From assembly GCF_002953935.1 (NCBI RefSeq), contig NZ_CP026514.1:3596001-3660000 (forward strand): a stretch of 64,000 nucleotides of DNA, in the 5' to 3' direction. The notes beneath the pieces are model-generated. The model saw only the letters and a program-made list of their open reading frames with translations, had not been told where the DNA came from and did not search any database. Below, one piece after another: positions 1 to 64,000 of this stretch (position 1 is the stretch's first letter; each line of letters starts with the position of its first letter). The translations under genes and the position numbers were made by a program. The stretch is from Arthrobacter sp. PGP41. GTDB taxonomy: Bacteria > Actinomycetota > Actinomycetes > Actinomycetales > Micrococcaceae.

Positions 1-3
1 GAC

Positions 4-378
4 ATGGAGACCCAGGACGCCGAGGATCCCTGGCTTTCCGACGACGAACTGACCTGGACCACGTCCCTGCAGAACGGCGTCCATTACGCAGAGGTCCGTT
101 CCGGCGACGCGCTGGCCGCCAGCGGACGGGTTTACGTGGTGGGCGATACCGCGGTGTTCGACAAGATCATCACGGAGCCGGCCTTCCAGCGCCGGGGCCT
201 GGGCAGTTTCATCATGCGGGCCCTTGCAGCCAAGGCCTTCGAGCACGACGTGCAGGAGGGGCTCCTGCTGGCCTCCGCGGACGGCCAGAAACTTTACTCC
301 CACCTTGGCTGGACCACGGTTTCCCGGGTACTCATGCTGTCCGCTTCCCACGACGGTTTGGACCTTTCCCTGAGCTGA
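4..378 (+). CDS. GNAT family N-acetyltransferase (start uncertain, window edge)
   Basis: Small acetyltransferase that would move an acetyl group from acetyl-CoA to an amine; the substrate cannot be told. The acetyl-CoA loop of GNAT motif A is visible as RRGLGSFIM at about residues 63-71, after the beta4 strand FDKIITEP. The C-terminal YSHLGW segment is the usual motif B region. The frame is open back to base 1, so the ATG used here may be internal and the true start may lie before the window. The N-terminal part is short for the family, which supports truncation by the window edge. Confidence 0.75.
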   Translation: METQDAEDPWLSDDELTWTTSLQNGVHYAEVRSGDALAASGRVYVVGDTAVFDKIITEPAFQRRGLGSFIMRALAAKAFEHDVQEGLLLASADGQKLYSHLGWTTVSRVLMLSASHDGLDLSLS

Positions 379-459
379 GTCTTACTGTTACCCCCCCACG
401 CTGTTACCCCGACGGCGAACCGGGGCCCGCAGGCCGCTGCCGGGTGAAACAATGTTCGG

Positions 460-2835
460 GTGAACCCCCATGACTCCCTGATTTCCTTGCTGGGCCGCGG
501 CCCGGAACCGGAGCAGCTGCGTCATGTCCGCACTATCCCGGCCCGTGAGGCCGAGCACGAGCCCTGGCCCGCGTGGGTGCATCCGGACCTGGTTGCGGCG
601 TACGGGTCCCTGGGCATCCAGGAGCCCTACCGGCACCAGGTGGAAGCAGCCGGAATCGCCCACGCCGGCGAACACGTTGTGGTGGCCACCGGCACGGCGT
701 CGGGAAAGTCGCTCGCCTACCAGCTGCCGGCCCTGGACGCCATCCACCGTTCCGAACTGCGGGTCATGGCCGAGCCCGGGAAAATCCATGACGACGGCGC
801 CGTGACGCTCTACCTGTCCCCCACGAAGGCCCTCGCGGCGGACCAGCTCAATGCCATCAGGGCCCTGCAACTGCCCACCGTGCGGGCGGAAACCTACGAC
901 GGCGACACCGACCCCGCCTCGCGCCGCTGGATCAGGGACCATGCCAACTTCATCCTTGCCAACCCGGACATGCTGCACTTCGGGATTCTTCCCAACCACG
1001 CCTGGTGGGCCGGGTTCTTCCGCCGTCTGCGCTACGTGGTGATTGACGAGGCCCACAGCTACCGGGGCGTCTTCGGTTCCCACGTGGCCAACCTGATGCG
1101 CCGGCTGCGCCGGATCTGCGCGTACTACGGTGCGGGCACGGCCTATCCGGGGCCGGTATTCATCGCGGCCTCCGCCACAGCTTCGGAGCCCGAAGTCTCC
1201 TTCGCCCGGCTGATCGGGGCCCCGGTGAAGGCAGTTTCCCGGGACGGCTCGCCGCACGGCGCCACCACGGTGGCTTTCTGGGAACCCGCCCTGACCGAGG
1301 TTCGGGGCGAAAACGGCGCCAAGGAGCGGCGGACGGCTGTGGCCGAAACCGCAGACCTGCTGGCGAACCTGGTGTCGGCCCAAGTCCGCACCATAGCCTT
1401 CATCAAATCCCGGCGCGGGGCGGAGACTATTTCCTCCATCACCAAGCGCCTCCTGGACGAGGTGGACCCCAGCCTGCCGCAGCGGGTGGCTGCCTACCGT
1501 TCCGGGTACCTTCCCGAGGAACGCCGCGCAGTGGAAAAGGCGCTCCGCTCAGGGCGGCTCCTGGGTGTTTCGAGCACTTCCGCCCTGGAGCTGGGGATCG
1601 ACATTTCCGGCCTGGACGCGGTCCTGGTGGCGGGCTGGCCGGGGACGCGCGCCTCCCTGTTCCAGCAGATCGGCCGGGCGGGCAGGGCCGGGCAGGACGC
1701 CATCGCGGCCTTTGTTGCCAGCGATGATCCCCTGGACACTTTCCTGGTGAACCATCCGGAAGCGATTTTCGATGTGTCAGTGGAAGCAACTGTCTTCGAC
1801 CCCTCAAACCCCTACGTGCTGGGTCCACACTTGTGCGCCGCAGCAGCGGAACTTCCGCTTGGTCCTGCCGAACTCGACCTCTTCGGCAGCACGGCGGAGT
1901 CCCTCCTGGACCGGCTGGTGGCCCAGGGGTACCTCCGCCGGAGGCCCGCGGGCTGGTTCTGGACACACTCACAGAGCGCGGCGGCCATGGTGAACCTGCG
2001 GGCCGACGGAGGCGGACCGGTGAGCATCGTGGATGCCGAAACCGGGTCCCTCCTGGGCACCATGGATTCCCCCCAGACCCACTACCAGGCCCACACCGGC
2101 GCTGTTTACATCCACCAGGGTGACAGCTACGTCGTGGAGGACCTGAATGAAGATGACCACTGCGTGATGGTGCGCCGTGCCAATCCCGATTACTACACCA
2201 CCGCCCGGGACGTCACCCAGATTGAGGTTCTGGAGACGCAGCGCACGGTCCAGTGGGGTGACGTTTCGGTGCACTTCGGTGATGTCAAAGTCACGACGCA
2301 AGTGGTGTCCTTTCAGCGCAAGGCCCTGATCTCCAACGAAATCCTTGGCGAGGAGCCGCTGGAACTCGGTGCCCGCGATCTCTTCACCAAGGCCGTCTGG
2401 TTCGTGGTGGACAACCGTTCCCTCACCGGGGCGGGGCTGATCGAAGCCCAGTTCCCCGGTGCGCTGCATGCCGCGGAGCATGCGGCCATTGGCCTGCTGC
2501 CCTTGGTGGCGTCAAGCGATCGGTGGGACATCGGTGGAGTGTCCACGGCCCTGCATGCGGACACCGGGGTGCCCACCATCTTCGTGTATGACGGGCATCC
2601 CGGCGGCGCCGGTTTCGCCGAACGGGGTTTCGACAAGGCGAAGGTATGGCTCACAGCTACCCGGGACGCCATCAAGGCCTGCGAGTGCGATTCCGGCTGC
2701 CCCTCCTGCGTCCAGTCACCGAAATGCGGGAACAAGAACAACCCCCTGGACAAGGCCGCCGCGGTCTCCCTCCTCGACGTCCTGCTCAAGGACGCCACCG
2801 AGGGCAGCTCCCTGAGGATGGAAGCGCGGCGCTGA
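460..2835 (+). CDS. MrfA-type DEAD/DEAH-box helicase with C-terminal Cys cluster (DUF1998)
   Basis: Superfamily 2 DNA helicase of 791 residues, related to Bacillus MrfA and yeast Hrq1, families tied to DNA repair. Walker A is GTASGKS (Lys83), the DEAH box is at about 196-199 (VIDEAH) and motif VI is QQIGRAGRAG near residue 402. The last quarter is the DUF1998 region with a metal-binding Cys cluster at residues 741, 743, 747, 750 and 756 (CECDSGC, PSC, KCG). The start is GTG at 460. It is the first gene of a block whose order matches M. tuberculosis Rv3649 onwards, and it converges with the Tad cluster. Confidence 0.93.
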   Translation: MNPHDSLISLLGRGPEPEQLRHVRTIPAREAEHEPWPAWVHPDLVAAYGSLGIQEPYRHQVEAAGIAHAGEHVVVATGTASGKSLAYQLPALDAIHRSELRVMAEPGKIHDDGAVTLYLSPTKALAADQLNAIRALQLPTVRAETYDGDTDPASRRWIRDHANFILANPDMLHFGILPNHAWWAGFFRRLRYVVIDEAHSYRGVFGSHVANLMRRLRRICAYYGAGTAYPGPVFIAASATASEPEVSFARLIGAPVKAVSRDGSPHGATTVAFWEPALTEVRGENGAKERRTAVAETADLLANLVSAQVRTIAFIKSRRGAETISSITKRLLDEVDPSLPQRVAAYRSGYLPEERRAVEKALRSGRLLGVSSTSALELGIDISGLDAVLVAGWPGTRASLFQQIGRAGRAGQDAIAAFVASDDPLDTFLVNHPEAIFDVSVEATVFDPSNPYVLGPHLCAAAAELPLGPAELDLFGSTAESLLDRLVAQGYLRRRPAGWFWTHSQSAAAMVNLRADGGGPVSIVDAETGSLLGTMDSPQTHYQAHTGAVYIHQGDSYVVEDLNEDDHCVMVRRANPDYYTTARDVTQIEVLETQRTVQWGDVSVHFGDVKVTTQVVSFQRKALISNEILGEEPLELGARDLFTKAVWFVVDNRSLTGAGLIEAQFPGALHAAEHAAIGLLPLVASSDRWDIGGVSTALHADTGVPTIFVYDGHPGGAGFAERGFDKAKVWLTATRDAIKACECDSGCPSCVQSPKCGNKNNPLDKAAAVSLLDVLLKDATEGSSLRMEARR

Positions 2836-2927
2836 CGGGGCAGGCTGCTCGCCCGGGTCTTCCCGGCAGACAGGAAACCAGCACAGGAGCCGCGCCTGCC
2901 AGCCACCCCCAGGGCAGAGGCCGAGGT

Positions 2928-3362
2928 TCAGGGCGGCGGTCCGGCACGGGAACGCCCGGTTGCTGCCCCGAACACGGTCCGTTCCATCAGCTCCGTCCTG
3001 ACCTCGACCGTTTGCCCTGCACCCTCGGTGCAGCCAAGGACCGCAGCCCCGTGCCGGGCTGCAACCTGGGACGCTATGGTGCAGGGTTCCCCGTGAGTAA
3101 CGCCGCGGAGGGCGTCGGCCGCAGCAAGTGCCGCGAGGTCGGCAGCGGACGCGGCCCTGCTTGACAGGACAGCCGACTGTGCCAGCAACAGCATCAGCAC
3201 CATGGCCGTCATCACCACGAGGGCCAGACCGGCCGCCAAAACCGTCCCGGACCCGCGTTCCCGGCCGCAGGCGGAAGCCTGCCCGCGCCAGCCTGAGTCC
3301 GCCAGACCCGGACAGTACGGGCGAAAACTCCTGGCCCGCCTACCTTGCCGGACGCGCATCAT
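2928..3362 (-). CDS. TadE-like membrane protein (Rv3654c family)
   Basis: Last gene of the Tad/Flp cluster; 144 residues from the ATG at 3362, whose ATGATG overlaps the TGA of the upstream tadE. An earlier in-frame ATG (3464) was rejected because it lies inside tadE. A basic N-terminus is followed by one hydrophobic segment (GTVLAAGLALVVMTAMVLML). The segment resembles a pilin helix but lacks the Glu at position +5 seen in the two upstream proteins. It then has an Ala-rich stretch and two Cys (in EPCTIAS and LGCTEG). Such proteins are thought to be minor pilins or secreted pseudopilins; its exact job is unknown. Confidence 0.8.
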   Translation of the reverse strand: MMRVRQGRRARSFRPYCPGLADSGWRGQASACGRERGSGTVLAAGLALVVMTAMVLMLLLAQSAVLSSRAASAADLAALAAADALRGVTHGEPCTIASQVAARHGAAVLGCTEGAGQTVEVRTELMERTVFGAATGRSRAGPPP

Positions 3363-3805
3363 CCGGCCGTCTCGGCGCGGGTGGAGGCCCGGGCAGTAAG
3401 CAGCCAGGGAATGGACGATCCGAGCGGGCCGCCCACCCGACCGGTGACGGTGACGTCCAGCCACTCGCCGTCGGCCGAAACCGCTGCCGACGCGGATCCG
3501 CCTGTCAGCGTATGGACGATCCTTTCCACCGCGGCTGAATCGTCACCGCGGGCCAGGGCCCGGGCACCAGCGCGTGCTCCCTCCTCAAGCCGCAACTGGG
3601 TGACCCCGGCCGAGGCACCTGACAGCAGCATGGCCAGCAGCAGCAGGACCGCAGGCAGCGTGACGGCGAACTCGGCCGTCACGGCGCCGCATGATTCCTC
3701 CGGCCCGGGACTGGCGTAGGGCCCGCCCGCCCCTTGGAGCCGGGAGCCGGCCTGCGCGGAGGGGCACGGACGAACGGGCGGCAGCACGGCCGGCGCGACG
3801 GTCAT
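3359..3805 (-). CDS. TadE family minor pilin
   Basis: Minor pilin-like protein, 148 residues from the ATG at 3805. The prepilin motif G(x4)EF is visible as CG/AVTAEF (Gly40, Glu45), followed by a hydrophobic helix (AVTLPAVLLLLAMLL). Cleavage after Gly40 by a TadV-type prepilin peptidase is the family expectation; no such peptidase is in the window. The gene overlaps both neighbours by 4 bases, implying translational coupling. A much longer in-frame reading (to 4303) runs through the pilin gene and was discarded. Confidence 0.85.
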   Translation of the reverse strand: MTVAPAVLPPVRPCPSAQAGSRLQGAGGPYASPGPEESCGAVTAEFAVTLPAVLLLLAMLLSGASAGVTQLRLEEGARAGARALARGDDSAAVERIVHTLTGGSASAAVSADGEWLDVTVTGRVGGPLGSSIPWLLTARASTRAETAG

Positions 3806-4146
3806 GGCAGGGCCAGCGCGGTGCGGATCAGAGTCAGCAGGAAGCCACGGACTTCCTCGCTGCGGAGGATGAAGACCAGCAGCCCGGCAAAGCCCACGGC
3901 AGCAAGAGTGGCTATGGCATATTCGGCGGTCGCCATTCCCGCCTCGGATCCCAGGAGCCGGAAACCACGTCCGGGGCTGGATGGAGACTTCAGGCCCGGG
4001 TACAGTTCCACCACGTTGGCCGGCAGGGAACCGTTTCCGGCCCCGCCGGCGTAGTGGCTGTTGCTGCGGCGTCCCCGGGCGGAGGAACGGGCAGCGGCGA
4101 GCACCGCGGTCCCGTCGGCGTAGTGGCGGCGGTAATTCGTGGACAT
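3802..4146 (-). CDS. Flp/TadA-type pilin (DUF4244)
   Basis: Probable major pilin, 114 residues from the ATG at 4146, preceded by AAGGAAAA. A 70-residue polar leader ends in Gly70, followed by MATAEY: the G(x4)EY prepilin signature with Glu75 and Tyr76. A hydrophobic helix (AIATLAAVGFAGLLVFIL) comes next and the mature protein is only about 44 residues, as in Flp pilins. The leader is long for a prepilin, which is common in the actinobacterial DUF4244 family. A 163-base gap separates it from tadC upstream, so it may have its own promoter and be made in excess. Confidence 0.85.
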   Translation of the reverse strand: MSTNYRRHYADGTAVLAAARSSARGRRSNSHYAGGAGNGSLPANVVELYPGLKSPSSPGRGFRLLGSEAGMATAEYAIATLAAVGFAGLLVFILRSEEVRGFLLTLIRTALALP

Positions 4147-4309
4147 GTAGTTTTCCTTCCGTTGGGCCGGTGATGTTGCCGGCTGTCTCGACTCTTCCCG
4201 GCCTAGCCGGACGCGGTAAGCCCCGCGGACTCCTAAGTGGAAAAGCCGTGTGGTTCTGTGGTGTGGACCCCCTGTGGAGGAGAAGAGCGCAGAAAAGGGA
4301 CATGGCGCC

Positions 4310-4918
4310 CTAGACCGATGGCACCAGCGCGAGCAGCACCGGGACCACGCCCAGGCAGATGAAGGCCGGCAGGGAACACACGCCGAGCGGAACCACCAGC
4401 TTGACGCCCAGTGACGCCGCACGTTTTTCTGCCGCCCGGAACCGCTCGCGGCGGAGCCGGGCAGCCTGGGCGTAAAGGATCGCGGACGACGGCGCGCCGG
4501 TCAGGGCCGCGAACGCCAGGGCGTCCCGCAGTTCCATGACCTCCGGCAGGCGGACCGCGCTGCTGCGCCAGGCGGTTTCCCAGTCCGCCCCGATGGCCAA
4601 AGCCGCCACCACCGGGCGGAGGGCATCCCTGTATCTGGCGGAAGCGGAGGCCGACACCAGGTCCAGCGCACGGCCGATGCCCGACCCGGCATCCAGCATG
4701 GCGGCGACGAGTTCCAGCATCATGGCAGTGTCCCTAAGTCGCTCCCCCGCCCCGCGCGGCAGGCGTCCTCCGGAGCCGGCGGGCGAGACACCCGTCGAGG
4801 GCCTGCCGGAAAATGCCCGGAGCCTCTTCCCCGGACTGCCCCGCCCGGCACCCACCAGCGCGGCGGCCGCAGCAAGCATGAGGAAAAGGGCAAGAGCTGA
4901 AGGGGAAGGCCAGGTCAT
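4310..4918 (-). CDS. tadC: Tad pilus inner-membrane protein TadC (type II secretion F domain)
   Basis: Membrane platform protein of the Tad pilus machine, 202 residues from the ATG at 4918, which overlaps the tadB stop by 4 bases. An N-terminal helix (ALALFLMLAAAAALVGAG) is followed by a T2SS-F cytoplasmic helical domain (DTAMMLELVAAML, LDAGSGIGRALD). A C-terminal hydrophobic pair follows (LVVPLGVCSLPAFICLGVVPVLLALV). It is shorter than enterobacterial TadC, as usual in actinobacteria. It should pair with TadB and be driven by the TadA ATPase. Confidence 0.85.
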   Translation of the reverse strand: MTWPSPSALALFLMLAAAAALVGAGRGSPGKRLRAFSGRPSTGVSPAGSGGRLPRGAGERLRDTAMMLELVAAMLDAGSGIGRALDLVSASASARYRDALRPVVAALAIGADWETAWRSSAVRLPEVMELRDALAFAALTGAPSSAILYAQAARLRRERFRAAEKRAASLGVKLVVPLGVCSLPAFICLGVVPVLLALVPSV

Positions 4919-5706
4919 GTCACGCCAGCCCCCGCCGCCGCGGCCACCAGCCTGGCGGACCACAGCCTTCCGGCAACTGTAAGGCCGATTCCGGCGGTGA
5001 GCGCTGCCAGCCCCCATGGCGTTCCCAGCAGGATGGCCAGCGGATCCACACCCAGCGCCATGCCCAGGCCCAAACCCAGCAGCGGCAGCCAGGTGAGGAG
5101 GCTTACTGTGGCCTTGGGTCCGGCCAGGGCGGTCTGCCGGGCGGCATCGGCGTCGTCCTCCACTTCGAGCTGCGCGGCGAACCTGGTGAGCACGTCCGCA
5201 AGCGGACAGCCGCTCGCTTCCGCAACATCAAGGCACGCGGCAAGTTCCGCCCAGATCCGGGATTCCCGGTTCCGCCGGGGAAAGGCGGAGGGCAGCGACC
5301 GGCGGATGGCGTCCGAGACCGGAGTTCCAACGGCCGCCGCAGCGCGTGCCGAACCCATCATGGCGCCGGAGCCCGCTGAAAGGCCATCGGTGCGGGAACC
5401 GGAGGAGCCGTAGACCAACCAGATTTCTTCCCAAAGCCGGGCCGGTGTCCGCCCGCCTTTGAGCAGGGCGGCCAGTTGCTGCACAACGACGGTCATGGGG
5501 GCTGCAGACTGCCTGCTTCCCTTCGCAGCCCTGCGACTGGCCAGCGGAAAGATGCCTGCACGGAGGGTGAGCAGTGCCGGCAGCGAACCGGGGTTCCCTG
5601 TACGGCCGGCGTTTCCTGTACGGCGCAGCCTCGCAGCAGCGCCACGCGGCGGCCTGGCAAGCAGCACCGCGGCCAGCCCCAGGACCATGGCAAGAAGGAG
5701 GATCAT
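4915..5706 (-). CDS. tadB: Tad pilus inner-membrane protein TadB (type II secretion F domain)
   Basis: Membrane protein of 263 residues from the ATG at 5706, overlapping tadA by 4 bases. It opens with a hydrophobic segment (MILLLAMVLGLAAVLL). A helical F-domain lies in the middle (AELAACLDVAEASGCPLADVL), and two further membrane helices (LLTWLPLLGLGLGMALG, GLAALTAGIGLTVAG) close it. It acts in the cytoplasmic membrane as the partner of TadC. Gene order ssd-tadA-tadB-tadC matches other actinobacterial Tad loci. Confidence 0.87.
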   Translation of the reverse strand: MILLLAMVLGLAAVLLARPPRGAAARLRRTGNAGRTGNPGSLPALLTLRAGIFPLASRRAAKGSRQSAAPMTVVVQQLAALLKGGRTPARLWEEIWLVYGSSGSRTDGLSAGSGAMMGSARAAAAVGTPVSDAIRRSLPSAFPRRNRESRIWAELAACLDVAEASGCPLADVLTRFAAQLEVEDDADAARQTALAGPKATVSLLTWLPLLGLGLGMALGVDPLAILLGTPWGLAALTAGIGLTVAGRLWSARLVAAAAGAGVT

Positions 5707-6983
5707 TGCAGCTCTCCGAGGCCCAGCCCCAGCCGTTCGGCAAGGGCCGGCCACGCGGGGCCTGTGCTCACCGGGCCTTCACCGCCTTCCACGGCAGGCA
5801 GAACCATCAGGCCGTCAGGTCCGTCATCCACCAGGCCCACGCACGTCACTCCCCGGGACTGTTGCGTCCGCTCGACGTGGATGACGACGTCCAGCGCGCT
5901 CGCTGCCTGGAGCCGCACGCCTTCGGGGTCCAGTCCCGCCAGTGCACCGAGAGCGGTGAGCCGGGCCGGAACAGCGGTGGCGGTATTGGCGTGGATGGTT
6001 CCGCCCCCGCCGCTGTGGCCGGTGTTCATGGCGGTCAGCAGCTCCCTCACTTCGGCGCCCCGGCATTCCCCCACCACCAGCCTGTCCGGACGCATTCGCA
6101 AGGCCTGCCGGACCAGATCCCCCAGGTCCACTGCGCCGCCGCCTTCCAGGTTTCCGTGGCGGGATTCAAGGGAGACGATGTGGGGATGCACCGGGTTCAG
6201 TTCCGATGCGTCCTCGATGAGGACCAACCGCTCCGAGGGAGAGCACAGCCCGAGCAGGGTGGAAAGCAGGGTGGTCTTTCCGGACCCGGTGGCGCCGCTG
6301 ATAAGGAAGCTCAGCCTGCGCTCCACCACCCGTTCCAGGACATGCTGCAGTCCGGAACTGAACATTCCGCCCGCGCGGAGCTCATCCATGCTGAAGACCC
6401 GTTCGCGGCGGATCCTGATGCTCAGCAACGTTCCTGCAGTGGAGACGGGCGGCAACACGGCATGGACCCGGTAGCCGCCGGCCAGCCTCACATCAACACA
6501 GGGTGAGCCGTCATCCAGCCGCCGTCCGCCGGCCGCCACCAGCCGGCAGGCCAATGCCCGCAGCTGGACTTCATGGTCGAAGGCCACCGGTACGCGTTCT
6601 ATCCCGCGGCCCCTGTCAACCCAGACGGAGTCCGGGGCATTCACGAAGATGTCCGTCACCGCGGGGTCGCGGGTGAGGCTTTGGAGGGGACCCAGCCCGT
6701 TCAGCTCGGCGCTGATCCGCTCCACCGCCGCCAACGATCCCGCAGTGCCCAGCAGTTTGCCGGTGGCCTGCACTGCCGCCGCCACCCGGGAGGGTGTCAC
6801 AGCCGCCGTGTCCGCCATCATGGACTCGCGCACCGATTCGAGCAGCCCTACATCCACTGCGTCCCGGACAGCCGGACGGCGTTCGCGCCGCCGCCACTCA
6901 CCGGAACCATGCATGCCCGGACCGCGCTCGCCTAAGCTGCGTTCCCCGACGCTGCGTTCCCCTGAGCCAGGCTGCTGCCTCAC
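5703..6983 (-). CDS. tadA: Tad pilus assembly ATPase TadA/CpaF
   Basis: Hexameric secretion ATPase that powers pilus extrusion, 426 residues. Walker A is GATGSGKT (about 230-237), the Asp box follows at IEDASEL, Walker B is RLVVGECRGAE (about 301-311) and the His box is GGGGTIHANT (about 325-334). The start is GTG at 6983, overlapping the ssd stop as GTGA. The first 40 residues are a low-complexity basic stretch with three near copies of SxGER, not part of the core fold, so the functional start could be a little further in. Confidence 0.93.
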   Translation of the reverse strand: MRQQPGSGERSVGERSLGERGPGMHGSGEWRRRERRPAVRDAVDVGLLESVRESMMADTAAVTPSRVAAAVQATGKLLGTAGSLAAVERISAELNGLGPLQSLTRDPAVTDIFVNAPDSVWVDRGRGIERVPVAFDHEVQLRALACRLVAAGGRRLDDGSPCVDVRLAGGYRVHAVLPPVSTAGTLLSIRIRRERVFSMDELRAGGMFSSGLQHVLERVVERRLSFLISGATGSGKTTLLSTLLGLCSPSERLVLIEDASELNPVHPHIVSLESRHGNLEGGGAVDLGDLVRQALRMRPDRLVVGECRGAEVRELLTAMNTGHSGGGGTIHANTATAVPARLTALGALAGLDPEGVRLQAASALDVVIHVERTQQSRGVTCVGLVDDGPDGLMVLPAVEGGEGPVSTGPAWPALAERLGLGLGELQ

Positions 6984-8179
6984 TCGAGATCCCCCGCAGG
7001 CAGTCCGTCTCCGAGCAGCTGCAGCGCGGAAGCAGCGAAATGCCTGACGCTCCGCCGTTTGCCCAGTTCAAGGAGGCGGCCCGACTCCATGGCCGCCGGG
7101 ACGCCCCGCAGCTCAGGCACGCGCCCCTGGACAGGAAGGCCGATGGCTTCGGCAATCAGGGCGCCGTCCAGTGCCGCACCGTGCTTGCCCCGGACCAGGA
7201 GGGAAGCCTCCACCGGAGGGAACTCCTGAAGCAGCCGCACCGCCGCGACAGCAGCCTTCAGCTGTGCCGGAACCACCATGGTGATGCGGTCGCAGTCCCA
7301 GGCGAACGTGTGGATGGGCTCCGCTCCACGGCCGATGTCCACCACTACCAGCTCATAGCCACGCCGGGCGGCATCAAGGACGCCCGCCGTGGTGGTGGCG
7401 GCAACAGCCACAGGCTGCTCACGGCTGGCGGGCCAGGACAGGAACGAAAAGCCTCCTGCAACAGGCAGTGAATCCGCAAGCTGGACGGGATCGATGCTGC
7501 CCCTGGCCTCGGAAAGGTCGGGCCAGCGCAGCCCGGGGTGTTCCTCGGCGGCGAGGGCCAGCTCCAGCCCACCGCCCCACGGGTCACCGTCCACCAGGAG
7601 CACCCGGGCACCCAGCCCGGCGGCAGCCTGCGCAATCCAGATGGCCGCGGTAGTGGCACCCGCGCCGCCGCAGCCGCCGGTCACGCCCAGGATGAGGCCG
7701 CCGGGGCCAGGTGAACGGGACCTGCTGAGATGGTCGGCAAGCCAGGCGGCGGCGTCTGGCAGCACAGCCACCCGCTCTGCACCGAGAACGGCGGCCAGGT
7801 GCCACAGGCTGTCTCCTTCACCGTCGAGGCCCACCAGGACTGCCGGCGCCCGTCGCCGGGGAGGCAGTTCGCGGATATCGCTGCCCACCAGGACTGCCGC
7901 CGCCCCGTCCCAATGCCTGCCTGCCCCGGCGGCATCGGCTGCAGTGCGCAGCTGTGCTCCGGCTGCCGCAACGATCCGCTCCACCTCGCCCCGGAGGACA
8001 GCGGACGAGGTCACCAGCAGTACCTCATCGCCGCTGTCCGGCAGCCAGGAGTCTCCGGCTCCTCCTGCGGCGTCCACCGGCAGGGCTGCCCTTGAGGGCG
8101 GACCTGCCCCTGCCGTATGGCTGAAGTCAGCGGGAGGGCCCGGTTCAGGGTGGGACGGTATCAGCTGATGCCTGCTCAT
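6980..8179 (-). CDS. ssd: Ssd/CpaE-like MinD-family protein (septum-site/pilus localisation)
   Basis: MinD/ParA-like protein of 399 residues, first gene of the Tad cluster. An N-terminal receiver-like region (DEVLLVTSS to VLVGLDGEGDS) precedes a MinD domain. The P-loop is GGCGGAGATT at 168-177: the Lys expected in GKT is Ala. The deviant Walker partner (LLVDGDPWGGGLELAL) is present. In mycobacteria the homologous Ssd affects septum placement; CpaE directs pilus machinery to the pole. The ATG at 8179 was chosen because the longer frame runs antisense through the polymerase gene. It is divergent from that gene, 133 bases away. Confidence 0.85.
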   Translation of the reverse strand: MSRHQLIPSHPEPGPPADFSHTAGAGPPSRAALPVDAAGGAGDSWLPDSGDEVLLVTSSAVLRGEVERIVAAAGAQLRTAADAAGAGRHWDGAAAVLVGSDIRELPPRRRAPAVLVGLDGEGDSLWHLAAVLGAERVAVLPDAAAWLADHLSRSRSPGPGGLILGVTGGCGGAGATTAAIWIAQAAAGLGARVLLVDGDPWGGGLELALAAEEHPGLRWPDLSEARGSIDPVQLADSLPVAGGFSFLSWPASREQPVAVAATTTAGVLDAARRGYELVVVDIGRGAEPIHTFAWDCDRITMVVPAQLKAAVAAVRLLQEFPPVEASLLVRGKHGAALDGALIAEAIGLPVQGRVPELRGVPAAMESGRLLELGKRRSVRHFAASALQLLGDGLPAGDLE

Positions 8180-8312
8180 GGACCCACTTTCCACCGCCGA
8201 AAGATGGCGGGTAAGGGCACCGGGGCCGTATGTGGAAAAGCAGGGCGCGCCACGCGCGCAGGCGCCGGGCCCGAAAGTCTGCAAGCGCCGGAAACAAGGC
8301 AGAATGGGGACC

Positions 8313-10031
8313 ATGTACCTGCTGCTCGCCGCCCACCCCCACGGCGCGGCACTGCAGGAACTCACGCAGGCGGGAGCCCCGCTGCCGTCCACCCCGGAAC
8401 CAAAGCTCATAAGCACAGGCGAACTCGCCGCCGTCGTACGTGAACTGGAACACCGCCGGCCGAACGGGCAGCCGCCCCGCTGGATCTGGCAGCGCACCCA
8501 GGATTGGTACCCTGCCCTGCTGGCAGCCGGCGTCGAACTGGAGCGGTGCCATGACCTAAGCCTGTGCGCGAACATCCTGGCCTTTTCCCGGTTCACCGCC
8601 GACACAGAATATGCACGGAACGCGGACAGGATCGCCGTCGAGGACCCGCTGCTGCCTCCCAAGGCGCTGCAGCCGCCGCCTCCCCCGGCGGACCAGGGTG
8701 CCCTGTTCGAGGATCCCGGGACCGGGCCCCTCACTGGCCGCACTCCCGAAGAGCTGCGGGCCGAATACGCCGCCCAACAGGCGGCGCTGGCCTCCGTCAG
8801 CAAGGAGGAGAACCGGCGGAACCGGCTGCAGCTCCTCCTCGCAGCAGAATCCGCCGGCGCCATGATCGCCGCCGAGATGCAGCATGCCGGGGTACCGTGG
8901 CGGGAAGACCTGCACGAGCAGATCCTCGCCGGGCACCTTGGCCCCCGCCCGCCCCTGGGCCACCGCCCCGCGAAGCTTGAGGCGCTGAACCAGGAGCTCC
9001 GCGGACTCCTGAACTCGCCCACCCTGAATCCCGATTCCCCGCAGGACCTGATGCGCGCCCTGCACCGCAACGGGATCGAGGTCAAAAGCACCCGCAAGTG
9101 GGAGCTGAAGGAATCCGGCCATCCGGCCATCGAACCGCTGCTCGCGTATAAGCAGTTGTCGCGCCTGCACACGGCCAACGGATGGACCTGGCTCGACTCG
9201 TGGGTGGCCGGGGGCAGGTTCCGGCCCGAATACGTGGTGGGCGGCGTGGTTTCCGGCCGCTGGGCCTCCCGCGGCGGCGGTGCGCTCCAGATTCCCCGCC
9301 AGATCCGCGGCGCCGTCCATGCCGATCCAGGGTACAAGCTGATCGTCGCGGATGCCTCACAGCTGGAACCGCGCGTGCTGGCGGCCCTGGCCCGCGATTC
9401 GTCCATGGCCGAGGCCGCCCGCGACCAGGACCTCTACGCGGGCATCGCCGCCAAGGGATTCGGCGGGGACCGGGCAAAGGCAAAGATGGCGCTGCTGGGC
9501 GCAATGTACGGCGCAACCTCCGGCGAGGCAGGCCGCCTCATGCCGCAGCTGGCGAAGACTTATCCGCGGGCCGTGGACTTTGTGGAACAGGCCGCGCGGG
9601 CGGGCGAGGCCGGCGGCACGGTGACCACGAGGCTGGGCCGGAGCAGCCCTCCGCCGTCCGGGCGATGGTTCCAGAGCCAACGGTCGGCCACCGCCGAAGA
9701 GCAGCGCCGGGCTGAATCGATCGCCCGCTCCCGTGGACGCTTCACCCGCAACTTTGTTGTCCAGGGCTCGGCCGCGGACTGGGCAGCCTGCTGGCTGGCG
9801 GAATTACGACGGCGGCTGCGCGCCCTCCGGAAGGACCGTCACCCTAACGCTGAGCTTGTCTTCTTCCTGCATGACGAGGTGATGGTCCACGCCCCTGTGG
9901 AGGCAGTGGACGCCTGCATCGCGGCCATCGAGGACGCGGCCAGCGCCGCGAAGGAGCTGCTGTTCGGTCCCATCCCCGTTGAGTTCCCGGTCAGCGTTGC
10001 AGTGGTTGACTCCTACGACCATGCGAAATAG
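8313..10031 (+). CDS. PolA-family DNA polymerase ('bifunctional 3'-5' exonuclease/DNA polymerase')
   Basis: Family A DNA polymerase of 572 residues, shorter than PolA and without a 5'-3' nuclease domain. Polymerase motif A is VADASQLEPRVLA, motif B contains KAKMALLGAMYG and motif C is FLHDEVM. The first 200 residues sit where the 3'-5' exonuclease domain would be, but I cannot find its DxE and later acidic motifs, so proofreading looks lost. Actinobacterial genomes carry this gene besides polA; its role is probably repair synthesis. The start is the ATG at 8313. Confidence 0.88.
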   Translation: MYLLLAAHPHGAALQELTQAGAPLPSTPEPKLISTGELAAVVRELEHRRPNGQPPRWIWQRTQDWYPALLAAGVELERCHDLSLCANILAFSRFTADTEYARNADRIAVEDPLLPPKALQPPPPPADQGALFEDPGTGPLTGRTPEELRAEYAAQQAALASVSKEENRRNRLQLLLAAESAGAMIAAEMQHAGVPWREDLHEQILAGHLGPRPPLGHRPAKLEALNQELRGLLNSPTLNPDSPQDLMRALHRNGIEVKSTRKWELKESGHPAIEPLLAYKQLSRLHTANGWTWLDSWVAGGRFRPEYVVGGVVSGRWASRGGGALQIPRQIRGAVHADPGYKLIVADASQLEPRVLAALARDSSMAEAARDQDLYAGIAAKGFGGDRAKAKMALLGAMYGATSGEAGRLMPQLAKTYPRAVDFVEQAARAGEAGGTVTTRLGRSSPPPSGRWFQSQRSATAEEQRRAESIARSRGRFTRNFVVQGSAADWAACWLAELRRRLRALRKDRHPNAELVFFLHDEVMVHAPVEAVDACIAAIEDAASAAKELLFGPIPVEFPVSVAVVDSYDHAK

Positions 10032-10202
10032 CACCCCGGCCGCAGCAGCTGGGGGCGTATTCCCCGCCTGCCGACCCGCAAAGTAACCTACCCGGCGGTA
10101 GCTCGACCGGCCCCCGTGACCAGCGTTACAGTTCATAGCGGCGACTGAGGCAGACCGGTCAAAAGCTGATGCAACGACGCACACCAGGGGAGGTCCCGGC
10201 TT

Positions 10203-10394
10203 ATGGCGGGAAGGTTCGAAATTCATCGAGTAGGCGACGAGTCCTACCGACTGCGGCTCACTGATGCAGACGGCAACACCGTTGCCCTCTCACCCAAGTT
10301 CAAGTCCCTCAACTCACTGCTTGAGGGCATCAAGGCAGTCCGGGAGAACGCAGCCACCGGCATCGTGGTGGATCTCCGCCAGCAGCAGGCCTGA
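10203..10394 (+). CDS. YegP-like DUF1508 protein
   Basis: Small protein of 63 residues with a single DUF1508 unit: MAGRFEIHR, a Gly/Asp turn (DADGNTVAL), SPKFKSLNSLLEGI and a C-terminal ATGIVVDLR strand. Members are small mixed beta/alpha proteins often found in one to three tandem copies; function is not established. A strong ribosome site (AGGGGAGG) lies about 10 bases before the ATG. The gene stands alone, convergent with the Nudix gene 2 bases away. Confidence 0.85.
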   Translation: MAGRFEIHRVGDESYRLRLTDADGNTVALSPKFKSLNSLLEGIKAVRENAATGIVVDLRQQQA

Positions 10395-10396
10395 CG

Positions 10397-11074
10397 CTAG
10401 ACACCCATGGGGTGGAGCCGGGTCCGGTCCCACGGAACGGCCCAACCCAGCTGTTCGAACAGCCCGTTCAGGACAATTCCGGTAAATCCCCAGACCACCA
10501 CGCCGTTCACTGTGAAGGCGGGGCTGTCGAAGCTGCGCCCGGCACGGTGGACGGTTGCCATCACGCGGTTGTCCGGGTCCAGCAGGTCCCGCACGGGGAT
10601 GCGGAACACCTGCGCTGACTCGGCATAGTCCACCACCCTGACGGGCGATGGCGAACGCCACCAGGCCAGTACCGGGGTAACCAGGAAATTGCTGTGGGCA
10701 AGGCCCAGTTCCTGAAGGGATCCCAGGACTTCCACGCCGTCCGAGTCGAGGCCGGTTTCCTCCTCGGCTTCCCGCAATGCCGCCTGAACCGGCGTTTCCC
10801 TGGCGTCAATGGCGCCGCCAGGAAACGCCACCTGCCCGGGATGGGACCCTAAAGTATGGGCCCGCTCCAGCAGGAGGACGTCAAGATCGGCCGGCGCCAG
10901 CGGCTTGTTGGAGGCGGCGGGGATGTCATCAAGGGCCCCGAAGAGCATCAGGACGGCGGCCCTGCGCGCCCGCAACTTGTCCACCGTCAGGGCGGCCCAG
11001 AGGGGATCCGGCGCCGCATCGGCACCGGACTCCGCCCGGCGCACCAGTTTGATCAGGTCTTCGCGCGCGCTCAC
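10397..11074 (-). CDS. CoA pyrophosphohydrolase-type Nudix hydrolase
   Basis: Nudix hydrolase of 225 residues, closest to the NudL/CoAse group that cleaves coenzyme A to 4'-phosphopantetheine and ADP. The Nudix box runs from GGAIDARE to [10 protein letters not shown] (spacing GX5EX7REUXEEXGU intact). The preceding [20 protein letters not shown] segment carries the UPF0035-like CoA signature. It overlaps nth by 4 bases and is probably cotranscribed with it, as in M. tuberculosis (Rv3672c near nth). Substrate is inferred from the family only. Confidence 0.9.
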
Positions 11075-11928
11075 GGTGTCCTCTTCTGGGATTCCATCCG
11101 AATTTCGGCGGCGCGGTGGGTCTCGGCCAGGAGCTGTTCCAGCAGTGCCTCGCTACCGGGAGCGAGCTCGTACTTCAGCAGTTTCGCAGCTTTCACGGGA
11201 TCCGTTTCGCCCAGCCCGAAGCTGGGGCACCACGTGGCCACGGGGCAGGCCCCGCACGCCGGCTTCCGTGCGTGGCACACCCGCCGCCCGTGGAAGATCA
11301 CCCGGTGCGACAGCATGGTCCAGTCCTTCCGGTCGAACAGCTCGGCCACGTCCTGCTCGATCTGCACGGGGTCGTCGGACTGCGTCCAGCCAAAGCGCTT
11401 GGCGAGCCTGGCGAAGTGGGTGTCCACCGAAATGCCGGGGATGCCGAAGCCGTTCCCCAGCACCACGTTTGCCGTTTTTCGGCCCACGCCTGGCAGGGTG
11501 ACCAGGTCCTCCAGCCGCCCCGGCACCACCCCGTTGTATTCGTCCACAAGGCGGGTGCAGAGCGCAATAACGTTCCTGGCCTTGGCCCGGAAGAATCCAG
11601 TGGGCTTCAGGATCGTTTCAAGGTCCGCAGGATCCGCCTCCGCCAGGGCCCGTGCGTCCGGGTAGCGTGCGAACAGCACCCGGGTGACCTGGTTGACAGT
11701 GACGTCAGTGGTCTGGGCGGACAGTACCGTGGCCACAAGGAGTTCGAACGGGTTGCGGAAATCAAGCTCCGCGTGGGCGTACGGGTATTTCCCGGCCAAC
11801 GCCCTGTTGATCCGCCGTGCCCGCCGCTTCAGCGCCAGCACCGATTCGGAAGAGACCACCGGCATCCCGGCAGCCTGGCTGGCGAGTGCCTTGACTCCGC
11901 CGGCCTTCGACGCCCCGGGCCCGGCCAC
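11071..11928 (-). CDS. nth: endonuclease III
   Basis: Bifunctional DNA glycosylase/AP lyase that removes oxidised pyrimidines, 285 residues. The helix-hairpin-helix is LPGVGRKTA with catalytic Lys151; the catalytic Asp169 is in SVDTHFARL. The 4Fe-4S cluster ligands are complete: Cys218, 225, 228 and 234 (C-X6-C-X2-C-X5-C). The basic N-terminal 25 residues exceed the E. coli protein and may be partly untranslated; an ATG at residue 22 is an alternative. It is the first gene of an nth-Nudix pair. Confidence 0.96.
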
Positions 11929-11933
11929 AGGCG

Positions 11934-13337
11934 TCAGCCGCGCTCGATGTTGCTGAGGTCCCTCAGGACACCCAGGCGCCCGTCAGTGTGCTGCACCAGG
12001 AACTCGTGGCCGCGGTCCTCAAGGGCCAGCACCCAGCCGCCCGGTTCGATAACGAACGCCGGCGCGCCGGTTTGGGGGTCATAAGCAGTGCGGTGCTGTG
12101 CCACGGCAAACCAGAAGGCTTCGTGGACGGGGTGTTCTTCCGATTCATCGGGGCGGCTGGCGGGATCAACAGTGGCGCCGATAGGCTGCTCGATCCGGAC
12201 CTGCTGGTGCACTGCGGTGGCGGCCGGAGGCTCCCAGCCCGCCTGCCCGCCCTGCGCCGGGGAGGAAGCACCCTGGCCGGACGGGGCAGCCGGCTGTGCG
12301 CCGTCGTGAACCGGAGCAGCCGCAGCGGAGCTGGCCCTGCCAGCCGGGATCTCGGCGCGCTGGGTTTCCTCGGCGGGAGGGGTGGAGGAAGGACGGACGA
12401 CGTCGGCGGCCTGGGTTGCGGGCCCCGCGTCGCCTGCGGGAGTCCACTCGGAGACCTCGGGGGCAGTGGAAACAGGCGACGCCCCCGTAGGGATGGCAGC
12501 GGTGGCGGGGGCATGGACGGACTCGGGTTGCGGGGCGGCACCGGGCTGCCCTGCTGAAACCGGCTGCTCCGGCGACTCGTGCTGTTCCGGTGAACCGGCC
12601 TTGCCGTTTGAGCCCGGCCGGACAGCTGATGAACCTGCACCGGCACCGCTGAACAGCCCTCCGCCCGGGAAAATCTTCGAGCCCAGCTTCGATTCTTTCG
12701 AACCGCTTGCGGACTCCTCCTTCGGCTTTTTGGGAGCGCGGGGTTTCTGGACGGGAGCAACCGCATCGCGGGCCACCACGTGCGCCGGCACCTCGGCCCG
12801 GCCCTGGAAGTCACCGGAGACGTATGGCAGGAAGCGGCCCAGCACCGTTGCGGCGAACAGGACCAGCGAGCCGATCAGGCCCACCAGGAGGCTCGGCACG
12901 TAGGCGCCGGCCACGGAGATGAAGAAGAACGCCACGGCAAAGGAGGCAACCACTGACGCGAACTGGTCAATGGACAGGGAACCAATCCGGAGCTTCGTGG
13001 CGGGAGCCAGCCTGCGCGCGGCAAAAAGTGCGCTCACGATGAGGGGCAGGACGATGCCCAGCCCCAGGAAGAAGAGGTTGTTGAGGTTCCACAGGTTGTA
13101 CCGTGCGCCAAAGATCGGCAGCAGGGAGGCGATAAAAAGGATGAGCGTGCCGGCGAACACAGCCAGGTCCCGGATGGTGAACGGACCCAGCACTGCCTCG
13201 TTGGCATTCGGAGCCTTGCCTCCATTGGCGGCCGTGCCCGCGGCGGCCTGGGACCCTGGCCCGGCGGCAGTTCCGGCGCCGTGGCCGGAACCTGCCGTGT
13301 CGGGGCCGGTCTTCTGGCCGAAGCCTTGCTGGTTCAT
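11934..13337 (-). CDS. hypothetical membrane protein with Pro/Ala-rich linker and C-terminal domain
   Basis: Unrecognised protein of 467 residues from the ATG at 13337. After a polar Gly/Ala leader come about four membrane helices ([73 protein letters not shown]). A low-complexity Lys/Ser then Pro/Ala/Glu linker of about 200 residues follows. A compact C-terminal segment of about 60 residues ([36 protein letters not shown]) looks like a small folded domain. The linker would place that domain away from the membrane. It lies upstream of nth on the same strand. Function unknown. Confidence 0.7.
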
Positions 13338-13748
13338 TCTGCTCTCCTTAGCGTGGCGGCACCGGGGCCTGCATGGTCCCGAAAATCGTGCCGTCTTGAC
13401 AGCGGTTCCGGCGTGGCCAGGCCCTTGGGTTGTTTGGCCGAAGCGGACCGAAGTGAAGTCACAATTCCATCTCAGCCTAGTCAAGAGCCCAGCTGATCAC
13501 TAGCTGGCCGCAGCCGGCGGCGGGCCGGAAAGGCCGCCCGGCAAACCATTCACCGCTTAATAAATGCCGTTCACGGGCTCTCGTGTGACACCGCACACAT
13601 CACCGGCGGGCCAAGCATTAGTCTTGATTCCGGAACAGCTCTTTGCGGGATGCCCGTAACCAGCCTGTGCCCGACGTCGTGCAGGCGGAGGAGCCCGGAC
13701 GGCGGCGGACATCCCGCCCAGCAAAGATCGATGAATGATGAGGTTCAC
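13338..13748. other. 411-base divergent intergenic region before acs
   Basis: No gene seen. It separates the reverse-strand membrane protein from acs and should hold promoters for both. The only clear element is a Crp/GlxR-like site at 13584-13599, listed separately. No convincing -35/-10 pair was found on the acs side. Confidence 0.6.
13584..13599 (+). promoter_or_regulatory. candidate Crp/GlxR binding site upstream of acs
   Basis: TGTGACACCGCACACA fits the actinobacterial Crp/GlxR consensus TGTGA-N6-TCACA at 9 of 10 defined positions. It lies 150 bases before the acs start. Regulation of acetate activation by GlxR/Crp is known in other actinobacteria, and a Crp-family gene is at 26763. Binding here is an inference. 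Confidence 0.5.
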
Positions 13749-15773
13749 ATGTCCCAGGACACTTCAAGCGCCGTTGCACCCGCTGCCGCAGGCGCAGGGC
13801 CGCAGGTTCCCCACGGGAGCGATGAGCAGGGCGACGCCTTCGAAAACCTGCTGCATGAGACCCGCGCCTTTCCGCCCTCGCCGGAGTTCGCTGCCGACGC
13901 CGTCGTCTCCGCTGCGGAATATGAGGAGGCCGGCGCCGACTATCCCGCTTTTTGGGCGAGGAAGGCCCGTGAGCTGCTGACCTGGAGCAAGGACTTTGAC
14001 CAGGCGCTGGACTGGTCAACCCCCCCGTTCGCCAAATGGTTTGTGGGCGGGGAGGTCAACGCCGCGTACAACGCGCTGGACCGGCACGTTGAGAACGGCC
14101 TGGGCGACCGGGTTGCCATCCACTTCGAGGGCGAGCCCGGGGACACCAGCACCTACACCTATGCCCAACTCACCGAAGAGGTGAAGAAGGCAGCGAACGC
14201 CTTCGAGTCCCTGGGCGTGGCCAAGGGCGACCGGGTGGCCGTCTACCTGCCGATGATCCCGGAGGCCGTGATCACGCTGCTGGCCTGCGCCCGTATCGGC
14301 GCCGTGCACTCCGTTGTGTTCGGCGGCTTCTCCGCGGACGCACTGCGGTCCCGGATCGACGACGCCGAAGCCAAGCTCGTGGTCACCGCGGACGGCACCT
14401 ACCGCCGCGGCAAGCCCAGCGCCCTGAAACCCGCCGTCGACGAGGCTCTCGCGAGGGGTAGCCACACCGTCCAGAACGTGGTGGTGGTCAAGCGCAACGG
14501 CCAGGACGTGAACTGGACCGAGGGCCGGGACCACTGGTGGGCGGACACCGTCGGGGCCGCCTCGAACCAGCACACCGCCGTCGGGCATGACTCAGAGCAC
14601 CCTTTGTTCATCCTGTACACCTCCGGCACCACCGGAAAGCCCAAGGGCATCCTGCACACCACCGGCGGGTACCTCACCCAGACCGCCTACACGCACCGGG
14701 CGGTCTTCGACCTGCACCCCGAAACGGACGTGTACTGGTGCACGGCCGACGTCGGCTGGGTCACCGGGCATTCCTACGTCGCCTACGCCCCGCTCATCAA
14801 CGGCGCCACCCAGGTGATGTACGAAGGCACCCCGGACTCCCCGCACCAGGGCCGCTGGTGGGAGATCGTGGAGAAGTACAAGGTCTCCATCCTCTACACC
14901 GCCCCCACCGCGATCCGCACGTTCATGAAGTGGGGCCGGGAGATCCCGGACAAGTACGATCTCTCCTCCCTGCGCGTCCTCGGCTCCGTCGGCGAACCCA
15001 TCAACCCCGAGGCCTGGATGTGGTACCGGAACGTCATCGGCGGGGACAAAACCCCCATCGTGGACACCTGGTGGCAGACCGAAACCGGCGCCCAGATGAT
15101 CGCTCCCCTCCCCGGGGTCACGGCCACCAAGCCCGGCTCAGCCCAGGTCCCGCTGCCCGGCATCGCCGTGGACGTCGTGGACGAGACGGGCGAATCCGTG
15201 CCCAACGGCCACGGCGGCTTCCTGGTAATCCGCGAACCCTGGCCCGCCATGCTCCGCGGCATCTGGGGAGACCCGGAACGGTTCAAGGACACCTACTGGT
15301 CCCGGTTCGAGACCATGTACTTCGCCGGGGACGGCGCCAAGAAGGACGAGGACGGCGACATCTGGCTCCTGGGCCGGGTGGACGACGTCATGAACGTCTC
15401 CGGGCACCGGCTCTCCACCACGGAGATCGAATCCGCCCTGGTGTCCCACCCCGCCGTGGCCGAGGCCGCCGTCGTGGGCGCCGCGGACGAGACCACCGGG
15501 CAGGCCGTCGTCGCGTTCGTCATCCTCCGCGGCGACGCCGTGGATTCCGGGGATGCCATCGTCCAGGAACTCCGGAACCACGTGGGCAAGGAAATCGGCC
15601 CCATCGCCAAACCGAAGGCCATCCTGGTGGTCCCGGAACTGCCCAAAACCCGGTCCGGGAAGATCATGCGGCGCCTCCTCAAAGACGTCGCCGAAGGCCG
15701 CGATCCCGGAGACGCCACCACCCTCTCGGACCCCACCATCATGCAGCAGATCGCGGCAACCCTGAGGAAATAG
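13749..15773 (+). CDS. acs: acetyl-CoA synthetase (AMP-forming)
   Basis: Activates acetate with ATP and CoA to acetyl-CoA through acetyl-AMP; 674 residues. The AMP-binding P-loop is [11 protein letters not shown]. The hinge region is [18 protein letters not shown]. The C-terminal catalytic and acetylation-controlled lysine is Lys638 in [11 protein letters not shown]. The ATG at 13749 was preferred over one at 13731 because a GAGG ribosome site sits 7 bases before it. A 14-bp hairpin follows the stop. In M. tuberculosis the same gene (Rv3667) holds the same relative position. Confidence 0.97.
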
Positions 15774-15790
15774 GCAAAGCAGCCTCACGC

Positions 15791-15831
15791 ACGACGGCGA
15801 CGCCCGGCTCACAGCCTGGCGTCGCCGTCGT
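15791..15831 (+). terminator. 14-bp hairpin after acs
   Basis: Perfect inverted repeat, ACGACGGCGACGCC at 15791-15804 and its complement at 15818-15831, with a 13-base loop. There is no T tract, which is usual for GC-rich actinobacterial terminators. It begins 17 bases after the acs stop, so it probably ends that transcript. Confidence 0.7.
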
Positions 15832-15876
15832 CGTATGCTGGGACCAGACTCGTCCCCTGCCGAAGGATCCGCACAG

Positions 15877-16665
15877 ATGCTCCCCGTCGCACGCCACCAG
15901 GCTATTTTGGACGCCGTCCAGCGGGAGCGGGTTGTCCGGGTGTCAGACCTGGCCCAGCAACTGGGCGTGTCCCTGATGACGGTCCGCCGCGACATCGAGG
16001 TACTGGAGGAGGGCGGCCGGCTGGAGCGGATCCATGGCGGGGCGAAGATCCCGGGCGACACCAGCACCCACGAGCCCGGATTCGACCTCAAGTCCACGCA
16101 GCTGACGGCGGAGAAGCGTGCCATCGCGGTGGAGGCGGCAACGCTGGTCCAGGAGGGCATGGCCGTGGGGCTCAGCGCAGGAACCACCACCTGGGCCCTG
16201 GCCAAGGAACTGGTCAACGGACCGCAGATCACGGTGGTCACCAACTCGGTACGCATTGCGGACCTTTTCCATCACGCGGCCTCGGCCGGCTCCGCCCGGT
16301 ACAGCTCCACCGTGATCCTGATTGGCGGCGAGCGCACGCCATCGGACGCGCTGGTGGGCCCCATCGCCACCGCTGCCCTGAAACAGCTGCACCTGGACGT
16401 GCTGTTCCTGGGTGTGCACGGGATGGATGCCGATGCCGGCTTTACCACCCCAAACCTGCTCGAGGCTGAGACGGACCGTGCCTTCATGGCGGCCGCGCGC
16501 AAAACCGTGGTGCTGGCGGACCACACCAAGTGGGGCCTGCTGGGCATCAGTTCCATTGCCGCGCTGGATGACGTGGATGAGGTCATCAGCGATTCCGGGC
16601 TAGGGCTTGAGGCGCAGCGCGTCCTGCAGGAAAAGGTGGGGCGGCTGCGCCTCGCCGCCGCCTAA
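15877..16665 (+). CDS. DeoR/GlpR-family sugar-metabolism repressor
   Basis: Transcription regulator of 262 residues from the ATG at 15877 (an ATG at 15835 sits 4 bases after the acs terminator and was rejected). The N-terminal DeoR helix-turn-helix is RQAILDAVQ ... VSDLAQQLGVSLMTVRRDIEVLE. The C-terminal DeoRC domain shows the sugar-phosphate pocket motifs VGLSAGTTTWALA and VLADHTKWG. The ligand is likely a sugar phosphate. It borders the galactoside island and may act on it or on acs; the sequence does not decide. Confidence 0.9.
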   Translation: MLPVARHQAILDAVQRERVVRVSDLAQQLGVSLMTVRRDIEVLEEGGRLERIHGGAKIPGDTSTHEPGFDLKSTQLTAEKRAIAVEAATLVQEGMAVGLSAGTTTWALAKELVNGPQITVVTNSVRIADLFHHAASAGSARYSSTVILIGGERTPSDALVGPIATAALKQLHLDVLFLGVHGMDADAGFTTPNLLEAETDRAFMAAARKTVVLADHTKWGLLGISSIAALDDVDEVISDSGLGLEAQRVLQEKVGRLRLAAA

Positions 16666-16690
16666 GCGGACCCTCGCCGCCCGGGAGCCA

Positions 16691-17713
16691 CTAGGGACAG
16701 CCGCAGGACTGCCGGACATGCAGCGTGGTGGGAAAGATCCGGTGCTGTGGTTTTTCCCCGCGGGTGGCTCCCACCAGCGCGGCCACTGCAGCTTCCGCCA
16801 TGGCGGCCACGGGCTGCTCTACCGTGGTCAGCGGAGGCCAGGAGAATTCGGACTCGGCGGACCCGTCAAAGGACGCCACCGCCATCTCACCGGGGACGGA
16901 CAGCCCCGCCTCGTGCACGGCCCGCAACAGGCCGATCGCCTGCATGTCGGAGGTAGCGAAAATGGCCGTGGGGCGGTTCACCGATGCCAGCAGCCGCTGG
17001 CCGGCAACATAACCCCCGGGGCGGGTGAAGGAACTGTACGCGATCGGGCCCTCCTGCAGGCCGGCGTCATGGAGTGCCTCCCGCCAGCCCACTTCACGGC
17101 CGTCGGTGCTGCCGGACACGTTGGTGCCCATGGCCAGGCCGATGTTGGCGTGCCCATGCCCGATCAAGTGCTCGACGGCGATTTTGGCGCCGGCGGCGAG
17201 GTCAACGCCGATGCTGTTGAAGCCCGGTGCGTCACGTTCCTGGTTGAGGAGCACCGAGGGGATGTCCGCGGTTTCCAGGACCTCCAGGTCGGGTTCGAAG
17301 AGGACACTGGCCAGCAGCACGCCATCCACCTGCCTGGCGGCAAGGTTGCGGATGTTGCGCCGCTCCTTGGCCAGGTTTCCGTCCGAGTTGCCCAGTACCA
17401 GGGCGTAGCCCAGGGCGGCAGCGGCGTCCTCAACGGCATGGGAGAACAGGGCGAAGAAGGGGTTGGAAATATCCGGGACCACAAGCCCCAGCGTCTCACT
17501 GGAGCCCAGCTTGAGGGCACGGGCCGCCGCGTTGGGGCGGTAGCCCAGGACGCGGATGGCGTCCTGGACCTTCGCTTCTGTGGCTGGTGCAACTTTCTTG
17601 GGACCGCCGTTGACCACATAGCTGACGACGGCGGTGCTCACGCCGGCATAGCGCGCAACGTCCTTGCGGGTCACGGGGCCGCCTCGTGCAACCTGCACTG
17701 CCGGAGTAGTCAT
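16691..17713 (-). CDS. LacI-family regulator of the galactoside island
   Basis: Repressor of 340 residues. The LacI helix-turn-helix is at about 14-33 (TRKDVARYAGVSTAVVSYVVNGG), then the hinge YRPNAAARALK and a periplasmic-binding-protein-like sensor domain (LGLVVPDISNPFFALF to IFATSDMQAIG). The ATG at 17713 follows GGACAGC and lies 10 bases after the stop of the oxidoreductase gene, so the two form an operon. A perfect LacI-type palindrome between that operon and the divergent ABC importer is its likely operator, which would also give autoregulation. The inducer is probably a galactoside. Confidence 0.93.
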   Translation of the reverse strand: MTTPAVQVARGGPVTRKDVARYAGVSTAVVSYVVNGGPKKVAPATEAKVQDAIRVLGYRPNAAARALKLGSSETLGLVVPDISNPFFALFSHAVEDAAAALGYALVLGNSDGNLAKERRNIRNLAARQVDGVLLASVLFEPDLEVLETADIPSVLLNQERDAPGFNSIGVDLAAGAKIAVEHLIGHGHANIGLAMGTNVSGSTDGREVGWREALHDAGLQEGPIAYSSFTRPGGYVAGQRLLASVNRPTAIFATSDMQAIGLLRAVHEAGLSVPGEMAVASFDGSAESEFSWPPLTTVEQPVAAMAEAAVAALVGATRGEKPQHRIFPTTLHVRQSCGCP

Positions 17714-17723
17714 GCTGTCCATG

Positions 17724-18929
17724 TTAAATGTCTGTACCCGGCGCATCGCCAAAGTCACGGATGGGGAGCCGTTCGCCGTTCCTGAGGGCGGACTGGTGGG
17801 CAACAATCCCGGGAAGGGTGAACCGGGCGGCCACCCAGGCGTTCACCGGAGGCAGGGTGCGGTTGTTGACGGCAGTCACGAAGTCGTCCACCAGGAAGTG
17901 GTGGCTGCCCTCATGGCCGTTGGGCGCGCCCAGGAATTCCTCCGGAAGCCGGCCGGGGTCATGGACCGGGGCCAGGCCGGAGACGAATGCGTCCCTCAGC
18001 TCTGGTGCAACATTCGCGAGGGAGGGGTCATCGAGGGGGATGCTGGGCCGGGTCTCCAGCTGCTCGGAGATATCGTGGACATTGCGCTTGTCCTGCCAGA
18101 CGGACACCTTGGCGAGCTGCTCGAAGCTGGCCTCCGTCCCGAAGTACCGGAACCGGGACTCGCGGATGTGCGAGGGGTAGCCCACCCGGCGCATCTCATT
18201 GGTGCGCATGACGCCGCCGTCGTTCAGCTCGAACAGTGCGGTGGCGTTGGAGAAGTCGTTGCCGAACATGCTGACGTCCTTGTCAAAGACGCCGTCATTG
18301 CGGTCATCCCTGACGCCGACGCAGCTGACGCTGACTGCATGGGCCGGGACTGCTCCCAGCACTCCGCCTACAGCGTGGGTGGGATACAGCATGGGCGGGT
18401 AGCTGGCGGTTTCCTTCCAGCGCTCACCGCCGCTGTACTGGTAGGCCTCGTAGAAGCCCAGGTCCATATCGTGGACGTAGTCGCCTTCCGCGTAGAAGAT
18501 CCGCCCGAACTTTCCCTCGGCCAGCTGCTTGCGGGCAAAGACTGTGGCCGGGTTGTAGTAGCTGGTCTCCCCCATCATGTACACCAGCCCGGTCTCCCGG
18601 ACGGCCTCAATGATCCGCGCTATTTCCTCTTCTGAGATCGCCATGGGAACGGCTGAGTAGACGTGCTTGCCTGCCCGGAGCGCCTGTTCCACGAGCGGAC
18701 CGTGTGTCCAGCGCTGTGTGAAGATCGCAACGGCGTCGACGTCGGAGGCAAGAAGGTCTTCGAAAGTCGCCATGGTGCCTGCCAAGTGGTAGCGCCCGGC
18801 GGCCTCGGCGGCGCGGTGCGCAACGTCGTCCACAGCGAAGACGCTACTGACGCCCGGGTGGAGATTGAACAGGTGCGCGAACTGGCTGCCGAACTGGCCG
18901 GCTCCTACCACGCCGATCGAAAACGTCAT
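17724..18929 (-). CDS. Gfo/Idh/MocA-family oxidoreductase
   Basis: NAD(P)-dependent sugar oxidoreductase of 401 residues from the ATG at 18929 (ribosome site AAAGG). The Rossmann motif is VVGAGQFGSQFAHLF near the N-terminus. The family Lys signature is AGKHVYSAVPMA, where the usual EKP is SAVP. The C-terminal GFO_IDH_MocA fold follows. It is divergent from the sugar ABC importer and cotranscribed with the LacI regulator, so it probably acts on a sugar or sugar derivative imported by that system; the substrate is unknown. Confidence 0.88.
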   Translation of the reverse strand: MTFSIGVVGAGQFGSQFAHLFNLHPGVSSVFAVDDVAHRAAEAAGRYHLAGTMATFEDLLASDVDAVAIFTQRWTHGPLVEQALRAGKHVYSAVPMAISEEEIARIIEAVRETGLVYMMGETSYYNPATVFARKQLAEGKFGRIFYAEGDYVHDMDLGFYEAYQYSGGERWKETASYPPMLYPTHAVGGVLGAVPAHAVSVSCVGVRDDRNDGVFDKDVSMFGNDFSNATALFELNDGGVMRTNEMRRVGYPSHIRESRFRYFGTEASFEQLAKVSVWQDKRNVHDISEQLETRPSIPLDDPSLANVAPELRDAFVSGLAPVHDPGRLPEEFLGAPNGHEGSHHFLVDDFVTAVNNRTLPPVNAWVAARFTLPGIVAHQSALRNGERLPIRDFGDAPGTDI

Positions 18930-18996
18930 TGTCTGCCTTTCGAGGATTGCAGGGGCGCGGCAAGCGCTGTCCCGGAGACTCCCAGTGTTCCATTGC

Positions 18997-19014
18997 AATC
19001 TACTCGAGTCAACA
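18997..19014. promoter_or_regulatory. second, imperfect LacI-type operator
   Basis: The left half AATCTACTC is identical to the left half of the perfect operator at 19070-19095; the right half (GAGTCAACA) has diverged. The inner core ACTCGAGT is palindromic. On the reverse strand it contains TAGATT with TTCACC 16 bases upstream, a possible promoter for the oxidoreductase-lacI operon. Confidence 0.5.
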
Positions 19015-19062
19015 GTCCGGTGAATGGACTAATGCCGCACGAAAAAAAGAAGAACGGACCAC

Positions 19063-19091
19063 TTGCCCCCATGAATCTACTCGTGTAGATT
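19063..19091 (+). promoter_or_regulatory. predicted promoter of the sugar ABC importer
   Basis: TTGCCC (19063-19068), a 17-base spacer and TAGATT (19086-19091), each matching 4 of 6 consensus bases. The -10 element lies inside the right arm of the LacI-type operator, so repressor binding would block RNA polymerase directly. Confidence 0.45.
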
Positions 19092-19095
19092 CATG
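19070..19095. promoter_or_regulatory. perfect LacI-type operator
   Basis: Palindrome with 11-base arms, CATGAATCTAC and GTAGATTCATG, around a TCGT centre. It lies 41 bases before the importer start in the divergent region shared with the oxidoreductase-lacI operon. Size, CG centre and position suit a LacI-family dimer. Confidence 0.75.
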
Positions 19096-19135
19096 CCCAG
19101 TTGTTACCCCCATCACAGTCAGGAAAGGGTCGAAG

Positions 19136-20080
19136 ATGACCACCCTTGCCAAGCACACGAGATCCGCCACCGGCGCCCCGGCGTCCGCCCCCAAGCCGCG
19201 GGGCAGCCTCCGCCGGTTCGGCGATCTCAAGATCGCACTGCTGTTCATCGCCCCGGCAATGATCGGCTTCGTCGTCTTCTATGTGGTGCCCACCATTCGC
19301 GGCGTCTACCTCAGCTTCACGGAGTACAACATCCTGGGAGACCCCACGTGGGTGGGGGTGGACAATTACACGGCGATCGCCAAGGATCCGCTTTTCTGGA
19401 ACTCCCTGGCCGTCACAGGCCAGTACGTTTTCCTCAATATCGTCCTCCAGACCGCCCTGGCCCTGGGCCTGGCACTGTTGATGAACAGGGTCGCCAAGTC
19501 CACCCTCATCCGGGGAGCCCTGCTGCTGCCTTGGATGATGTCCAACATCATCGCGGCACTGCTGTGGTTCTGGATGCTGGACTACCAGATTGGCGTGGTC
19601 AACCAGTTCATCGAGTGGGCCGGCCTCCCCCGCGTCGCGTTCTTCGGCAGCGAGGAGTGGGCCATCCCCACCCAGGCCCTGATCAACACCTGGCGCCACA
19701 TGGGCTACACCGCCCTGCTCATCTTCGCCGGCATGCAGGCCATCCCGGGCCACGTCTATGAAGTTGCCAAGCTCGACGGCGCTTCGCCGTTCCAGACGTT
19801 CACCAAGATCACCCTTCCGCTGCTGCGGCCGGTCCTGGTCCTCGTCCTCGTCGTAACGGTGATCGGCTCCTTCCAGGTCTTCGACACTGTCGCAGTGACC
19901 ACCGGCGGCGGGCCGGTCAACGCCACCCGCGTCATCCAGTACTACATCTACCAGCGGGCCTTCACCGAGTCGGACTTCGGCTACGGATCAGCCATCGCCG
20001 TCATTCTCTTCCTCATCCTCGCCCTGGTGGCCTTCATCCAGATGAAGTTCCTCAAGGGCAACGAGTCGGACCTGGACTAA
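19136..20080 (+). CDS. sugar ABC transporter permease (MalF-like)
   Basis: Inner-membrane permease of 314 residues of the CUT1 carbohydrate importer family. It has six predicted helices, starting with LKIALLFIAPAMIGFVVFYV. The EAA loop that docks the ATPase is EVAKLDGASPFQTFTKITLPLLRP. The ATG at 19136 follows AGGAAAGGG. It forms an operon with the second permease, a binding protein and probably the alpha-galactosidase. No ATPase gene is nearby, so a shared MsiK-type ATPase encoded elsewhere is likely. Confidence 0.93.
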   Translation: MTTLAKHTRSATGAPASAPKPRGSLRRFGDLKIALLFIAPAMIGFVVFYVVPTIRGVYLSFTEYNILGDPTWVGVDNYTAIAKDPLFWNSLAVTGQYVFLNIVLQTALALGLALLMNRVAKSTLIRGALLLPWMMSNIIAALLWFWMLDYQIGVVNQFIEWAGLPRVAFFGSEEWAIPTQALINTWRHMGYTALLIFAGMQAIPGHVYEVAKLDGASPFQTFTKITLPLLRPVLVLVLVVTVIGSFQVFDTVAVTTGGGPVNATRVIQYYIYQRAFTESDFGYGSAIAVILFLILALVAFIQMKFLKGNESDLD

Positions 20081-20092
20081 GGAGCCACCCGC

Positions 20093-21019
20093 ATGACCAC
20101 CACCACAAGCCGCGCAACGCTGCCGGCGCCAGCCCGCCGCCGTCGTCCGTTCAACGCCCGCCGCGCCGGCGCCTGGGCCCTCATTGTCCTCGCCATCGCC
20201 GTCTCCGTCCTCCCGTTCTTCTGGGTCCTGCGCACGGCACTGTCCACCAACAACGCGCTTGCCGCCAACGCAACCAGCCTCCTTCCCGCGGAGTTCAGCT
20301 TCGGCGCGTTCCTGCGGGTCTTCGGGCTGCAGAGCCCGGCCGACGCCGTCGCGGAAGGCGGTTCCGGTGCAGCCATCAACTTCTGGCTCTACCTGCGGAA
20401 CTCGATCATCTTTTCCTCCATCACCACCGCAGGCGCCGTGTTCTTCAGCGCGATGGCCGCCTACGCCTTTGCCCGGCTGCGCTGGAAGGGCCGGAATGCC
20501 GTCTTCAGCCTCTTCCTGGGAACCATGCTGGTCCCGCCGATCTTCACCGCGCTGCCCAACTTCCTGCTGATCAAGAACCTCGACCTGCTCAACACGATGC
20601 TCGGCATGGTCCTCCCGTACATCTTCATGACGCCGTTCGCCATCTTCTTCCTCCGGCAGTTTTTCCTCAACATGTCCCGGGAGGTGGAGGAGGCGGCCAT
20701 GCTCGACGGCGCCAAGCACCTGCGCATCTTCTTCCAGATTGTGCTTCCCAACGCCGCCGCCCCGATCGCCACCCTGGCGCTGCTCACCTTCATCGGCCAG
20801 TGGAACGAATACTTCTGGCCCCTGCTGGTGGGATCGCAGGACGATGTCCGCGTCCTGCAGGTGGGGCTCGGCGTCTTCAAGTCCCAGTCACCCCAGGGGG
20901 CACCGGACTGGTCCGGCCTGATGGCGGCGACCCTCATCTCGGCCCTGCCGGTGCTGGTCCTCTTCGCCGCCTTCGGCAAGAAGATCGTCAACTCCATCGG
21001 CTTCTCCGGCATCAAATAA
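20093..21019 (+). CDS. sugar ABC transporter permease (MalG-like)
   Basis: Second CUT1 permease, 308 residues, starting 12 bases after the first with AAGGAG before its ATG. Six helices are apparent. The EAA loop reads EEAAMLDGAKHLRIFFQIVLP, close to the MalG consensus. A periplasmic loop between helices 1 and 2 is long (about 70 residues), as in MalG. It forms the heterodimeric channel with the upstream gene product. Confidence 0.93.
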   Translation: MTTTTSRATLPAPARRRRPFNARRAGAWALIVLAIAVSVLPFFWVLRTALSTNNALAANATSLLPAEFSFGAFLRVFGLQSPADAVAEGGSGAAINFWLYLRNSIIFSSITTAGAVFFSAMAAYAFARLRWKGRNAVFSLFLGTMLVPPIFTALPNFLLIKNLDLLNTMLGMVLPYIFMTPFAIFFLRQFFLNMSREVEEAAMLDGAKHLRIFFQIVLPNAAAPIATLALLTFIGQWNEYFWPLLVGSQDDVRVLQVGLGVFKSQSPQGAPDWSGLMAATLISALPVLVLFAAFGKKIVNSIGFSGIK

Positions 21020-21067
21020 GAACCTCATTCACTGCCTCCCTCCCATCCCCAAAAGGAAAGTAGAACC

Positions 21068-22408
21068 ATGAAGAAATCCCTCGGCGCCGTTGCCGTTGCC
21101 GCAGCTTTGGCGCTCTCCCTCTCCGCCTGCAGCGGATCCTCCTCCTCAGCAGAATCTGCCAAGGGCGAGATCAGCTACTGGCTCTGGGACGCCAACCAGC
21201 TCCCCGCCTACCAGCAGTGCGCCGACGACTTCACCAAGGCCAACCCGGACATCAAGGTGAAGATCACCCAGCGCGGCTGGGATGACTACTGGAGCACCCT
21301 CACCAACGGCTTTGTTGGCGGCACCGCCCCGGACGTTTTCACCAACCACCTGGGACGCTACGGCGAACTGGCCGAAAACAAGCAGCTGCTGGCCATCGAC
21401 GACGCCGTCCAGAAGGACAACATCGACCTGACCGCCTACAACGAAGGCCTCGCCGATCTCTGGGTGGGCCAGGACGGCAAGCGCTACGGCCTGCCCAAGG
21501 ACTGGGACACCATCGGCCTCTTCTACAACAAGGCCATGCTCGCCAGCGCGGGCATCACCGAGGACCAGATGAAGGACCTCACCTGGAACCCGGAGGACGG
21601 CGGCACCTACGAAAAGGTCATCGCCCACCTCACCGTGGACAAGAGCGGGAAGCGCGGCGACGAGCCCGGTTTCGACAAGAACAACGTCGAGGTCTACGGG
21701 CTGGGCCTGAACGGCGGCGGCGACTCCTCGGGCCAGACCGAGTGGAGCTACCTCACCAACACCACCGGCTGGTCCCACACGGACAAGAACCCGTGGGGCA
21801 CCCGCTACAACTACGACGACCCCAAGTTCCAGGCGAGCATGGACTGGTTCGCCGGGCTGTCCGAGAAGGGCTACATGCCCAAGCTGGAAACCACCGTCGG
21901 TGCGGCCATGGCTGACACTTTCGCAGCAGGCAAGTCCGCCATCAACGCCCACGGGTCCTGGATGATCGGCCAGTACACCGGCTACAAGGGTGTCGAGGTT
22001 GGCATCGCGCCTACCCCGGTGGGCCCCGAAGGCGAGCGCGCCTCCATGTTCAACGGCCTGGCTGATTCCATCTGGGCGGGTACGAAGAAGAAGGACGCGT
22101 CCATCAAGTGGGTGGAGTACCTTGCCTCGGCTGACTGCCAGGACGTCGTCGCGTCCAAGGCTGTTGTCTTCCCGGCCCTGAAGGCCTCGTCCGAGAAGGC
22201 GTCGGAGGCCTTCAAGGCCAAGGGCGTGGACGTGTCAGCCTTCACCGAGCACGTCAAGAACAAGACCACCTTCCTGTACCCGATCACGGACAACACTGCC
22301 AAGGTCAAGGGCATCATGGAGCCCGCCATGGACGCGGTGGTTTCCGGCAAGGCGCCGGCGAGCTCCCTCACCCAGGCCAACGAACAGGTCAACGCCCTCT
22401 TCAAGTAG
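21068..22408 (+). CDS. sugar-binding lipoprotein of the ABC importer
   Basis: Extracellular solute-binding protein of 446 residues (SBP family 1). The signal peptide ends in the lipobox LSAC with Cys21 as the lipidated residue, followed by a Ser-rich tether. The mature protein begins GEISYWLWDANQLPAYQQC and has many aromatic residues suited to sugar stacking. Given the adjacent GH36 enzyme the ligand is probably a raffinose-type alpha-galactoside or melibiose. The gene ends before tandem hairpins. Confidence 0.93.
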   Translation: MKKSLGAVAVAAALALSLSACSGSSSSAESAKGEISYWLWDANQLPAYQQCADDFTKANPDIKVKITQRGWDDYWSTLTNGFVGGTAPDVFTNHLGRYGELAENKQLLAIDDAVQKDNIDLTAYNEGLADLWVGQDGKRYGLPKDWDTIGLFYNKAMLASAGITEDQMKDLTWNPEDGGTYEKVIAHLTVDKSGKRGDEPGFDKNNVEVYGLGLNGGGDSSGQTEWSYLTNTTGWSHTDKNPWGTRYNYDDPKFQASMDWFAGLSEKGYMPKLETTVGAAMADTFAAGKSAINAHGSWMIGQYTGYKGVEVGIAPTPVGPEGERASMFNGLADSIWAGTKKKDASIKWVEYLASADCQDVVASKAVVFPALKASSEKASEAFKAKGVDVSAFTEHVKNKTTFLYPITDNTAKVKGIMEPAMDAVVSGKAPASSLTQANEQVNALFK

Positions 22409-22435
22409 GCCCCGGCTTCGGCAACGCCCCCTACC

Positions 22436-22503
22436 GTGGCTGCGTATGTGGTCGCAGCCACCCGGCTGGATGCCGCCGTCCCCTCCTCGCGGCGGCGGCA
22501 TCC
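22436..22503 (+). terminator. tandem hairpins between binding protein and alpha-galactosidase
   Basis: Two perfect inverted repeats: GTGGCTGCG (22436-22444) with its complement at 22453-22461, and GGATGCCGCCG (22468-22478) with its complement at 22493-22503. Neither has a T tract. They may partially terminate transcription or protect the 3' end of the binding-protein mRNA, giving more binding protein than enzyme. Confidence 0.6.
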
Positions 22504-22546
22504 ACCACCCTGCTTTGCATCACCCCACAAAACCGAAAGAGATCTT

Positions 22547-24742
22547 ATGGACCCCCTCCACCTCCGTTCCGCCGGCACCAGCCTGGTGATCAGCTTCGAC
22601 AGCGGAGAGGCCGAGGTCATCCATTGGGGTGCGGACCTGGGCGCCGCCTTGCCGGACCTCGCCATCCTCACCGCCCCGGTCCCGCACTCCGCCATCGACG
22701 CACGCGTCCCGGCGGGCCTCCTCCCCCAGGCTTCGTCGTCGTGGCGCGGCAGGGCCGCCCTGCGCGGTTCCCGAATGGCCGACGGCGTCTCCGGGTTTGA
22801 TTTCTCGGCCCGCCTCCGCGCCGTTACAGCCAGCGCCAACGGCGGTGCCGCCGTCATCGTCCAGTCGGACCCGGATGCCGGCCTCACGGTGGAATCCACC
22901 CTGGCCCTGCACGACGGCGGCCTGCTGGAACTGCGGCATACCGTCACCAATGACGGCACCACCCCCTACCAGCTCGACGAACTGGCGACCGTCCTCCCCG
23001 TGGCGCCTGACGCCGTCGAACTCCTCGACCTCACCGGCCGCTGGTGCCGCGAGCGCCACCCGCAGCGCCGGGCCATCCAGCAGGGAACGTGGGTCCGGAC
23101 GGGCCGGCACGGCCGCACCGGCCATGATTCCTCCCTGCTGTTCGCCGCCGGGAGCGCCGGTTTCGGCAACCGGCACGGGAAAGTCTGGGCCACGCACCTG
23201 GCCTGGAGCGGGAACCACGAGCAGTTCGCCGACACCATCGGCGATGGCCGCACCATGATCGGCGGTTCAGAGCTCCTGGGGCCCGCCGAAGTCATCCTTG
23301 AAGCCGGCGGCAGCTACACAACGCCCGCCCTGTTCGCCGCCTACTCGGACAAGGGACTGGACGGGATCACCGAAGCCTTCTACAGCTGGTTCCGGTCCCG
23401 GCCCCACCACGTGCTGCCCGCCGCTTCCACGGGCCGGCCCGCCGGCAAGCCGCGTCCGGTGGTGCTCAACACCTGGGAGGCCGTCTACTTCGACCACAAC
23501 CTGGACACGCTGATTGAGCTGGCCGAGTCGGCTGCCGATCTGGGCGTGGAGCGCTTCGTGCTCGACGACGGCTGGTTCCGCGGCCGCCGCGACGACCACG
23601 CCGGCCTCGGCGACTGGTACGTGGATGAAAGCCTGTGGCCGAACGGACTGACCCCGCTCATTGAGGCCGTCACCTCGCGCGGCATGGAGTTCGGGCTCTG
23701 GGTGGAGCCGGAAATGGTCAACCTGGATTCGGACATCGCCCGGGCCCATCCTGACTGGATCGTTGGCCCGTCCGCCGTCCAGCACAAGGACGGCGGCCGC
23801 CTTCCCCTGGAATGGCGCAACCAGCACATCATTGACCTGGTGAATCCTGAAGCCTGGCAGTACATCTTCTGCCGCATCGATGCCCTCCTTCGCGAGAACA
23901 ACATCGCCTACCTGAAGTGGGACCAGAACCGGGACCTCACCGAACACGGCCACGCCGGCCGCTCCTCCGTCCACGAGCAGACCCTGGCCGCCTACCGGCT
24001 GTTCGACGAGCTCCGCAAAGCGCATCCCGCCGTCGAAATTGAATCCTGCTCCTCCGGCGGGGCACGCGTGGACCTGGGCATCCTGGAGCGGACGGACCGG
24101 ATCTGGGGATCCGACTGCAACGATGCACTGGAACGGCAGACCATCCAGCGCTGGACCGGCGCGGTGGTCCCGCCGGAACTGGTGGGAAGCCACATCGGGC
24201 CCACCACCTCGCACACTACCGCCCGCACGCACGATCTCTCCTTCCGGGCCATTTCCGCGCTGTTCGGCCACTTCGGCATGGAGTGGGATGTCCGGCAGGT
24301 CACCGGGGCTGAGCGTGAGGAACTCAAGCGCTTCATCGCCCTGTTCAAGGAACACCGCGCGCTGATCCACAGCGGCCGCCGCGTCCACGCGGACGTGGCC
24401 GGCGATGCCCTGCTGCTGCACGGCGTCGTCACCGAGGCCCCTGCGGCCGAAGGCACGACGGCGGGCCTGTTCGCCCTGGTGAGCACGCGCACCTCCGCCG
24501 CTGAGGTGCCGGGCCGGCTGGGCATCCCGGGGCTGGACCCCGAGCGAAGCTATCGCGCGGAGGCGATCTTCCCCACTCCGGACGACTCCGATTACGGCCA
24601 CACCTACACCCAGGTGCAGCCGCCGGCCTGGCTGGCGGACGGGGCGGAGGCAACAGGACGCTTCTTCGCCGAGGTGGGCCTGCCCATGCCCAACCTCAAC
24701 CCCGAGCATGCGCTGCTGATGCGGTTCACGGCGCTGCAGTAA
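22547..24742 (+). CDS. GH36 alpha-galactosidase
   Basis: Cytoplasmic alpha-galactosidase of 731 residues with no signal peptide, hydrolysing alpha-1,6-galactosides such as melibiose and raffinose. The catalytic nucleophile is Asp459 in YLKWDQNRD. The acid/base is Asp523 in IWGSDCNDALER. The WVEPEMVNLDSD and ESCSSGGARVDLG blocks are also typical. A beta-rich N-terminal domain of about 320 residues precedes the barrel. The ATG at 22547 follows GAAAGAGA. It is the last gene of the importer operon. Confidence 0.95.
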   Translation: MDPLHLRSAGTSLVISFDSGEAEVIHWGADLGAALPDLAILTAPVPHSAIDARVPAGLLPQASSSWRGRAALRGSRMADGVSGFDFSARLRAVTASANGGAAVIVQSDPDAGLTVESTLALHDGGLLELRHTVTNDGTTPYQLDELATVLPVAPDAVELLDLTGRWCRERHPQRRAIQQGTWVRTGRHGRTGHDSSLLFAAGSAGFGNRHGKVWATHLAWSGNHEQFADTIGDGRTMIGGSELLGPAEVILEAGGSYTTPALFAAYSDKGLDGITEAFYSWFRSRPHHVLPAASTGRPAGKPRPVVLNTWEAVYFDHNLDTLIELAESAADLGVERFVLDDGWFRGRRDDHAGLGDWYVDESLWPNGLTPLIEAVTSRGMEFGLWVEPEMVNLDSDIARAHPDWIVGPSAVQHKDGGRLPLEWRNQHIIDLVNPEAWQYIFCRIDALLRENNIAYLKWDQNRDLTEHGHAGRSSVHEQTLAAYRLFDELRKAHPAVEIESCSSGGARVDLGILERTDRIWGSDCNDALERQTIQRWTGAVVPPELVGSHIGPTTSHTTARTHDLSFRAISALFGHFGMEWDVRQVTGAEREELKRFIALFKEHRALIHSGRRVHADVAGDALLLHGVVTEAPAAEGTTAGLFALVSTRTSAAEVPGRLGIPGLDPERSYRAEAIFPTPDDSDYGHTYTQVQPPAWLADGAEATGRFFAEVGLPMPNLNPEHALLMRFTALQ

Positions 24743-24744
24743 CC

Positions 24745-24804
24745 GTCGGTTGCTCCGTAAACGTCGTTTTCACGCTTCAAAACGGCATTTACGGAGCGAC
24801 CGAT
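24745..24804. repeat. intergenic inverted repeat (26-bp arms)
   Basis: Near-perfect palindrome: arms 24745-24770 and 24779-24804 match at 22 of 26 positions around an 8-base loop. The arm ends in the T-rich CGTCGTTTT and its partner AAAACGGC. It starts 2 bases after the alpha-galactosidase stop and could serve as a bidirectional terminator. It resembles a dispersed intergenic element rather than a gene-specific site. Confidence 0.65.
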
Positions 24805-24859
24805 GGGGGTGCCGGCGTAAGAATGAGCGGCACCCAAAGCCAGCCGATAGATTGTCACC

Positions 24860-25321
24860 ATGACTGAAGCCTCCACCGACCCTGCCGCCCGCCGCACCAT
24901 CCTGGTGATCAACGGACCCAACCTGAACCTGCTGGGAACCCGGGAGCCGGAGAAGTATGGCACCTCCACCCTGGCGGACGTGGAGCAGCTGGCGGCCGCA
25001 GCCGCCGAGGCGCACGGTTTTACGGCCGAATGCGTCCAGTCCAACCACGAAGGCGTCCTGCTCGACGTCATCCACGCCGCCCGGAGCAACGCCGCGGGCA
25101 TCGTCATCAACGCGGGGGCGTTCACCCACACCTCAGTGGCTCTCCGTGATGCCCTCGCCGCCGTGCAGCTCCCCGCCGTCGAGGTCCACATCACCAATGT
25201 GCACCAGCGGGAAGAGTTCCGGCACCACTCGTTCCTGTCCCCTGTCTGCTCGGCGGTCATCGTGGGCGCCGGGGTGTTCGGCTATAGGCTGGCCATCGAC
25301 TACCTCGCCGAGGTCCTCTAA
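24860..25321 (+). CDS. aroQ: type II 3-dehydroquinate dehydratase
   Basis: Shikimate pathway enzyme converting 3-dehydroquinate to 3-dehydroshikimate; 153 residues, the usual size of the dodecameric type II enzyme. The catalytic Tyr33 and Arg28 are in [20 protein letters not shown] forms the substrate pocket and the catalytic His110 is in VEVHITNVH. It stands alone between the galactoside island and marP and is not in an aro operon here. Confidence 0.96.
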
Positions 25322-25324
25322 CCG

Positions 25325-26509
25325 CTACTTCTGGATGCACTGCCCGGAGGAAACGGGTGCACTCAACGACGCTGCCTTGGAGGCCACGGGATTCAGGTCA
25401 TCCATGGTGATGGCGAATCCCATTTCGGTGTCCGCGGTCGCCTTGGCGAAAATCACCCCTGCCACATCCCCCTGCGTTGTCAGCAGCGGGCCGCCGGAGT
25501 TCCCGGGCTGCACATCACCGGCCAGGCGGTAGATCTCCTCTGGTGAGGCATTGTTGCCGTAGATGTCCGGCACCATCACAGTGGTGATGTCCTGGACCGT
25601 GGCCGGCTTGGACTGGAACGGGCCGCCGTGGGGGTAGCCGGCAAAAGCGGCGGGGCTGCCGTTGGGCAGATCGGGGCTTAGCTCCAGCGGATCCGCGGGG
25701 AGGTTCTCCACGGCCAGCACCGCGAGGTCGTGCTTGGTGTCGAAGTAGACGACGCGCCCGGGCATCGCGCCGCCGTCGGGCAGTTCCACCACCGGCTGCG
25801 ACACGCCCGCCACGACATGCGCGTTGGTGATCACACGGTCCGCGGAGACCACAAATCCGGTGCCTGTCTGGTTCTGGCCGCACTGGTAGGCGGTCCCGGC
25901 GATCCTGAGGACGGAACCGGCGGCCCGGTTCAGGGCGGGTGTATCGGTCCTGGCGTTCGGTACCGGCACTGCCGGCCCCTGTTCCAGACCCTCCAGCAGC
26001 GTGGGGATGCCGTTGCCGATCACCGTGGAGCGAAGCTGCGCCATGGTGGCTTTGACGCTGTCCGGTGTCAGGCCGTCGATAAAGCGGATGACCTTGGAAT
26101 CGGCCAGCTGCTGGGAAACAAGCGGCACGCCCAGGGAGCTGACGCTGAAGGCCAGCATGGACATCACCAGCGCGGAAACCGCAACGTTCACGGCTCCGCC
26201 CACCAAGCGGTCTGCCGCACGCAGGGGCCGGATCCGCACGGCGCCGCGGATTTGCCGGCCTGCCATCGTCCCCAGGCCGTGCCCCAGGACCACCAGGACA
26301 ACGGCGGCTGCCACGATGGCGGTCAGCCTCCATCCGGAATCCTGGACAAAGCCGCTCACCAGGGGGACTGCAAAAAAGGCTGCCACTGCTCCGGCGGCGA
26401 ATCCCGCAATGCCGCCGACTGTCACCAGGAAACCATTGCGCAGGCCGTAAACAAGATATGACAGCAGCGCCAGGATCAGGACCAGGTCCAGGACAGTCAA
26501 GCCGACCAC
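25325..26509 (-). CDS. MarP-type membrane serine protease
   Basis: Protease of 394 residues with four N-terminal CvpA-like membrane helices (residues about 5-125) and a periplasmic chymotrypsin-like domain. The triad is His231 (ITNAHVV), Asp261 (TKHDLAVL) and Ser338 (QPGNSGGPL). Cys210 and Cys391 match the positions of the regulatory disulfide in M. tuberculosis MarP (Rv3671c), which protects against acid and oxidative stress. The gene keeps the mycobacterial neighbourhood (nth, Crp, PBP). It converges with aroQ, 3 bases away. Confidence 0.94.
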   Translation of the reverse strand: MVGLTVLDLVLILALLSYLVYGLRNGFLVTVGGIAGFAAGAVAAFFAVPLVSGFVQDSGWRLTAIVAAAVVLVVLGHGLGTMAGRQIRGAVRIRPLRAADRLVGGAVNVAVSALVMSMLAFSVSSLGVPLVSQQLADSKVIRFIDGLTPDSVKATMAQLRSTVIGNGIPTLLEGLEQGPAVPVPNARTDTPALNRAAGSVLRIAGTAYQCGQNQTGTGFVVSADRVITNAHVVAGVSQPVVELPDGGAMPGRVVYFDTKHDLAVLAVENLPADPLELSPDLPNGSPAAFAGYPHGGPFQSKPATVQDITTVMVPDIYGNNASPEEIYRLAGDVQPGNSGGPLLTTQGDVAGVIFAKATADTEMGFAITMDDLNPVASKAASLSAPVSSGQCIQK

Positions 26510-26762
26510 TGAGGCTCCTTATTAAGCAGTTGAACCCTCATTCTAATGTTGGATGCTGACAATATTCTGGACAGCTCCCCGCCCTGCAGGCCGACGGCAG
26601 TCCCCTTACGCCACCACCTTCGCGGCCCCCCGCGACGGGTCCCGACCGGCCGTTGCGGGCCTGCATCAGCGCGTTTTGACTGCCAAGTTCGTCACAGAAC
26701 CTTGAAAATTCTGAAACAATGGCACAAGCGCCACAGCCGACACTTTTTATTCAGGAGATTTC

Positions 26763-27440
26763 ATGGACATCGAGGTACTGCGCCGAGCACCCCTTTTCGC
26801 CACGCTCGACGACGACGCATTCCGTCTGCTGACGGACGAGCTCACCGAGGTGGACCTGTCCCGCGGCGCTTCGGTGTTCCGTGAAGGCGACCAGGGCGAC
26901 CAGCTGTACTTCATCGTCTCCGGCAAGGTGAAGCTCGGCCGGACCTCCCCCGATGGCCGTGAGTCGCTCCTGGCCATCCTGGGCCCGGGCGAACTCTTCG
27001 GCGAAATGGCCCTCTTCGATCCCAGCCCGCGCACCGCGACGGCCACCGCCGTCTCGGAGACCCGGCTTGCCGGCCTCCGGAACGAGAGCCTGAACACGCT
27101 GCTCCGCACCCGTCCCGAGGTCTCCGCACAGTTGCTGCAGGCCCTGGCCCGCCGCCTGCGCCGCACCAACGATTCGCTCTCCGACCTCGTGTTCTCGGAC
27201 GTTCCGGGCCGCGTTGCCAAGGCGCTGCTTGACCTGGCTGACCGCTTCGGCCGGCCGGCAACGGACGGCGTCCTGGTAGCCCACGAGCTCACCCAGGAAG
27301 AGCTGGCCCAGCTCGTCGGCGCATCCCGCGAAACCGTCAACAAGGCCCTCGCCGAATTCGTCCAGCGCGGCTGGCTCCGGCTGGAAGCCCGCGCCGTTGT
27401 CATCCTGGACATGCAGCGCCTCCGCCAGCGCTCCCGCTAG
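26763..27440 (+). CDS. crp: Crp/Fnr-family global regulator
   Basis: cAMP-type regulator of 225 residues. The cyclic-nucleotide domain shows GELFGEMALFDPSPRTATA, with the Glu and Arg-Thr that bind cAMP in Crp. The helix-turn-helix is TQEELAQLVGASRETVNKAL. It is close to mycobacterial Crp (Rv3676) and corynebacterial GlxR in length and position. A strong ribosome site (AGGAG) precedes the ATG. A candidate target lies before acs. The 253 bases upstream hold AT-richer sequence but no promoter I can assign firmly. Confidence 0.95.
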   Translation: MDIEVLRRAPLFATLDDDAFRLLTDELTEVDLSRGASVFREGDQGDQLYFIVSGKVKLGRTSPDGRESLLAILGPGELFGEMALFDPSPRTATATAVSETRLAGLRNESLNTLLRTRPEVSAQLLQALARRLRRTNDSLSDLVFSDVPGRVAKALLDLADRFGRPATDGVLVAHELTQEELAQLVGASRETVNKALAEFVQRGWLRLEARAVVILDMQRLRQRSR

Positions 27441-27488
27441 CAACCCGCCGCCCCCGGCCCCGGCCCCGGGCCTGTTGTCTCCCCGCCG

Positions 27489-27622
27489 ACGCTCTCTCAC
27501 TTGATGCGCCAAAACGGCCAACGCTCTCTCACTTGATGCGCCAAAACGGCCAACGCTCTCTCACTTTCCCAAGGAAAGCGAGAGAGCGTTGGTGGAAAAC
27601 CAGCATTAAGTGAGAGAGCGTT
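27489..27622. repeat. intergenic repeat cluster: direct and inverted CGCTCTCTC units
   Basis: A 32-base unit occurs twice in tandem (27489-27520 and 27521-27552), starting ACGCTCTCTCACTTGATG. A third partial copy is at 27553-27566. Two inverted copies of the CGCTCTCTC core follow (around 27579-27590 and 27608-27622). Together they can fold into long alternative hairpins. It lies between the convergent crp and Nudix genes. Confidence 0.8.
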
Positions 27623-27666
27623 TCAAGTGGGCGGAGCGGCCAACCGGACCGAACCCGGCCGCGGAC

Positions 27667-28578
27667 CTACCGTTCGCGCTGGGGATCGTCCGGGGTTGTC
27701 TTGGCGGCCTCGACTTCGAGCATGAGTTTGCCGTCCTCTTCAACCAGGACCGGCTGGTACACATGGGCCTTACGCTTGTAGCTCAGGTAGGCGATGCAGC
27801 CGTTGGCCATGGCCATCTTCTCAAGCATGATTTCGGAGCCGGGAACCAGGAGCTCACCCAAGGTGCGGCCCACCGTGTTCTCCTGGCCAACCTCGTCGCC
27901 CAGCGCGGTGGTATCGCGATCGGCGATCACGTCGGCAGCATTGACCCAGCGCCCCCAGACGCCCTTCCCTTCCAGCAGGGTGGGCTGCTGGTTCAGGGGC
28001 ACGGTGGCGGCGAAGTAGCGGGTGTCGAACCGGCGGTGCGCGAAGTCCGGACTGCGCCAGTTGACGAGCGACTTCAGCAGGTCCGTCCGGACGGACAGTC
28101 CCCGCTTTGCCAGGATCTCCGGGAAGGTCTTCTCCTGCTCGGCCACGGCCGTACGGGCGCGCATCCACTCGGGGGTCGATGTCGCTTCCACGGTACTGGC
28201 CATGTCCGGGCCGGCCAGCAGCACGCCGGTTTCCTCGAAGAGTTCGCGGATGGCGCCCAGCACGTGGCGGCGCGCCAGCCCGACGTCGTCCGTTCCCATC
28301 TGCTCAGCCCAATGCTGGGGCGGGGGGCCGAGCCAGCCCACGGGATCGTCGTCGGCGGCGTCCAGCGATCCGCCGGGGAAGGCGAGGACGCCCAACGGCG
28401 AGGACCCCGGCCGGTAGGCCAGCCAGGTCTCCAGGCCCGTAGGGGAATCGCGCAGGAGGACCACGGACGACGCAAGGCGCGCTGCGCGGGGCGTCCGTTC
28501 GCCGTGTTCGAGCCAGCTCTGGGCGGCCCCTTCAAGGTCCTGGGGAAGAGCAAAGAGCCGTCGAGCTAGCTGAGGCAA
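27667..28578 (-). CDS. Nudix hydrolase with extended Nudix box
   Basis: Protein of 303 residues. A Nudix box is recognisable in two parts: FPGGSLD and, after an insertion of about 45 residues, GAIRELFEETGVLL. The catalytic REXXEE helix is intact. This long-insert form occurs in actinobacterial proteins next to RidA and the ponA2-type PBP. The substrate is unknown. It is the distal gene of a reverse-strand set with RidA and DUF4177. Confidence 0.87.
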   Translation of the reverse strand: MPQLARRLFALPQDLEGAAQSWLEHGERTPRAARLASSVVLLRDSPTGLETWLAYRPGSSPLGVLAFPGGSLDAADDDPVGWLGPPPQHWAEQMGTDDVGLARRHVLGAIRELFEETGVLLAGPDMASTVEATSTPEWMRARTAVAEQEKTFPEILAKRGLSVRTDLLKSLVNWRSPDFAHRRFDTRYFAATVPLNQQPTLLEGKGVWGRWVNAADVIADRDTTALGDEVGQENTVGRTLGELLVPGSEIMLEKMAMANGCIAYLSYKRKAHVYQPVLVEEDGKLMLEVEAAKTTPDDPQRER

Positions 28579-28594
28579 GGGAAACCTACCGGTC

Positions 28595-29128
28595 CTAGCT
28601 GAATTCCGCTATGAGTTCGACCTCAACAGGAGAATCGAGCGGCAGCACGGAGACGCCGACGGCGGAACGGGCGTGCTGCCCCGCGTCACCGAGGACGCGC
28701 CCCAGCAATTCCGACGCGCCGTTGATGACGCCCGGCTGTCCTGTGAAGGACGGATCGGACGAGACGAAACCCACAACCTTGACGATGCGGGTGATCCGGT
28801 CAAGGTCACCAATGACGCTCTTGACGGCTGCCAAGGCGTTGACGGCGCAAATGGCCGCGAACCGCTGGGCGTCTTCCGGGGAAACCGTGGGCTCGTCGGC
28901 GAAGCCTTCGGTTCCGGCCGACACTTTGCCTGTGGCCGGCAGTTTGCCGTTAATGAACGGCAGCTGTCCCGAGGTGTACACGTGGCTGCCGGAGATCACG
29001 GCGGGGACGTAGGCGGCCACGGGCGGGGCGACCTCGGGAAGGGTGAGCCCAAGCTCTTTGAGCCGCTGCTCAACAGCTGAAACAGGCGCCGCTGCTGCGC
29101 CAGGCGTGGCCTCTGCGGAGGTGCCCAT
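28595..29128 (-). CDS. RidA family protein
   Basis: Enamine/imine deaminase-like protein, 177 residues, longer than the usual 130 because of an N-terminal extension. ISGSHVYTSGQLPF, VGFVSSDPSFTGQPGVINGASELL and the C-terminal SVLPLDSPVEVELIAEF are the RidA/YjgF core. The canonical Arg that binds the substrate carboxylate (in the usual RSA..V..LP segment) is present as ARSAVGVSVLP. It matches Rv3678c in the mycobacterial neighbourhood. It begins 1 base after the DUF4177 stop. Confidence 0.92.
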   Translation of the reverse strand: MGTSAEATPGAAAAPVSAVEQRLKELGLTLPEVAPPVAAYVPAVISGSHVYTSGQLPFINGKLPATGKVSAGTEGFADEPTVSPEDAQRFAAICAVNALAAVKSVIGDLDRITRIVKVVGFVSSDPSFTGQPGVINGASELLGRVLGDAGQHARSAVGVSVLPLDSPVEVELIAEFS

Positions 29129-29129
29129 G

Positions 29130-29285
29130 CTACTGCTTCTCCCTCTTGAGGTAGGCGACCAGGCCGTTTCCGTCCGGTCCGGGGACCACCTGCACCAGCT
29201 CCCAGCCGTCGTCTCCCCACTGGTCCAGGATCTGCTTTGTGGCGTGAATAATGAGCGGAATCGTCGCGTACTCCCATTTGGTCAT
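29130..29285 (-). CDS. DUF4177 small protein
   Basis: Protein of 51 residues: MTKWEYATIPLIIH, QILDQWGDDGWELVQVVPG and a C-terminal AYLKREK strand, the whole of a DUF4177 unit. Function is unknown. The ATG at 29285 gives the family length; longer frames run into the divergent PBP gene only 37 bases away, so the two promoters must overlap or reach into each other's coding sequence. It leads a DUF4177-RidA-Nudix operon. Confidence 0.85.
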   Translation of the reverse strand: MTKWEYATIPLIIHATKQILDQWGDDGWELVQVVPGPDGNGLVAYLKREKQ

Positions 29286-29322
29286 GAGAGAAAGACTAGT
29301 CCTTGCCGGTAAAGTGGAAAAC

Positions 29323-31605
29323 ATGGCGACTCGTACGAACCCATTATTCGACACTGCCACCACCCTTGGTAAGATCCTCGTTTTCCTTGGCGTGAGTGCT
29401 ATTTGCGGTGTCCTGGTAGCAGGCCTGCTGGTTCCAGCGGCGGCCGTTTCAGGCAGCGCAGCGAGCGGTTCCATCGAGTTCTTCGACACCCTGCCGGCCG
29501 AGCTGAAGGTTGATCCGCCCAATCAGACCACCAGGATCCTGGCTGCTGACGGCAGCGAGATCGCCAGTGTCTACACCGAAAACCGCACCAAGGTCGCCTT
29601 GGACCAGATCTCGCCCTTCGTTAAAGAAGCTGTCATCGCCGTCGAGGACAGCCGTTTTTATGATCACGGGGGCGTGGATACCACAGGCATCCTGCGCGCG
29701 CTGGTCAGCACTGCCCGCGGCAACAAGCAGGGCGCGTCCACCATCACGCAGCAGTACGTGAACAACGTCCTCAACGCCAATCTCGCCGCCGAGGGCAACG
29801 AGGACCAGATCAAGCTCAATGGCGTGAACAAGGGCGTGGGCGACAAGCTCCGCGAGATGAAGCTTGCCATCGCGTTGGAAAAGGAATTCAGCAAGGAGCA
29901 GATCCTTGAGGGTTACCTGAACATCGTCTTCTTCAACCGTGACGCATACGGCATTGAAGCCGCGTCCCGCTTCTTCTTCAGCACCAGCTCCAAGGACCTT
30001 ACGCTCCCGCAGGCAGCCCTGCTGGCCGGACTCGTCAACAGCCCGTCCGCATTCGACCCCATCAACAACCCGGAGAACGCCAAGCAGCGCCGCGACCTGG
30101 TACTGGGCCTGATGCTGAACCAGGGCAAGATCACCCAGGCCGACCACGATGCCGCGGTGGCCACCCCCGTGGAGACCAAGGTGACGCAGCCTAAGCAAGG
30201 CTGCGCCTACGCCTCCACCGCCCCCTACTTCTGCGACTACGTGCTGCACCTGCTGGAGAACAACCCGGCGTACGGTGCGGACCGCGAAGAACGCCTGCGC
30301 CTCATCTACGGTGGCGGCCTGACCATCACCACCACGCTGGACCCGAACGCCCAGGCGGTGGCGCAGGAGCAGGTCAACGCCTCGGCCGGCGCCAACCCGG
30401 ACAAATGGGGTGCTGCCATGGTCTCGGTGCAGCCCAACTCCGGCAAGATCGTTTCGATGGCCCAGAACACTTCCTTCCTGCCCGCCGAAGGCGCCTTCGA
30501 TTCCCAGGTGAACTTCAACGTGGACAAGCTGGACAAGGACGGCAACGACCTCAACGGCCTCGGCGGTGCCCAGCCCGGCTCCACCATGAAGCCGTTCACC
30601 TTCGCGCAGTGGCTCAACGAGGGCAAGTCCATGAACACCGTGGTCAACGCAGCACAGCGCCGCTATCCGCTGAACTTCCCGTGGCGTAACTCCTGCGGCC
30701 AGGTGACAGGCGCCTACAACACGGCCCAGAAGTCACTCGGCGCGGCCGACGACCTGCAGAACGCCGAACCGCAGTGGTACCGGCCGCTGTCGGTCCTCGA
30801 AGGCCTCTACAACTCCATCAACACGGTCACCTTCGCTTCAGCAGCCCAGCTGGACTTCTGCGGTATCCAAAAGATCGTGGATGCAACAGGACTCCATGGC
30901 GGGCTCCCGGCTGACGGCGAACCCAACCCGAAGATCAACATGTCCACGCTGGGCAACCTGCTGGGTTCCACCCAGACTGCCCCGCTGACCATGGCCAGCG
31001 CCTTCGCTACCTTCGCCAACGATGGCAAGTACTGCGAGCCCATCGCCATCACTGCCGTGACCGACCAGACCGGGGCCACCCTGCCGGCACAGTCCAGCAG
31101 CTGCCGGGACGCGGTCAAGCCGGAGGTTGCCCGCGGCGTGAACTACGCGCTCCAGGAGGTCCTGAACCGCGGCTCCGGCTCGCTGATCCAGCCCCGGATT
31201 TCCACGCGCACCAACTTCCCGATCGGCGCCAAGACCGGTACATCCAACAACAATGGGTCCACCTGGGTGGTAGGCCACACCACGGGCCTGGCCACGGCTG
31301 CCTGGTTCGGCGACGCGCTCGGTGCGCAGGACCGGGCCGGCCAGAACATCACGGTTAATGGCAAGTTCTACCCCGGAATCGACGGTTACATGATCGCCGG
31401 TCCCATGTTCTCGAACTTCATGTCCCGGATCGCGCCGGCCTACGGCACCAATCCGTTCCCGGCCCCGCCCAGCAACCTCCTGAACGGCGGCACCGGCACA
31501 CGGACGCCCGCGACGACGGGGCCGCAGGCCACCCAGGCGCCGGCGCCGGCCCCCTCTGCTCCTGCCGGGAACTCCGGACCGGGCAACAGCGATAAGAAGA
31601 ACTAG
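29323..31605 (+). CDS. bifunctional class A penicillin-binding protein (PonA2-like)
   Basis: Peptidoglycan synthase of 760 residues. A short cytoplasmic tail and one membrane helix (ILVFLGVSAICGVLVAGLL) anchor it. The GT51 glycosyltransferase domain has catalytic Glu108 in VEDSRFYDHGG and GASTITQQ. The transpeptidase has Ser420-x-x-Lys423 (GSTMKPF) and Lys637 in KTGTSNN. The tail is Pro/Ala/Gly-rich. It is followed 6 bases later by the metallophosphoesterase, the same pair as ponA2-Rv3683. The start is the ATG at 29323. Confidence 0.95.
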   Translation: MATRTNPLFDTATTLGKILVFLGVSAICGVLVAGLLVPAAAVSGSAASGSIEFFDTLPAELKVDPPNQTTRILAADGSEIASVYTENRTKVALDQISPFVKEAVIAVEDSRFYDHGGVDTTGILRALVSTARGNKQGASTITQQYVNNVLNANLAAEGNEDQIKLNGVNKGVGDKLREMKLAIALEKEFSKEQILEGYLNIVFFNRDAYGIEAASRFFFSTSSKDLTLPQAALLAGLVNSPSAFDPINNPENAKQRRDLVLGLMLNQGKITQADHDAAVATPVETKVTQPKQGCAYASTAPYFCDYVLHLLENNPAYGADREERLRLIYGGGLTITTTLDPNAQAVAQEQVNASAGANPDKWGAAMVSVQPNSGKIVSMAQNTSFLPAEGAFDSQVNFNVDKLDKDGNDLNGLGGAQPGSTMKPFTFAQWLNEGKSMNTVVNAAQRRYPLNFPWRNSCGQVTGAYNTAQKSLGAADDLQNAEPQWYRPLSVLEGLYNSINTVTFASAAQLDFCGIQKIVDATGLHGGLPADGEPNPKINMSTLGNLLGSTQTAPLTMASAFATFANDGKYCEPIAITAVTDQTGATLPAQSSSCRDAVKPEVARGVNYALQEVLNRGSGSLIQPRISTRTNFPIGAKTGTSNNNGSTWVVGHTTGLATAAWFGDALGAQDRAGQNITVNGKFYPGIDGYMIAGPMFSNFMSRIAPAYGTNPFPAPPSNLLNGGTGTRTPATTGPQATQAPAPAPSAPAGNSGPGNSDKKN

Positions 31606-31611
31606 CCCACG

Positions 31612-32559
31612 ATGATTTCATCCAGCGAGTTGGCCAGCCGCGCCTGGACCATCGGGCGCGGCTTTGCCGTCACCGCCGGGACCGGGGCTGCCGCCGGAAT
31701 GGCCGCCTTCGGGTACGGCCTGTGGGAGAAAAACCAGTTTGTCCTCCGTGAAGAGACCCTGGCCATCCTGCCGCCAGGGAAGAACCCCTTCCGCATACTG
31801 CACCTGAGCGACATCCACTTCGTTCCGGGCCAGAAGAAGAAGGCTGCGTGGCTGCAGTCATTGGCCGAACTCCAGCCGGACCTGGTGGTGAACACCGGCG
31901 ACAACCTCAGCCACGCCAAAGCCGTGGATCCCCTCCTGGCCGCGCTCCGTCCGCTGCTGGAATTCCCCGGTGTCTTTGTCCCTGGCTCCAATGACTACTT
32001 CGCCCCGAGCCTGAAGAATCCCGCCTCCTACCTGCTGGGGCCGTCCAAGGCCAAGCCCAAGCCGACGGCGCTTGACTGGCCGCGGCTGCGTTCAGGCTTC
32101 GGTATGAGTGGCTGGGTGGACCTGACCAACCGCCACCAGTCCTTGGTCATGAACGGCATGCGCTTTGACTTCTCAGGAGTGGACGATCCCCACCTGCAAC
32201 GCGAGCGGTACGCCGGATGGCCGCGCGGGACCGTGAACCAGGACGCCGCAGACCACCTCAAAGTGGCCGTCATCCATGCGCCCTACCAGCGGGTGCTTGA
32301 CCACTTCACCGAGGACGGCGCAGACCTCCTGCTCGCCGGCCACACCCATGGCGGGCAGCTATGCATCCCGGGCTACGGCGCCCTGGTGGCCAACTGCGAC
32401 CTTCCCACCTGGCGCGCAAAAGGCCTGCATGACTGGAGCAGCAATGGACGCACGACGCCGGTCAACGTCTCGGGCGGCATCGGCACCTCGCGCTTCGCTC
32501 CGGTGAGGATCGCGTGCCGGCCGGAGGCCGTCCTGCTGACCCTGGCCTCCCCTGCCTGA
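31612..32559 (+). CDS. membrane-anchored metallophosphoesterase
   Basis: Calcineurin-like phosphoesterase of 315 residues with an N-terminal hydrophobic anchor (FAVTAGTGAAAGMAAFGYGLW). Metal motifs are HLSDIHF (DxH), VVNTGDNL (GDN), GSNDY in place of the usual GNHD, VIHAPY and AGHTHGGQ. The GSND variant drops the His that acts as general acid in many members. It is probably cotranscribed with the PBP, which suggests a role at the envelope, but the substrate is unknown. Confidence 0.9.
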   Translation: MISSSELASRAWTIGRGFAVTAGTGAAAGMAAFGYGLWEKNQFVLREETLAILPPGKNPFRILHLSDIHFVPGQKKKAAWLQSLAELQPDLVVNTGDNLSHAKAVDPLLAALRPLLEFPGVFVPGSNDYFAPSLKNPASYLLGPSKAKPKPTALDWPRLRSGFGMSGWVDLTNRHQSLVMNGMRFDFSGVDDPHLQRERYAGWPRGTVNQDAADHLKVAVIHAPYQRVLDHFTEDGADLLLAGHTHGGQLCIPGYGALVANCDLPTWRAKGLHDWSSNGRTTPVNVSGGIGTSRFAPVRIACRPEAVLLTLASPA

Positions 32560-32700
32560 CGAGGTGAACAGGGCCTGTTGCCCACTGCAATAACTGGCCA
32601 AGCCCGTTCCGGAACTGCCGTCCCTGTGAATCGCCTCACGCCATGGCATAGGGTAGTTGCTACGGGAAACTACATTCGTTTTAGAGCTTGAGAAGCGGGC

Positions 32701-34521
32701 ATGGCCAGGCAAACTCCATTTTTTCGATCGGTCAGTCGTCTCTACCCCCATGTCCGGCCAATCATTCCCCGGCTCGTGCTGGGACTCCTCTGCGCGCTGC
32801 TTGCCAGTGTTGTAGCCTTGGCCATCCCGCAGGCCCTGAGGGTCCTGGTCAACGAATCACTGCAGCCGGGCGGCGACACCGGGGCGATCTGGACGTCGGC
32901 CGGCATCATCCTGATCCTGGGCATCGCAGAAGCTGGCCTGGTTGCGCTCCGCCGGCAGTTCGTCATCAACCCGGCCACCACCGTGGAATCCCGGATGCGC
33001 GTCTCCCTTTATGACCATCTCCAGGAGCTGACGGTCTCCTTCCATGACCGCTGGGGCTCCGGCCAGCTCCTGTCCCGCGCCATGACGGACCTGAATTTCC
33101 TGCGCCGCTGGATGGCGTTCGGGGCCATCATGCTGGTGGTCACCACCCTCACAGTGATCATCGGCATTGCCGTCATGTTCGCCATGAGCTGGCAGCTTGC
33201 CCTGATCTTCCTGGCCGCGGCCGTGCCCATCATGGCGTACAGCTTCCGGTTCCGGACCCGCTTCAGCAAAGTGGCACGCCGGAGCCAGGACCAGGCAGGA
33301 GACCTGGCCACCACGGTGGAGGAATCCGTCCATGGCATCCGGGTGCTCAAAGCCTTTGGCCGCAGCCGGGAAGCACTCGAAACCTTCGAAGGACAAGCCG
33401 AAGAGCTCCGCCAGACGGAAATCGCCAAGGCGCGCCACCAGGCCATGTTCACCATGGTGGTCACGCTCCTGCCGGAACTCGCCCTGGGCGCAGGCCTGGT
33501 GGTGGGAATCATGCTGTGCTCCAGCGGGCAGCTGAGCATCGGCGCGTTGGTAGCCTTCTTCGCCACCGCGGCAGTCATTGCCTCACCTGTTGAATTTTCC
33601 GGCATGCTGCTGGCCATGGCACTCACCGCCAAGACCGCCGTCGACCGCCACTACGAAGTGATGGATACTCCCAACTCCATTACCAGCCCCGCGGAACCGC
33701 GCAGGCTCCTCCGGCCCGCCGGCGCACTCCGTTTCAACAACGTCACTTTTGCCTTCGAGGACGCCCCGGACAAGCCCATCTTGAAGGACATCAACCTCGA
33801 ACTCCGGCCTGGTGAGACCATGGCCCTGGTGGGGATCACGGGCAGCGGCAAGAGCGCCTTGATTCAGCTGGTCCCCCGCCTGTACGACGTCACCGGCGGC
33901 TCCATCACCATCGACGGCGTGGACCTGCGGGATTTCGACGTGGAGGAACTCCGCCGCCTCGTGGGCGTCGCCTTCGAGGACACCACCCTGTTCTCCAATT
34001 CCGTCCGCGACAACGTGCTCCTCGGGGCACCGGAACACACCGAGGCCGCCCTGGACGAGGCACTGGACGTGGCCCAGGCGCACTTCGCGTATTCCCTCCC
34101 GGAAGGCGTGGACACGCTGATCGGAGAGGAGGGCCTCAGCCTGTCCGGCGGGCAGCGCCAACGGATTGCGCTGGCACGGGCCATCGCCGCCCGCCCGCGG
34201 GTGCTGGTGCTGGATGACCCGTTGTCCGCTTTGGACGTCCACACGGAGGAGCTCGTGGAGACCCGGCTCCGGACAGTCCTGAAGGACACCACCACGCTGA
34301 TCGTCGCGCACCGGCCGTCCACTGTGGCCCTCGCGGACCGGGTGGCCCTGCTGGAACAAGGACGGATCACCGCCGTCGGAACGCATACCGAGCTGCTGGC
34401 GGGCAACGACCATTACCGTTACGTCATCGCCAGCCTGGACCAGGAACCCCGGGACCTGGACTCGGAGCTGTCAGACCTCGACGAAGAGTCCGATGTCCAG
34501 GAAGCGGAGGCCAACCGATGA
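32701..34521 (+). CDS. ABC exporter half-transporter 1 (degenerate ATPase site)
   Basis: Fused membrane/ATPase protein of 606 residues. Six helices come first (about 25-310), then the NBD. Walker A is [10 protein letters not shown] (Lys384), the signature is canonical LSGGQ (481-485) and Walker B is LVLDDP (Asp505), where the catalytic Glu is replaced by Asp506. The H-loop is IVAHRPS. It overlaps the next gene by 4 bases (ATGA) and must pair with it. The exported substrate (drug, lipid or peptide) is not evident. Confidence 0.94.
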
Positions 34522-36344
34522 GTGCCACGCCATTCGGCACCGCCAACGAAGACAACGCCCACCTCAGCAAGAGCGACAGCAGGGCGGTACGACGGCGGTC
34601 GCTGGCGCTGCTGCGGTCACTGATCCGGCCGGTGCGAATGCGCTTCTGGCTGACCATCGCCATGGTGGTCCTGTCCCAGGCGGCACGCGTGGCCGGCCCG
34701 GCGCTGATCGCCTTCGGCATCGACCGCGCACTGCTCGCCCTGCAGGCAGGGGACAACACGCCCCTGGTGTTCACCGGCGTCGCCTACCTGCTCGCTGCCA
34801 CTGCGACGGCGGGGCTCACGGCTTTGTATGTCACGTCCACCGCCAGGCTGAGCCAGGCAATGCTGCTGGACCTGCGCCTCCGGGTTTTCCGCCACACCCA
34901 GCGGCTGAGCCTGGAGTTCCACGAAAAGTACACCTCCGGCCGGATCATCGCCCGGCAGACCTCGGACCTGGAGGCCCTTCGGGAGCTCCTGGACTCCGGT
35001 GTCAGCTCGCTGGCCTCAGGGATGCTGTTCATGGTCTTCACTGCAGCTACCGTGTTCGCACTGGACTGGCGGAGCGGGCTGCTGGTGTTGGCCGCCGGCG
35101 TTCCCATGTTCCTGCTGGCCCGCTGGTACCAGAAACACTCCCAGATCGTCTTCCGGGAATCGCGTGTGGTCTCCGCCCGGCTGATTGTGCATTTCGTGGA
35201 GACAATGACAGGCATCCGTGCAGTCAAGGCCTTCCGGAAGGAGCAGGAAAACTCCCGGCGCTACGGCCTGCTCGCAGAGGACTACCGGCGGGTCACCGTG
35301 CGCTCCATCAACCTCAACGGCATCTTCCAGCCGGGGCTGGTGCTGATCGGCAACGTGTGCGTGGCAGTGGTCCTGCTCTTCGGGGGTTTCCGCGTCCTCG
35401 GCGGGGATCTGGAAGTGGGGGTTCTCCTTGCGCTCATCCTCTCCACCAAACGGTTCTTCCAGCCTGTGGACCAGATGGCCATGTTCTACAACTCGTTCCA
35501 GAGTGCCCAGGCCGCGCTCGAAAAGGTCTCGGGGCTCCTCGAGGAGGTGCCGACTGTCCGGCCGCCAAAGAATCCCGTCGCCCTGAAGGACGCCAGGGGG
35601 GCAATCGACTTCAAAGACGTCGAATTCCGGTACGGAGACGGTCCAATCATCGTCCCCACCCTGAACCTGCACATCCCCGCGGGGCAAACCGTGGCCCTGG
35701 TCGGCCAGACGGGAGCCGGGAAATCCACCTTGGCCAAGTTGATAGCCCGCTTCTACGACGTCACATCGGGTTCGATCACACTCGACGGCATCGACCTCCG
35801 GAACCTCGGCACAACAGACCTGCGCCGCAACATCGTCATGGTCACCCAGGAGGCGTTCCTGTTCAGCGGCTCGGTGGCCGACAACATCGCCTTGGGACGC
35901 CCGGAAGCCGCCCGCTCCGAAATCGAGGAAGCAGCCAAAGCGGTGGGCGCCCACGACTTCATCATGGAACTTCCCGAGGGCTATGACACGGACGTCAACA
36001 AACGCGGCGGGCGGGTGTCGTCCGGACAGCGGCAGCTCATCAGCTTTGCCAGGGCATTCCTGGCCCGCCCGGCCGTACTGGTCCTGGACGAGGCGACCTC
36101 CTCGCTGGACATCCCCTCCGAACGGCTGGTGCAGGAGGGCCTGGCCCGCCTCCTCGCGGGCACGGAGGCGGGCCGCAGAACGGCCCTGATCATCGCCCAC
36201 CGCCTGTCCACGGTGGAAACCGCGGACAGGGTGCTGGTTGTGCAGGACGGCCGCATCGTGGAGGACGGCAGTCCTGCCCAGCTCATTGGCGGCGGCGGGC
36301 GCTTTGCCGACCTGCATGGGGCATGGAAGGACTCGCTGGTCTGA
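34518..36344 (+). CDS. ABC exporter half-transporter 2 (catalytic Walker B)
   Basis: Partner of the previous gene, 608 residues, with the same layout. Walker A is GQTGAGKST (Lys402), Walker B is LVLDEAT with catalytic Glu525, and the H-loop is IIAHRLS. Its signature is VSSGQ (500-504) instead of LSGGQ. The pair is therefore asymmetric in the pattern known for TM287/288-type heterodimers. It is followed by tRNA-Pro on the same strand. Confidence 0.94.
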
Positions 36345-36447
36345 TCCCGGCCCCTGACCCGACCGGCGGGCATTTCCGTCCCACGTTGAGGATTTCGCAT
36401 CGGGACCCGGCATCGGCTATCCTTGTAAAGTTGCTTTTGCAGCGGAT

Positions 36448-36524
<77 letters not shown>

Positions 36525-36530
36525 CAACTG

Positions 36531-36560
36531 AAGAGGGTCTCCATACGGGGGCCCTCTTTT
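36531..36560 (+). terminator. intrinsic terminator after tRNA-Pro
   Basis: Stem AAGAGGG (36531-36537) with CCCTCTT (36552-36558), inner CTCC/GGGG pairing and a T run ending at 36560. It ends the tRNA transcript 6 bases after CCA. Confidence 0.8.
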
Positions 36561-36604
36561 GTGTTATCTGGGATCCGGAGGATCGGTAACTTTCCGGTAA
36601 AGGA

Positions 36605-36634
36605 AAAGCCCCGGAGCGGATGCTCCGGGGCTTT
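36605..36634. terminator. bidirectional terminator between tRNA and the peptide gene
   Basis: Perfect 13-bp stem, AAAGCCCCGGAGC (36605-36617) and its complement (36622-36634), with a GGAT loop. T-rich flanks occur in both directions; on the reverse strand it closes the small peptide gene 28 bases after its stop. Confidence 0.85.
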
Positions 36635-36662
36635 CCTCGCCTCCTTGTTTGTGAGGAAGCTA

Positions 36663-36884
36663 TTACACGGGGTCGGGCCAGTTGCCCGTGCTGGTGGTGT
36701 AGGTGGTGTCGGCCTTCTTCTCCTTGGTCTCCTTGGAGGAGACAGGATCCGGCCAGTTTCCGGTTCGGGCTACAGCCACTCGTTCCGTGTCGGCAATGGA
36801 ACCTGCAGACAAGACAGCCGGAGCCGCTGCAGAAAACGCCAAGGCCCCAGCTAGGGCGGCTGCCGCTGCAATCTTCTTCAACAT
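36663..36884 (-). CDS. secreted peptide precursor with duplicated TGNWPDPV octapeptide (putative pheromone)
   Basis: Protein of 73 residues. A Sec-type signal peptide (MLKKIAAAAALAGALAFSAAAPA) ends near residues 20-31. The octapeptide TGNWPDPV then appears twice, at residues 41-48 and at the extreme C-terminus (66-73), separated by a Lys/Glu/Thr-rich spacer. Six of the eight codon pairs differ synonymously, so the peptide sequence appears to be held by selection. The first copy follows Ala-Arg, a plausible protease site. A ribosome site (GAGGA) lies 6 bases before the ATG. It is divergent from an XRE/TPR-like regulator and closed by a terminator. I recognise no described family; a signalling peptide is inferred. 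Confidence 0.8.
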   Translation of the reverse strand: MLKKIAAAAALAGALAFSAAAPAVLSAGSIADTERVAVARTGNWPDPVSSKETKEKKADTTYTTSTGNWPDPV

Positions 36885-37012
36885 ATTAGTTCCTCAATAC
36901 GAGTCGGATTCGTTACAAAGCCAGCACTGTCCTTGTTGACATACATTGTAAAATGTTTTCCACAGTGGCTGTCAAGCGCCAAGAGGAAACCTGTGGAGAA
37001 AGGAGGAGTCCC
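36885..37012. promoter_or_regulatory. divergent promoter region of the peptide and its regulator
   Basis: The AT-richest stretch of the neighbourhood. TTGACA is present on both strands, facing each other: 36936-36941 (+) and 36970-36975 (-). For the peptide, TACAAT on the reverse strand (36950-36945) lies 19 bases beyond its -35, or TTTACA at 17 bases. For the regulator TCCACA lies 17 bases beyond. The inverted repeat ACATT-N4-AATGT (36943-36956) sits between the two -35 boxes and is a candidate operator. The two polymerase sites overlap, so only one can be used at a time. Confidence 0.55.
37001..37006 (+). promoter_or_regulatory. ribosome binding site fixing the regulator start
   Basis: AGGAGG, 6 bases before GTG at 37013. 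It is far stronger than anything before the in-frame ATG at 36953, which also lies inside the promoter region. Confidence 0.8.
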
Positions 37013-38278
37013 GTGGGCAACGGATTCGGGGAGAAGCTCCGGGCGGAGAGGCTCGAACGGGGGCTGACACAGGCGGAACTGGGCAAGGACCTGTATTCAC
37101 CCAGCTACATTTCCCTGCTGGAAACAGGGCGCAGGGAGCCAACCGCGGAGGTCATTGAAGAACTGGCGCGCAGGCTGGAGCTCGCACCAAAGGCCTTGGA
37201 AGCATGGAGCCAGCCCATTTCGGTGAGCGATGCCGAGTATGTCCTGGCAGGACTGTACGCCCGCCAGGCATGGGACCTGAGGGACTACCCGCTCGCGGCG
37301 AGCCATGCGGCTGCTGCTGCTCAGATAGCACTGGACGGACGGAACACCAGCGCCTGGTGGAACATGAGCTACATGCAGGCCGAGTGCCTGCTGAAACATG
37401 GCGATTTGCTGGAGTGCAGGGAGCTTGTGGAAAGGCTGCTCGAGCACCCGATGGCCAGGGAATCCGTGGGGCTGGGCGCGCGTGCCCGGCAGATGCTCGC
37501 GGTTGTGTGCCAGCGCCAGGGCCAGCTGACGGCTGCCGTGGAGCATGCAACGGAGGCGGTGGCCTTCGCCAAGCAGTTGCCCAAGGGCTCAGTGATCACC
37601 ATCGGCGCACTCCGGGCCCTGATCGGCGCGTTGGCCGAAAGCGGCCGTCTTAATGAGGCGTGGAAGTACTGCCAGGAATTGCTGGCCCAGGTGGATGAGC
37701 ACGCGATGTCCCAGCTGGCCGGCGAGGTGGCCTGGGTCATCGGCAACGTGGCCTTTATGCGCCACGATTATGTGGAGGGCGTCAAACACCACGAACGCGC
37801 GGCCAAACTGCTGTCACCGGCAAACGACATTGAGCTGTGGGCCCGTTTTAATAAAGCGTCCGCCGCGGTACGGCTGTCATCCGGAATTGTGGAGCCTGAA
37901 ACGCTGTCATCCATTGAGCGGGCCGAGCTTGCCTTTTCAATCGTCAGCGGCACCAAGAGCGATGAGCTGGAAGTTGCTTTCATCCGCGCCCGCTGGCTGT
38001 ACCTGACCGGGGACATTGTTGCCGCCGTCGAGAAGCTCAGGGAAATCCATGCCGAGCGGGACAGCCTGGCGAAGCACACCGCCGGCGAAGTGTCGCTGCT
38101 GCTGGGGAAGTCGCTCAAGGCTGCGGGCGAATCAGAGGAAGCCCTGGTGCACCTCGAAGAAGCGCAGAAAGCCTTCAGTGCCGCTGGAGCTGCTGACCGC
38201 GTCCAGCAGGCACTGGACGCGGTCCTGGAAATAAAGCTGGCCCAGCGGCGCGCTGCAGCCGCTTCCAAAGCCAGCTAG
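37013..38278 (+). CDS. XRE-HTH regulator with helical TPR-like sensor body (RRNPP-like)
   Basis: Protein of 421 residues starting at GTG 37013. The N-terminal XRE helix-turn-helix is FGEKLRAERLERGLTQAELG then SPSYISLLETGRREPTAEVI, the same layout as PlcR/Rgg-type regulators. The remaining 350 residues are almost entirely helical with TPR-like spacing of Ala and aromatic residues: YARQAWDLRDYPLAASHA, AWWNMSYMQAECLLKHGD, ARARQMLAVVCQRQGQ. That is the fold which binds short peptides in RRNPP receptors. It is divergent from the duplicated-octapeptide gene, the natural candidate for its ligand. It converges with purC, 36 bases away. Confidence 0.85.
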   Translation: MGNGFGEKLRAERLERGLTQAELGKDLYSPSYISLLETGRREPTAEVIEELARRLELAPKALEAWSQPISVSDAEYVLAGLYARQAWDLRDYPLAASHAAAAAQIALDGRNTSAWWNMSYMQAECLLKHGDLLECRELVERLLEHPMARESVGLGARARQMLAVVCQRQGQLTAAVEHATEAVAFAKQLPKGSVITIGALRALIGALAESGRLNEAWKYCQELLAQVDEHAMSQLAGEVAWVIGNVAFMRHDYVEGVKHHERAAKLLSPANDIELWARFNKASAAVRLSSGIVEPETLSSIERAELAFSIVSGTKSDELEVAFIRARWLYLTGDIVAAVEKLREIHAERDSLAKHTAGEVSLLLGKSLKAAGESEEALVHLEEAQKAFSAAGAADRVQQALDAVLEIKLAQRRAAAASKAS

Positions 38279-38314
38279 TCAACACGCCGTTCGCCGGGAG
38301 CAGCTGGGGCTCCG

Positions 38315-39253
38315 TCAGGCGAAGGTTTTCCCCGTAAGTTTCTCGTAGGCCTCGACGTAGCGGCTGCGGGTGCGGTCGATGACCTCGGCCGGCAGGGCCG
38401 GCGGAGGAACGTCCGAGGACCTGTCCCAGCCCGATTCGTCCGATGTGAGCCAATCCCGGACGTACTGCTTGTCATAGGAAGGCTGTGCACGGCCCGGCTG
38501 GTATGTTGCGGCGTCCCAGAACCGTGAGGAATCCGGCGTGAGGACCTCATCGCCAAGCGTGATCGAGCCCGAAACGGCGTCGTAGCCAAACTCCACCTTG
38601 GTGTCCGCCAGGATGATGCCGCGTTCCCGCGCGATCCTTTCGGCCGTGGTGTAGATCTTCAAGGTGAGCTCGCTCAGGCGTCCTGCGATGTCGTCGCCCA
38701 CCATGGCCGCCACGGCGTCGTAGGTGATGTTCTCGTCATGCTCCCCTACCGCCGCCTTGGCCGAGGGCGTGAAAATGGCGTGGTCCAAGCGCGAACCGTC
38801 CACCAGTCCCTCCGGGAGCGGAATGCTGCACACGGTCCCCGAGGCCTTGTATTCCTGCAGGCCGGAGCCTGTGAGGTAGCCGCGGGCGATGCATTCCACC
38901 GGGAACATGTCCAGCTTCTTGCAGATCATGGCCCGGCCCTCCACCGCGGCGGGGACGCCGTCCTCCACCGTGGATCCCAGCACGTGGTGTTCCACGCCCA
39001 ACTGGTCAAACCACCACAGGCTCAACTGGGTGAGGATGCGCCCCTTGTCCGGAATCGCGCTGGACAGGACATGGTCAAAGGCGCTGATCCTGTCGCTGGC
39101 TACCACCAGCACACAGTCCTGGCCGACGCGCCGCAGGATGGACTCGTCCGCCGGCTCGTACAGGTCCCTGACTTTCCCCGAGTAGACATGGGTCCATCCG
39201 GGCAGGTCAGGGGCCGTGGTGCTGAAACCGCGCGATGCTGGAACGTTGCTCAT
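38315..39253 (-). CDS. purC: SAICAR synthase
   Basis: Phosphoribosylaminoimidazole-succinocarboxamide synthase of 312 residues, the eukaryote-like long form, joining CAIR and aspartate in purine synthesis. Motifs: YSGKVRDLYE (ATP loop), VASDRISAFDHVL, PVECIARGYLTGSG and LADTKVEFGYD. The ATG at 39253 is 1 base after the purD stop, so purD-purC form an operon; an earlier ATG (39295) lies within purD. Confidence 0.96.
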   Translation of the reverse strand: MSNVPASRGFSTTAPDLPGWTHVYSGKVRDLYEPADESILRRVGQDCVLVVASDRISAFDHVLSSAIPDKGRILTQLSLWWFDQLGVEHHVLGSTVEDGVPAAVEGRAMICKKLDMFPVECIARGYLTGSGLQEYKASGTVCSIPLPEGLVDGSRLDHAIFTPSAKAAVGEHDENITYDAVAAMVGDDIAGRLSELTLKIYTTAERIARERGIILADTKVEFGYDAVSGSITLGDEVLTPDSSRFWDAATYQPGRAQPSYDKQYVRDWLTSDESGWDRSSDVPPPALPAEVIDRTRSRYVEAYEKLTGKTFA

Positions 39254-39254
39254 G

Positions 39255-40571
39255 CTAGGCCTTCGTCTTGGTCCCGTGGAGGGATGCACTGGCATTGAAG
39301 GGGACCTTCACTTCCCCGCGGGCAGCTTTGCCGCCGATGTCCGTGCGGAACTGCGCGCCCTCGAGCTGAATCAGTTCCACGCCGTCGTACGCTCTTTCAC
39401 GCGCCTCCACCAGGTCGCTGCCCAGCGCGACGACGGCGAGCACGCGTCCACCGGCGGACACCACCTTACCGTCCTCGTCGAAGGAGGTGCCGGCGTGGAT
39501 GACGTGCACGCCCTCCAGTTCCTCCGCCTTCTTGAGCCCGCGGATGCGGTCTCCGGTGCGCGGAGTGTCCGGGTAGTTTTCGGACGCGACGACGACGGCG
39601 ACGGCAGTCTCCTTCGCCCACCGCAGCTCTTCCGCCTTGTCCAGTTCGCCCTTGGCAGCTGCCAGCAGCAGGGCACCAAGGGGCGTCTTGAGCCGGGCGA
39701 GGACGGCCTGGGTTTCCGGGTCGCCGAAACGGACGTTGAATTCGATGACGCGGGTGCCCCGCGAGGTGAGTGCCAGGCCAACGAACAGTACGCCGACAAA
39801 CGGGGTGCCACGGCTTGCCATTTCGTTGACGGTGGGCTGGGCGACGCGGTCCAGGACTTCCTGGACCAGGCCTTCCGGCGCCCATTCCAGCGGAGTGTAG
39901 GCGCCCATGCCGCCGGTGTTGGGGCCTTCGTCGTTGTCGAAGATCCGCTTGAAATCCTGTGCCGGGGAAAGTGCCACGGTGTTGTGTCCGTCGCAAAGGA
40001 CGAAGAGGGAGACCTCGGGCCCGTCCAGGAACTCCTCGATGACAACCGAGCCGCCGGCGTCGAAGCAGGACTGCGCGTGGGCCAGGGCTTCCTCGCGGTC
40101 CTTGGTGACAACCACGCCCTTGCCTGCGGCCAGGCCGTCGTCCTTCACCACATAGGGGGCGCCGAAGGTGTCCAGGGCCGAGGCGGCTTCCTCGGCGTTG
40201 GCGGCCACCATGGCCATGGCCGTGGGCACTCCGGCTTCGGCCATGATTTCCTTGGCGAAAGCCTTGGAGGCCTCGAGCTGCGCCGCCGCCTTGCTGGGGC
40301 CGAACACGGGGATCCCGGCCTCGCGGACAGCGTCGGACACACCTGCTGCGAGCGGCGCCTCCGGACCCACCACCACCAGGTCCACAGTGAGCCTGGTGGC
40401 CAGGGCGGCCACGGCGTCGGGATCGTTGGCGTTGATGTTGTGGGTTGGGACCAGCTTGCTGATGCCGGCGTTGCCGGGAGCTGAGTGGACCTCGGACACG
40501 TTGGGGTCGGCGAGCAGGGAGCGGACAATGGCGTGTTCGCGGCCTCCGGGGCCGATGACGAGTACCTTCAC
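39255..40571 (-). CDS. purD: phosphoribosylamine-glycine ligase
   Basis: GAR synthetase of 438 residues, ATP-grasp family, second step of purine synthesis. The start is GTG at 40571, giving the standard N-terminus MKVLVIGPGGREHAIV, with GGAG 5 bases upstream; a longer frame to 40628 lacks support. ATP-grasp motifs are PYVVKDDGLAAGKGVVV, VIEEFLDGPEVSLF and VIEFNVRFGDPETQ. It leads the purD-purC operon. Confidence 0.96.
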   Translation of the reverse strand: MKVLVIGPGGREHAIVRSLLADPNVSEVHSAPGNAGISKLVPTHNINANDPDAVAALATRLTVDLVVVGPEAPLAAGVSDAVREAGIPVFGPSKAAAQLEASKAFAKEIMAEAGVPTAMAMVAANAEEAASALDTFGAPYVVKDDGLAAGKGVVVTKDREEALAHAQSCFDAGGSVVIEEFLDGPEVSLFVLCDGHNTVALSPAQDFKRIFDNDEGPNTGGMGAYTPLEWAPEGLVQEVLDRVAQPTVNEMASRGTPFVGVLFVGLALTSRGTRVIEFNVRFGDPETQAVLARLKTPLGALLLAAAKGELDKAEELRWAKETAVAVVVASENYPDTPRTGDRIRGLKKAEELEGVHVIHAGTSFDEDGKVVSAGGRVLAVVALGSDLVEARERAYDGVELIQLEGAQFRTDIGGKAARGEVKVPFNASASLHGTKTKA

Positions 40572-40684
40572 AGTCTCCAAGGGTACTTTGTGCACCCTGC
40601 CCGTTCCTAAGCTGTGTCGGCGGTTCAATCCTGTACCCCGGCAGCCGCGACAATCCGTAGCCCCCGCCGCTCCGAATACCCATC

Positions 40685-42262
40685 ATGAAGAAGCTGAGGA
40701 ACTCGCCCAAGGGACCCATTGCCATGGCCGCGCTGGCAGGCGCGGTGGCAGCCGCCGTCGTCCTTGCCGTGGCCGAACTGCTCGGGGCGTTCTTCACCGC
40801 GCGCGCCACACCGCTGATCGCCCTGGGATCGACCTTCATCGACTTCACGCCGTCCTGGCTGAAGGACTTCGCCATCGCCACTTTCGGCACCAATGACAAA
40901 GCTGCGCTCTTCGCGGGCATGGGAGTGACCATTGCCGTGCTGGCATGCGTCCTGGGCGTGGTGGCCTACCGGCGCTGGGCATTGGGCGTGTTGGGGGTCC
41001 TGGCCATGGGGGCGGTCATCGTCGCGAGCGTGGTGACCCGGGCAGGCGTCGGGCCGGCAGATGCCCTCCCCTCGGTAGCGGGCACCCTTGCCGGCCTGGC
41101 ATCCCTGCGGCTGCTGATGAACCGCCTGCCGCGGCAGGCTGCGTGGCCGGAAGCCCCCGCTAAGGCTGCCGCTGACGCTGCCGAACGCCCTGGGACAAGC
41201 CGCCGGCGCTTCTTCGCTGCAGCGGGGATCACCGCGGCCGCTGCAGGTTTGGCGGCCACCGGAGGCAGGCTGCTGGGTGCGGCCCGCAGCAACATCCTCC
41301 AGGCACGGGACGCCCTGAAGCTGCCCGCCCCGGCCAAGGCTGCGCCGGCCGTTCCCGCCGGCGTCCAGTCACCGGTGCCGGGAGTTGCGCCGTGGCTGAC
41401 GCCCAACGGCGAGTTCTACCGCATTGACACCGCCCTCAGCGTTCCGGAAATCGACGTGGACAGCTGGGAGCTCCGGGTCCACGGCATGGTGGAGGAGGAG
41501 GTCCGCCTCACCTTCCAGGACCTGCTCGACGCCGACCTGATCGAGTCCCACGTCACCCTCACCTGCGTGTCCAATCCCGTGGGCGGAAACCTGGCCGGTA
41601 ACGCCAAATGGCTGGGCCTGCCGCTGCGGGAGGTCTTGAAGCGGGCAAAGCCCAAGGACGGCGCGGACATGGTGCTGTCCACGTCCGTCGACGGCTTCAG
41701 CGCCTCCACGCCTCTGGCGGTGCTGCAGGACGACCGGGACGCGATGCTGGCCATCGGCATGAACGGCGAGCCCCTGCCGCTGGAGCACGGCTATCCCGTG
41801 CGGATGGTGGTTCCGGGCCTGTACGGCTTTGTCTCCGCCACCAAGTGGGTGGTGGACCTCGAAGTGACCAGGTTCGCGGACAGCAAGGCCTACTGGACCG
41901 AGCGCGGCTGGTCCGAACGAGGCCCCATCAAGACGATGGCCCGCGTGGACGTCCCCAAGTCCTTCGCCAAGGTTCCCGCCGGAAAAGTGGCCATCGGCGG
42001 CACCGCCTGGGCCCAGACGCGCGGCATCACCAAAGTGGAAATCCAGGTGGACGACGGCGACTGGGCGGCGGCGGATCTTTCCGCGGAGGCATCCGTGGTT
42101 ACGTGGCGCCAGTGGTCCTACCAGTGGGACGCGGCCCCCGGCCAGCACTACATCAAAGTCCGTGCCACCGACGGGTCCGGCGAAGTGCAGACGGACCGGC
42201 GCGCGGACCCCGTTCCCGACGGCGCGTCCGGCTGGCAGTCCGTGATGGTCACGGTCGAGTAG
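40685..42262 (+). CDS. membrane-anchored molybdopterin oxidoreductase (sulfite oxidase family)
   Basis: Protein of 525 residues. Four N-terminal membrane helices (about 12-32, 75-95, 99-118, 130-146) are followed by a twin-arginine-like SRRRFF (172-177) and a fifth helix. The molybdopterin domain then begins; Cys294 in TLTCVSNPVGGNL is the expected Mo ligand. The C-terminal Mo-co dimerisation domain (Ig-like) contains GTAWAQTRGITKVEIQVDDG. The active domain should face outside. Substrate is unknown; nitrate- or sulfite-like oxyanions and sulfoxides are typical. A MocA-like gene lies about 2.5 kb downstream. Confidence 0.92.
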   Translation: MKKLRNSPKGPIAMAALAGAVAAAVVLAVAELLGAFFTARATPLIALGSTFIDFTPSWLKDFAIATFGTNDKAALFAGMGVTIAVLACVLGVVAYRRWALGVLGVLAMGAVIVASVVTRAGVGPADALPSVAGTLAGLASLRLLMNRLPRQAAWPEAPAKAAADAAERPGTSRRRFFAAAGITAAAAGLAATGGRLLGAARSNILQARDALKLPAPAKAAPAVPAGVQSPVPGVAPWLTPNGEFYRIDTALSVPEIDVDSWELRVHGMVEEEVRLTFQDLLDADLIESHVTLTCVSNPVGGNLAGNAKWLGLPLREVLKRAKPKDGADMVLSTSVDGFSASTPLAVLQDDRDAMLAIGMNGEPLPLEHGYPVRMVVPGLYGFVSATKWVVDLEVTRFADSKAYWTERGWSERGPIKTMARVDVPKSFAKVPAGKVAIGGTAWAQTRGITKVEIQVDDGDWAAADLSAEASVVTWRQWSYQWDAAPGQHYIKVRATDGSGEVQTDRRADPVPDGASGWQSVMVTVE

Positions 42263-42308
42263 GGCGGCCTTCCGCCGCATTCCATCAGGCGGCCCCTAGA
42301 CTGGCACC

Positions 42309-43325
42309 ATGCCGCACAACCCGCATGCCACCTTTACCGTGGACTCCGCAGTGGAACTGGCCGTGATCGAACGGAGCGGTTTTGTGGAGTCGCGGCACAT
42401 CGGTTCTGCCGTGCTCCTGGCCGCGGACGGGTCCGTGGTTACTGAGCTGGGCGACATCAACACCCCGATTCTTGCCAGGTCCACGCTGAAGCCGTTCCAG
42501 GCCCTGGCAGCCATGCAGTCCGGCGTTCCGTTGCGGGGCGCGCAGGTGGCGGTGGCCTGTGGCAGCCACACCGGGTCCTTAGACCATATGGATGTAGTGG
42601 AAGGAATGCTCAAGGCAGCCGGGGTGCGCGAGGACCAGCTCCAGTGCCCGGAGGCCTGGCCCCAGGACGAGACGGCCCGCAACTGGCTGGTGCGGTCAGA
42701 GCGGGGAAAGTCCCGGCTTGCGTGCAACTGTTCCGGCAAGCACGCGGCATTCCTCTGGGCATGCACCGAAAACGGCTGGGATACCCACAGCTACCTGGAA
42801 CCCAACCACCCGCTGCAGCAGCGGGTCCGCACCGTCATCGAGGAATACACGGGCGAGAAGATCGCCCACCTGGGCATCGATGGCTGCGGCGCTCCGGTGG
42901 CGGCAATTTCCCTCATGGGGCTGGCCAGGGGTTACTCGCTGCTGGCAAAAGCCCCGGGCGACCAGAGCTTCAGCGCCCGTGCCGCCACCATTGCAACGTC
43001 CATGCTGGACTACCCTTGGGCGGTCCAGGGCCGGGGCGAGGCCAACACACTGGTTATGGACGAGCTGGAGATCATCGCGAAGATCGGGGCGGAAGGCGTC
43101 CTGGCCATGGCCACGCCGCAGGGTGTTTCCGTAGCCGTGAAGATCCTGGACGGGAACGTCCGGGCCACCTCGCTGGTGGCATTGACCCTCCTGGCCGCGG
43201 CCGGCGCGGTTGAGATCCCCGGGGTTGCCAGCGTTTTGGAAAAGGTGGTTGCCCCTGTGCTGGGCGGCGGAAGACCTGTTGGAAAAATTCGGCTGGGTCC
43301 CGCAGTGTCGGCGCTGCTGGACTAG
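42309..43325 (+). CDS. L-asparaginase II (Rhizobium-type, Asparaginase_II family)
   Basis: Asparaginase of 338 residues of the class typified by Rhizobium etli enzymes, unrelated to AnsA/AnsB. Conserved blocks are ARSTLKPFQA (Ser-x-x-Lys), VACGSHTGS, NCSGKHAAFL and IDGCGAPV, which contain the Ser/Lys and Cys residues of the family active site. It is cytoplasmic, with no signal peptide. The following small gene may be cotranscribed. Confidence 0.92.
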   Translation: MPHNPHATFTVDSAVELAVIERSGFVESRHIGSAVLLAADGSVVTELGDINTPILARSTLKPFQALAAMQSGVPLRGAQVAVACGSHTGSLDHMDVVEGMLKAAGVREDQLQCPEAWPQDETARNWLVRSERGKSRLACNCSGKHAAFLWACTENGWDTHSYLEPNHPLQQRVRTVIEEYTGEKIAHLGIDGCGAPVAAISLMGLARGYSLLAKAPGDQSFSARAATIATSMLDYPWAVQGRGEANTLVMDELEIIAKIGAEGVLAMATPQGVSVAVKILDGNVRATSLVALTLLAAAGAVEIPGVASVLEKVVAPVLGGGRPVGKIRLGPAVSALLD

Positions 43326-43383
43326 GCTCTTGCCGCGCGAAGTTCTCTTTGTCGCCAACCCCAACGTGAAGGAAGCCGGATCC

Positions 43384-43761
43384 ATGGCTGGTGCCCGCCG
43401 TCGTATCGACCCCACGGAGGGCGCCGCCGCCCTCGCAGCCTGGCAGGAAGCCGCCGCCCCGCCGTCGGACCTTCCCGTTCCAAGGCCCGTCCTCGCTACT
43501 GCCGTACGGTACAGCCTGGAGGAGCTCACCGCCCGGGCACCGGGCAATTCCGTGGAGGTGCGGGTGCCGCCGTTCGGCGTCACCCAGTGTGTGGAAGGTC
43601 CGCGGCATACGCGCGGCACGCCGCCCAACGTCATAGAGTGCGACGCCGCCACCTGGCTTGCGTTGGTTACGGGCCAGTTGGGCTGGGCGGACGCGGTGGC
43701 CGCGCACAGGGTTGCTGCCTCGGGCCTCCGGGCTGACCTCTCCGCACTGCTCCCGCTGTAG
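43384..43761 (+). CDS. sterol carrier family protein
   Basis: Protein of 125 residues from the ATG at 43384, after GGAAGCC. Homologues in actinobacteria are annotated as sterol-carrier (SCP2-like) proteins of unknown ligand. The pattern RPVLATAVRYSLEELTARAPGNSVEVRVPPFG and NVIECDAATWLALVTGQLGW supports this. The gene usually lies near pur genes. It probably binds a small hydrophobic molecule; nothing more can be said. Confidence 0.75.
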   Translation: MAGARRRIDPTEGAAALAAWQEAAAPPSDLPVPRPVLATAVRYSLEELTARAPGNSVEVRVPPFGVTQCVEGPRHTRGTPPNVIECDAATWLALVTGQLGWADAVAAHRVAASGLRADLSALLPL

Positions 43762-43767
43762 CCGGGC

Positions 43768-44529
43768 TCAGCCGCGGCCGATGAAGGGCATGCCGGCGGC
43801 GGTGACCACCACGGACCCCACACTGGCCGACGCCGGCATGTTGGCCATCATCAGGACAGCCCGGGCTGCGTCCGCCACGGGGAAGGTGGGCTCCACGCGG
43901 CGGCTGCCATCGGCCTGGAGCGCCCCGGCACCCACGCCGATGGTGTCCATGATCTCCGTGGCCGTGTTGCCGATGTCGATCTGCCCGCACGTGATCCCGA
44001 AGCCCCGCCCGTCCAGCTCGATGCTTTTGGTGAGGCCGGTCAGGGCGTGCTTGGTGACGGCGTAGGCCACCGTCCGGGGCCGTGGCGAGTGCGCCGAAAT
44101 GGAGCCGTTGTTGATGATCCGCCCACCTTGCGGGTCCTGCGCCTTCATGGCCCGGACCGCGGCGGCGGCGCACAGCATGGATCCCGTCAGGTTGACCGCG
44201 AGGGTAGCGTTCCAGTCCTCCAGCGAAATCTCGTCCACGCTGGCTGCCGGCCCGAACACTCCGGCGTTGTTGAACAGCAGGTCCACCCGGCCCCACCGCC
44301 GGCGGACCGCTTCAAAGAGCCTTTCGACGTCGTCGGGCCGGGTGACGTCGCACGGCACCACCAGCGCTTCGGGGTGATCGTCCGCCGCCTCCTTCAACTG
44401 CGCTTCCCGGCGGCCCGCCAGCGCTACCCGGTATCCGGCGGCCAGCATCTGCCGGGCCACCTCCCGCCCGATGCCGGAACCTGCTCCGGTAACGACGGCA
44501 ACCCGCGCGGCGGAAGGGGTATTGTTCAC
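43768..44529 (-). CDS. short-chain dehydrogenase/reductase
   Basis: SDR of 253 residues from GTG 44529, with AAGGAGA before it. The cofactor motif is TGAGSGIG, followed by AGRR, which favours NADP. NNAG and the catalytic set Ser (NNGSISAHS), Tyr and Lys (VAYAVTKHAL) are intact. The substrate is unknown. An upstream extension of the frame lacks start signals. Confidence 0.9.
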   Translation of the reverse strand: MNNTPSAARVAVVTGAGSGIGREVARQMLAAGYRVALAGRREAQLKEAADDHPEALVVPCDVTRPDDVERLFEAVRRRWGRVDLLFNNAGVFGPAASVDEISLEDWNATLAVNLTGSMLCAAAAVRAMKAQDPQGGRIINNGSISAHSPRPRTVAYAVTKHALTGLTKSIELDGRGFGITCGQIDIGNTATEIMDTIGVGAGALQADGSRRVEPTFPVADAARAVLMMANMPASASVGSVVVTAAGMPFIGRG

Positions 44530-44756
44530 GCTGTTCTCCTTGGGATGTGGTGCTAAAAGGGCGGCCGGCACGCCAGTGCTGTTCAGCGGCCAGCCTATGA
44601 CGGTCTTGGGCCGCGGCGCAGCGTAGGTCCGCACCTTGGAAGTGGGCAGCCCCATACTCATCCAGGCCAGGCGGATGAACCTGACGGCTTTGTCCGGTCA
44701 GGAGCCTTCGACGCCGGCGCCGGACGGGGTTCCCGCCGGGAGGATAAAGTGCAGCT

Positions 44757-45383
44757 ATGGGGTTCCCGGATAAGGTCAGGGCCACCGGCGTCGTTCTGGC
44801 CGCCGGCGCAGGCACCCGGCTGGGCCTGGGGCCGAAGGCGCTCCTGCCCTACCGTGGACGGCCGCTCGTGGAAGCCATCGCCGGAACGCTGTTCGATGGC
44901 GGTTGCCGGGAAGTGGTGGTGGTCCTGGGGGCAGGCGCGGCCAAGGTTGAAGCCGCTGCCCGCCTAGGGCGCTGCAGGGTTGTGGTCAATACCGGCTGGG
45001 AGTCCGGGATGGGTGGTTCGTTCCTGCTCGGGGCCCAGGCTGCGGATCCCCGGGACCACGTTCTGATCGCTTTGGTGGACCAGCCGGGCCTGGCCCGGGA
45101 AAGCGTGGAACGGCTCCTGGCCCGCCACCGCCCCGGACGCATCACCGCCGCCGCGTACCGCAGCCGTGACAGCAGCGACGCCGGCGACGCCGCACTCCGC
45201 CGCGGCCACCCCCTGCTTATCGACGCCTCCCTGCGGGAGGCGGTGTGCGCAACGGTGACGGGCGACGCCGGGGCACGCGGCTTCCTGCGGGCGCATCCGG
45301 AGCTTGTTGATGAGGTGGACTGCAGTGACCTGTCCACCGGTGAGGACGTGGACACCCCGGACCAGTTGGGGCTTCTCCGCTAG
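44757..45383 (+). CDS. MocA/MobA-like nucleotidyltransferase
   Basis: NTP transferase of 208 residues related to molybdenum cofactor cytidylyltransferase (MocA). The nucleotide-binding loop is VVLAAGAGTRLGLGPKALLPYRGRP; VVVNTGWESGMGGSFLLG and ALVDQPGL are typical of the MocA group. XDH-type enzymes use the cytosine dinucleotide form, so this gene probably serves the xanthine dehydrogenase about 2 kb away. Confidence 0.88.
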   Translation: MGFPDKVRATGVVLAAGAGTRLGLGPKALLPYRGRPLVEAIAGTLFDGGCREVVVVLGAGAAKVEAAARLGRCRVVVNTGWESGMGGSFLLGAQAADPRDHVLIALVDQPGLARESVERLLARHRPGRITAAAYRSRDSSDAGDAALRRGHPLLIDASLREAVCATVTGDAGARGFLRAHPELVDEVDCSDLSTGEDVDTPDQLGLLR

Positions 45384-45422
45384 CAGCCGAGGGTGGAATT
45401 TGTGTGCGGGAAAGAGTCCTGC

Positions 45423-45911
45423 TCAAGCCTGCATGCCGGCCGCGAGCAATTGTTCCAGTCCCCGTTTGAATCCGGACCGGCCGCCGTGGGCGGGATGCCG
45501 GATCTTCGGGACGGCCAGGCCGCTGCGATGCAGGCTGTGGTGGGCCACATTGCCCACCGCCACGATGGAACTGATCCCGAACAAACCGGCAAGTTCCTGC
45601 CGGAAAGGGGTTCCGAGTTCCGTCTCGGAGGGCACGGGCGTGCGGTTGGTGAAGGGCACCCCGGTGATACGCATGCCCCTGAAACCCGGGGCCTCCCCGA
45701 CCAGTAGTACCTTGGGCCGGCGGTCCAGCATCTCCTGCAGGTAGATCTCCAGGTTGTGCCTGCGCAGCGCATTCTCCGGCACAGCACGGTTGAAGAAATT
45801 GGTGGCGGCAGGCCCGGTCTCCACGGCGGCCAGCCGCTCCACGAAATCGTGAACGCTACCAGCGCGGATGGATGCCTTCGCGGAAGTAGTGGTCGTAAAT
45901 CCAGCGCACAC
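45423..45911 (-). CDS. uracil-DNA-glycosylase-like protein, apparently with an internal deletion
   Basis: Up to 162 residues. The N-terminal family motif LLVGEAPGFRGMRITGVPFT and the C-terminal block SSIVAVGNVAHHSL ... PKIRHPAHGG are both clear. The roughly 60-80 residues that normally lie between them, including the WNAFPFHP-like strand, are missing: PFT runs straight into NRTPVPSETELG. The frame is kept. The start is uncertain: GTG at 45911 overlaps the aldo/keto reductase by 56 bases, while GTG at 45842 starts at the family's usual N-terminus. Activity is doubtful. Confidence 0.7.
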   Translation of the reverse strand: MCAGFTTTTSAKASIRAGSVHDFVERLAAVETGPAATNFFNRAVPENALRRHNLEIYLQEMLDRRPKVLLVGEAPGFRGMRITGVPFTNRTPVPSETELGTPFRQELAGLFGISSIVAVGNVAHHSLHRSGLAVPKIRHPAHGGRSGFKRGLEQLLAAGMQA

Positions 45912-46836
45912 CGGCGTCGAACTCTTCGCTGACGCGCACGGAAGCCGCGGCAGCGTTCGCCGCTGCCTGATCCACGTTCCGCGCCCCGGGGATCACCGTA
46001 GTGACGCCATCCTGCGCGGCAATCCAGGCGATGGCAGCCTGGGCCGTAGTGGCCCCAGCAGGCACAAGCTGCTCGAACTCGGCCACGGCCTTCAGCCCCA
46101 GCTCATAGTCCACGCCGGAGAAGGTCTCGCCGACGTCAAAGGAGTCACCGCTGCGGTTGTAGTTCCTGTGATCATTCTCCGCGAAGATTGTTTCCTTGGT
46201 GTATTTGCCCGAGAGCAGCCCCGACGCCAGCGGCACCCGGGCGATGATCCCGACGTTGGCGGCTTTCGCTGCGGGCAGGACTTCGTCCAGGGGCTTGAGC
46301 CGGAAGGCGTTCAGGATGATCTGGACGGAGGCGGTTCCCTCATGGCGGATTGCCTCCAGGGCTTCGTCGGTGCGCTCCACGCTGACGCCGTAACTGCGGA
46401 TGGCGCCCTCGGAGACCAGGGTATCCAATGCATCGTACACCTCGCCGTTGCTGTAGACAGGGGTTGGCGGGCAGTGCAGCTGAACCAGGTCCAGGGTATC
46501 CGTCCCCAGGTTCTTCCGGGATCGGTCCACCCATTGGCGGAAGTTGGCCAGGGTGTAGTTCTCCGGCCGTTGCTCCACGCGGCGGCCCATCTTGGTGGCC
46601 ACCGTGATATCCAGTCCGGGATTGTCAGCCAGGAACTTTCCGATGGCCTGCTCGCTTTTGCCGTCACCGTAGACGTCGGCGGTGTCGAAGAAGTTCACCC
46701 CTGCTTCCGCGGAGGCTGCCAGGACGGCCTGCGCCTGTGCCGGGTCAACGTTGCCCCAGTCCGCGCCAAGCTGCCAGGTTCCCAGCCCGACGATGGAGAC
46801 GTTCCGTCCGGTCTTGCCTAAAATCCGCTGTTCCAT
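45856..46836 (-). CDS. aldo/keto reductase
   Basis: NADPH-dependent reductase of 326 residues, (beta/alpha)8 barrel. The catalytic set Asp-Tyr-Lys-His appears as FFDTADVYG, VATKMG and LVQLHCP. The C-terminal cofactor site is VTTVIPGARNVDQAAANAAA. The physiological substrate is unknown. It reads into the glycosylase-like gene. Confidence 0.93.
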   Translation of the reverse strand: MEQRILGKTGRNVSIVGLGTWQLGADWGNVDPAQAQAVLAASAEAGVNFFDTADVYGDGKSEQAIGKFLADNPGLDITVATKMGRRVEQRPENYTLANFRQWVDRSRKNLGTDTLDLVQLHCPPTPVYSNGEVYDALDTLVSEGAIRSYGVSVERTDEALEAIRHEGTASVQIILNAFRLKPLDEVLPAAKAANVGIIARVPLASGLLSGKYTKETIFAENDHRNYNRSGDSFDVGETFSGVDYELGLKAVAEFEQLVPAGATTAQAAIAWIAAQDGVTTVIPGARNVDQAAANAAAASVRVSEEFDAGVRWIYDHYFREGIHPRW

Positions 46837-46900
46837 CCCTCGACTATAGGCCGAGGCTGCGCAGCCATCGGAATCCTACGGCACCCGCCACGCCGGTTCC

Positions 46901-49732
46901 TCAGATGGCCGAGCGCTGCAGGTTGGGCACCAGTCCCGCTTCCTTCAGGCCCAGGTAGATCTTGTCGCGCGCAATGGGCAGCGAGGTAAAGCGCACCCCG
47001 GTGGCGTTGCGGATGGCGTTGGCCAGCGCCGGTGCAACCGGGTTGAACGGGCTTTCGCTCATGGATTTTGCCCCGAGCGGCCCCAGTTTGTCGTTCGTGT
47101 CGGCAAAGTACACCTCACTGCGGGGGACGTCGGCAAAGGTGGGGATGTGGTACTGCCGCAGGATGTCCGTGGTGACCCGGCCGGCGTCGTCAACCACCAC
47201 CTCCTCATACAGCGCGGCGCCCAAGGCCTGGGCAATCCCGCCTTCGATCTGGCCGCGGCACTGGCGCGGATTAACCACCACGCCGGCATCCGCTGCCTGC
47301 ACGCTCTGCAGGATTTTCAGCTCTCCCGTGCCGCGGTTCACCGCAACCCGGAAGCCGTGCACGTTGAAGGCGACGGACCGCGGCGTCCCGCCCCACCGCC
47401 CCTCCGCGGCGAGTTCGACGCCGGCAGCCGCAGCCGCCTGTGCCAGTTCAGCCAGCGGGACGGGTGTTCCGTCAATGACCACCGAACCGCCGTCAAGGAC
47501 GCAGGCCGAGGCCTGGGTCTGGCGGATGCCGGCTGCGAAGGCGCGGATCCGGACGGCGAGTTCCTCCGCGGCGGCGAGCGTTGCCTTGCCGGCCACCACG
47601 GTTCCTGCCGAGCCGAAGGCGCCGGTATCGTGCTCAACGAGGTCGGTATCGGACTGCCGCACCACCACCCTGGCTGCCTCCGTGGACAGCGCCGTGGCGG
47701 CCAGCTGGGCGTGGACGGTGGTGGTGCCGTTACCGAACTCGGCGGTTCCGACGTCGGCCTGGTACGTTCCGTCCGGCAGGAGCCGGAGCCGGGAGTGGGC
47801 GAAGTGTCCGCGCGGAGGCACGGTGTCGATCATGGAGAGCGCCGTGCCCTCTCCGGTCAGCCAGTCCGGGCCCAGTTCGTCCAGGCCGGCAGCGCTGTAG
47901 CGTTCCCGGCCCCGGGCCAGGGCGTCACGGACCAGGCTCAGGCACTGGTCCAGGCCGTAGCTGCCGTAATGGACGTCCTCCTCGGGCTCCGGCTGCGTGG
48001 ACAGCATCCGGTCACCTTCGCGCACCATGTTCCGGCGGCGGAACTCGAACGGGTCCATGCCGATGCCGGCTGCGAGCTCATCCATGGCCGACTCGATGGC
48101 GAAGATCATCTGGCTCAGCCCGTAGCCGCGGAACGCCCCGGCCGGGACCGTGTTGGTGTACATCGCATGGGCGTCCACTTTTTTGTTGGCGCAGTTGTAG
48201 ACGCTCAGGGATTCGCCGCAGCCGTGGAACATCACGCCGGGCCCGTGGTTGCCGTAGGCGCCGGTGTTGGTCAGGACGTCCAGCTCCAGGGCGGTGAGCC
48301 GGCCGTCATTGCTGGTGCCGGACTTGAGCTTGATGGTGAACGGATGACGCGTGGTGGTGGCGGTGAACTGCTCGGTCCTGGTCAGTTCCAGCTGGACCGG
48401 CCTGCCCAGTTTCAGGGCTGCGAGGGCCACGATGTCCTCGGTGAGGACTTCCTGTTTTCCGCCGAACCCGCCGCCTACGCGGCCAGCAACCACGTGCACC
48501 TGCTCCTCCGGGAGCCCGAAGACCCGGCACAGCGTCCGCCGGACCAGGAACGGGACCTGGCTGGACGTGCGGACCTGCAACCTCCCGTCGCCGTCCACTG
48601 ACGCGATGGCCGCATGCGTTTCCAGGGCCACGTGCTGGACGCGCTGGGTGCGGTAGGTCTGTTCATGGATGAAATCCGCGGCTGCGAAGCCCTCGGCCAC
48701 GCTCCCCAGTTCGGAGTGCAGCTCGGCCACCACATTGCGGTCAGGCCGGGAAATGCGCGCCGCAGTTCCATCCTTGTCCCCGTGCACCAGTGGAGCACCC
48801 GGCTGCAGTGCATCCCGGGGTGAGAAGACTGCAGGGAGTTCCTGGTACTCCACCTCCAGTGCGCGGACCCCGGCCTCTGCGGCGGCCACCGTTTCGGCTA
48901 CCACCGCGGCAACCCGCTGGCCCCGGAAGCGCAGCACGTCATCCAGCACGCGGGTATCGTCCGGGTCATCGGTGAACAGTTCGTGCTGGGCAGTGGAGAA
49001 CAGCTGTTCCGGCGCGTCCCGGTGGGTGAAGACGGCCACCACGCCCGGTACCTTCAACGCCGGTTCAGGGTTGATGGAGCGCACCCGGGCATGCGCATGC
49101 GGCGAGCGCAGGAGCTTGAGGTGGAGCAGTCCCTGCAACTGGTCCGCGGGAACGTCCAGCGTGTAGCGGGCGGTGCCGGTCACCACGGCCCGGCTGGCGG
49201 GTGCCGGGACGTCGTCACCCAGCTGTCCCGGCTCGGGCTCGGGCTGCCCCTCCCCCGCAATTCCGGAGCCCTGTCCCTTGGGATCGGGGTGGCCGGCGTG
49301 TCCGCAGACGGCGTCGGAAATTGCCCGGTACCCGGTGCAGCGGCAGAGGTTGCCCTTGAGGTTCCGTGGCAGGTTCTCCTTTTGTTCGTCGTCGAACGCG
49401 GCGGCCGTCATCACCATGCCGGCCGTGCAGAACCCGCACTGGAAACCCTGGCGCTCCATGAACTGCTGCTGGACGGGGTGGAGGCCTGCACCGTCACCGG
49501 CGGTGGACGCCAGTCCCTCGATGGTGGTGACGGCGTGGCCCTCGGCCCTCACGGCCGGGTAGATGCAGCTGTGCACCGGGGTGCCGTCCACGTGCACGGT
49601 GCAGGCACCGCAGTCTCCGCCGTCGCAGCCCTTCTTCACACCGAGGCTGCCCTGCTCCCGCAGGAAGGTGCGCAGGCATTGCCCGGGACGCGGTGCCGTC
49701 CCGGCCGGCGTTCCGTTGATCTCGATGGCCAT
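46901..49732 (-). CDS. xanthine dehydrogenase, fused FeS-molybdenum subunit
   Basis: Protein of 943 residues fusing the small 2Fe-2S subunit to the Mo-binding subunit. The first cluster ligands are Cys36, 41, 44 and 56 (GCDGGDCGACTV); the second are Cys99, 102, 130 and 132 (CGFC, CRC). The Mo domain begins near 180 and shows GRVGGGFGGKQE, AGAFRGYGLSQ and the catalytic Glu in GAKSMSESPF. It oxidises hypoxanthine and xanthine to urate, passing electrons to the FAD subunit encoded next. The stop of the FAD subunit gene is 2 bases upstream. Confidence 0.93.
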   Translation of the reverse strand: MAIEINGTPAGTAPRPGQCLRTFLREQGSLGVKKGCDGGDCGACTVHVDGTPVHSCIYPAVRAEGHAVTTIEGLASTAGDGAGLHPVQQQFMERQGFQCGFCTAGMVMTAAAFDDEQKENLPRNLKGNLCRCTGYRAISDAVCGHAGHPDPKGQGSGIAGEGQPEPEPGQLGDDVPAPASRAVVTGTARYTLDVPADQLQGLLHLKLLRSPHAHARVRSINPEPALKVPGVVAVFTHRDAPEQLFSTAQHELFTDDPDDTRVLDDVLRFRGQRVAAVVAETVAAAEAGVRALEVEYQELPAVFSPRDALQPGAPLVHGDKDGTAARISRPDRNVVAELHSELGSVAEGFAAADFIHEQTYRTQRVQHVALETHAAIASVDGDGRLQVRTSSQVPFLVRRTLCRVFGLPEEQVHVVAGRVGGGFGGKQEVLTEDIVALAALKLGRPVQLELTRTEQFTATTTRHPFTIKLKSGTSNDGRLTALELDVLTNTGAYGNHGPGVMFHGCGESLSVYNCANKKVDAHAMYTNTVPAGAFRGYGLSQMIFAIESAMDELAAGIGMDPFEFRRRNMVREGDRMLSTQPEPEEDVHYGSYGLDQCLSLVRDALARGRERYSAAGLDELGPDWLTGEGTALSMIDTVPPRGHFAHSRLRLLPDGTYQADVGTAEFGNGTTTVHAQLAATALSTEAARVVVRQSDTDLVEHDTGAFGSAGTVVAGKATLAAAEELAVRIRAFAAGIRQTQASACVLDGGSVVIDGTPVPLAELAQAAAAAGVELAAEGRWGGTPRSVAFNVHGFRVAVNRGTGELKILQSVQAADAGVVVNPRQCRGQIEGGIAQALGAALYEEVVVDDAGRVTTDILRQYHIPTFADVPRSEVYFADTNDKLGPLGAKSMSESPFNPVAPALANAIRNATGVRFTSLPIARDKIYLGLKEAGLVPNLQRSAI

Positions 49733-49734
49733 GC

Positions 49735-50655
49735 TCAGGCCCCTTCCTGCTGTGCGTGGAATCCACGGCCGGAGGCTGGCCAGAAGTCACCGGAGACGCG
49801 GAGCCCGGGTGTCCCGTCCGGAGCGGCGAGTTCGGCGCGGATCTCCTCGGCCAGGCGGTAGGTCATGTCCCGGCGCCAGGCCGGCAGCCCGTGGATGTCA
49901 TCGTGGTAAAGGTCGGCGGGGATCGCCTCGTCGAGTGCCCCCGCCAGGGCGTCCGTCTCCGGCAGGGAGTCGAAACGGAGCTGGACGGGCCGTTTGGTGG
50001 CGGCGGTGACGGTGAGGACAAAGGAGGCGCCGCCGTCGAGCCTCCCGATCAGCAGCACCCCCGACCTGCCGAGGTTGCTCAGGGAGAGCCGGCGGAACGC
50101 CACCCGGGCGGCAAGGGCCGACGCCGGAAGGTGGACGCTGCGCAGGAGCTCGCCGGGTGCCAGGCAGTTCCTTGCGTCGCCCGTGACGAATTCGGCCACC
50201 GGAACGGTGCGGCTGGTGCCGCCGGGGCCGAGGATGGTGGCCGTTCCGTCCAGTCCGGCGCAGAGCGAGATCATGGGGCCGGCGGGCAGGGACGTGCAGA
50301 GGTTGCCGCCCACGGTGGACATGTTCCACACCTTGAAGGAGGCCACGAAGGAATCGCAGCAGGGGCGGACCAGGTCCAGGGCGGGCCAGGTCCGGCCGAT
50401 CGCTGCGGGTGCGGCCGGAAGGTCATACAGTTCAGCGATGGTGCAGGTGGCGGCGAGCTCGATGCCTCCGTCAGTGACGGTCACCGGCGCCCAGCCGGAG
50501 CTTCCCAGGTCCAGGAGGCGCGTCAGCGGCCGGGGGCCGAACGCCAGGCTGCCGTAGGAGAACAGCACGGTGCCGCCGGCCAGCCACGCGTCGCCGTCGC
50601 GCCATTCTGCGGGGTCGGTGGTGGGGACCACCGCCTCGATGGTGTTCATGTCCAT
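49735..50655 (-). CDS. xanthine dehydrogenase FAD-binding subunit
   Basis: FAD subunit of 306 residues from the ATG at 50655, with AGGAGATC before it. WLAGGTVLF and STVGGNLCTSLPAGPMISLCAGL are the two FAD-binding motifs, followed by the CO dehydrogenase flavoprotein C-terminal domain (FRRLSLSNLGRSGVLL). It passes electrons from the FeS clusters to NAD. The start overlaps the xdhC stop, so the order is xdhC, FAD subunit, FeS-Mo subunit. Confidence 0.93.
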   Translation of the reverse strand: MDMNTIEAVVPTTDPAEWRDGDAWLAGGTVLFSYGSLAFGPRPLTRLLDLGSSGWAPVTVTDGGIELAATCTIAELYDLPAAPAAIGRTWPALDLVRPCCDSFVASFKVWNMSTVGGNLCTSLPAGPMISLCAGLDGTATILGPGGTSRTVPVAEFVTGDARNCLAPGELLRSVHLPASALAARVAFRRLSLSNLGRSGVLLIGRLDGGASFVLTVTAATKRPVQLRFDSLPETDALAGALDEAIPADLYHDDIHGLPAWRRDMTYRLAEEIRAELAAPDGTPGLRVSGDFWPASGRGFHAQQEGA

Positions 50656-51878
50656 GCGATCTCCTGCTGCAAAAGGTTTGTCGGGGCCGGCGCCTTGGCT
50701 GGTGCAGGTGTTGACGGCTCGGCGGTCTGGTGGATGGGGCCGGAGGTCTCCCTCAACGGCAGATGTGATGCCGCCGGGTTGCGGGCGGCGATGATTTCGG
50801 CGAGGACGGAGACCGCCACTTCTGCGGGGGTCACTGCTCCGATGTCCAGGCCGAGCGGTGAGTGGAGTTGGGCGATCCGCTCCGGGCGCACTCCCCGGTC
50901 CAGGAGGGAATGGACCCGTTGGGCGTGGCTGCGCCGGGACCCGAGAGCGCCAATGAAGGCCACCTTGAGGCCCAGTGCGGTTTCGAGCAGCGGGATATCG
51001 AACTTGGGATCGTGGGTGAGGACGCAGATCACGGTCCGGGAATCCACGCGGCCCGCGGCGGCCTCTGCTGCGAGGTACTGGTGCGGCCACGCTGTGACCA
51101 CCTCATCCGCCGCGCTGAACCTTGCCTGGGAGGCAAAAGCCGGGCGGGCGTCCACCAGGGTCATGCGGCAGCCCAGGGGTTTGGCGGCGGGCAGTAATGC
51201 AGCGCTGAAGTCATTGGCGCCAAACACCAGCAGGCGTGGCGGCGCAAGCCTGGACTCCACGAGCACGGCGGCTCCCCCCGCGCACAGGCCTGCCCCGGCC
51301 AGGTCCAGCACGCCGGTGGCGCCGCTGCGCAGGAAGGATCCAAGCAGGGCGGCCGGCGCCCGGCCTGTGCCTTGGCTGCCCTCGAGCAGCGCGGCCAGGC
51401 CCGGATGTCCGGCCACGCCGGGGGAACCTGGATCAGGAAGAACGACGGCGCTGCTGCCGCCGCCAGCGCGGCCGTCCAGCCTGCGGACCAGTGCCACCGG
51501 CTCATCCGGTCCGTAGGCAGCCAACTGCCGCACCGCCTCGCCCAGGGGACACGTGCGGTCCAGGTTAGCCGGCTCGATGTGCACGTCCAGCTCTCCGCCA
51601 CAGGTGAGCCCGGCGGCGAAGGCGTCGGCGGCGCTGAAGCCGAAGGTCTCAAGCCGGGCGACGCCGTCGTCCAGGACGTCCAGCGCCGCCGCCACCACGG
51701 CACCCTCTACGCAGCCTCCGGAGAGGCTGCCCAGGATTGCACCGTCCGCGGACACCAGCATGGAAGTGCCCACGGGCCGGGGGACGGAACCGCTGGCGCG
51801 CACGATGGTGGCCACTGCGAAGGGCTGTCCGGCCAGGGCCGGCGCCCAGGTTCCCAGTGACGGGATCAGGTCAAGCAT
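50646..51878 (-). CDS. XdhC-family xanthine dehydrogenase accessory protein
   Basis: Protein of 410 residues. The N-terminal XdhC_CoxI domain is FAVATIVRASGSVPRPVGTSMLV ... GSLSGGCVEGAVV, with the conserved Cys that handles the sulfurated molybdenum cofactor. A C-terminal Rossmann-like domain has LLVFGANDFSAALLPAAKPLG and TVICVLTHDPKFDIPLL. It inserts sulfurated Mo-cofactor into the dehydrogenase. It is the first gene of the xdh operon. Confidence 0.92.
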   Translation of the reverse strand: MLDLIPSLGTWAPALAGQPFAVATIVRASGSVPRPVGTSMLVSADGAILGSLSGGCVEGAVVAAALDVLDDGVARLETFGFSAADAFAAGLTCGGELDVHIEPANLDRTCPLGEAVRQLAAYGPDEPVALVRRLDGRAGGGSSAVVLPDPGSPGVAGHPGLAALLEGSQGTGRAPAALLGSFLRSGATGVLDLAGAGLCAGGAAVLVESRLAPPRLLVFGANDFSAALLPAAKPLGCRMTLVDARPAFASQARFSAADEVVTAWPHQYLAAEAAAGRVDSRTVICVLTHDPKFDIPLLETALGLKVAFIGALGSRRSHAQRVHSLLDRGVRPERIAQLHSPLGLDIGAVTPAEVAVSVLAEIIAARNPAASHLPLRETSGPIHQTAEPSTPAPAKAPAPTNLLQQEIAWT

Positions 51879-52040
51879 GGCGGCACTCCTTCTTCCGCGC
51901 TGCGGTGGTGTCCATATTGTCGTTGCTGCGGGCTGGTTCGGAAAGCATGTGGTCCTGGAAGCGTGTGGGTCGGAAAATGCGCTGCCGTTCCGGACATCCG
52001 CTCCCCGGGTCGCGGGGGCGGATGCCCGGAACCGGTGCGC

Positions 52041-53561
52041 TCAGGCGCCGAGCAGCAGGTTGATGGGTCCGCGGGCGAAGTACACCAGGAATCCGGCGCT
52101 CACCACCCACATCAGCGGATGGACTTTCTTGGCTTTCCCGGACGCCGCGCCGATGATGGCCCAGCTGATGAAGCCCACGCCGATGCCATTGGCGATCGAG
52201 TAGCTCAGGGGCATGGTCACGATGGTGAGGAACGCGGGCAGCGCCACGCTGAACTTGCTGAACTTGATCTCGCGGATCTGCGCCATCATCATTGCGCCCA
52301 CCACCACCAGGGCTGCCGCGGCCACTTCGAGCGGAACCACGCTGGTGAGCGGGGTCAGGAACATCGAGCCCAGGAACAGGACGCCGGTCACAACGGACGC
52401 CAGGCCCGTGCGGGCGCCCTCACCGATGCCGGCGGCGGAGTCGATGTACACCGTGTTGGACGAGCCCGAGGTTGCCCCGCCGGCCACGGCGCCGAAGCCT
52501 TCCACGATGAAGGCCGATTTCAGCCGCGGGAACGTGCCGTCCTTGTGGGCGACGCCGGCGCTTTTGGCGAGGCCGGTCATGGTGCCCATGGCGTCGAAGA
52601 AGTTGGTGAACACCAGGGTGAACACCAGCATGGTGGCGGCAAGCGCGCCGATCCGGCCGAAGGCGCCGAACAGGTCGAACTGGCCCACCAGGCCCAGGTC
52701 CGGTGCGGACACCAGCTGGCCGGAGAGCACGGGGGTGTTCAGGTGCCAGCCGCCGGGGTTGGCGGCGCTTGCCGGGCCGATCTTCATGGCCGCCTCGACG
52801 ACGGCGGCCAGGAAAGTGGTGGCCACGATGCCGATCAGCAGCCCGCCCTGGACCTTGCGTGCCACCAGGATGCCCATGGCCAGCAGGCCGATGATGAACA
52901 CCAAGGTGGGAACCGACGTGATGGAGCCGCCGTTGCCCAGCTGGACGGGGGGTCCGCCGGCCGACGCCTTGACAAAGCCGGAGTCCACGAAGCCGATGAA
53001 GGCGATGAACAGGCCGATGCCCACCGTGATGGCGGCTTTCAGTTCCTTGGGTACGGCCCGGAAGATGGCGGTGCGGGCACCGGTGATTCCGAACAGGACG
53101 ATCAGGAAACCGTTGATCACCACCAGGCCCATGGCCTCGGCCCACGTGACTTCCTGGATCACCGAGACGGCCAGGAAGGAGTTGATGCCGAGCCCGGCTG
53201 CGAGTCCGAACGGCAGGTTGGCGACGAGTCCGAAGAGGATGGTCATGACGCCGGCTGTCAGTCCGGTGACGGCGCCCACCTGCGCGGCGGAGAGCCAGCC
53301 GCCGGCGACGTCGGTGGGCGCGTTGTCCGCGCTGAAGCCGCCCAGGATCAGGGGGTTGAGGATGACGATGTACGCCATGGTGAAGAAGGTGACCAGGCCT
53401 CCGCGGAACTCCCGCGCAAGCGTGGAGCCGCGCTGGGTGATCTGGAAGAACCGGTCGAGGAAAGAGTCCGGTACCGGCGGCCTGGGGCCGCGCGTTGCGG
53501 GCTGTGGGGTGCGGGGGCTTGGAGCCGAATGCTCCTCGTGGGAATTGTCCAGGATGGTCAT
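52041..53561 (-). CDS. AzgA-family purine permease
   Basis: Proton symporter of 506 residues of the NCS2/AzgA group, usually carrying adenine, guanine or hypoxanthine. It has about 12-14 membrane helices. Typical blocks are REFRGGLVTFFTMAYIVILNP, GLAAGLGINSFLA and FFDAMGTMTGL. A polar N-terminal 45-residue tail precedes them. It is next to guanine deaminase and xanthine dehydrogenase, so guanine/hypoxanthine uptake for catabolism is likely. Confidence 0.92.
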   Translation of the reverse strand: MTILDNSHEEHSAPSPRTPQPATRGPRPPVPDSFLDRFFQITQRGSTLAREFRGGLVTFFTMAYIVILNPLILGGFSADNAPTDVAGGWLSAAQVGAVTGLTAGVMTILFGLVANLPFGLAAGLGINSFLAVSVIQEVTWAEAMGLVVINGFLIVLFGITGARTAIFRAVPKELKAAITVGIGLFIAFIGFVDSGFVKASAGGPPVQLGNGGSITSVPTLVFIIGLLAMGILVARKVQGGLLIGIVATTFLAAVVEAAMKIGPASAANPGGWHLNTPVLSGQLVSAPDLGLVGQFDLFGAFGRIGALAATMLVFTLVFTNFFDAMGTMTGLAKSAGVAHKDGTFPRLKSAFIVEGFGAVAGGATSGSSNTVYIDSAAGIGEGARTGLASVVTGVLFLGSMFLTPLTSVVPLEVAAAALVVVGAMMMAQIREIKFSKFSVALPAFLTIVTMPLSYSIANGIGVGFISWAIIGAASGKAKKVHPLMWVVSAGFLVYFARGPINLLLGA

Positions 53562-53576
53562 GGTGAGCCGCCGGGC

Positions 53577-54071
53577 CTAGTAGTCGATCCTGGTTTCGAG
53601 TGCGTTCCAGGTGTTGAACGGTTCCAGCGGGGCCGGGGCCTCCGGATCGTCCAGCACCAGCTTCGAGACCGGCATCAGGGAGTTCCGGTCCTTGTTGTCG
53701 AAGTACTCGTAGAAAACGGCGTCGTCGAAGCCGACGGAGGCGGCGTCATGCCGGTCGGCGGCGAAGATGACCCGGTCCACCCGGGCCCAGAGCGCGGAGG
53801 CCAGGCACATGGGGCATGGCTCGCAGCTGGTGTAAAGGGCAGCGCCGGTCAGGTCGAAGGTGCCCAGTTCGCGGCAGGCCGTGCGGATCGCGGTGACCTC
53901 GGCGTGGGCGGTGGGATCGTTGTCCGCGGTGACGCGGTTGACGCCGTCGAACGTGCGGCCGTCCGCCGTGACGATCATGGCTCCGAAGGGGCCCCCGCTG
54001 TTCAGGACGTTGGCCGTAGCCAACCTGATGGATCTGGCCAGGAACTGTTCGGCCGTGACGGTAGTACTCAT
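53577..54071 (-). CDS. guanine deaminase (CDA-fold nucleoside deaminase)
   Basis: Zinc deaminase of 164 residues. The HAE motif is His56-Ala-Glu58 and the second zinc motif is PCPMC (Cys86, Cys89). The C-terminal KLVLDDPEAP and NTWN region resembles Bacillus GuaD. It converts guanine to xanthine, the xdh substrate. It lies 15 bases before the permease gene on the same strand, so deaminase and permease are cotranscribed. Confidence 0.92.
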   Translation of the reverse strand: MSTTVTAEQFLARSIRLATANVLNSGGPFGAMIVTADGRTFDGVNRVTADNDPTAHAEVTAIRTACRELGTFDLTGAALYTSCEPCPMCLASALWARVDRVIFAADRHDAASVGFDDAVFYEYFDNKDRNSLMPVSKLVLDDPEAPAPLEPFNTWNALETRIDY

Positions 54072-54567
54072 GATGCGACTTCCTTTTGCCGGGAAGCCTG
54101 ATGCCGCTTGCAGGACCAGTAGAACCAGGTGCGACGGTTACCAGGCTTCAGCATGTGCTGTGAAGGTTAAGTTGCGCCTGGTAGATAGCTTCCCGGGAAC
54201 CGGGTGCCCGCCTTTGGCAAGAACGAGATTAGCACCGGATTGTGGGCTGCGCCATAGTTTTCTGGAAATTTAATTTCGCCATGTGAAATCCATGTTTCGG
54301 GGCTTTCACGTTCTCCGGGTCACAATCTGCCGGCGTAGACGCACCGCCCGGCTGCCCATAGCCTGGCACTTTTCCGGCTGGACAGATCCCGGGCCTCGAT
54401 GTTGCCCGCCGGCCGGTGAACGGGTAGCGCGGTTTGGACGCCCGAACTCACGCTCGACGCGGAAAAGGGCTGGCGACACCGGAGTTCCGGTGTCGCCAGC
54501 CCTTTTCCGCATCGCAAACGAACATGGCCGTCCCTGGCGGTGCTCATGCAGGTCCGGCCTGGGCCCG
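54072..54567. other. 496-base intergenic region before guanine deaminase
   Basis: No convincing gene. The part near the deaminase is AT-rich (about 54230-54310) and holds short palindromes: TTTCTGGAAA (54259-54268) and GAAATTTAATTTC just after it, candidate regulator sites. A very long hairpin at 54459-54510 is listed separately. A forward frame through this region crosses that hairpin and the antisense small gene and was rejected. Confidence 0.6.
54459..54510. terminator. perfect 25-bp hairpin downstream of the small FYLP protein
   Basis: Perfect inverted repeat with 25-base arms (54459-54483 and 54486-54510) and a 2-base centre. Arm ends are GGAAAAGGGC and GCCCTTTTCC. It begins 58 bases after the reverse-strand gene at 54568 and should end its transcript; with poly-A/T stretches inside the stem it may also work in the other direction. 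Confidence 0.8.
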
Positions 54568-54753
54568 CTAAGCCCGCCGCCCGAACCCCGGGAGCGCATG
54601 GACCCAGCGCGAGATAGGCCCGGGGACGTGCTCGCGGTCAGCCGGCAGGTAGAAGTCCGGATCGGTGCCGCCGCCGAGGGGGAGGTAGAACTCCTGGGCC
54701 GAGGGTGCCGCCGAGGGTTCCGGTGAGGCCGGCGTGCTGTCCTGCTGGTACAT
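54568..54753 (-). CDS. small protein with repeated FYLP motif
   Basis: Unrecognised protein of 61 residues. The ATG follows a near-ideal ribosome site (AAGGAGG). A Ser/Pro/Ala-rich start is followed by EFYLPLGGG and DFYLPADREH, a short repeat, and a C-terminal amphipathic tail (ISRWVHALPGFGRR). No signal peptide or membrane segment is evident. It is monocistronic, between uricase and guanine deaminase, closed by a long hairpin. Function unknown. Confidence 0.65.
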   Translation of the reverse strand: MYQQDSTPASPEPSAAPSAQEFYLPLGGGTDPDFYLPADREHVPGPISRWVHALPGFGRRA

Positions 54754-54781
54754 CTGATCCTCCTTCGAGGGCTCGAGATAG

Positions 54782-54797
54782 TTTCATAAAATGGAAA
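54782..54797. promoter_or_regulatory. candidate IclR/AllR-type operator upstream of uricase and the FYLP gene
   Basis: TTTCATAAAATGGAAA, a quasi-palindrome. Its reverse complement matches TATCCATAATACGAAA (58722-58737, before malic enzyme) at 12 of 16 positions. Both sites flank purine or glyoxylate genes near the IclR-family gene. Confidence 0.4.
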
Positions 54798-54980
54798 ATA
54801 ACTTTTGCTATGTGGAATAGCTTAGGATGCCGTCGACAGCTTCGTCAATGGTCCGGAGGTAACCCGGTCACAAAATGAATTTTCGGCTTGTGATGTACAC
54901 CACCGGCCCGGCGGAGGTACGCTGGGAGGCAACTCGTGGCGCACGTCACGTAACCTGGGAGCAGCAGGCAGGGTCGTAAT

Positions 54981-55012
54981 GAGCTGGCATCAATGGATGC
55001 CGGCTCTTTTTT
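54981..55012 (+). terminator. orphan intrinsic terminator upstream of uricase
   Basis: Stem GAGCTGGCATC (54981-54991) and GATGCCGGCTC (54996-55006), AATG loop, one T-G pair, followed by six T. It is the best factor-independent terminator of the window, yet no forward gene precedes it. It ends 93 bases before the uricase start. Confidence 0.8.
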
Positions 55013-55066
55013 GTTGGGTCGGCTCCACCGGAAACGCGCTTGAAATGCGCGCTTAATTTCAGTGAC

Positions 55067-55080
55067 GGAACCTAGGTTCC
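55067..55080. promoter_or_regulatory. 14-bp palindrome before uricase
   Basis: GGAACCTAGGTTCC, perfectly symmetric, 25 bases before the uricase start, with further GGAA and GGGAAC stretches directly after it. It could be an operator overlapping the 5' end of the message. No regulator can be assigned. Confidence 0.45.
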
Positions 55081-55105
55081 ACTTACCGGAAGTTGGGAAC
55101 AGACC

Positions 55106-56014
55106 ATGAGCAGCAAGATCATCCTCGGCGACAACCAGTACGGAAAGGCCGAGGTCCGGGTGGTCAGGATCACCCGCGACACGGACCGCCACGAGATCGA
55201 AGACCTCAACGTCACCTCGCAGCTGCGGGGCGATTTCGCGGCCGCCCACCTCGAAGGCGACAACGCGCACGTGGTGGCCACTGACACCCAGAAGAACACC
55301 ATCTATGCCTTTGCCCGTGAAGGCATCGGCTCCCCCGAGGCGTTCCTGCTTCGCCTCGGGGAGCACTTCACCTCCAGCTTCGACTGGGTTAGCGGCGGCC
55401 GCTGGGAAGCCGAGTCCTACAGTTGGAACCGGATCCAGGCCCACGGAGCCGAGCACAACCATTCCTTCGTGCGCAACGGCCAGGAAATCCGCACAGCAGT
55501 CCTGGTCCGTGACGGCGCCGCCACTCACCTGATCTCCGGACTGAAGGACCTGACCGTCCTGAAGTCCACCCAGTCCGGCTTCGTGGGCTACCCGAAGGAC
55601 AAGTACACCACCCTGCAGGAGACCACCGACCGCATCCTGGCGACCGATGTCTCTGCCCGCTGGCGTTTCAAGACCGGCACCGATTTCAGCACGCTGGACT
55701 TCAACAAGAGCTACGACGACGTCAAGGGCCTCCTGCTCGAAGGCTTCACGGAAAAGTACTCCCACGCCCTCCAGCAGACACTCTTCGACATGGGCACCAA
55801 AGTGCTGGAAGCACACAGCGAGATCGACGAGATCAAGTTCTCCATGCCGAACAAGCACCACTTCCTGGTGGACCTCTCGCCGTTCGGCCTGGACAACCCC
55901 AACGAGGTCTTCTTCGCGGCCGACCGCCCCTACGGCCTGATCGAGGCCACGGTCCAGCGCGAGGACGCCGCCCCTGCGGACATCGCCTGGTCGGGCATCG
56001 CCGGGTTCTGCTGA
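55106..56014 (+). CDS. urate oxidase (factor-independent uricase)
   Basis: Oxidises urate to 5-hydroxyisourate with O2 and no cofactor; 302 residues, the usual size of one T-fold tandem. The catalytic pair is Lys14 (NQYGK) and Thr59 (VVATDTQKNTIY). LVDLSPFGLDNPNEVFFAADRPYGLIEATV is the second T-fold signature. The genes for the next two steps (hydroxyisourate hydrolase, OHCU decarboxylase) are not adjacent or elsewhere in the window. The urate permease follows on the same strand. Confidence 0.95.
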   Translation: MSSKIILGDNQYGKAEVRVVRITRDTDRHEIEDLNVTSQLRGDFAAAHLEGDNAHVVATDTQKNTIYAFAREGIGSPEAFLLRLGEHFTSSFDWVSGGRWEAESYSWNRIQAHGAEHNHSFVRNGQEIRTAVLVRDGAATHLISGLKDLTVLKSTQSGFVGYPKDKYTTLQETTDRILATDVSARWRFKTGTDFSTLDFNKSYDDVKGLLLEGFTEKYSHALQQTLFDMGTKVLEAHSEIDEIKFSMPNKHHFLVDLSPFGLDNPNEVFFAADRPYGLIEATVQREDAAPADIAWSGIAGFC

Positions 56015-56195
56015 ACCGCAGCGCCGTCAACCCATCCGGGCCCGGGGTTTCTTTCCATTGGTCATCCCATGGCGCTTCTAAGCGCCCGTGACCTGGGCGG
56101 CAGCTCCGGGCCCACGCCCCTAGCCTTTCAGCCACACCGTTAGCCAGACAACGTTAGCCAGACGAAGACGTCTGCCATGAACCAGAAAGTCTGCC

Positions 56196-57707
56196 ATGAA
56201 CATCAAGAACCCCCTCAAAGCCGACGCCAAACAGCGCCTGAAACGCGCCACCTCCACCAGGCCCGAGGATGAACGGCTCTCAATCGGGAGCAGCTTCGCC
56301 TACGGTTTCCAGCATGTCCTGACCATGTATGGCGGCATCATTGCCGTTCCCCTGATTGTCGGCCAGGCCGCAGGCCTATCTCCTGCCGATATCGGCATCC
56401 TGATCGCAGCGGCCCTATTCATGGGCGGCCTGGCCACCCTCCTGCAGACCATCGGCATCCCTTTCTTCGGATCCCAGCTTCCCCTGGTGCAGGGCGTTTC
56501 CTTTGCGAGCGTGGCCACCATGGTCGCGATCGTCAGCGGTGGAGGCGGGCTGCCCGCCGTCTTCGGCGCGGTCATGGTCTCGGCGGCCATCGGCCTCTTG
56601 ATCGCCCCCATCTTTTCCAAGATCGTCAGGTTCTTCCCGCCGGTGGTGACCGGCACCGTCATCACCACCATCGGCCTGACCCTGATGCCCGTCGCTGCAA
56701 ACTGGGCCATGGGCGGCAACCGAAAGGCCGAAACCTACGGCAGCACGGCGAACATCGGCCTCGCCGCCGCCACTTTGGCCCTGGTGCTGCTCCTGAGCAA
56801 GGTCGGCAGCGCCACTATTTCACGCCTGTCGATCCTTCTGGCGATGGTCGCGGGCACGGCCATCGCCGCGGCCACCGGGATGGCGGACTTCTCCAAGGTG
56901 GGCCAGGGGCCGATTGTCGCCTTTCCGACTCCCTTCCACCTCGGCGCCCCCACGTTCGAGATTGCGGCGATCATCTCCATGCTCATTGTTGTGCTGGTGA
57001 TCCTGACCGAAACCATGGCTGACATCCTTGCCGTTGGCGAAATCGTGGGAACCCGGACCGACTCCAAGCGCATCGCCGCAGGACTGCGGGCCGACATGGG
57101 CTCCAGCCTCATCGCACCGGTGTTTGGTTCCTTTACGCAGAGCGCCTTCGCCCAAAACGTGGGCCTCGTGGCAGTCACAAAGATCAAAAGCCGTTATGTC
57201 GTGGCAGCCGGAGGCGTGATCCTGGTCCTGCTCGGCCTGCTCCCGGTCATCGGCCGCGTCGTGGCCGCCGTCCCCACCGCCGTCCTGGGCGGCGCGGGAA
57301 TCGTGCTCTTCGGCACGGTCGCCGCCAGCGGCATCAGGACCCTTGCGAAGGTCGAATACAAGAACAACATGAACCTGATCATCGTGGCCGCGTCCATCGG
57401 GTTCGGCATGATTCCGATCGCCGCGCCGACGTTCTATGACAAGTTCCCTTCCTGGTTCGGCACCATCTTCCACTCCGGCATCAGCTCGGCAGCGGTCATG
57501 GCGATCCTGCTGAACCTCCTCTTCAACCACCTCAAAGCCGGCAACTCGGAGAACCAGTCGGTGTTCGTGGCGGGAACGGGCCGCGTGGTGCGGGAGGAAG
57601 ACCTCAGGTGCCTGGCGGAAGGCGACCGTTTCGAGGGCGGCAAGCTCATCGACTGTGAAGGCAAGGAAGTGAAGGTCGAGTCGTCCGAGAAAGCGTCGGA
57701 GCACTAG
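56196..57707 (+). CDS. NCS2 xanthine/urate permease (NAT family)
   Basis: Nucleobase-ascorbate-type symporter of 503 residues, about 14 helices. YGFQHVLTMYGG in helix 1 and the NAT signature QNVGLVAVTKIKSR are present, with conserved Glu in LTETMADILAVG. Xanthine or urate is expected from the family and from its place directly after uricase. The C-terminal 60 residues are a polar cytoplasmic tail. The IclR regulator gene converges on it; an inverted repeat lies between. Confidence 0.92.
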   Translation: MNIKNPLKADAKQRLKRATSTRPEDERLSIGSSFAYGFQHVLTMYGGIIAVPLIVGQAAGLSPADIGILIAAALFMGGLATLLQTIGIPFFGSQLPLVQGVSFASVATMVAIVSGGGGLPAVFGAVMVSAAIGLLIAPIFSKIVRFFPPVVTGTVITTIGLTLMPVAANWAMGGNRKAETYGSTANIGLAAATLALVLLLSKVGSATISRLSILLAMVAGTAIAAATGMADFSKVGQGPIVAFPTPFHLGAPTFEIAAIISMLIVVLVILTETMADILAVGEIVGTRTDSKRIAAGLRADMGSSLIAPVFGSFTQSAFAQNVGLVAVTKIKSRYVVAAGGVILVLLGLLPVIGRVVAAVPTAVLGGAGIVLFGTVAASGIRTLAKVEYKNNMNLIIVAASIGFGMIPIAAPTFYDKFPSWFGTIFHSGISSAAVMAILLNLLFNHLKAGNSENQSVFVAGTGRVVREEDLRCLAEGDRFEGGKLIDCEGKEVKVESSEKASEH

Positions 57708-57716
57708 GAGCAAACG

Positions 57717-57773
57717 CGAAATGGCAGTTCACGGCAGTGCTCCACAGGTACATTGCTGCGAACTGCCATTTCG
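57717..57773. repeat. intergenic inverted repeat after the urate permease
   Basis: Arms CGAAATGGCAGTTC (57717-57730) and GAACTGCCATTTCG (57760-57773) are perfectly complementary, with a weaker inner pairing. It starts 9 bases after the permease stop, between convergent genes, and can act as a terminator in both directions. The arm sequence differs from the other two intergenic repeats. Confidence 0.7.
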
Positions 57774-57810
57774 GCGGTTAAGCACGACGGCGGCTTGCCG
57801 CTTTGGTGCC

Positions 57811-58566
57811 TCAGGTGCGGTTCAGTTCCCGGGAGATGGCCTCGGCCGCTTCGCGGAGGACGGGTACCGCCTTGTCGGCGAAGTGCTCGTCCACGCGGGA
57901 TACCGGGCCGGAAACAGAGATTGCCGCTGGAGTGGGAGCATTCGGTACCGCCATGGCGAAGCACCGTACACCGAGTTCCTGTTCCTCCTCGTCAATGGAG
58001 TAGCCGCGCTCCCGGATGAGCTTGAGGTCCGCGAGGAGCTCATCCACATCCCCGATGCTCTTGGGGGTGGGGGTAGGCATCCCGGCGCGGCTGACGATGC
58101 CGCGCACCACCTCGTCATCCAGTTGGGCCAGGATGGCCTTCCCGACGCCGGTGGCGTGGGTATGGGCCCGCCGGCCCACCTCGGTGAACATGCGCATGGA
58201 GTGCAGCGACGGCACCTGCGCCACATAGATCACCATGTCCGAATCCAGCACCGCCATGTTGGAGGTCTCCCCCAATTGGTCAACCAGCGTCTTGAGCTGC
58301 GGGCGGGCAACGGCGCCCAGCTGCTTGTTGGCCCCCTCGCCCAGGCGGATCAGCCGCGGGCCCAACGCATAGCGCCGGTTGGGCAGCTGGCGGATGTAGC
58401 CCAAGGACACCAGCGTCCGCAGCAGGCGGTGGATGGTGGGCAGCGGAAGGTCCGTGGATGAGGACAGTTCACTGAGCGTGACGTCGCCGCCGGCGTCCGT
58501 GATGAGTTCCAGCAGTTCGAAGACGCGCTCTACCGACTGCACGCCGCCCGACGCTTTTTCTGCCAT
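57811..58566 (-). CDS. IclR-family regulator (AllR-like)
   Basis: Regulator of 251 residues. The winged helix is VERVFELLELITDAGGDVTLSELSSSTDLPLPTIHRLLRTL; the effector domain shows VAQVPSLHSMRM, THATGVGKAILAQL and a C-terminal VSGPVSRV. AllR of Streptomyces and E. coli binds allantoin or glyoxylate and represses purine genes; the position between uricase, urate permease and malate synthase fits that role. It is divergent from the malic enzyme gene. Confidence 0.92.
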   Translation of the reverse strand: MAEKASGGVQSVERVFELLELITDAGGDVTLSELSSSTDLPLPTIHRLLRTLVSLGYIRQLPNRRYALGPRLIRLGEGANKQLGAVARPQLKTLVDQLGETSNMAVLDSDMVIYVAQVPSLHSMRMFTEVGRRAHTHATGVGKAILAQLDDEVVRGIVSRAGMPTPTPKSIGDVDELLADLKLIRERGYSIDEEEQELGVRCFAMAVPNAPTPAAISVSGPVSRVDEHFADKAVPVLREAAEAISRELNRT

Positions 58567-58695
58567 TCCGTTGTCTCCTACGGCTCAGATTCTGACAACT
58601 CTTATCCGCATCGTGAAAAGAGTTGCTTAGAACACCCAACATACAGCACCCCCGCGGTGACCGCGATGCCTCTGCCGCAGTCGCATACGGAGGAC

Positions 58696-58747
58696 TTGTA
58701 TTTCCATTCTGCAGATAATAATATCCATAATACGAAAACATCGTTTT
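58696..58747 (+). promoter_or_regulatory. predicted promoter and operator before malic enzyme
   Basis: TTGTAT (58696-58701), 17-base spacer, TAATAT (58719-58724). Immediately downstream are TATCCATAATACGAAA (58722-58737) and AAAAC-ATC-GTTTT (58735-58747), symmetric elements that could bind the divergent IclR protein. This is the most AT-rich part of the region. Confidence 0.45.
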
Positions 58748-58800
58748 GAGAAGACGGGCCGGCCACGGCCCTTTAGAAGGCACAAACAGGAGGACATTCA

Positions 58801-60246
58801 ATGGCGAACCCCAGCCCCGGAAATTCGATCACCCTGCGCGTGGAAGCGCCCGCGAGCTTCAGCGCCACCAGCGAGCTTGCCGCCGCCGTCGGAGCGGCAG
58901 GCGCCGCCATCACCGCCCTGGACGTCAGCGAATCCCACCACGAGACCCTCGTGGTGGACGTCACCTGCAACACCACGGACGACGAACACGCCGCCCGCAT
59001 CAAGGACGCCCTGAACGCGCTCGACGGCGTCACGGTCCAGCACGTCTCGGACCGCACCTTCCTCATGCACCTGGGCGGCAAGCTGGAAGTCGTCCCCAAA
59101 GTCGCCCTGCGCAACCGCGACGATCTCTCGCGCGCCTACACTCCCGGCGTCGCCCGCGTTTGCCTGGCCATAGCCGAGGACCCTGCGGCGGCCCGCAACC
59201 TCACCGTCAAGCGCAACACCATCGCCGTCCTTACCGACGGCTCGGCCGTCCTGGGCCTCGGCAACATCGGCCCGGCCGCCGCCCTTCCGGTGATGGAAGG
59301 CAAGGCCGCGCTCTTCAAGCAGTTCGCCAACGTGGACGCCTGGCCCGTGTGCCTGGACACCCAGGACACCGAGGAAATCATTATGATCGCCAAGGCAATG
59401 GCCCCTGTCTACGGCGGCATCAACCTGGAGGACATCGCAGCCCCGCGCTGCTTCGAAATCGAGAACCGGCTCCGCGAGGAGCTGGACATCCCGGTATTCC
59501 ACGACGACCAGCACGGCACCGCCATCGTCACCCTCGCCGCCCTGGTCAACGCACTGCGTGTTGTGGGCAAGAAGCTGGACGAGGTGAAGATCGTGGTCTC
59601 GGGTGTGGGCGCCGCGGGCTCGGCCATCATCCAGCTGCTAAAAGCCGAAGGGGCGCGGCACATCATCGCCGCCGGCCGCTCCGGAGCCATCCACTCGGGG
59701 GAGGTTTACGGCGACGGACACCGCGCCTGGATTGCTGAGAACACCAACGAAGAAGGCTTCGCCGGCACCCTGCACGAAGCCCTCGTGGGCGCGGACGTGT
59801 TCATCGGCGTCAGCGCCCCGCACGTGATCGGCGAGGAACAGGTGGCCGCCATGGCGGAGAAGGCCATCGTGTTTGCCATGGCCAACCCGACGCCGGAAAT
59901 CGACCCTGTCGTTGCTTCGAAGCACGCCGCCGTCGTAGCCACCGGCCGCAGCGACTTCCCCAACCAGATCAACAACGTCCTGGCCTTCCCGGGCTTCTTC
60001 CGCGGCCTGCTCGATGCCGGAGCTTCGGACATCACCCCGGAGATGCTGGTGGCCGCCGCGGAGGCCATCGCCAAGCGGGTAGCTGACGACGAGCTCAATG
60101 CCAGCTACATTATCCCCAGCGTCTTCGATCCCCATGTGGCCGCCGATGTAGCCTCCGCGGTGGCCGCTGCCGCCCGCGCCGCCAACGTTGCAGCAGCCGC
60201 TGTTACGGTCACGGCGGAACCGGAAGCCGCCCTGGCCAGCGCCTGA
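58801..60246 (+). CDS. NAD-dependent malic enzyme with N-terminal ACT-like domain
   Basis: Oxidatively decarboxylates malate to pyruvate; 481 residues. The first 85 residues form an ACT-like regulatory domain ([23 protein letters not shown]). The catalytic part has [38 protein letters not shown] and the NAD fold [12 protein letters not shown]. In this island it takes malate made by malate synthase from purine-derived glyoxylate and yields pyruvate. It is the first gene of the aceB-DUF6986-allE operon. Confidence 0.94.
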
Positions 60247-60283
60247 TGCACCGCCTGACTTCAGCACAAGGAAAGGACCAGAA

Positions 60284-61882
60284 ATGGCCATCACCGTCAC
60301 AGACCCCCGGCCCATCAACCGCGCGGAGGAGATCCTCACCCCGAAGGCCCTGGCGTTCGTCGAGGAGCTGCACAACCGTTTCGCCGGCACCCGCAACGAA
60401 CTCCTGAAGGCCCGCGCCGCCAAGCGGCAGCGTGTGGCGGAAACCGGCAAGCTGGACTTCCTGCCGGAGACCAAGGAAGTGCGCGACGGCGACTGGACAG
60501 TTGCGCCCGCACCGGCAGCTTTGCAGGACCGCCGCGTGGAGATGACCGGGCCCGCCTCACCGGCAAAGATGGCCATTAATGCGCTGAACTCCGGCGCCAA
60601 GGTGTGGCTGGCGGACCTTGAGGATGCGAGCACCCCCACGTGGGGCAACGTCATCGACGCCATCCTCAACCTCCGCGACGCGGCCCAGGGCACCCTCAGC
60701 TACACCTCGGACGAGGGCAAGGAATACCGGCTCCGCACGGACGCGCCGCTCGCCGTCGTAGTGGCCCGCCCCCGCGGCTGGCACATGCCGGAGAAGCACC
60801 TGCTGATCAATGGCGAACCGGCCGTGGGCGCGCTGGTGGACTTCGGGCTGCACTTCTACCACGTGGCCAAGCAGCTGGTCCTGAACGGCCAGGGCCCGTA
60901 CTACTACCTGCCCAAGATGGAGAGCCACCTCGAGGCCCGGCTCTGGAACGACGTCTTCGTCTTCGCCCAGGACTACCTGGGCCTCGGCCAGGGCACCATC
61001 CGCGCCACCGTGCTGATCGAGACCATCCCGGCCGCGTTCGAGATGGACGAGATCCTCTACGAACTGCGCGACCACGCCTCCGGCCTGAACGCCGGCCGCT
61101 GGGACTACCTGTTCAGCATCATCAAGTACTTCCGCGATGCCGGCGAGGAGTTTGTGCTTCCGGACCGCGCCTCCGTTGCCATGACCGCACCGTTCATGCG
61201 CGCCTACACCGAACTGCTGGTGAAGACCTGCCACAAGCGCGGGGCCTTCGCCATGGGCGGCATGGCGGCCGTCATCCCCAACCGCCGCCACCCGGAAGTC
61301 ACCGAGGCTGCGTTTGAAAAGGTCCGGGCGGACAAGACCCGCGAGGCGAACGACGGCTTCGACGGCTCCTGGGTTGCGCACCCGGACCTGGTCCCCATCT
61401 GCCGGGAAGTCTTCGACACCGTGCTCGGTGACAGGCCCAACCAGCTGGACAGGCAGCGCCCCGAGGTCAACGTCACGGCCGGTCAGCTCCTGGACGTCGC
61501 CTCCGCGGACGGACAAGTCACCGAGGCGGGACTGCGCCTGAACCTTTACGTGGCTGTTGCCTACACGGCGGTGTGGCTGTCCGGCAACGGTGCGGTGGCC
61601 ATCCACAACCTGATGGAGGACGCCGCCACCGCGGAAATCTCCCGCTCCCAGGTGTGGCAGCAGATCCGCAACAAGTCCGTCCTCGCCGATACCGGAAACA
61701 CCGTCACCCGCGAACTCGTGGAGCGGATCCTGGGTGAGGAAACCGAGCGGCTGCGTATCGAATTCGGCGACGAAGCCTTCCGCCGCTACTACAAGCCGGC
61801 CAGCGACCTGATCGCGGATATCTGCCTGTCCGAGGACTACACCGACTTCCTCACCACCCCGGCCTACGAACTGGTGGGCTGA
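60284..61882 (+). CDS. aceB: malate synthase A
   Basis: Condenses glyoxylate and acetyl-CoA to malate; 532 residues, the size of the A isoform. RPRGWHMPEKHLLING is the family signature, WLADLEDASTPTW and ATVLIETIPAAFEMDEIL bind Mg and glyoxylate, and the catalytic Asp is in LMEDAATAEISRSQVWQ. The ATG at 60284 follows AAGGAAAGGA. Glyoxylate is here most likely the product of allantoin breakdown; no isocitrate lyase gene is nearby. Confidence 0.95.
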   Translation: MAITVTDPRPINRAEEILTPKALAFVEELHNRFAGTRNELLKARAAKRQRVAETGKLDFLPETKEVRDGDWTVAPAPAALQDRRVEMTGPASPAKMAINALNSGAKVWLADLEDASTPTWGNVIDAILNLRDAAQGTLSYTSDEGKEYRLRTDAPLAVVVARPRGWHMPEKHLLINGEPAVGALVDFGLHFYHVAKQLVLNGQGPYYYLPKMESHLEARLWNDVFVFAQDYLGLGQGTIRATVLIETIPAAFEMDEILYELRDHASGLNAGRWDYLFSIIKYFRDAGEEFVLPDRASVAMTAPFMRAYTELLVKTCHKRGAFAMGGMAAVIPNRRHPEVTEAAFEKVRADKTREANDGFDGSWVAHPDLVPICREVFDTVLGDRPNQLDRQRPEVNVTAGQLLDVASADGQVTEAGLRLNLYVAVAYTAVWLSGNGAVAIHNLMEDAATAEISRSQVWQQIRNKSVLADTGNTVTRELVERILGEETERLRIEFGDEAFRRYYKPASDLIADICLSEDYTDFLTTPAYELVG

Positions 61883-61885
61883 GGC

Positions 61886-63163
61886 ATGGCAGCATCACCC
61901 ATGCCGTCGCTGTCCGCCGGAGACCTGGCGGACATCGACCGGCAACTGGGAGCCACGGACCGGCTGCTGGAGCAGAACTACCCGGGCGACGACGGCTCCC
62001 GCCAGCCCGTCCACACGGTGTACGTCCCCGCGGACCGGTTTACGCCGTCGTTCGCTGCCGATTGGGGCGCCGAGTCGCTGGCCACGGCGAACGCCCACGG
62101 CGGGCTGGAAAAGCTCGGTTCACTGCTGGGCCAGGACGCCGGGCTGGCGGCGGCCGTCGCCCCGCGCGTCGAAGCGAAACTCGCCGGCGAGCCCATCGAG
62201 GACCTGCGCCTCGATTTTGAGGACGGCTTCGGGGACAGGGGCGACGACGCCGAGGACACCGCCGCGGTTGCCGCGGCTTCCGCCGTGGCCGCCGCAGTCG
62301 CGGCCGGGTCCGCTCCGCCGTTCATCGGCATCCGCTTCAAGTGCTTCGAGGCTGCCACCCGCTCCCGGGGGCTGCGGACTTTGGACCTGTTTGTCTCCGC
62401 CCTGGCCTCCGCCGGGGAACTCCCGGAAGGCCTGGTCCTGACCCTGCCCAAGGTGACCACCGTGGCCCAGGTCAAGGCTATGGACTACGCCGTCTCCCGG
62501 CTTGAGGACGTGCACTCCCTTCCGGCCGGACGGCTTCGCTTCGAGGTGCAGGTGGAAACACCGCAGCTCATCCTGGGGCCGGACGGAACGTCGCCGGTGG
62601 CGCAGCTCCCGCACGCTGTCCCCGGCCGGATCAGCGGCCTGCACTACGGCACGTACGACTACTCGGCGTCGCTGCAGATCTCCGCCGAATACCAGTCCAT
62701 GGAGCACCCGGTGGCCGACTTCGCCAAGGAGGTCATGCAGCTGGCGGTGGCCGGCACCGGCATCCGGCTCTCCGACGGATCCACGAACATCATCCCGGTG
62801 GGCGACAACGTGGAAAACGCCTGGCAGCTGCACGGCAGGCTCGTCCGGCGTTCACTTGAGCGGGGCTACTACCAGGGCTGGGACCTGCACCCGGCCCAGC
62901 TCCCCAGCCGCTTCGCCGCCACCTATGCCTTCTACCGGCAGGGACTGCCCGCAGCCGCGGCCCGGCTGCGGAACTACGTGGAGCAGACCGAAGGCGGCGT
63001 GATGGATGAACCCGCCACCGCCCGCGCTCTGGCCGCGTTCGTCCTCCGCGGCGTCCAGTGCGGCGCCGTCGGTGCGGATGAAGTCCAGGCGCTTGCCGGC
63101 GTCGGAATTCCGCAGCTCACTGCCCTGGCCCACCCGCGGCTCGCCACCACGTCCAACTCCTAG
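61886..63163 (+). CDS. DUF6986 protein, CitE/HpcH-like TIM barrel
   Basis: Protein of 425 residues starting 3 bases after the aceB stop. It has the hallmarks of the citrate-lyase-beta/malate-synthase superfamily: LRLDFEDGFGDRGDDAED (acidic metal site), FIGIRFKC (Arg), RFEVQVETPQLIL (metal Glu) and GLHYGTYDYSASL. A C-C bond lyase or thioesterase acting on a glyoxylate- or malyl-CoA-like compound is plausible. It is encoded between malate synthase and ureidoglycine aminohydrolase. The reaction is not known to me. Confidence 0.85.
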   Translation: MAASPMPSLSAGDLADIDRQLGATDRLLEQNYPGDDGSRQPVHTVYVPADRFTPSFAADWGAESLATANAHGGLEKLGSLLGQDAGLAAAVAPRVEAKLAGEPIEDLRLDFEDGFGDRGDDAEDTAAVAAASAVAAAVAAGSAPPFIGIRFKCFEAATRSRGLRTLDLFVSALASAGELPEGLVLTLPKVTTVAQVKAMDYAVSRLEDVHSLPAGRLRFEVQVETPQLILGPDGTSPVAQLPHAVPGRISGLHYGTYDYSASLQISAEYQSMEHPVADFAKEVMQLAVAGTGIRLSDGSTNIIPVGDNVENAWQLHGRLVRRSLERGYYQGWDLHPAQLPSRFAATYAFYRQGLPAAAARLRNYVEQTEGGVMDEPATARALAAFVLRGVQCGAVGADEVQALAGVGIPQLTALAHPRLATTSNS

Positions 63164-63179
63164 GTAAGGACCCCTCTTC

Positions 63180-63992
63180 ATGGGCAAGTACTATTCCCCC
63201 ACCGGCGGACTGCCGCCGCAGACCCACCTGACCACCGAGCGGGCCATCGTCACCGAGGCCTACACGGTGATCCCCAAGGGCGTGATGACGGACATCGTCA
63301 CGTCCAACCTGCCGGGCTTTTCGAACACCCGCTCCTGGATCATCGCGCGGCCCATTTCCGGCTTCGCCACCACCTTCTCGCAGCTGATCGTGGAGATCGC
63401 CCCGGGCGGCGGTGCTCCCAAGGCAGAGTTCGAGGCCGGCGTCGAAGGCGTCATTTTCGTGACCCGCGGCAGGCTCAACCTCACCCTCAACGGCGAACTG
63501 CACCGAATGGAGGAAGGCGGCTACGCCTACCTGGCGGCCGGTGCTGAATGGGGCCTGGAGAATGTCTCGGACGGCGTCGTGTCCTTCCACTGGATCCGCA
63601 AGGCCTACGAGCGCCTTGAGGGCTACGAAGCCAAGTCCTTCGTCACCAACGAAAAGGACGTGGAGCCCACGTCCATGCCGGACACCAACGACGTCTGGAA
63701 GACCACCCGCTTTACGGACTCCAACGACCTGGCACACGACATGCAGGTGAACATCGTGACGTTCCAGCCCGGCGGCGTCATCCCGTTCCCCGAAACCCAC
63801 GTCATGGAGCACGGCCTGTACGTCCTGGAGGGCAAGGCCATGTACCTGTTGAACAATGACTGGGTGGAGGTGGAGGCCGGGGACTTCATGTGGCTGCGCG
63901 CGTTCTGCCCCCAGGCCTGCTACGCCGGCGGTCCGGGCGAGTTCCGCTACCTGCTCTACAAGGACATGAACCGCCAGGTGCGCCTCACCTAA
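63180..63992 (+). CDS. allE: (S)-ureidoglycine aminohydrolase
   Basis: Bicupin of 270 residues that releases ammonia from (S)-ureidoglycine to give ureidoglycolate in allantoin degradation; Mn-dependent. Two cupin cores are seen: VEGVIFVTRGRLNLTLNGELHRMEEGGYAYL and FPETHVMEHGLYVLEGKAMYLLNNDWVEVEAGDF, the second with the metal ligands Glu, His, His. The start is ATG 63180. Allantoinase and allantoicase, the preceding steps, are not in the window and may follow it. Confidence 0.94.
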   Translation: MGKYYSPTGGLPPQTHLTTERAIVTEAYTVIPKGVMTDIVTSNLPGFSNTRSWIIARPISGFATTFSQLIVEIAPGGGAPKAEFEAGVEGVIFVTRGRLNLTLNGELHRMEEGGYAYLAAGAEWGLENVSDGVVSFHWIRKAYERLEGYEAKSFVTNEKDVEPTSMPDTNDVWKTTRFTDSNDLAHDMQVNIVTFQPGGVIPFPETHVMEHGLYVLEGKAMYLLNNDWVEVEAGDFMWLRAFCPQACYAGGPGEFRYLLYKDMNRQVRLT

Positions 63993-64000
63993 GCCACCCC

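Follow-up and report, generated by a model that had tools for sequence, protein, structure and literature searches.

An XRE-TPR regulator and a divergently encoded repeat-octapeptide precursor in Arthrobacter as a probable RRNPP-type signalling pair of Actinomycetota

Introduction

Peptide signalling of the RRNPP type is described mainly in Firmicutes. PapR, the partner of PlcR, is a small secreted precursor with a C-terminal mature peptide, and plcR and papR lie in tandem order. NprR-NprX and AimR-AimP come from Firmicutes and their phages, whereas Rgg-SHP and ComR-ComS combine an XRE-type receptor with a tiny peptide gene; in streptococci, short leaderless pheromones are exported by an ABC transporter. 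Divergent gene pairs of a repressor and an effector are also common.

Phr precursors are described as carrying one to four copies of the mature peptide, two identical ones in Phr105, and duplicated Rap-Phr pheromones have been studied (PMC11343458). RRNPPA genes are reported from several Firmicutes genera, of which all but one belong to Bacilli (PMC9765709). The paper on RRNPP_detector describes a scan of Firmicutes and viruses, and signals of Actinomycetota as typically enzyme-made small molecules (PMC10075063); a review of actinobacterial quorum sensing also exists (PMC4748050). A search of open-licence literature, a scope outside which preprints and most subscription papers fall, returned no description of the precursor-regulator pair presented here, and its sole match for NWPDP concerns position sensors.

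The window analysed is a stretch of 64,000 nucleotides from Arthrobacter sp. PGP41 (contig NZ_CP026514.1, positions 3,596,001 to 3,660,000), whose genome is a single contig of 4.27 Mb; the named relatives of its proteins are chiefly from Pseudarthrobacter and Arthrobacter, and on the strength of such names the family sampled below is regarded as Micrococcaceae.

Results

The divergent gene pair and its intergenic element

The features of the locus, in window coordinates, are as follows.

36605..36634 (-), GC-rich, terminator-like hairpin of 13 bp, 3' of the precursor gene (sequence reading)
36663..36884 (-), precursor gene, 73 aa (ORF; 281 homologues at E<=1)
36666..36689 (-), TGNWPDPV copy 2, residues 66-73, C-terminal, immediately 5' of the stop
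36741..36764 (-), TGNWPDPV copy 1, residues 41-48
36804..36884 (-), Sec-type signal peptide, about residues 1-27, MLKKIAAAAALAGALAFSAAAPAVLSA (sequence reading; relatives alike)
36936..36975 (no strand), conserved 40-bp element TTGACA-N28-TGTCAA with a ATTGTAAAAT core
37013..38278 (+), XRE-TPR regulator, proposed peptide receptor, 421 aa from GTG
37013..37207 (+), XRE helix-turn-helix domain, about residues 1-65 (Pfam; model confidence low)
37220..38272 (+), TPR superhelix, residues 70-420 (AlphaFold model)
37391..37411 (+), residues 127-133, putative specificity patch (tracks position 1 of the peptide)
37502..37516 (+), residues 164-168, putative specificity patch (tracks position 1 of the peptide)

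The regulator is read from the GTG at 37013, a start that is preceded by a ribosome site of AGGAGG type and is also used in relatives; the longest ORF, delimited mechanically, is of 441 aa from the ATG at 36953. Counted from the GTG, the divergent arrangement across a 128-bp gap given in a preliminary description of this DNA is correct, and the ORF likewise bears out a precursor of 73 residues with a signal peptide and TGNWPDPV at residues 41-48 and 66-73. The DNA of the two copies differs at 6 of 8 codons, every change being synonymous. The hairpin 3' of the precursor gene is absent from the list produced by a terminator scan. Beyond the precursor lie a tRNA-Pro (36448-36524) and an ABC transporter gene (34518-36344; Pfam), and beyond the regulator a SAICAR synthetase gene (Pfam). 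Two consecutive ABC transporter-like genes past the tRNA-Pro occupy 32701-36344 and could be an exporter (Pfam on the second). Seven SBP_bac_5 oligopeptide-binding proteins encoded in the genome are candidate importers.

The intergenic element, written as TTGAC[AG]-N28-TGTCAA, occurs at every one of the 111 octapeptide loci when the whole locus is searched. On the minus strand, TTGACA-N19-TACAAT can be read toward the precursor gene; a promoter scan gave no sigma-70 match in the intergenic region. The element is likely an operator, a pair of facing (divergent) promoters, or both. Outside the octapeptide loci it is present in L058 and L060-L063, and it was not found in L059, L067, L068, L073 or L092. 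A regulon search of the strain's own genome placed the exact element and its two cores (<=3 and <=2 mismatches) at one place only; therefore no further target is proposed, and no wider regulon was found.

Predicted fold of the regulator

The preliminary description had seen an XRE helix-turn-helix followed by a helical, TPR-like body. Pfam agrees, with HTH_31, HTH_3 and TPR_12 above cut-off, and an AlphaFold model computed without peptide (mean pLDDT 83.8, pTM 0.78) yields the TPR superhelix over residues 70-420. Confidence is high along most of this body (pLDDT 87-98 in blocks covering residues 91-420, 80-81 for residues 71-90) and drops to 35-57 over residues 1-70. In a Foldseek search, Rap with bound peptide (4gyo) reached a TM score of 0.62 by target length at rank 15, below other TPR proteins, and of the 50 best entries shown by VIA-align, 17 bear Rap, NprR or AimR in their titles. 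APPBP2, MalT, subunits of APC/C and LGN matched as well as Rap or better in these structural comparisons. The modelled fold supports a binder of peptide or protein, and is not specific to signalling. By sequence, an alignment profile matches PlcR (2qfc) over profile positions 3-207 (E 1.4e-8), but in the same search PlcR is outscored by designed PPR repeats and by the immunity repressor of a phage; under the broader profile A3, the best match to PlcR is limited to the HTH (E 5e-9).

Conservation of the pair within the family

The regulator occurs in 204 of 206 genomes of the genus (E<=1e-100), and it or a TPR relative in 144 of 295 sampled genomes of the family, spanning 17 of 32 genera (E<=1e-20). 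Each of the first 30 loci fetched has a divergent precursor with one to four copies of xGNWPDPx (or GIWPDP), the last of which terminates at the stop. Under a fixed test, a small divergent ORF with G-x-W-P lies upstream of 80 of 114 fetched regulators (111 of the window's family and L089-L091 from other families), loci that are mutually related and are not independent samples; the same test was positive in 15 of 4560 dinucleotide shuffles and on 2 of 228 downstream strands, these two resembling genuine precursors, with signal peptide and repeats, beside tandem receptors. Among the 34 misses, inspection by eye shows a W-P peptide in six (L038, L063, L069, L075, L076, L092), and L089-L091 have CC peptides. 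For 25 of the 114 no candidate peptide was found in the upstream DNA, 12 of these belonging to genus group g45. The neighbouring peptide gene anticipated for relatives is present in 80 by the fixed test and was not seen in these 25. The g45 regulators lacking a visible upstream peptide gene (L064, L074, L081, L106-L114) are possible orphan receptors; some g45 loci retain parts of the intergenic element.

The octapeptides themselves were compared in the best 120 of the 281 homologous precursors (E<=1), 119 of which have at least two octamers. Within this set the octapeptide is C-terminal in all 119 multi-copy precursors, and all copies within a precursor are identical in 111 of them; after shuffling of partners, first and last copy coincided in 17.5 of 119 on average and in 29 at most. 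Comparison of first and last copies in 106 multi-copy loci gave, from a total of 848 codons, 560 identical, 281 synonymous and 7 nonsynonymous, and therefore the copies have diverged in DNA with their protein sequence held. Copies alike inside a precursor and variable between precursors are what would be expected if both must fit one receptor. Only one full copy was counted in L019, L038, L148, L157 and L166; the precursor of L038 stops early and has seemingly lost its second copy. Two records are of doubtful label: the precursor P0032, assigned to Streptococcus pneumoniae on a 352-base contig, is probably contamination, and L119, an Arthrobacter-type locus on a MAG contig titled Acidobacteria bacterium, is probably misbinned.

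In other genera the peptide takes further forms around a G-x-W-P core: AIGNWPDPM (two to five copies), AVGIWPNS (two), PGIWPD (three), and peptides of the types VGNWPDAVHPLGF (four), VGDWPHA (eight) and TPAVGNWPDRFYSV (five to eight). The expectation that the octapeptide is kept across species stands in that it is conserved and C-terminal in relatives; it has to be modified in that TGNWPDPV is a single allele within a G-x-W-P family. In the regulator's family, group g53 has leaderless precursors of about 20 aa ending in VG[DN]WPD; precursors of this kind were noted at L071, L095, L097-L100 and L102, the remaining sequence being divergent.

The g53 precursors, having no signal peptide, favour an alternative in which the peptide acts in the producing cell, where precursor or product would bind the regulator without leaving and serve as a feedback or timing device instead of signalling between cells. 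We regard this as improbable, given the signal-like N-termini of the window's precursor and of most of its listed relatives, and the precedent of leaderless streptococcal pheromones that are exported nonetheless.

Co-variation of peptide and receptor

The comparison used the 111 distinct receptors among 130 receptor-octapeptide pairs. The last octapeptide copy starts with I in 62 of them, with V in 39 and with T in 10, and this first residue tracks a small set of receptor residues. I is found with M127, L132 and H167 in 62 of 62, and V with I127, W132 and Q167 in 37 of 39, the two exceptions, L056 and L057 of a more remote genus, having L127, Y132 and H167. T accompanies H129, Q167 and R168 in 9 of 10; the remaining locus, L130, encodes a mixed precursor in which three copies start with I and one with T. 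In loci fetched later, with SGNWPNPM (three) or TGNWPNPM (one), the T-type set H129/D131/L132/Q167/R168 was present in 4 of 4, an extra match from one of these genomes being left uncounted. Position 8 of the peptide shows weaker associations, with receptor residues 194-202.

On the tree, the I-type L167, L159 and L139 lie among V-type receptors and L048 shows the reverse, each with the matching residues. In tests of independent I/V pairs on three trees, the columns of L132 and L127 rank first of 231; they are concordant with the peptide in 4 of 4 supported pairs on two trees (one built without the columns chosen after the association test, one from all columns) and in 5 of 5 on a tree of residues 206-421, and the columns of E318, H259 and Q104 reached roughly half that score on the all-columns tree. 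Parsimony counts 11, 5 and 12 changes of position 1 on the three trees. There are at most five supported independent pairs, and therefore a sign test alone cannot fall below 0.05. Whole-locus exchange between strains might contribute to the co-variation.

In the model, the patches 127-133 and 164-168 take in the C-termini of helices 112-129 and 152-168 and the residues directly following; TPR geometry would make these helix ends spatial neighbours. The pairing of W132 with the smaller V, and of L132 with I, suggests steric complementarity. The co-variation proposed as a check in the preliminary description is, in short, present, with position 1 tracking residues 127, 132 and 167 on neighbouring TPR helices over few independent switches.

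That scarcity of switches, and the tendency of adjacent genes to move together, would leave room for an explanation by phylogeny and linkage, the pairing being a frozen neighbourhood of genes in no functional contact. We hold it to be very unlikely: the pairing is kept across genera and divergent peptide forms, and the best-tracking columns cluster in residues 127-167; among columns 1-119, situated closer to the peptide gene, none of those listed does better than Q104, with about 2 of 4. There is equally little to recommend the idea that the small protein is an effector or structural protein which is secreted and displays its repeat as a surface motif (antimicrobial or wall-binding), the XRE protein being no more than its local repressor in a divergent arrangement of the common kind, with a conserved element that is indeed unique to the locus within the genome, since a mere repressor does not predict that position 1 tracks residues inside the TPR body and the unit is one of eight residues placed at the stop in all 119 multi-copy precursors among the best 120 of 281.

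Relatives beyond the family

With a broad profile (E<=1e-30, the family's own genomes included), XRE-TPR relatives were found in 35 of 296 genomes sampled across the phylum, 27 of 198 across the order and 57 of 197 across the class. For 38 of 62 regulators from outside the family (identical regulators counted once, close relatives each counted), a divergent, signal-bearing ORF of 20-60 aa has an end with WP (10), CC (23) or both (5), a criterion chosen after the first examples; the controls gave 3 of 3720 shuffles and 4 of 180 control windows. Nine further loci were excluded, the N-terminus of the receptor being outside the locus or too near its edge. The remaining 24 of 62 have no WP/CC match, among them the large-genome g57 loci L226, L243, L246 and L248; by eye, CC occurs elsewhere in L090, L091 and L263 and on the same strand in L264 and L292, and another signal-bearing small ORF is present in L228, L235 and L247.

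To the -CC group belong Nonomuraea gerenzanensis and a locus for which the nearest named proteins come from Jiangella; on a Streptomyces plasmid, an annotated hypothetical protein ending in IPLCC lies downstream of the receptor. Across the proposed class, W-P endings belong to the window's family and to deep-branching classes, -CC endings to Jiangellaceae, Nonomuraea and perhaps Streptomyces, and some peptides have both (DWPVMCC, APWPHCC). Phage records gave no match to the regulator, and plasmid records gave eight Streptomyces matches, confined to the HTH (14-17% of the query). A Jiangella-type receptor matched 30 plasmid records, all below 60% identity; in five loci with such receptors, a candidate peptide was present in L307 and L308 and none was seen in L304-L306.

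Inside the regulator's own family, TPR relatives without an HTH (L075-L080, L082-L084, L220; about 40-48% identity), sometimes in tandem, mostly have divergent W-P precursors as well, which end in IGWWPN, GNWPH or GTGIWPY or contain AGWWPN twice. Pfam detected no HTH in L077 and L082, the two of them that were run. A small DUF7793 protein, weakly SpoIIAA-like, follows the HTH-less receptor in L082 (1226-1504, minus strand; Pfam), and L078 and L084 have a similar small protein by resemblance; it could be an output partner of such receptors.

The pair in the window is probably one clade of a phylum-wide class. We consider it likely that Actinomycetota possess an RRNPP-like pheromone class of their own, extending across the phylum, in which divergent XRE-TPR receptors are matched with W-P, -CC or W-P/-CC peptides, with an HTH-less side branch, and of which TGNWPDPV is one allele.

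Discussion

The locus is very probably a peptide-pheromone system of the RRNPP type, as first suggested for it. This reading is based on gene pairing, conservation, selection on the repeats at the protein level, co-variation, the predicted TPR fold and the intergenic element. Octapeptide conservation, position-1 co-variation and the predicted superhelix speak for it, and the 25 of 114 loci without a peptide against it. For the steps themselves, namely export, processing, re-import, binding, direction of regulation and regulon, we infer the following course. The signal peptide would export the precursor; proteases would free the octapeptide TGNWPDPV, or a core GNWPDPV, from two places in it; an oligopeptide ABC importer would take the peptide back in; and the peptide would settle in the concave groove of the neighbouring XRE regulator's TPR body; the regulator in its peptide-bound state would alter its action on the divergent promoter between both genes, and perhaps on further targets.

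If this is true, the pair offers a signalling system open to direct test, in a phylum to which many antibiotic producers and soil bacteria belong, and its natural peptide alleles are ready-made specificity variants for studies of receptor-ligand recognition. Cell-cell signalling of actinobacteria has been described chiefly in terms of small molecules.

Among the closest described systems is PlcR-PapR of the Bacillus cereus group, with which the locus shares a receptor of XRE HTH and TPR, an adjacent small precursor with a signal peptide and a peptide, here the putative mature form, at the C-terminus. It differs in phylum, in the length of the receptor (421 aa for the window's regulator, with a longer TPR body, against 293 aa for PlcR), in the repeated octapeptide with its W-P core, and in having divergent rather than tandem genes. 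Rap-Phr shares the TPR superhelix, here predicted, and the repetition of the peptide within precursors, and the HTH-less relatives in the window's family resemble Rap in domain make-up; the window's receptor, however, carries an HTH, and the peptide sequence is unrelated. NprR-NprX and AimR-AimP likewise consist of TPR receptors and small peptides and are among the 50 best structural matches shown, but they belong to Firmicutes and their phages, and the relation seen is one of fold only. Rgg-SHP and ComR-ComS have in common an XRE-type receptor with a tiny peptide gene, the leaderless g53 peptides resemble short pheromones, and there are weak profile matches, limited to the N-terminal 92 positions; the peptide family of the window is a different one.
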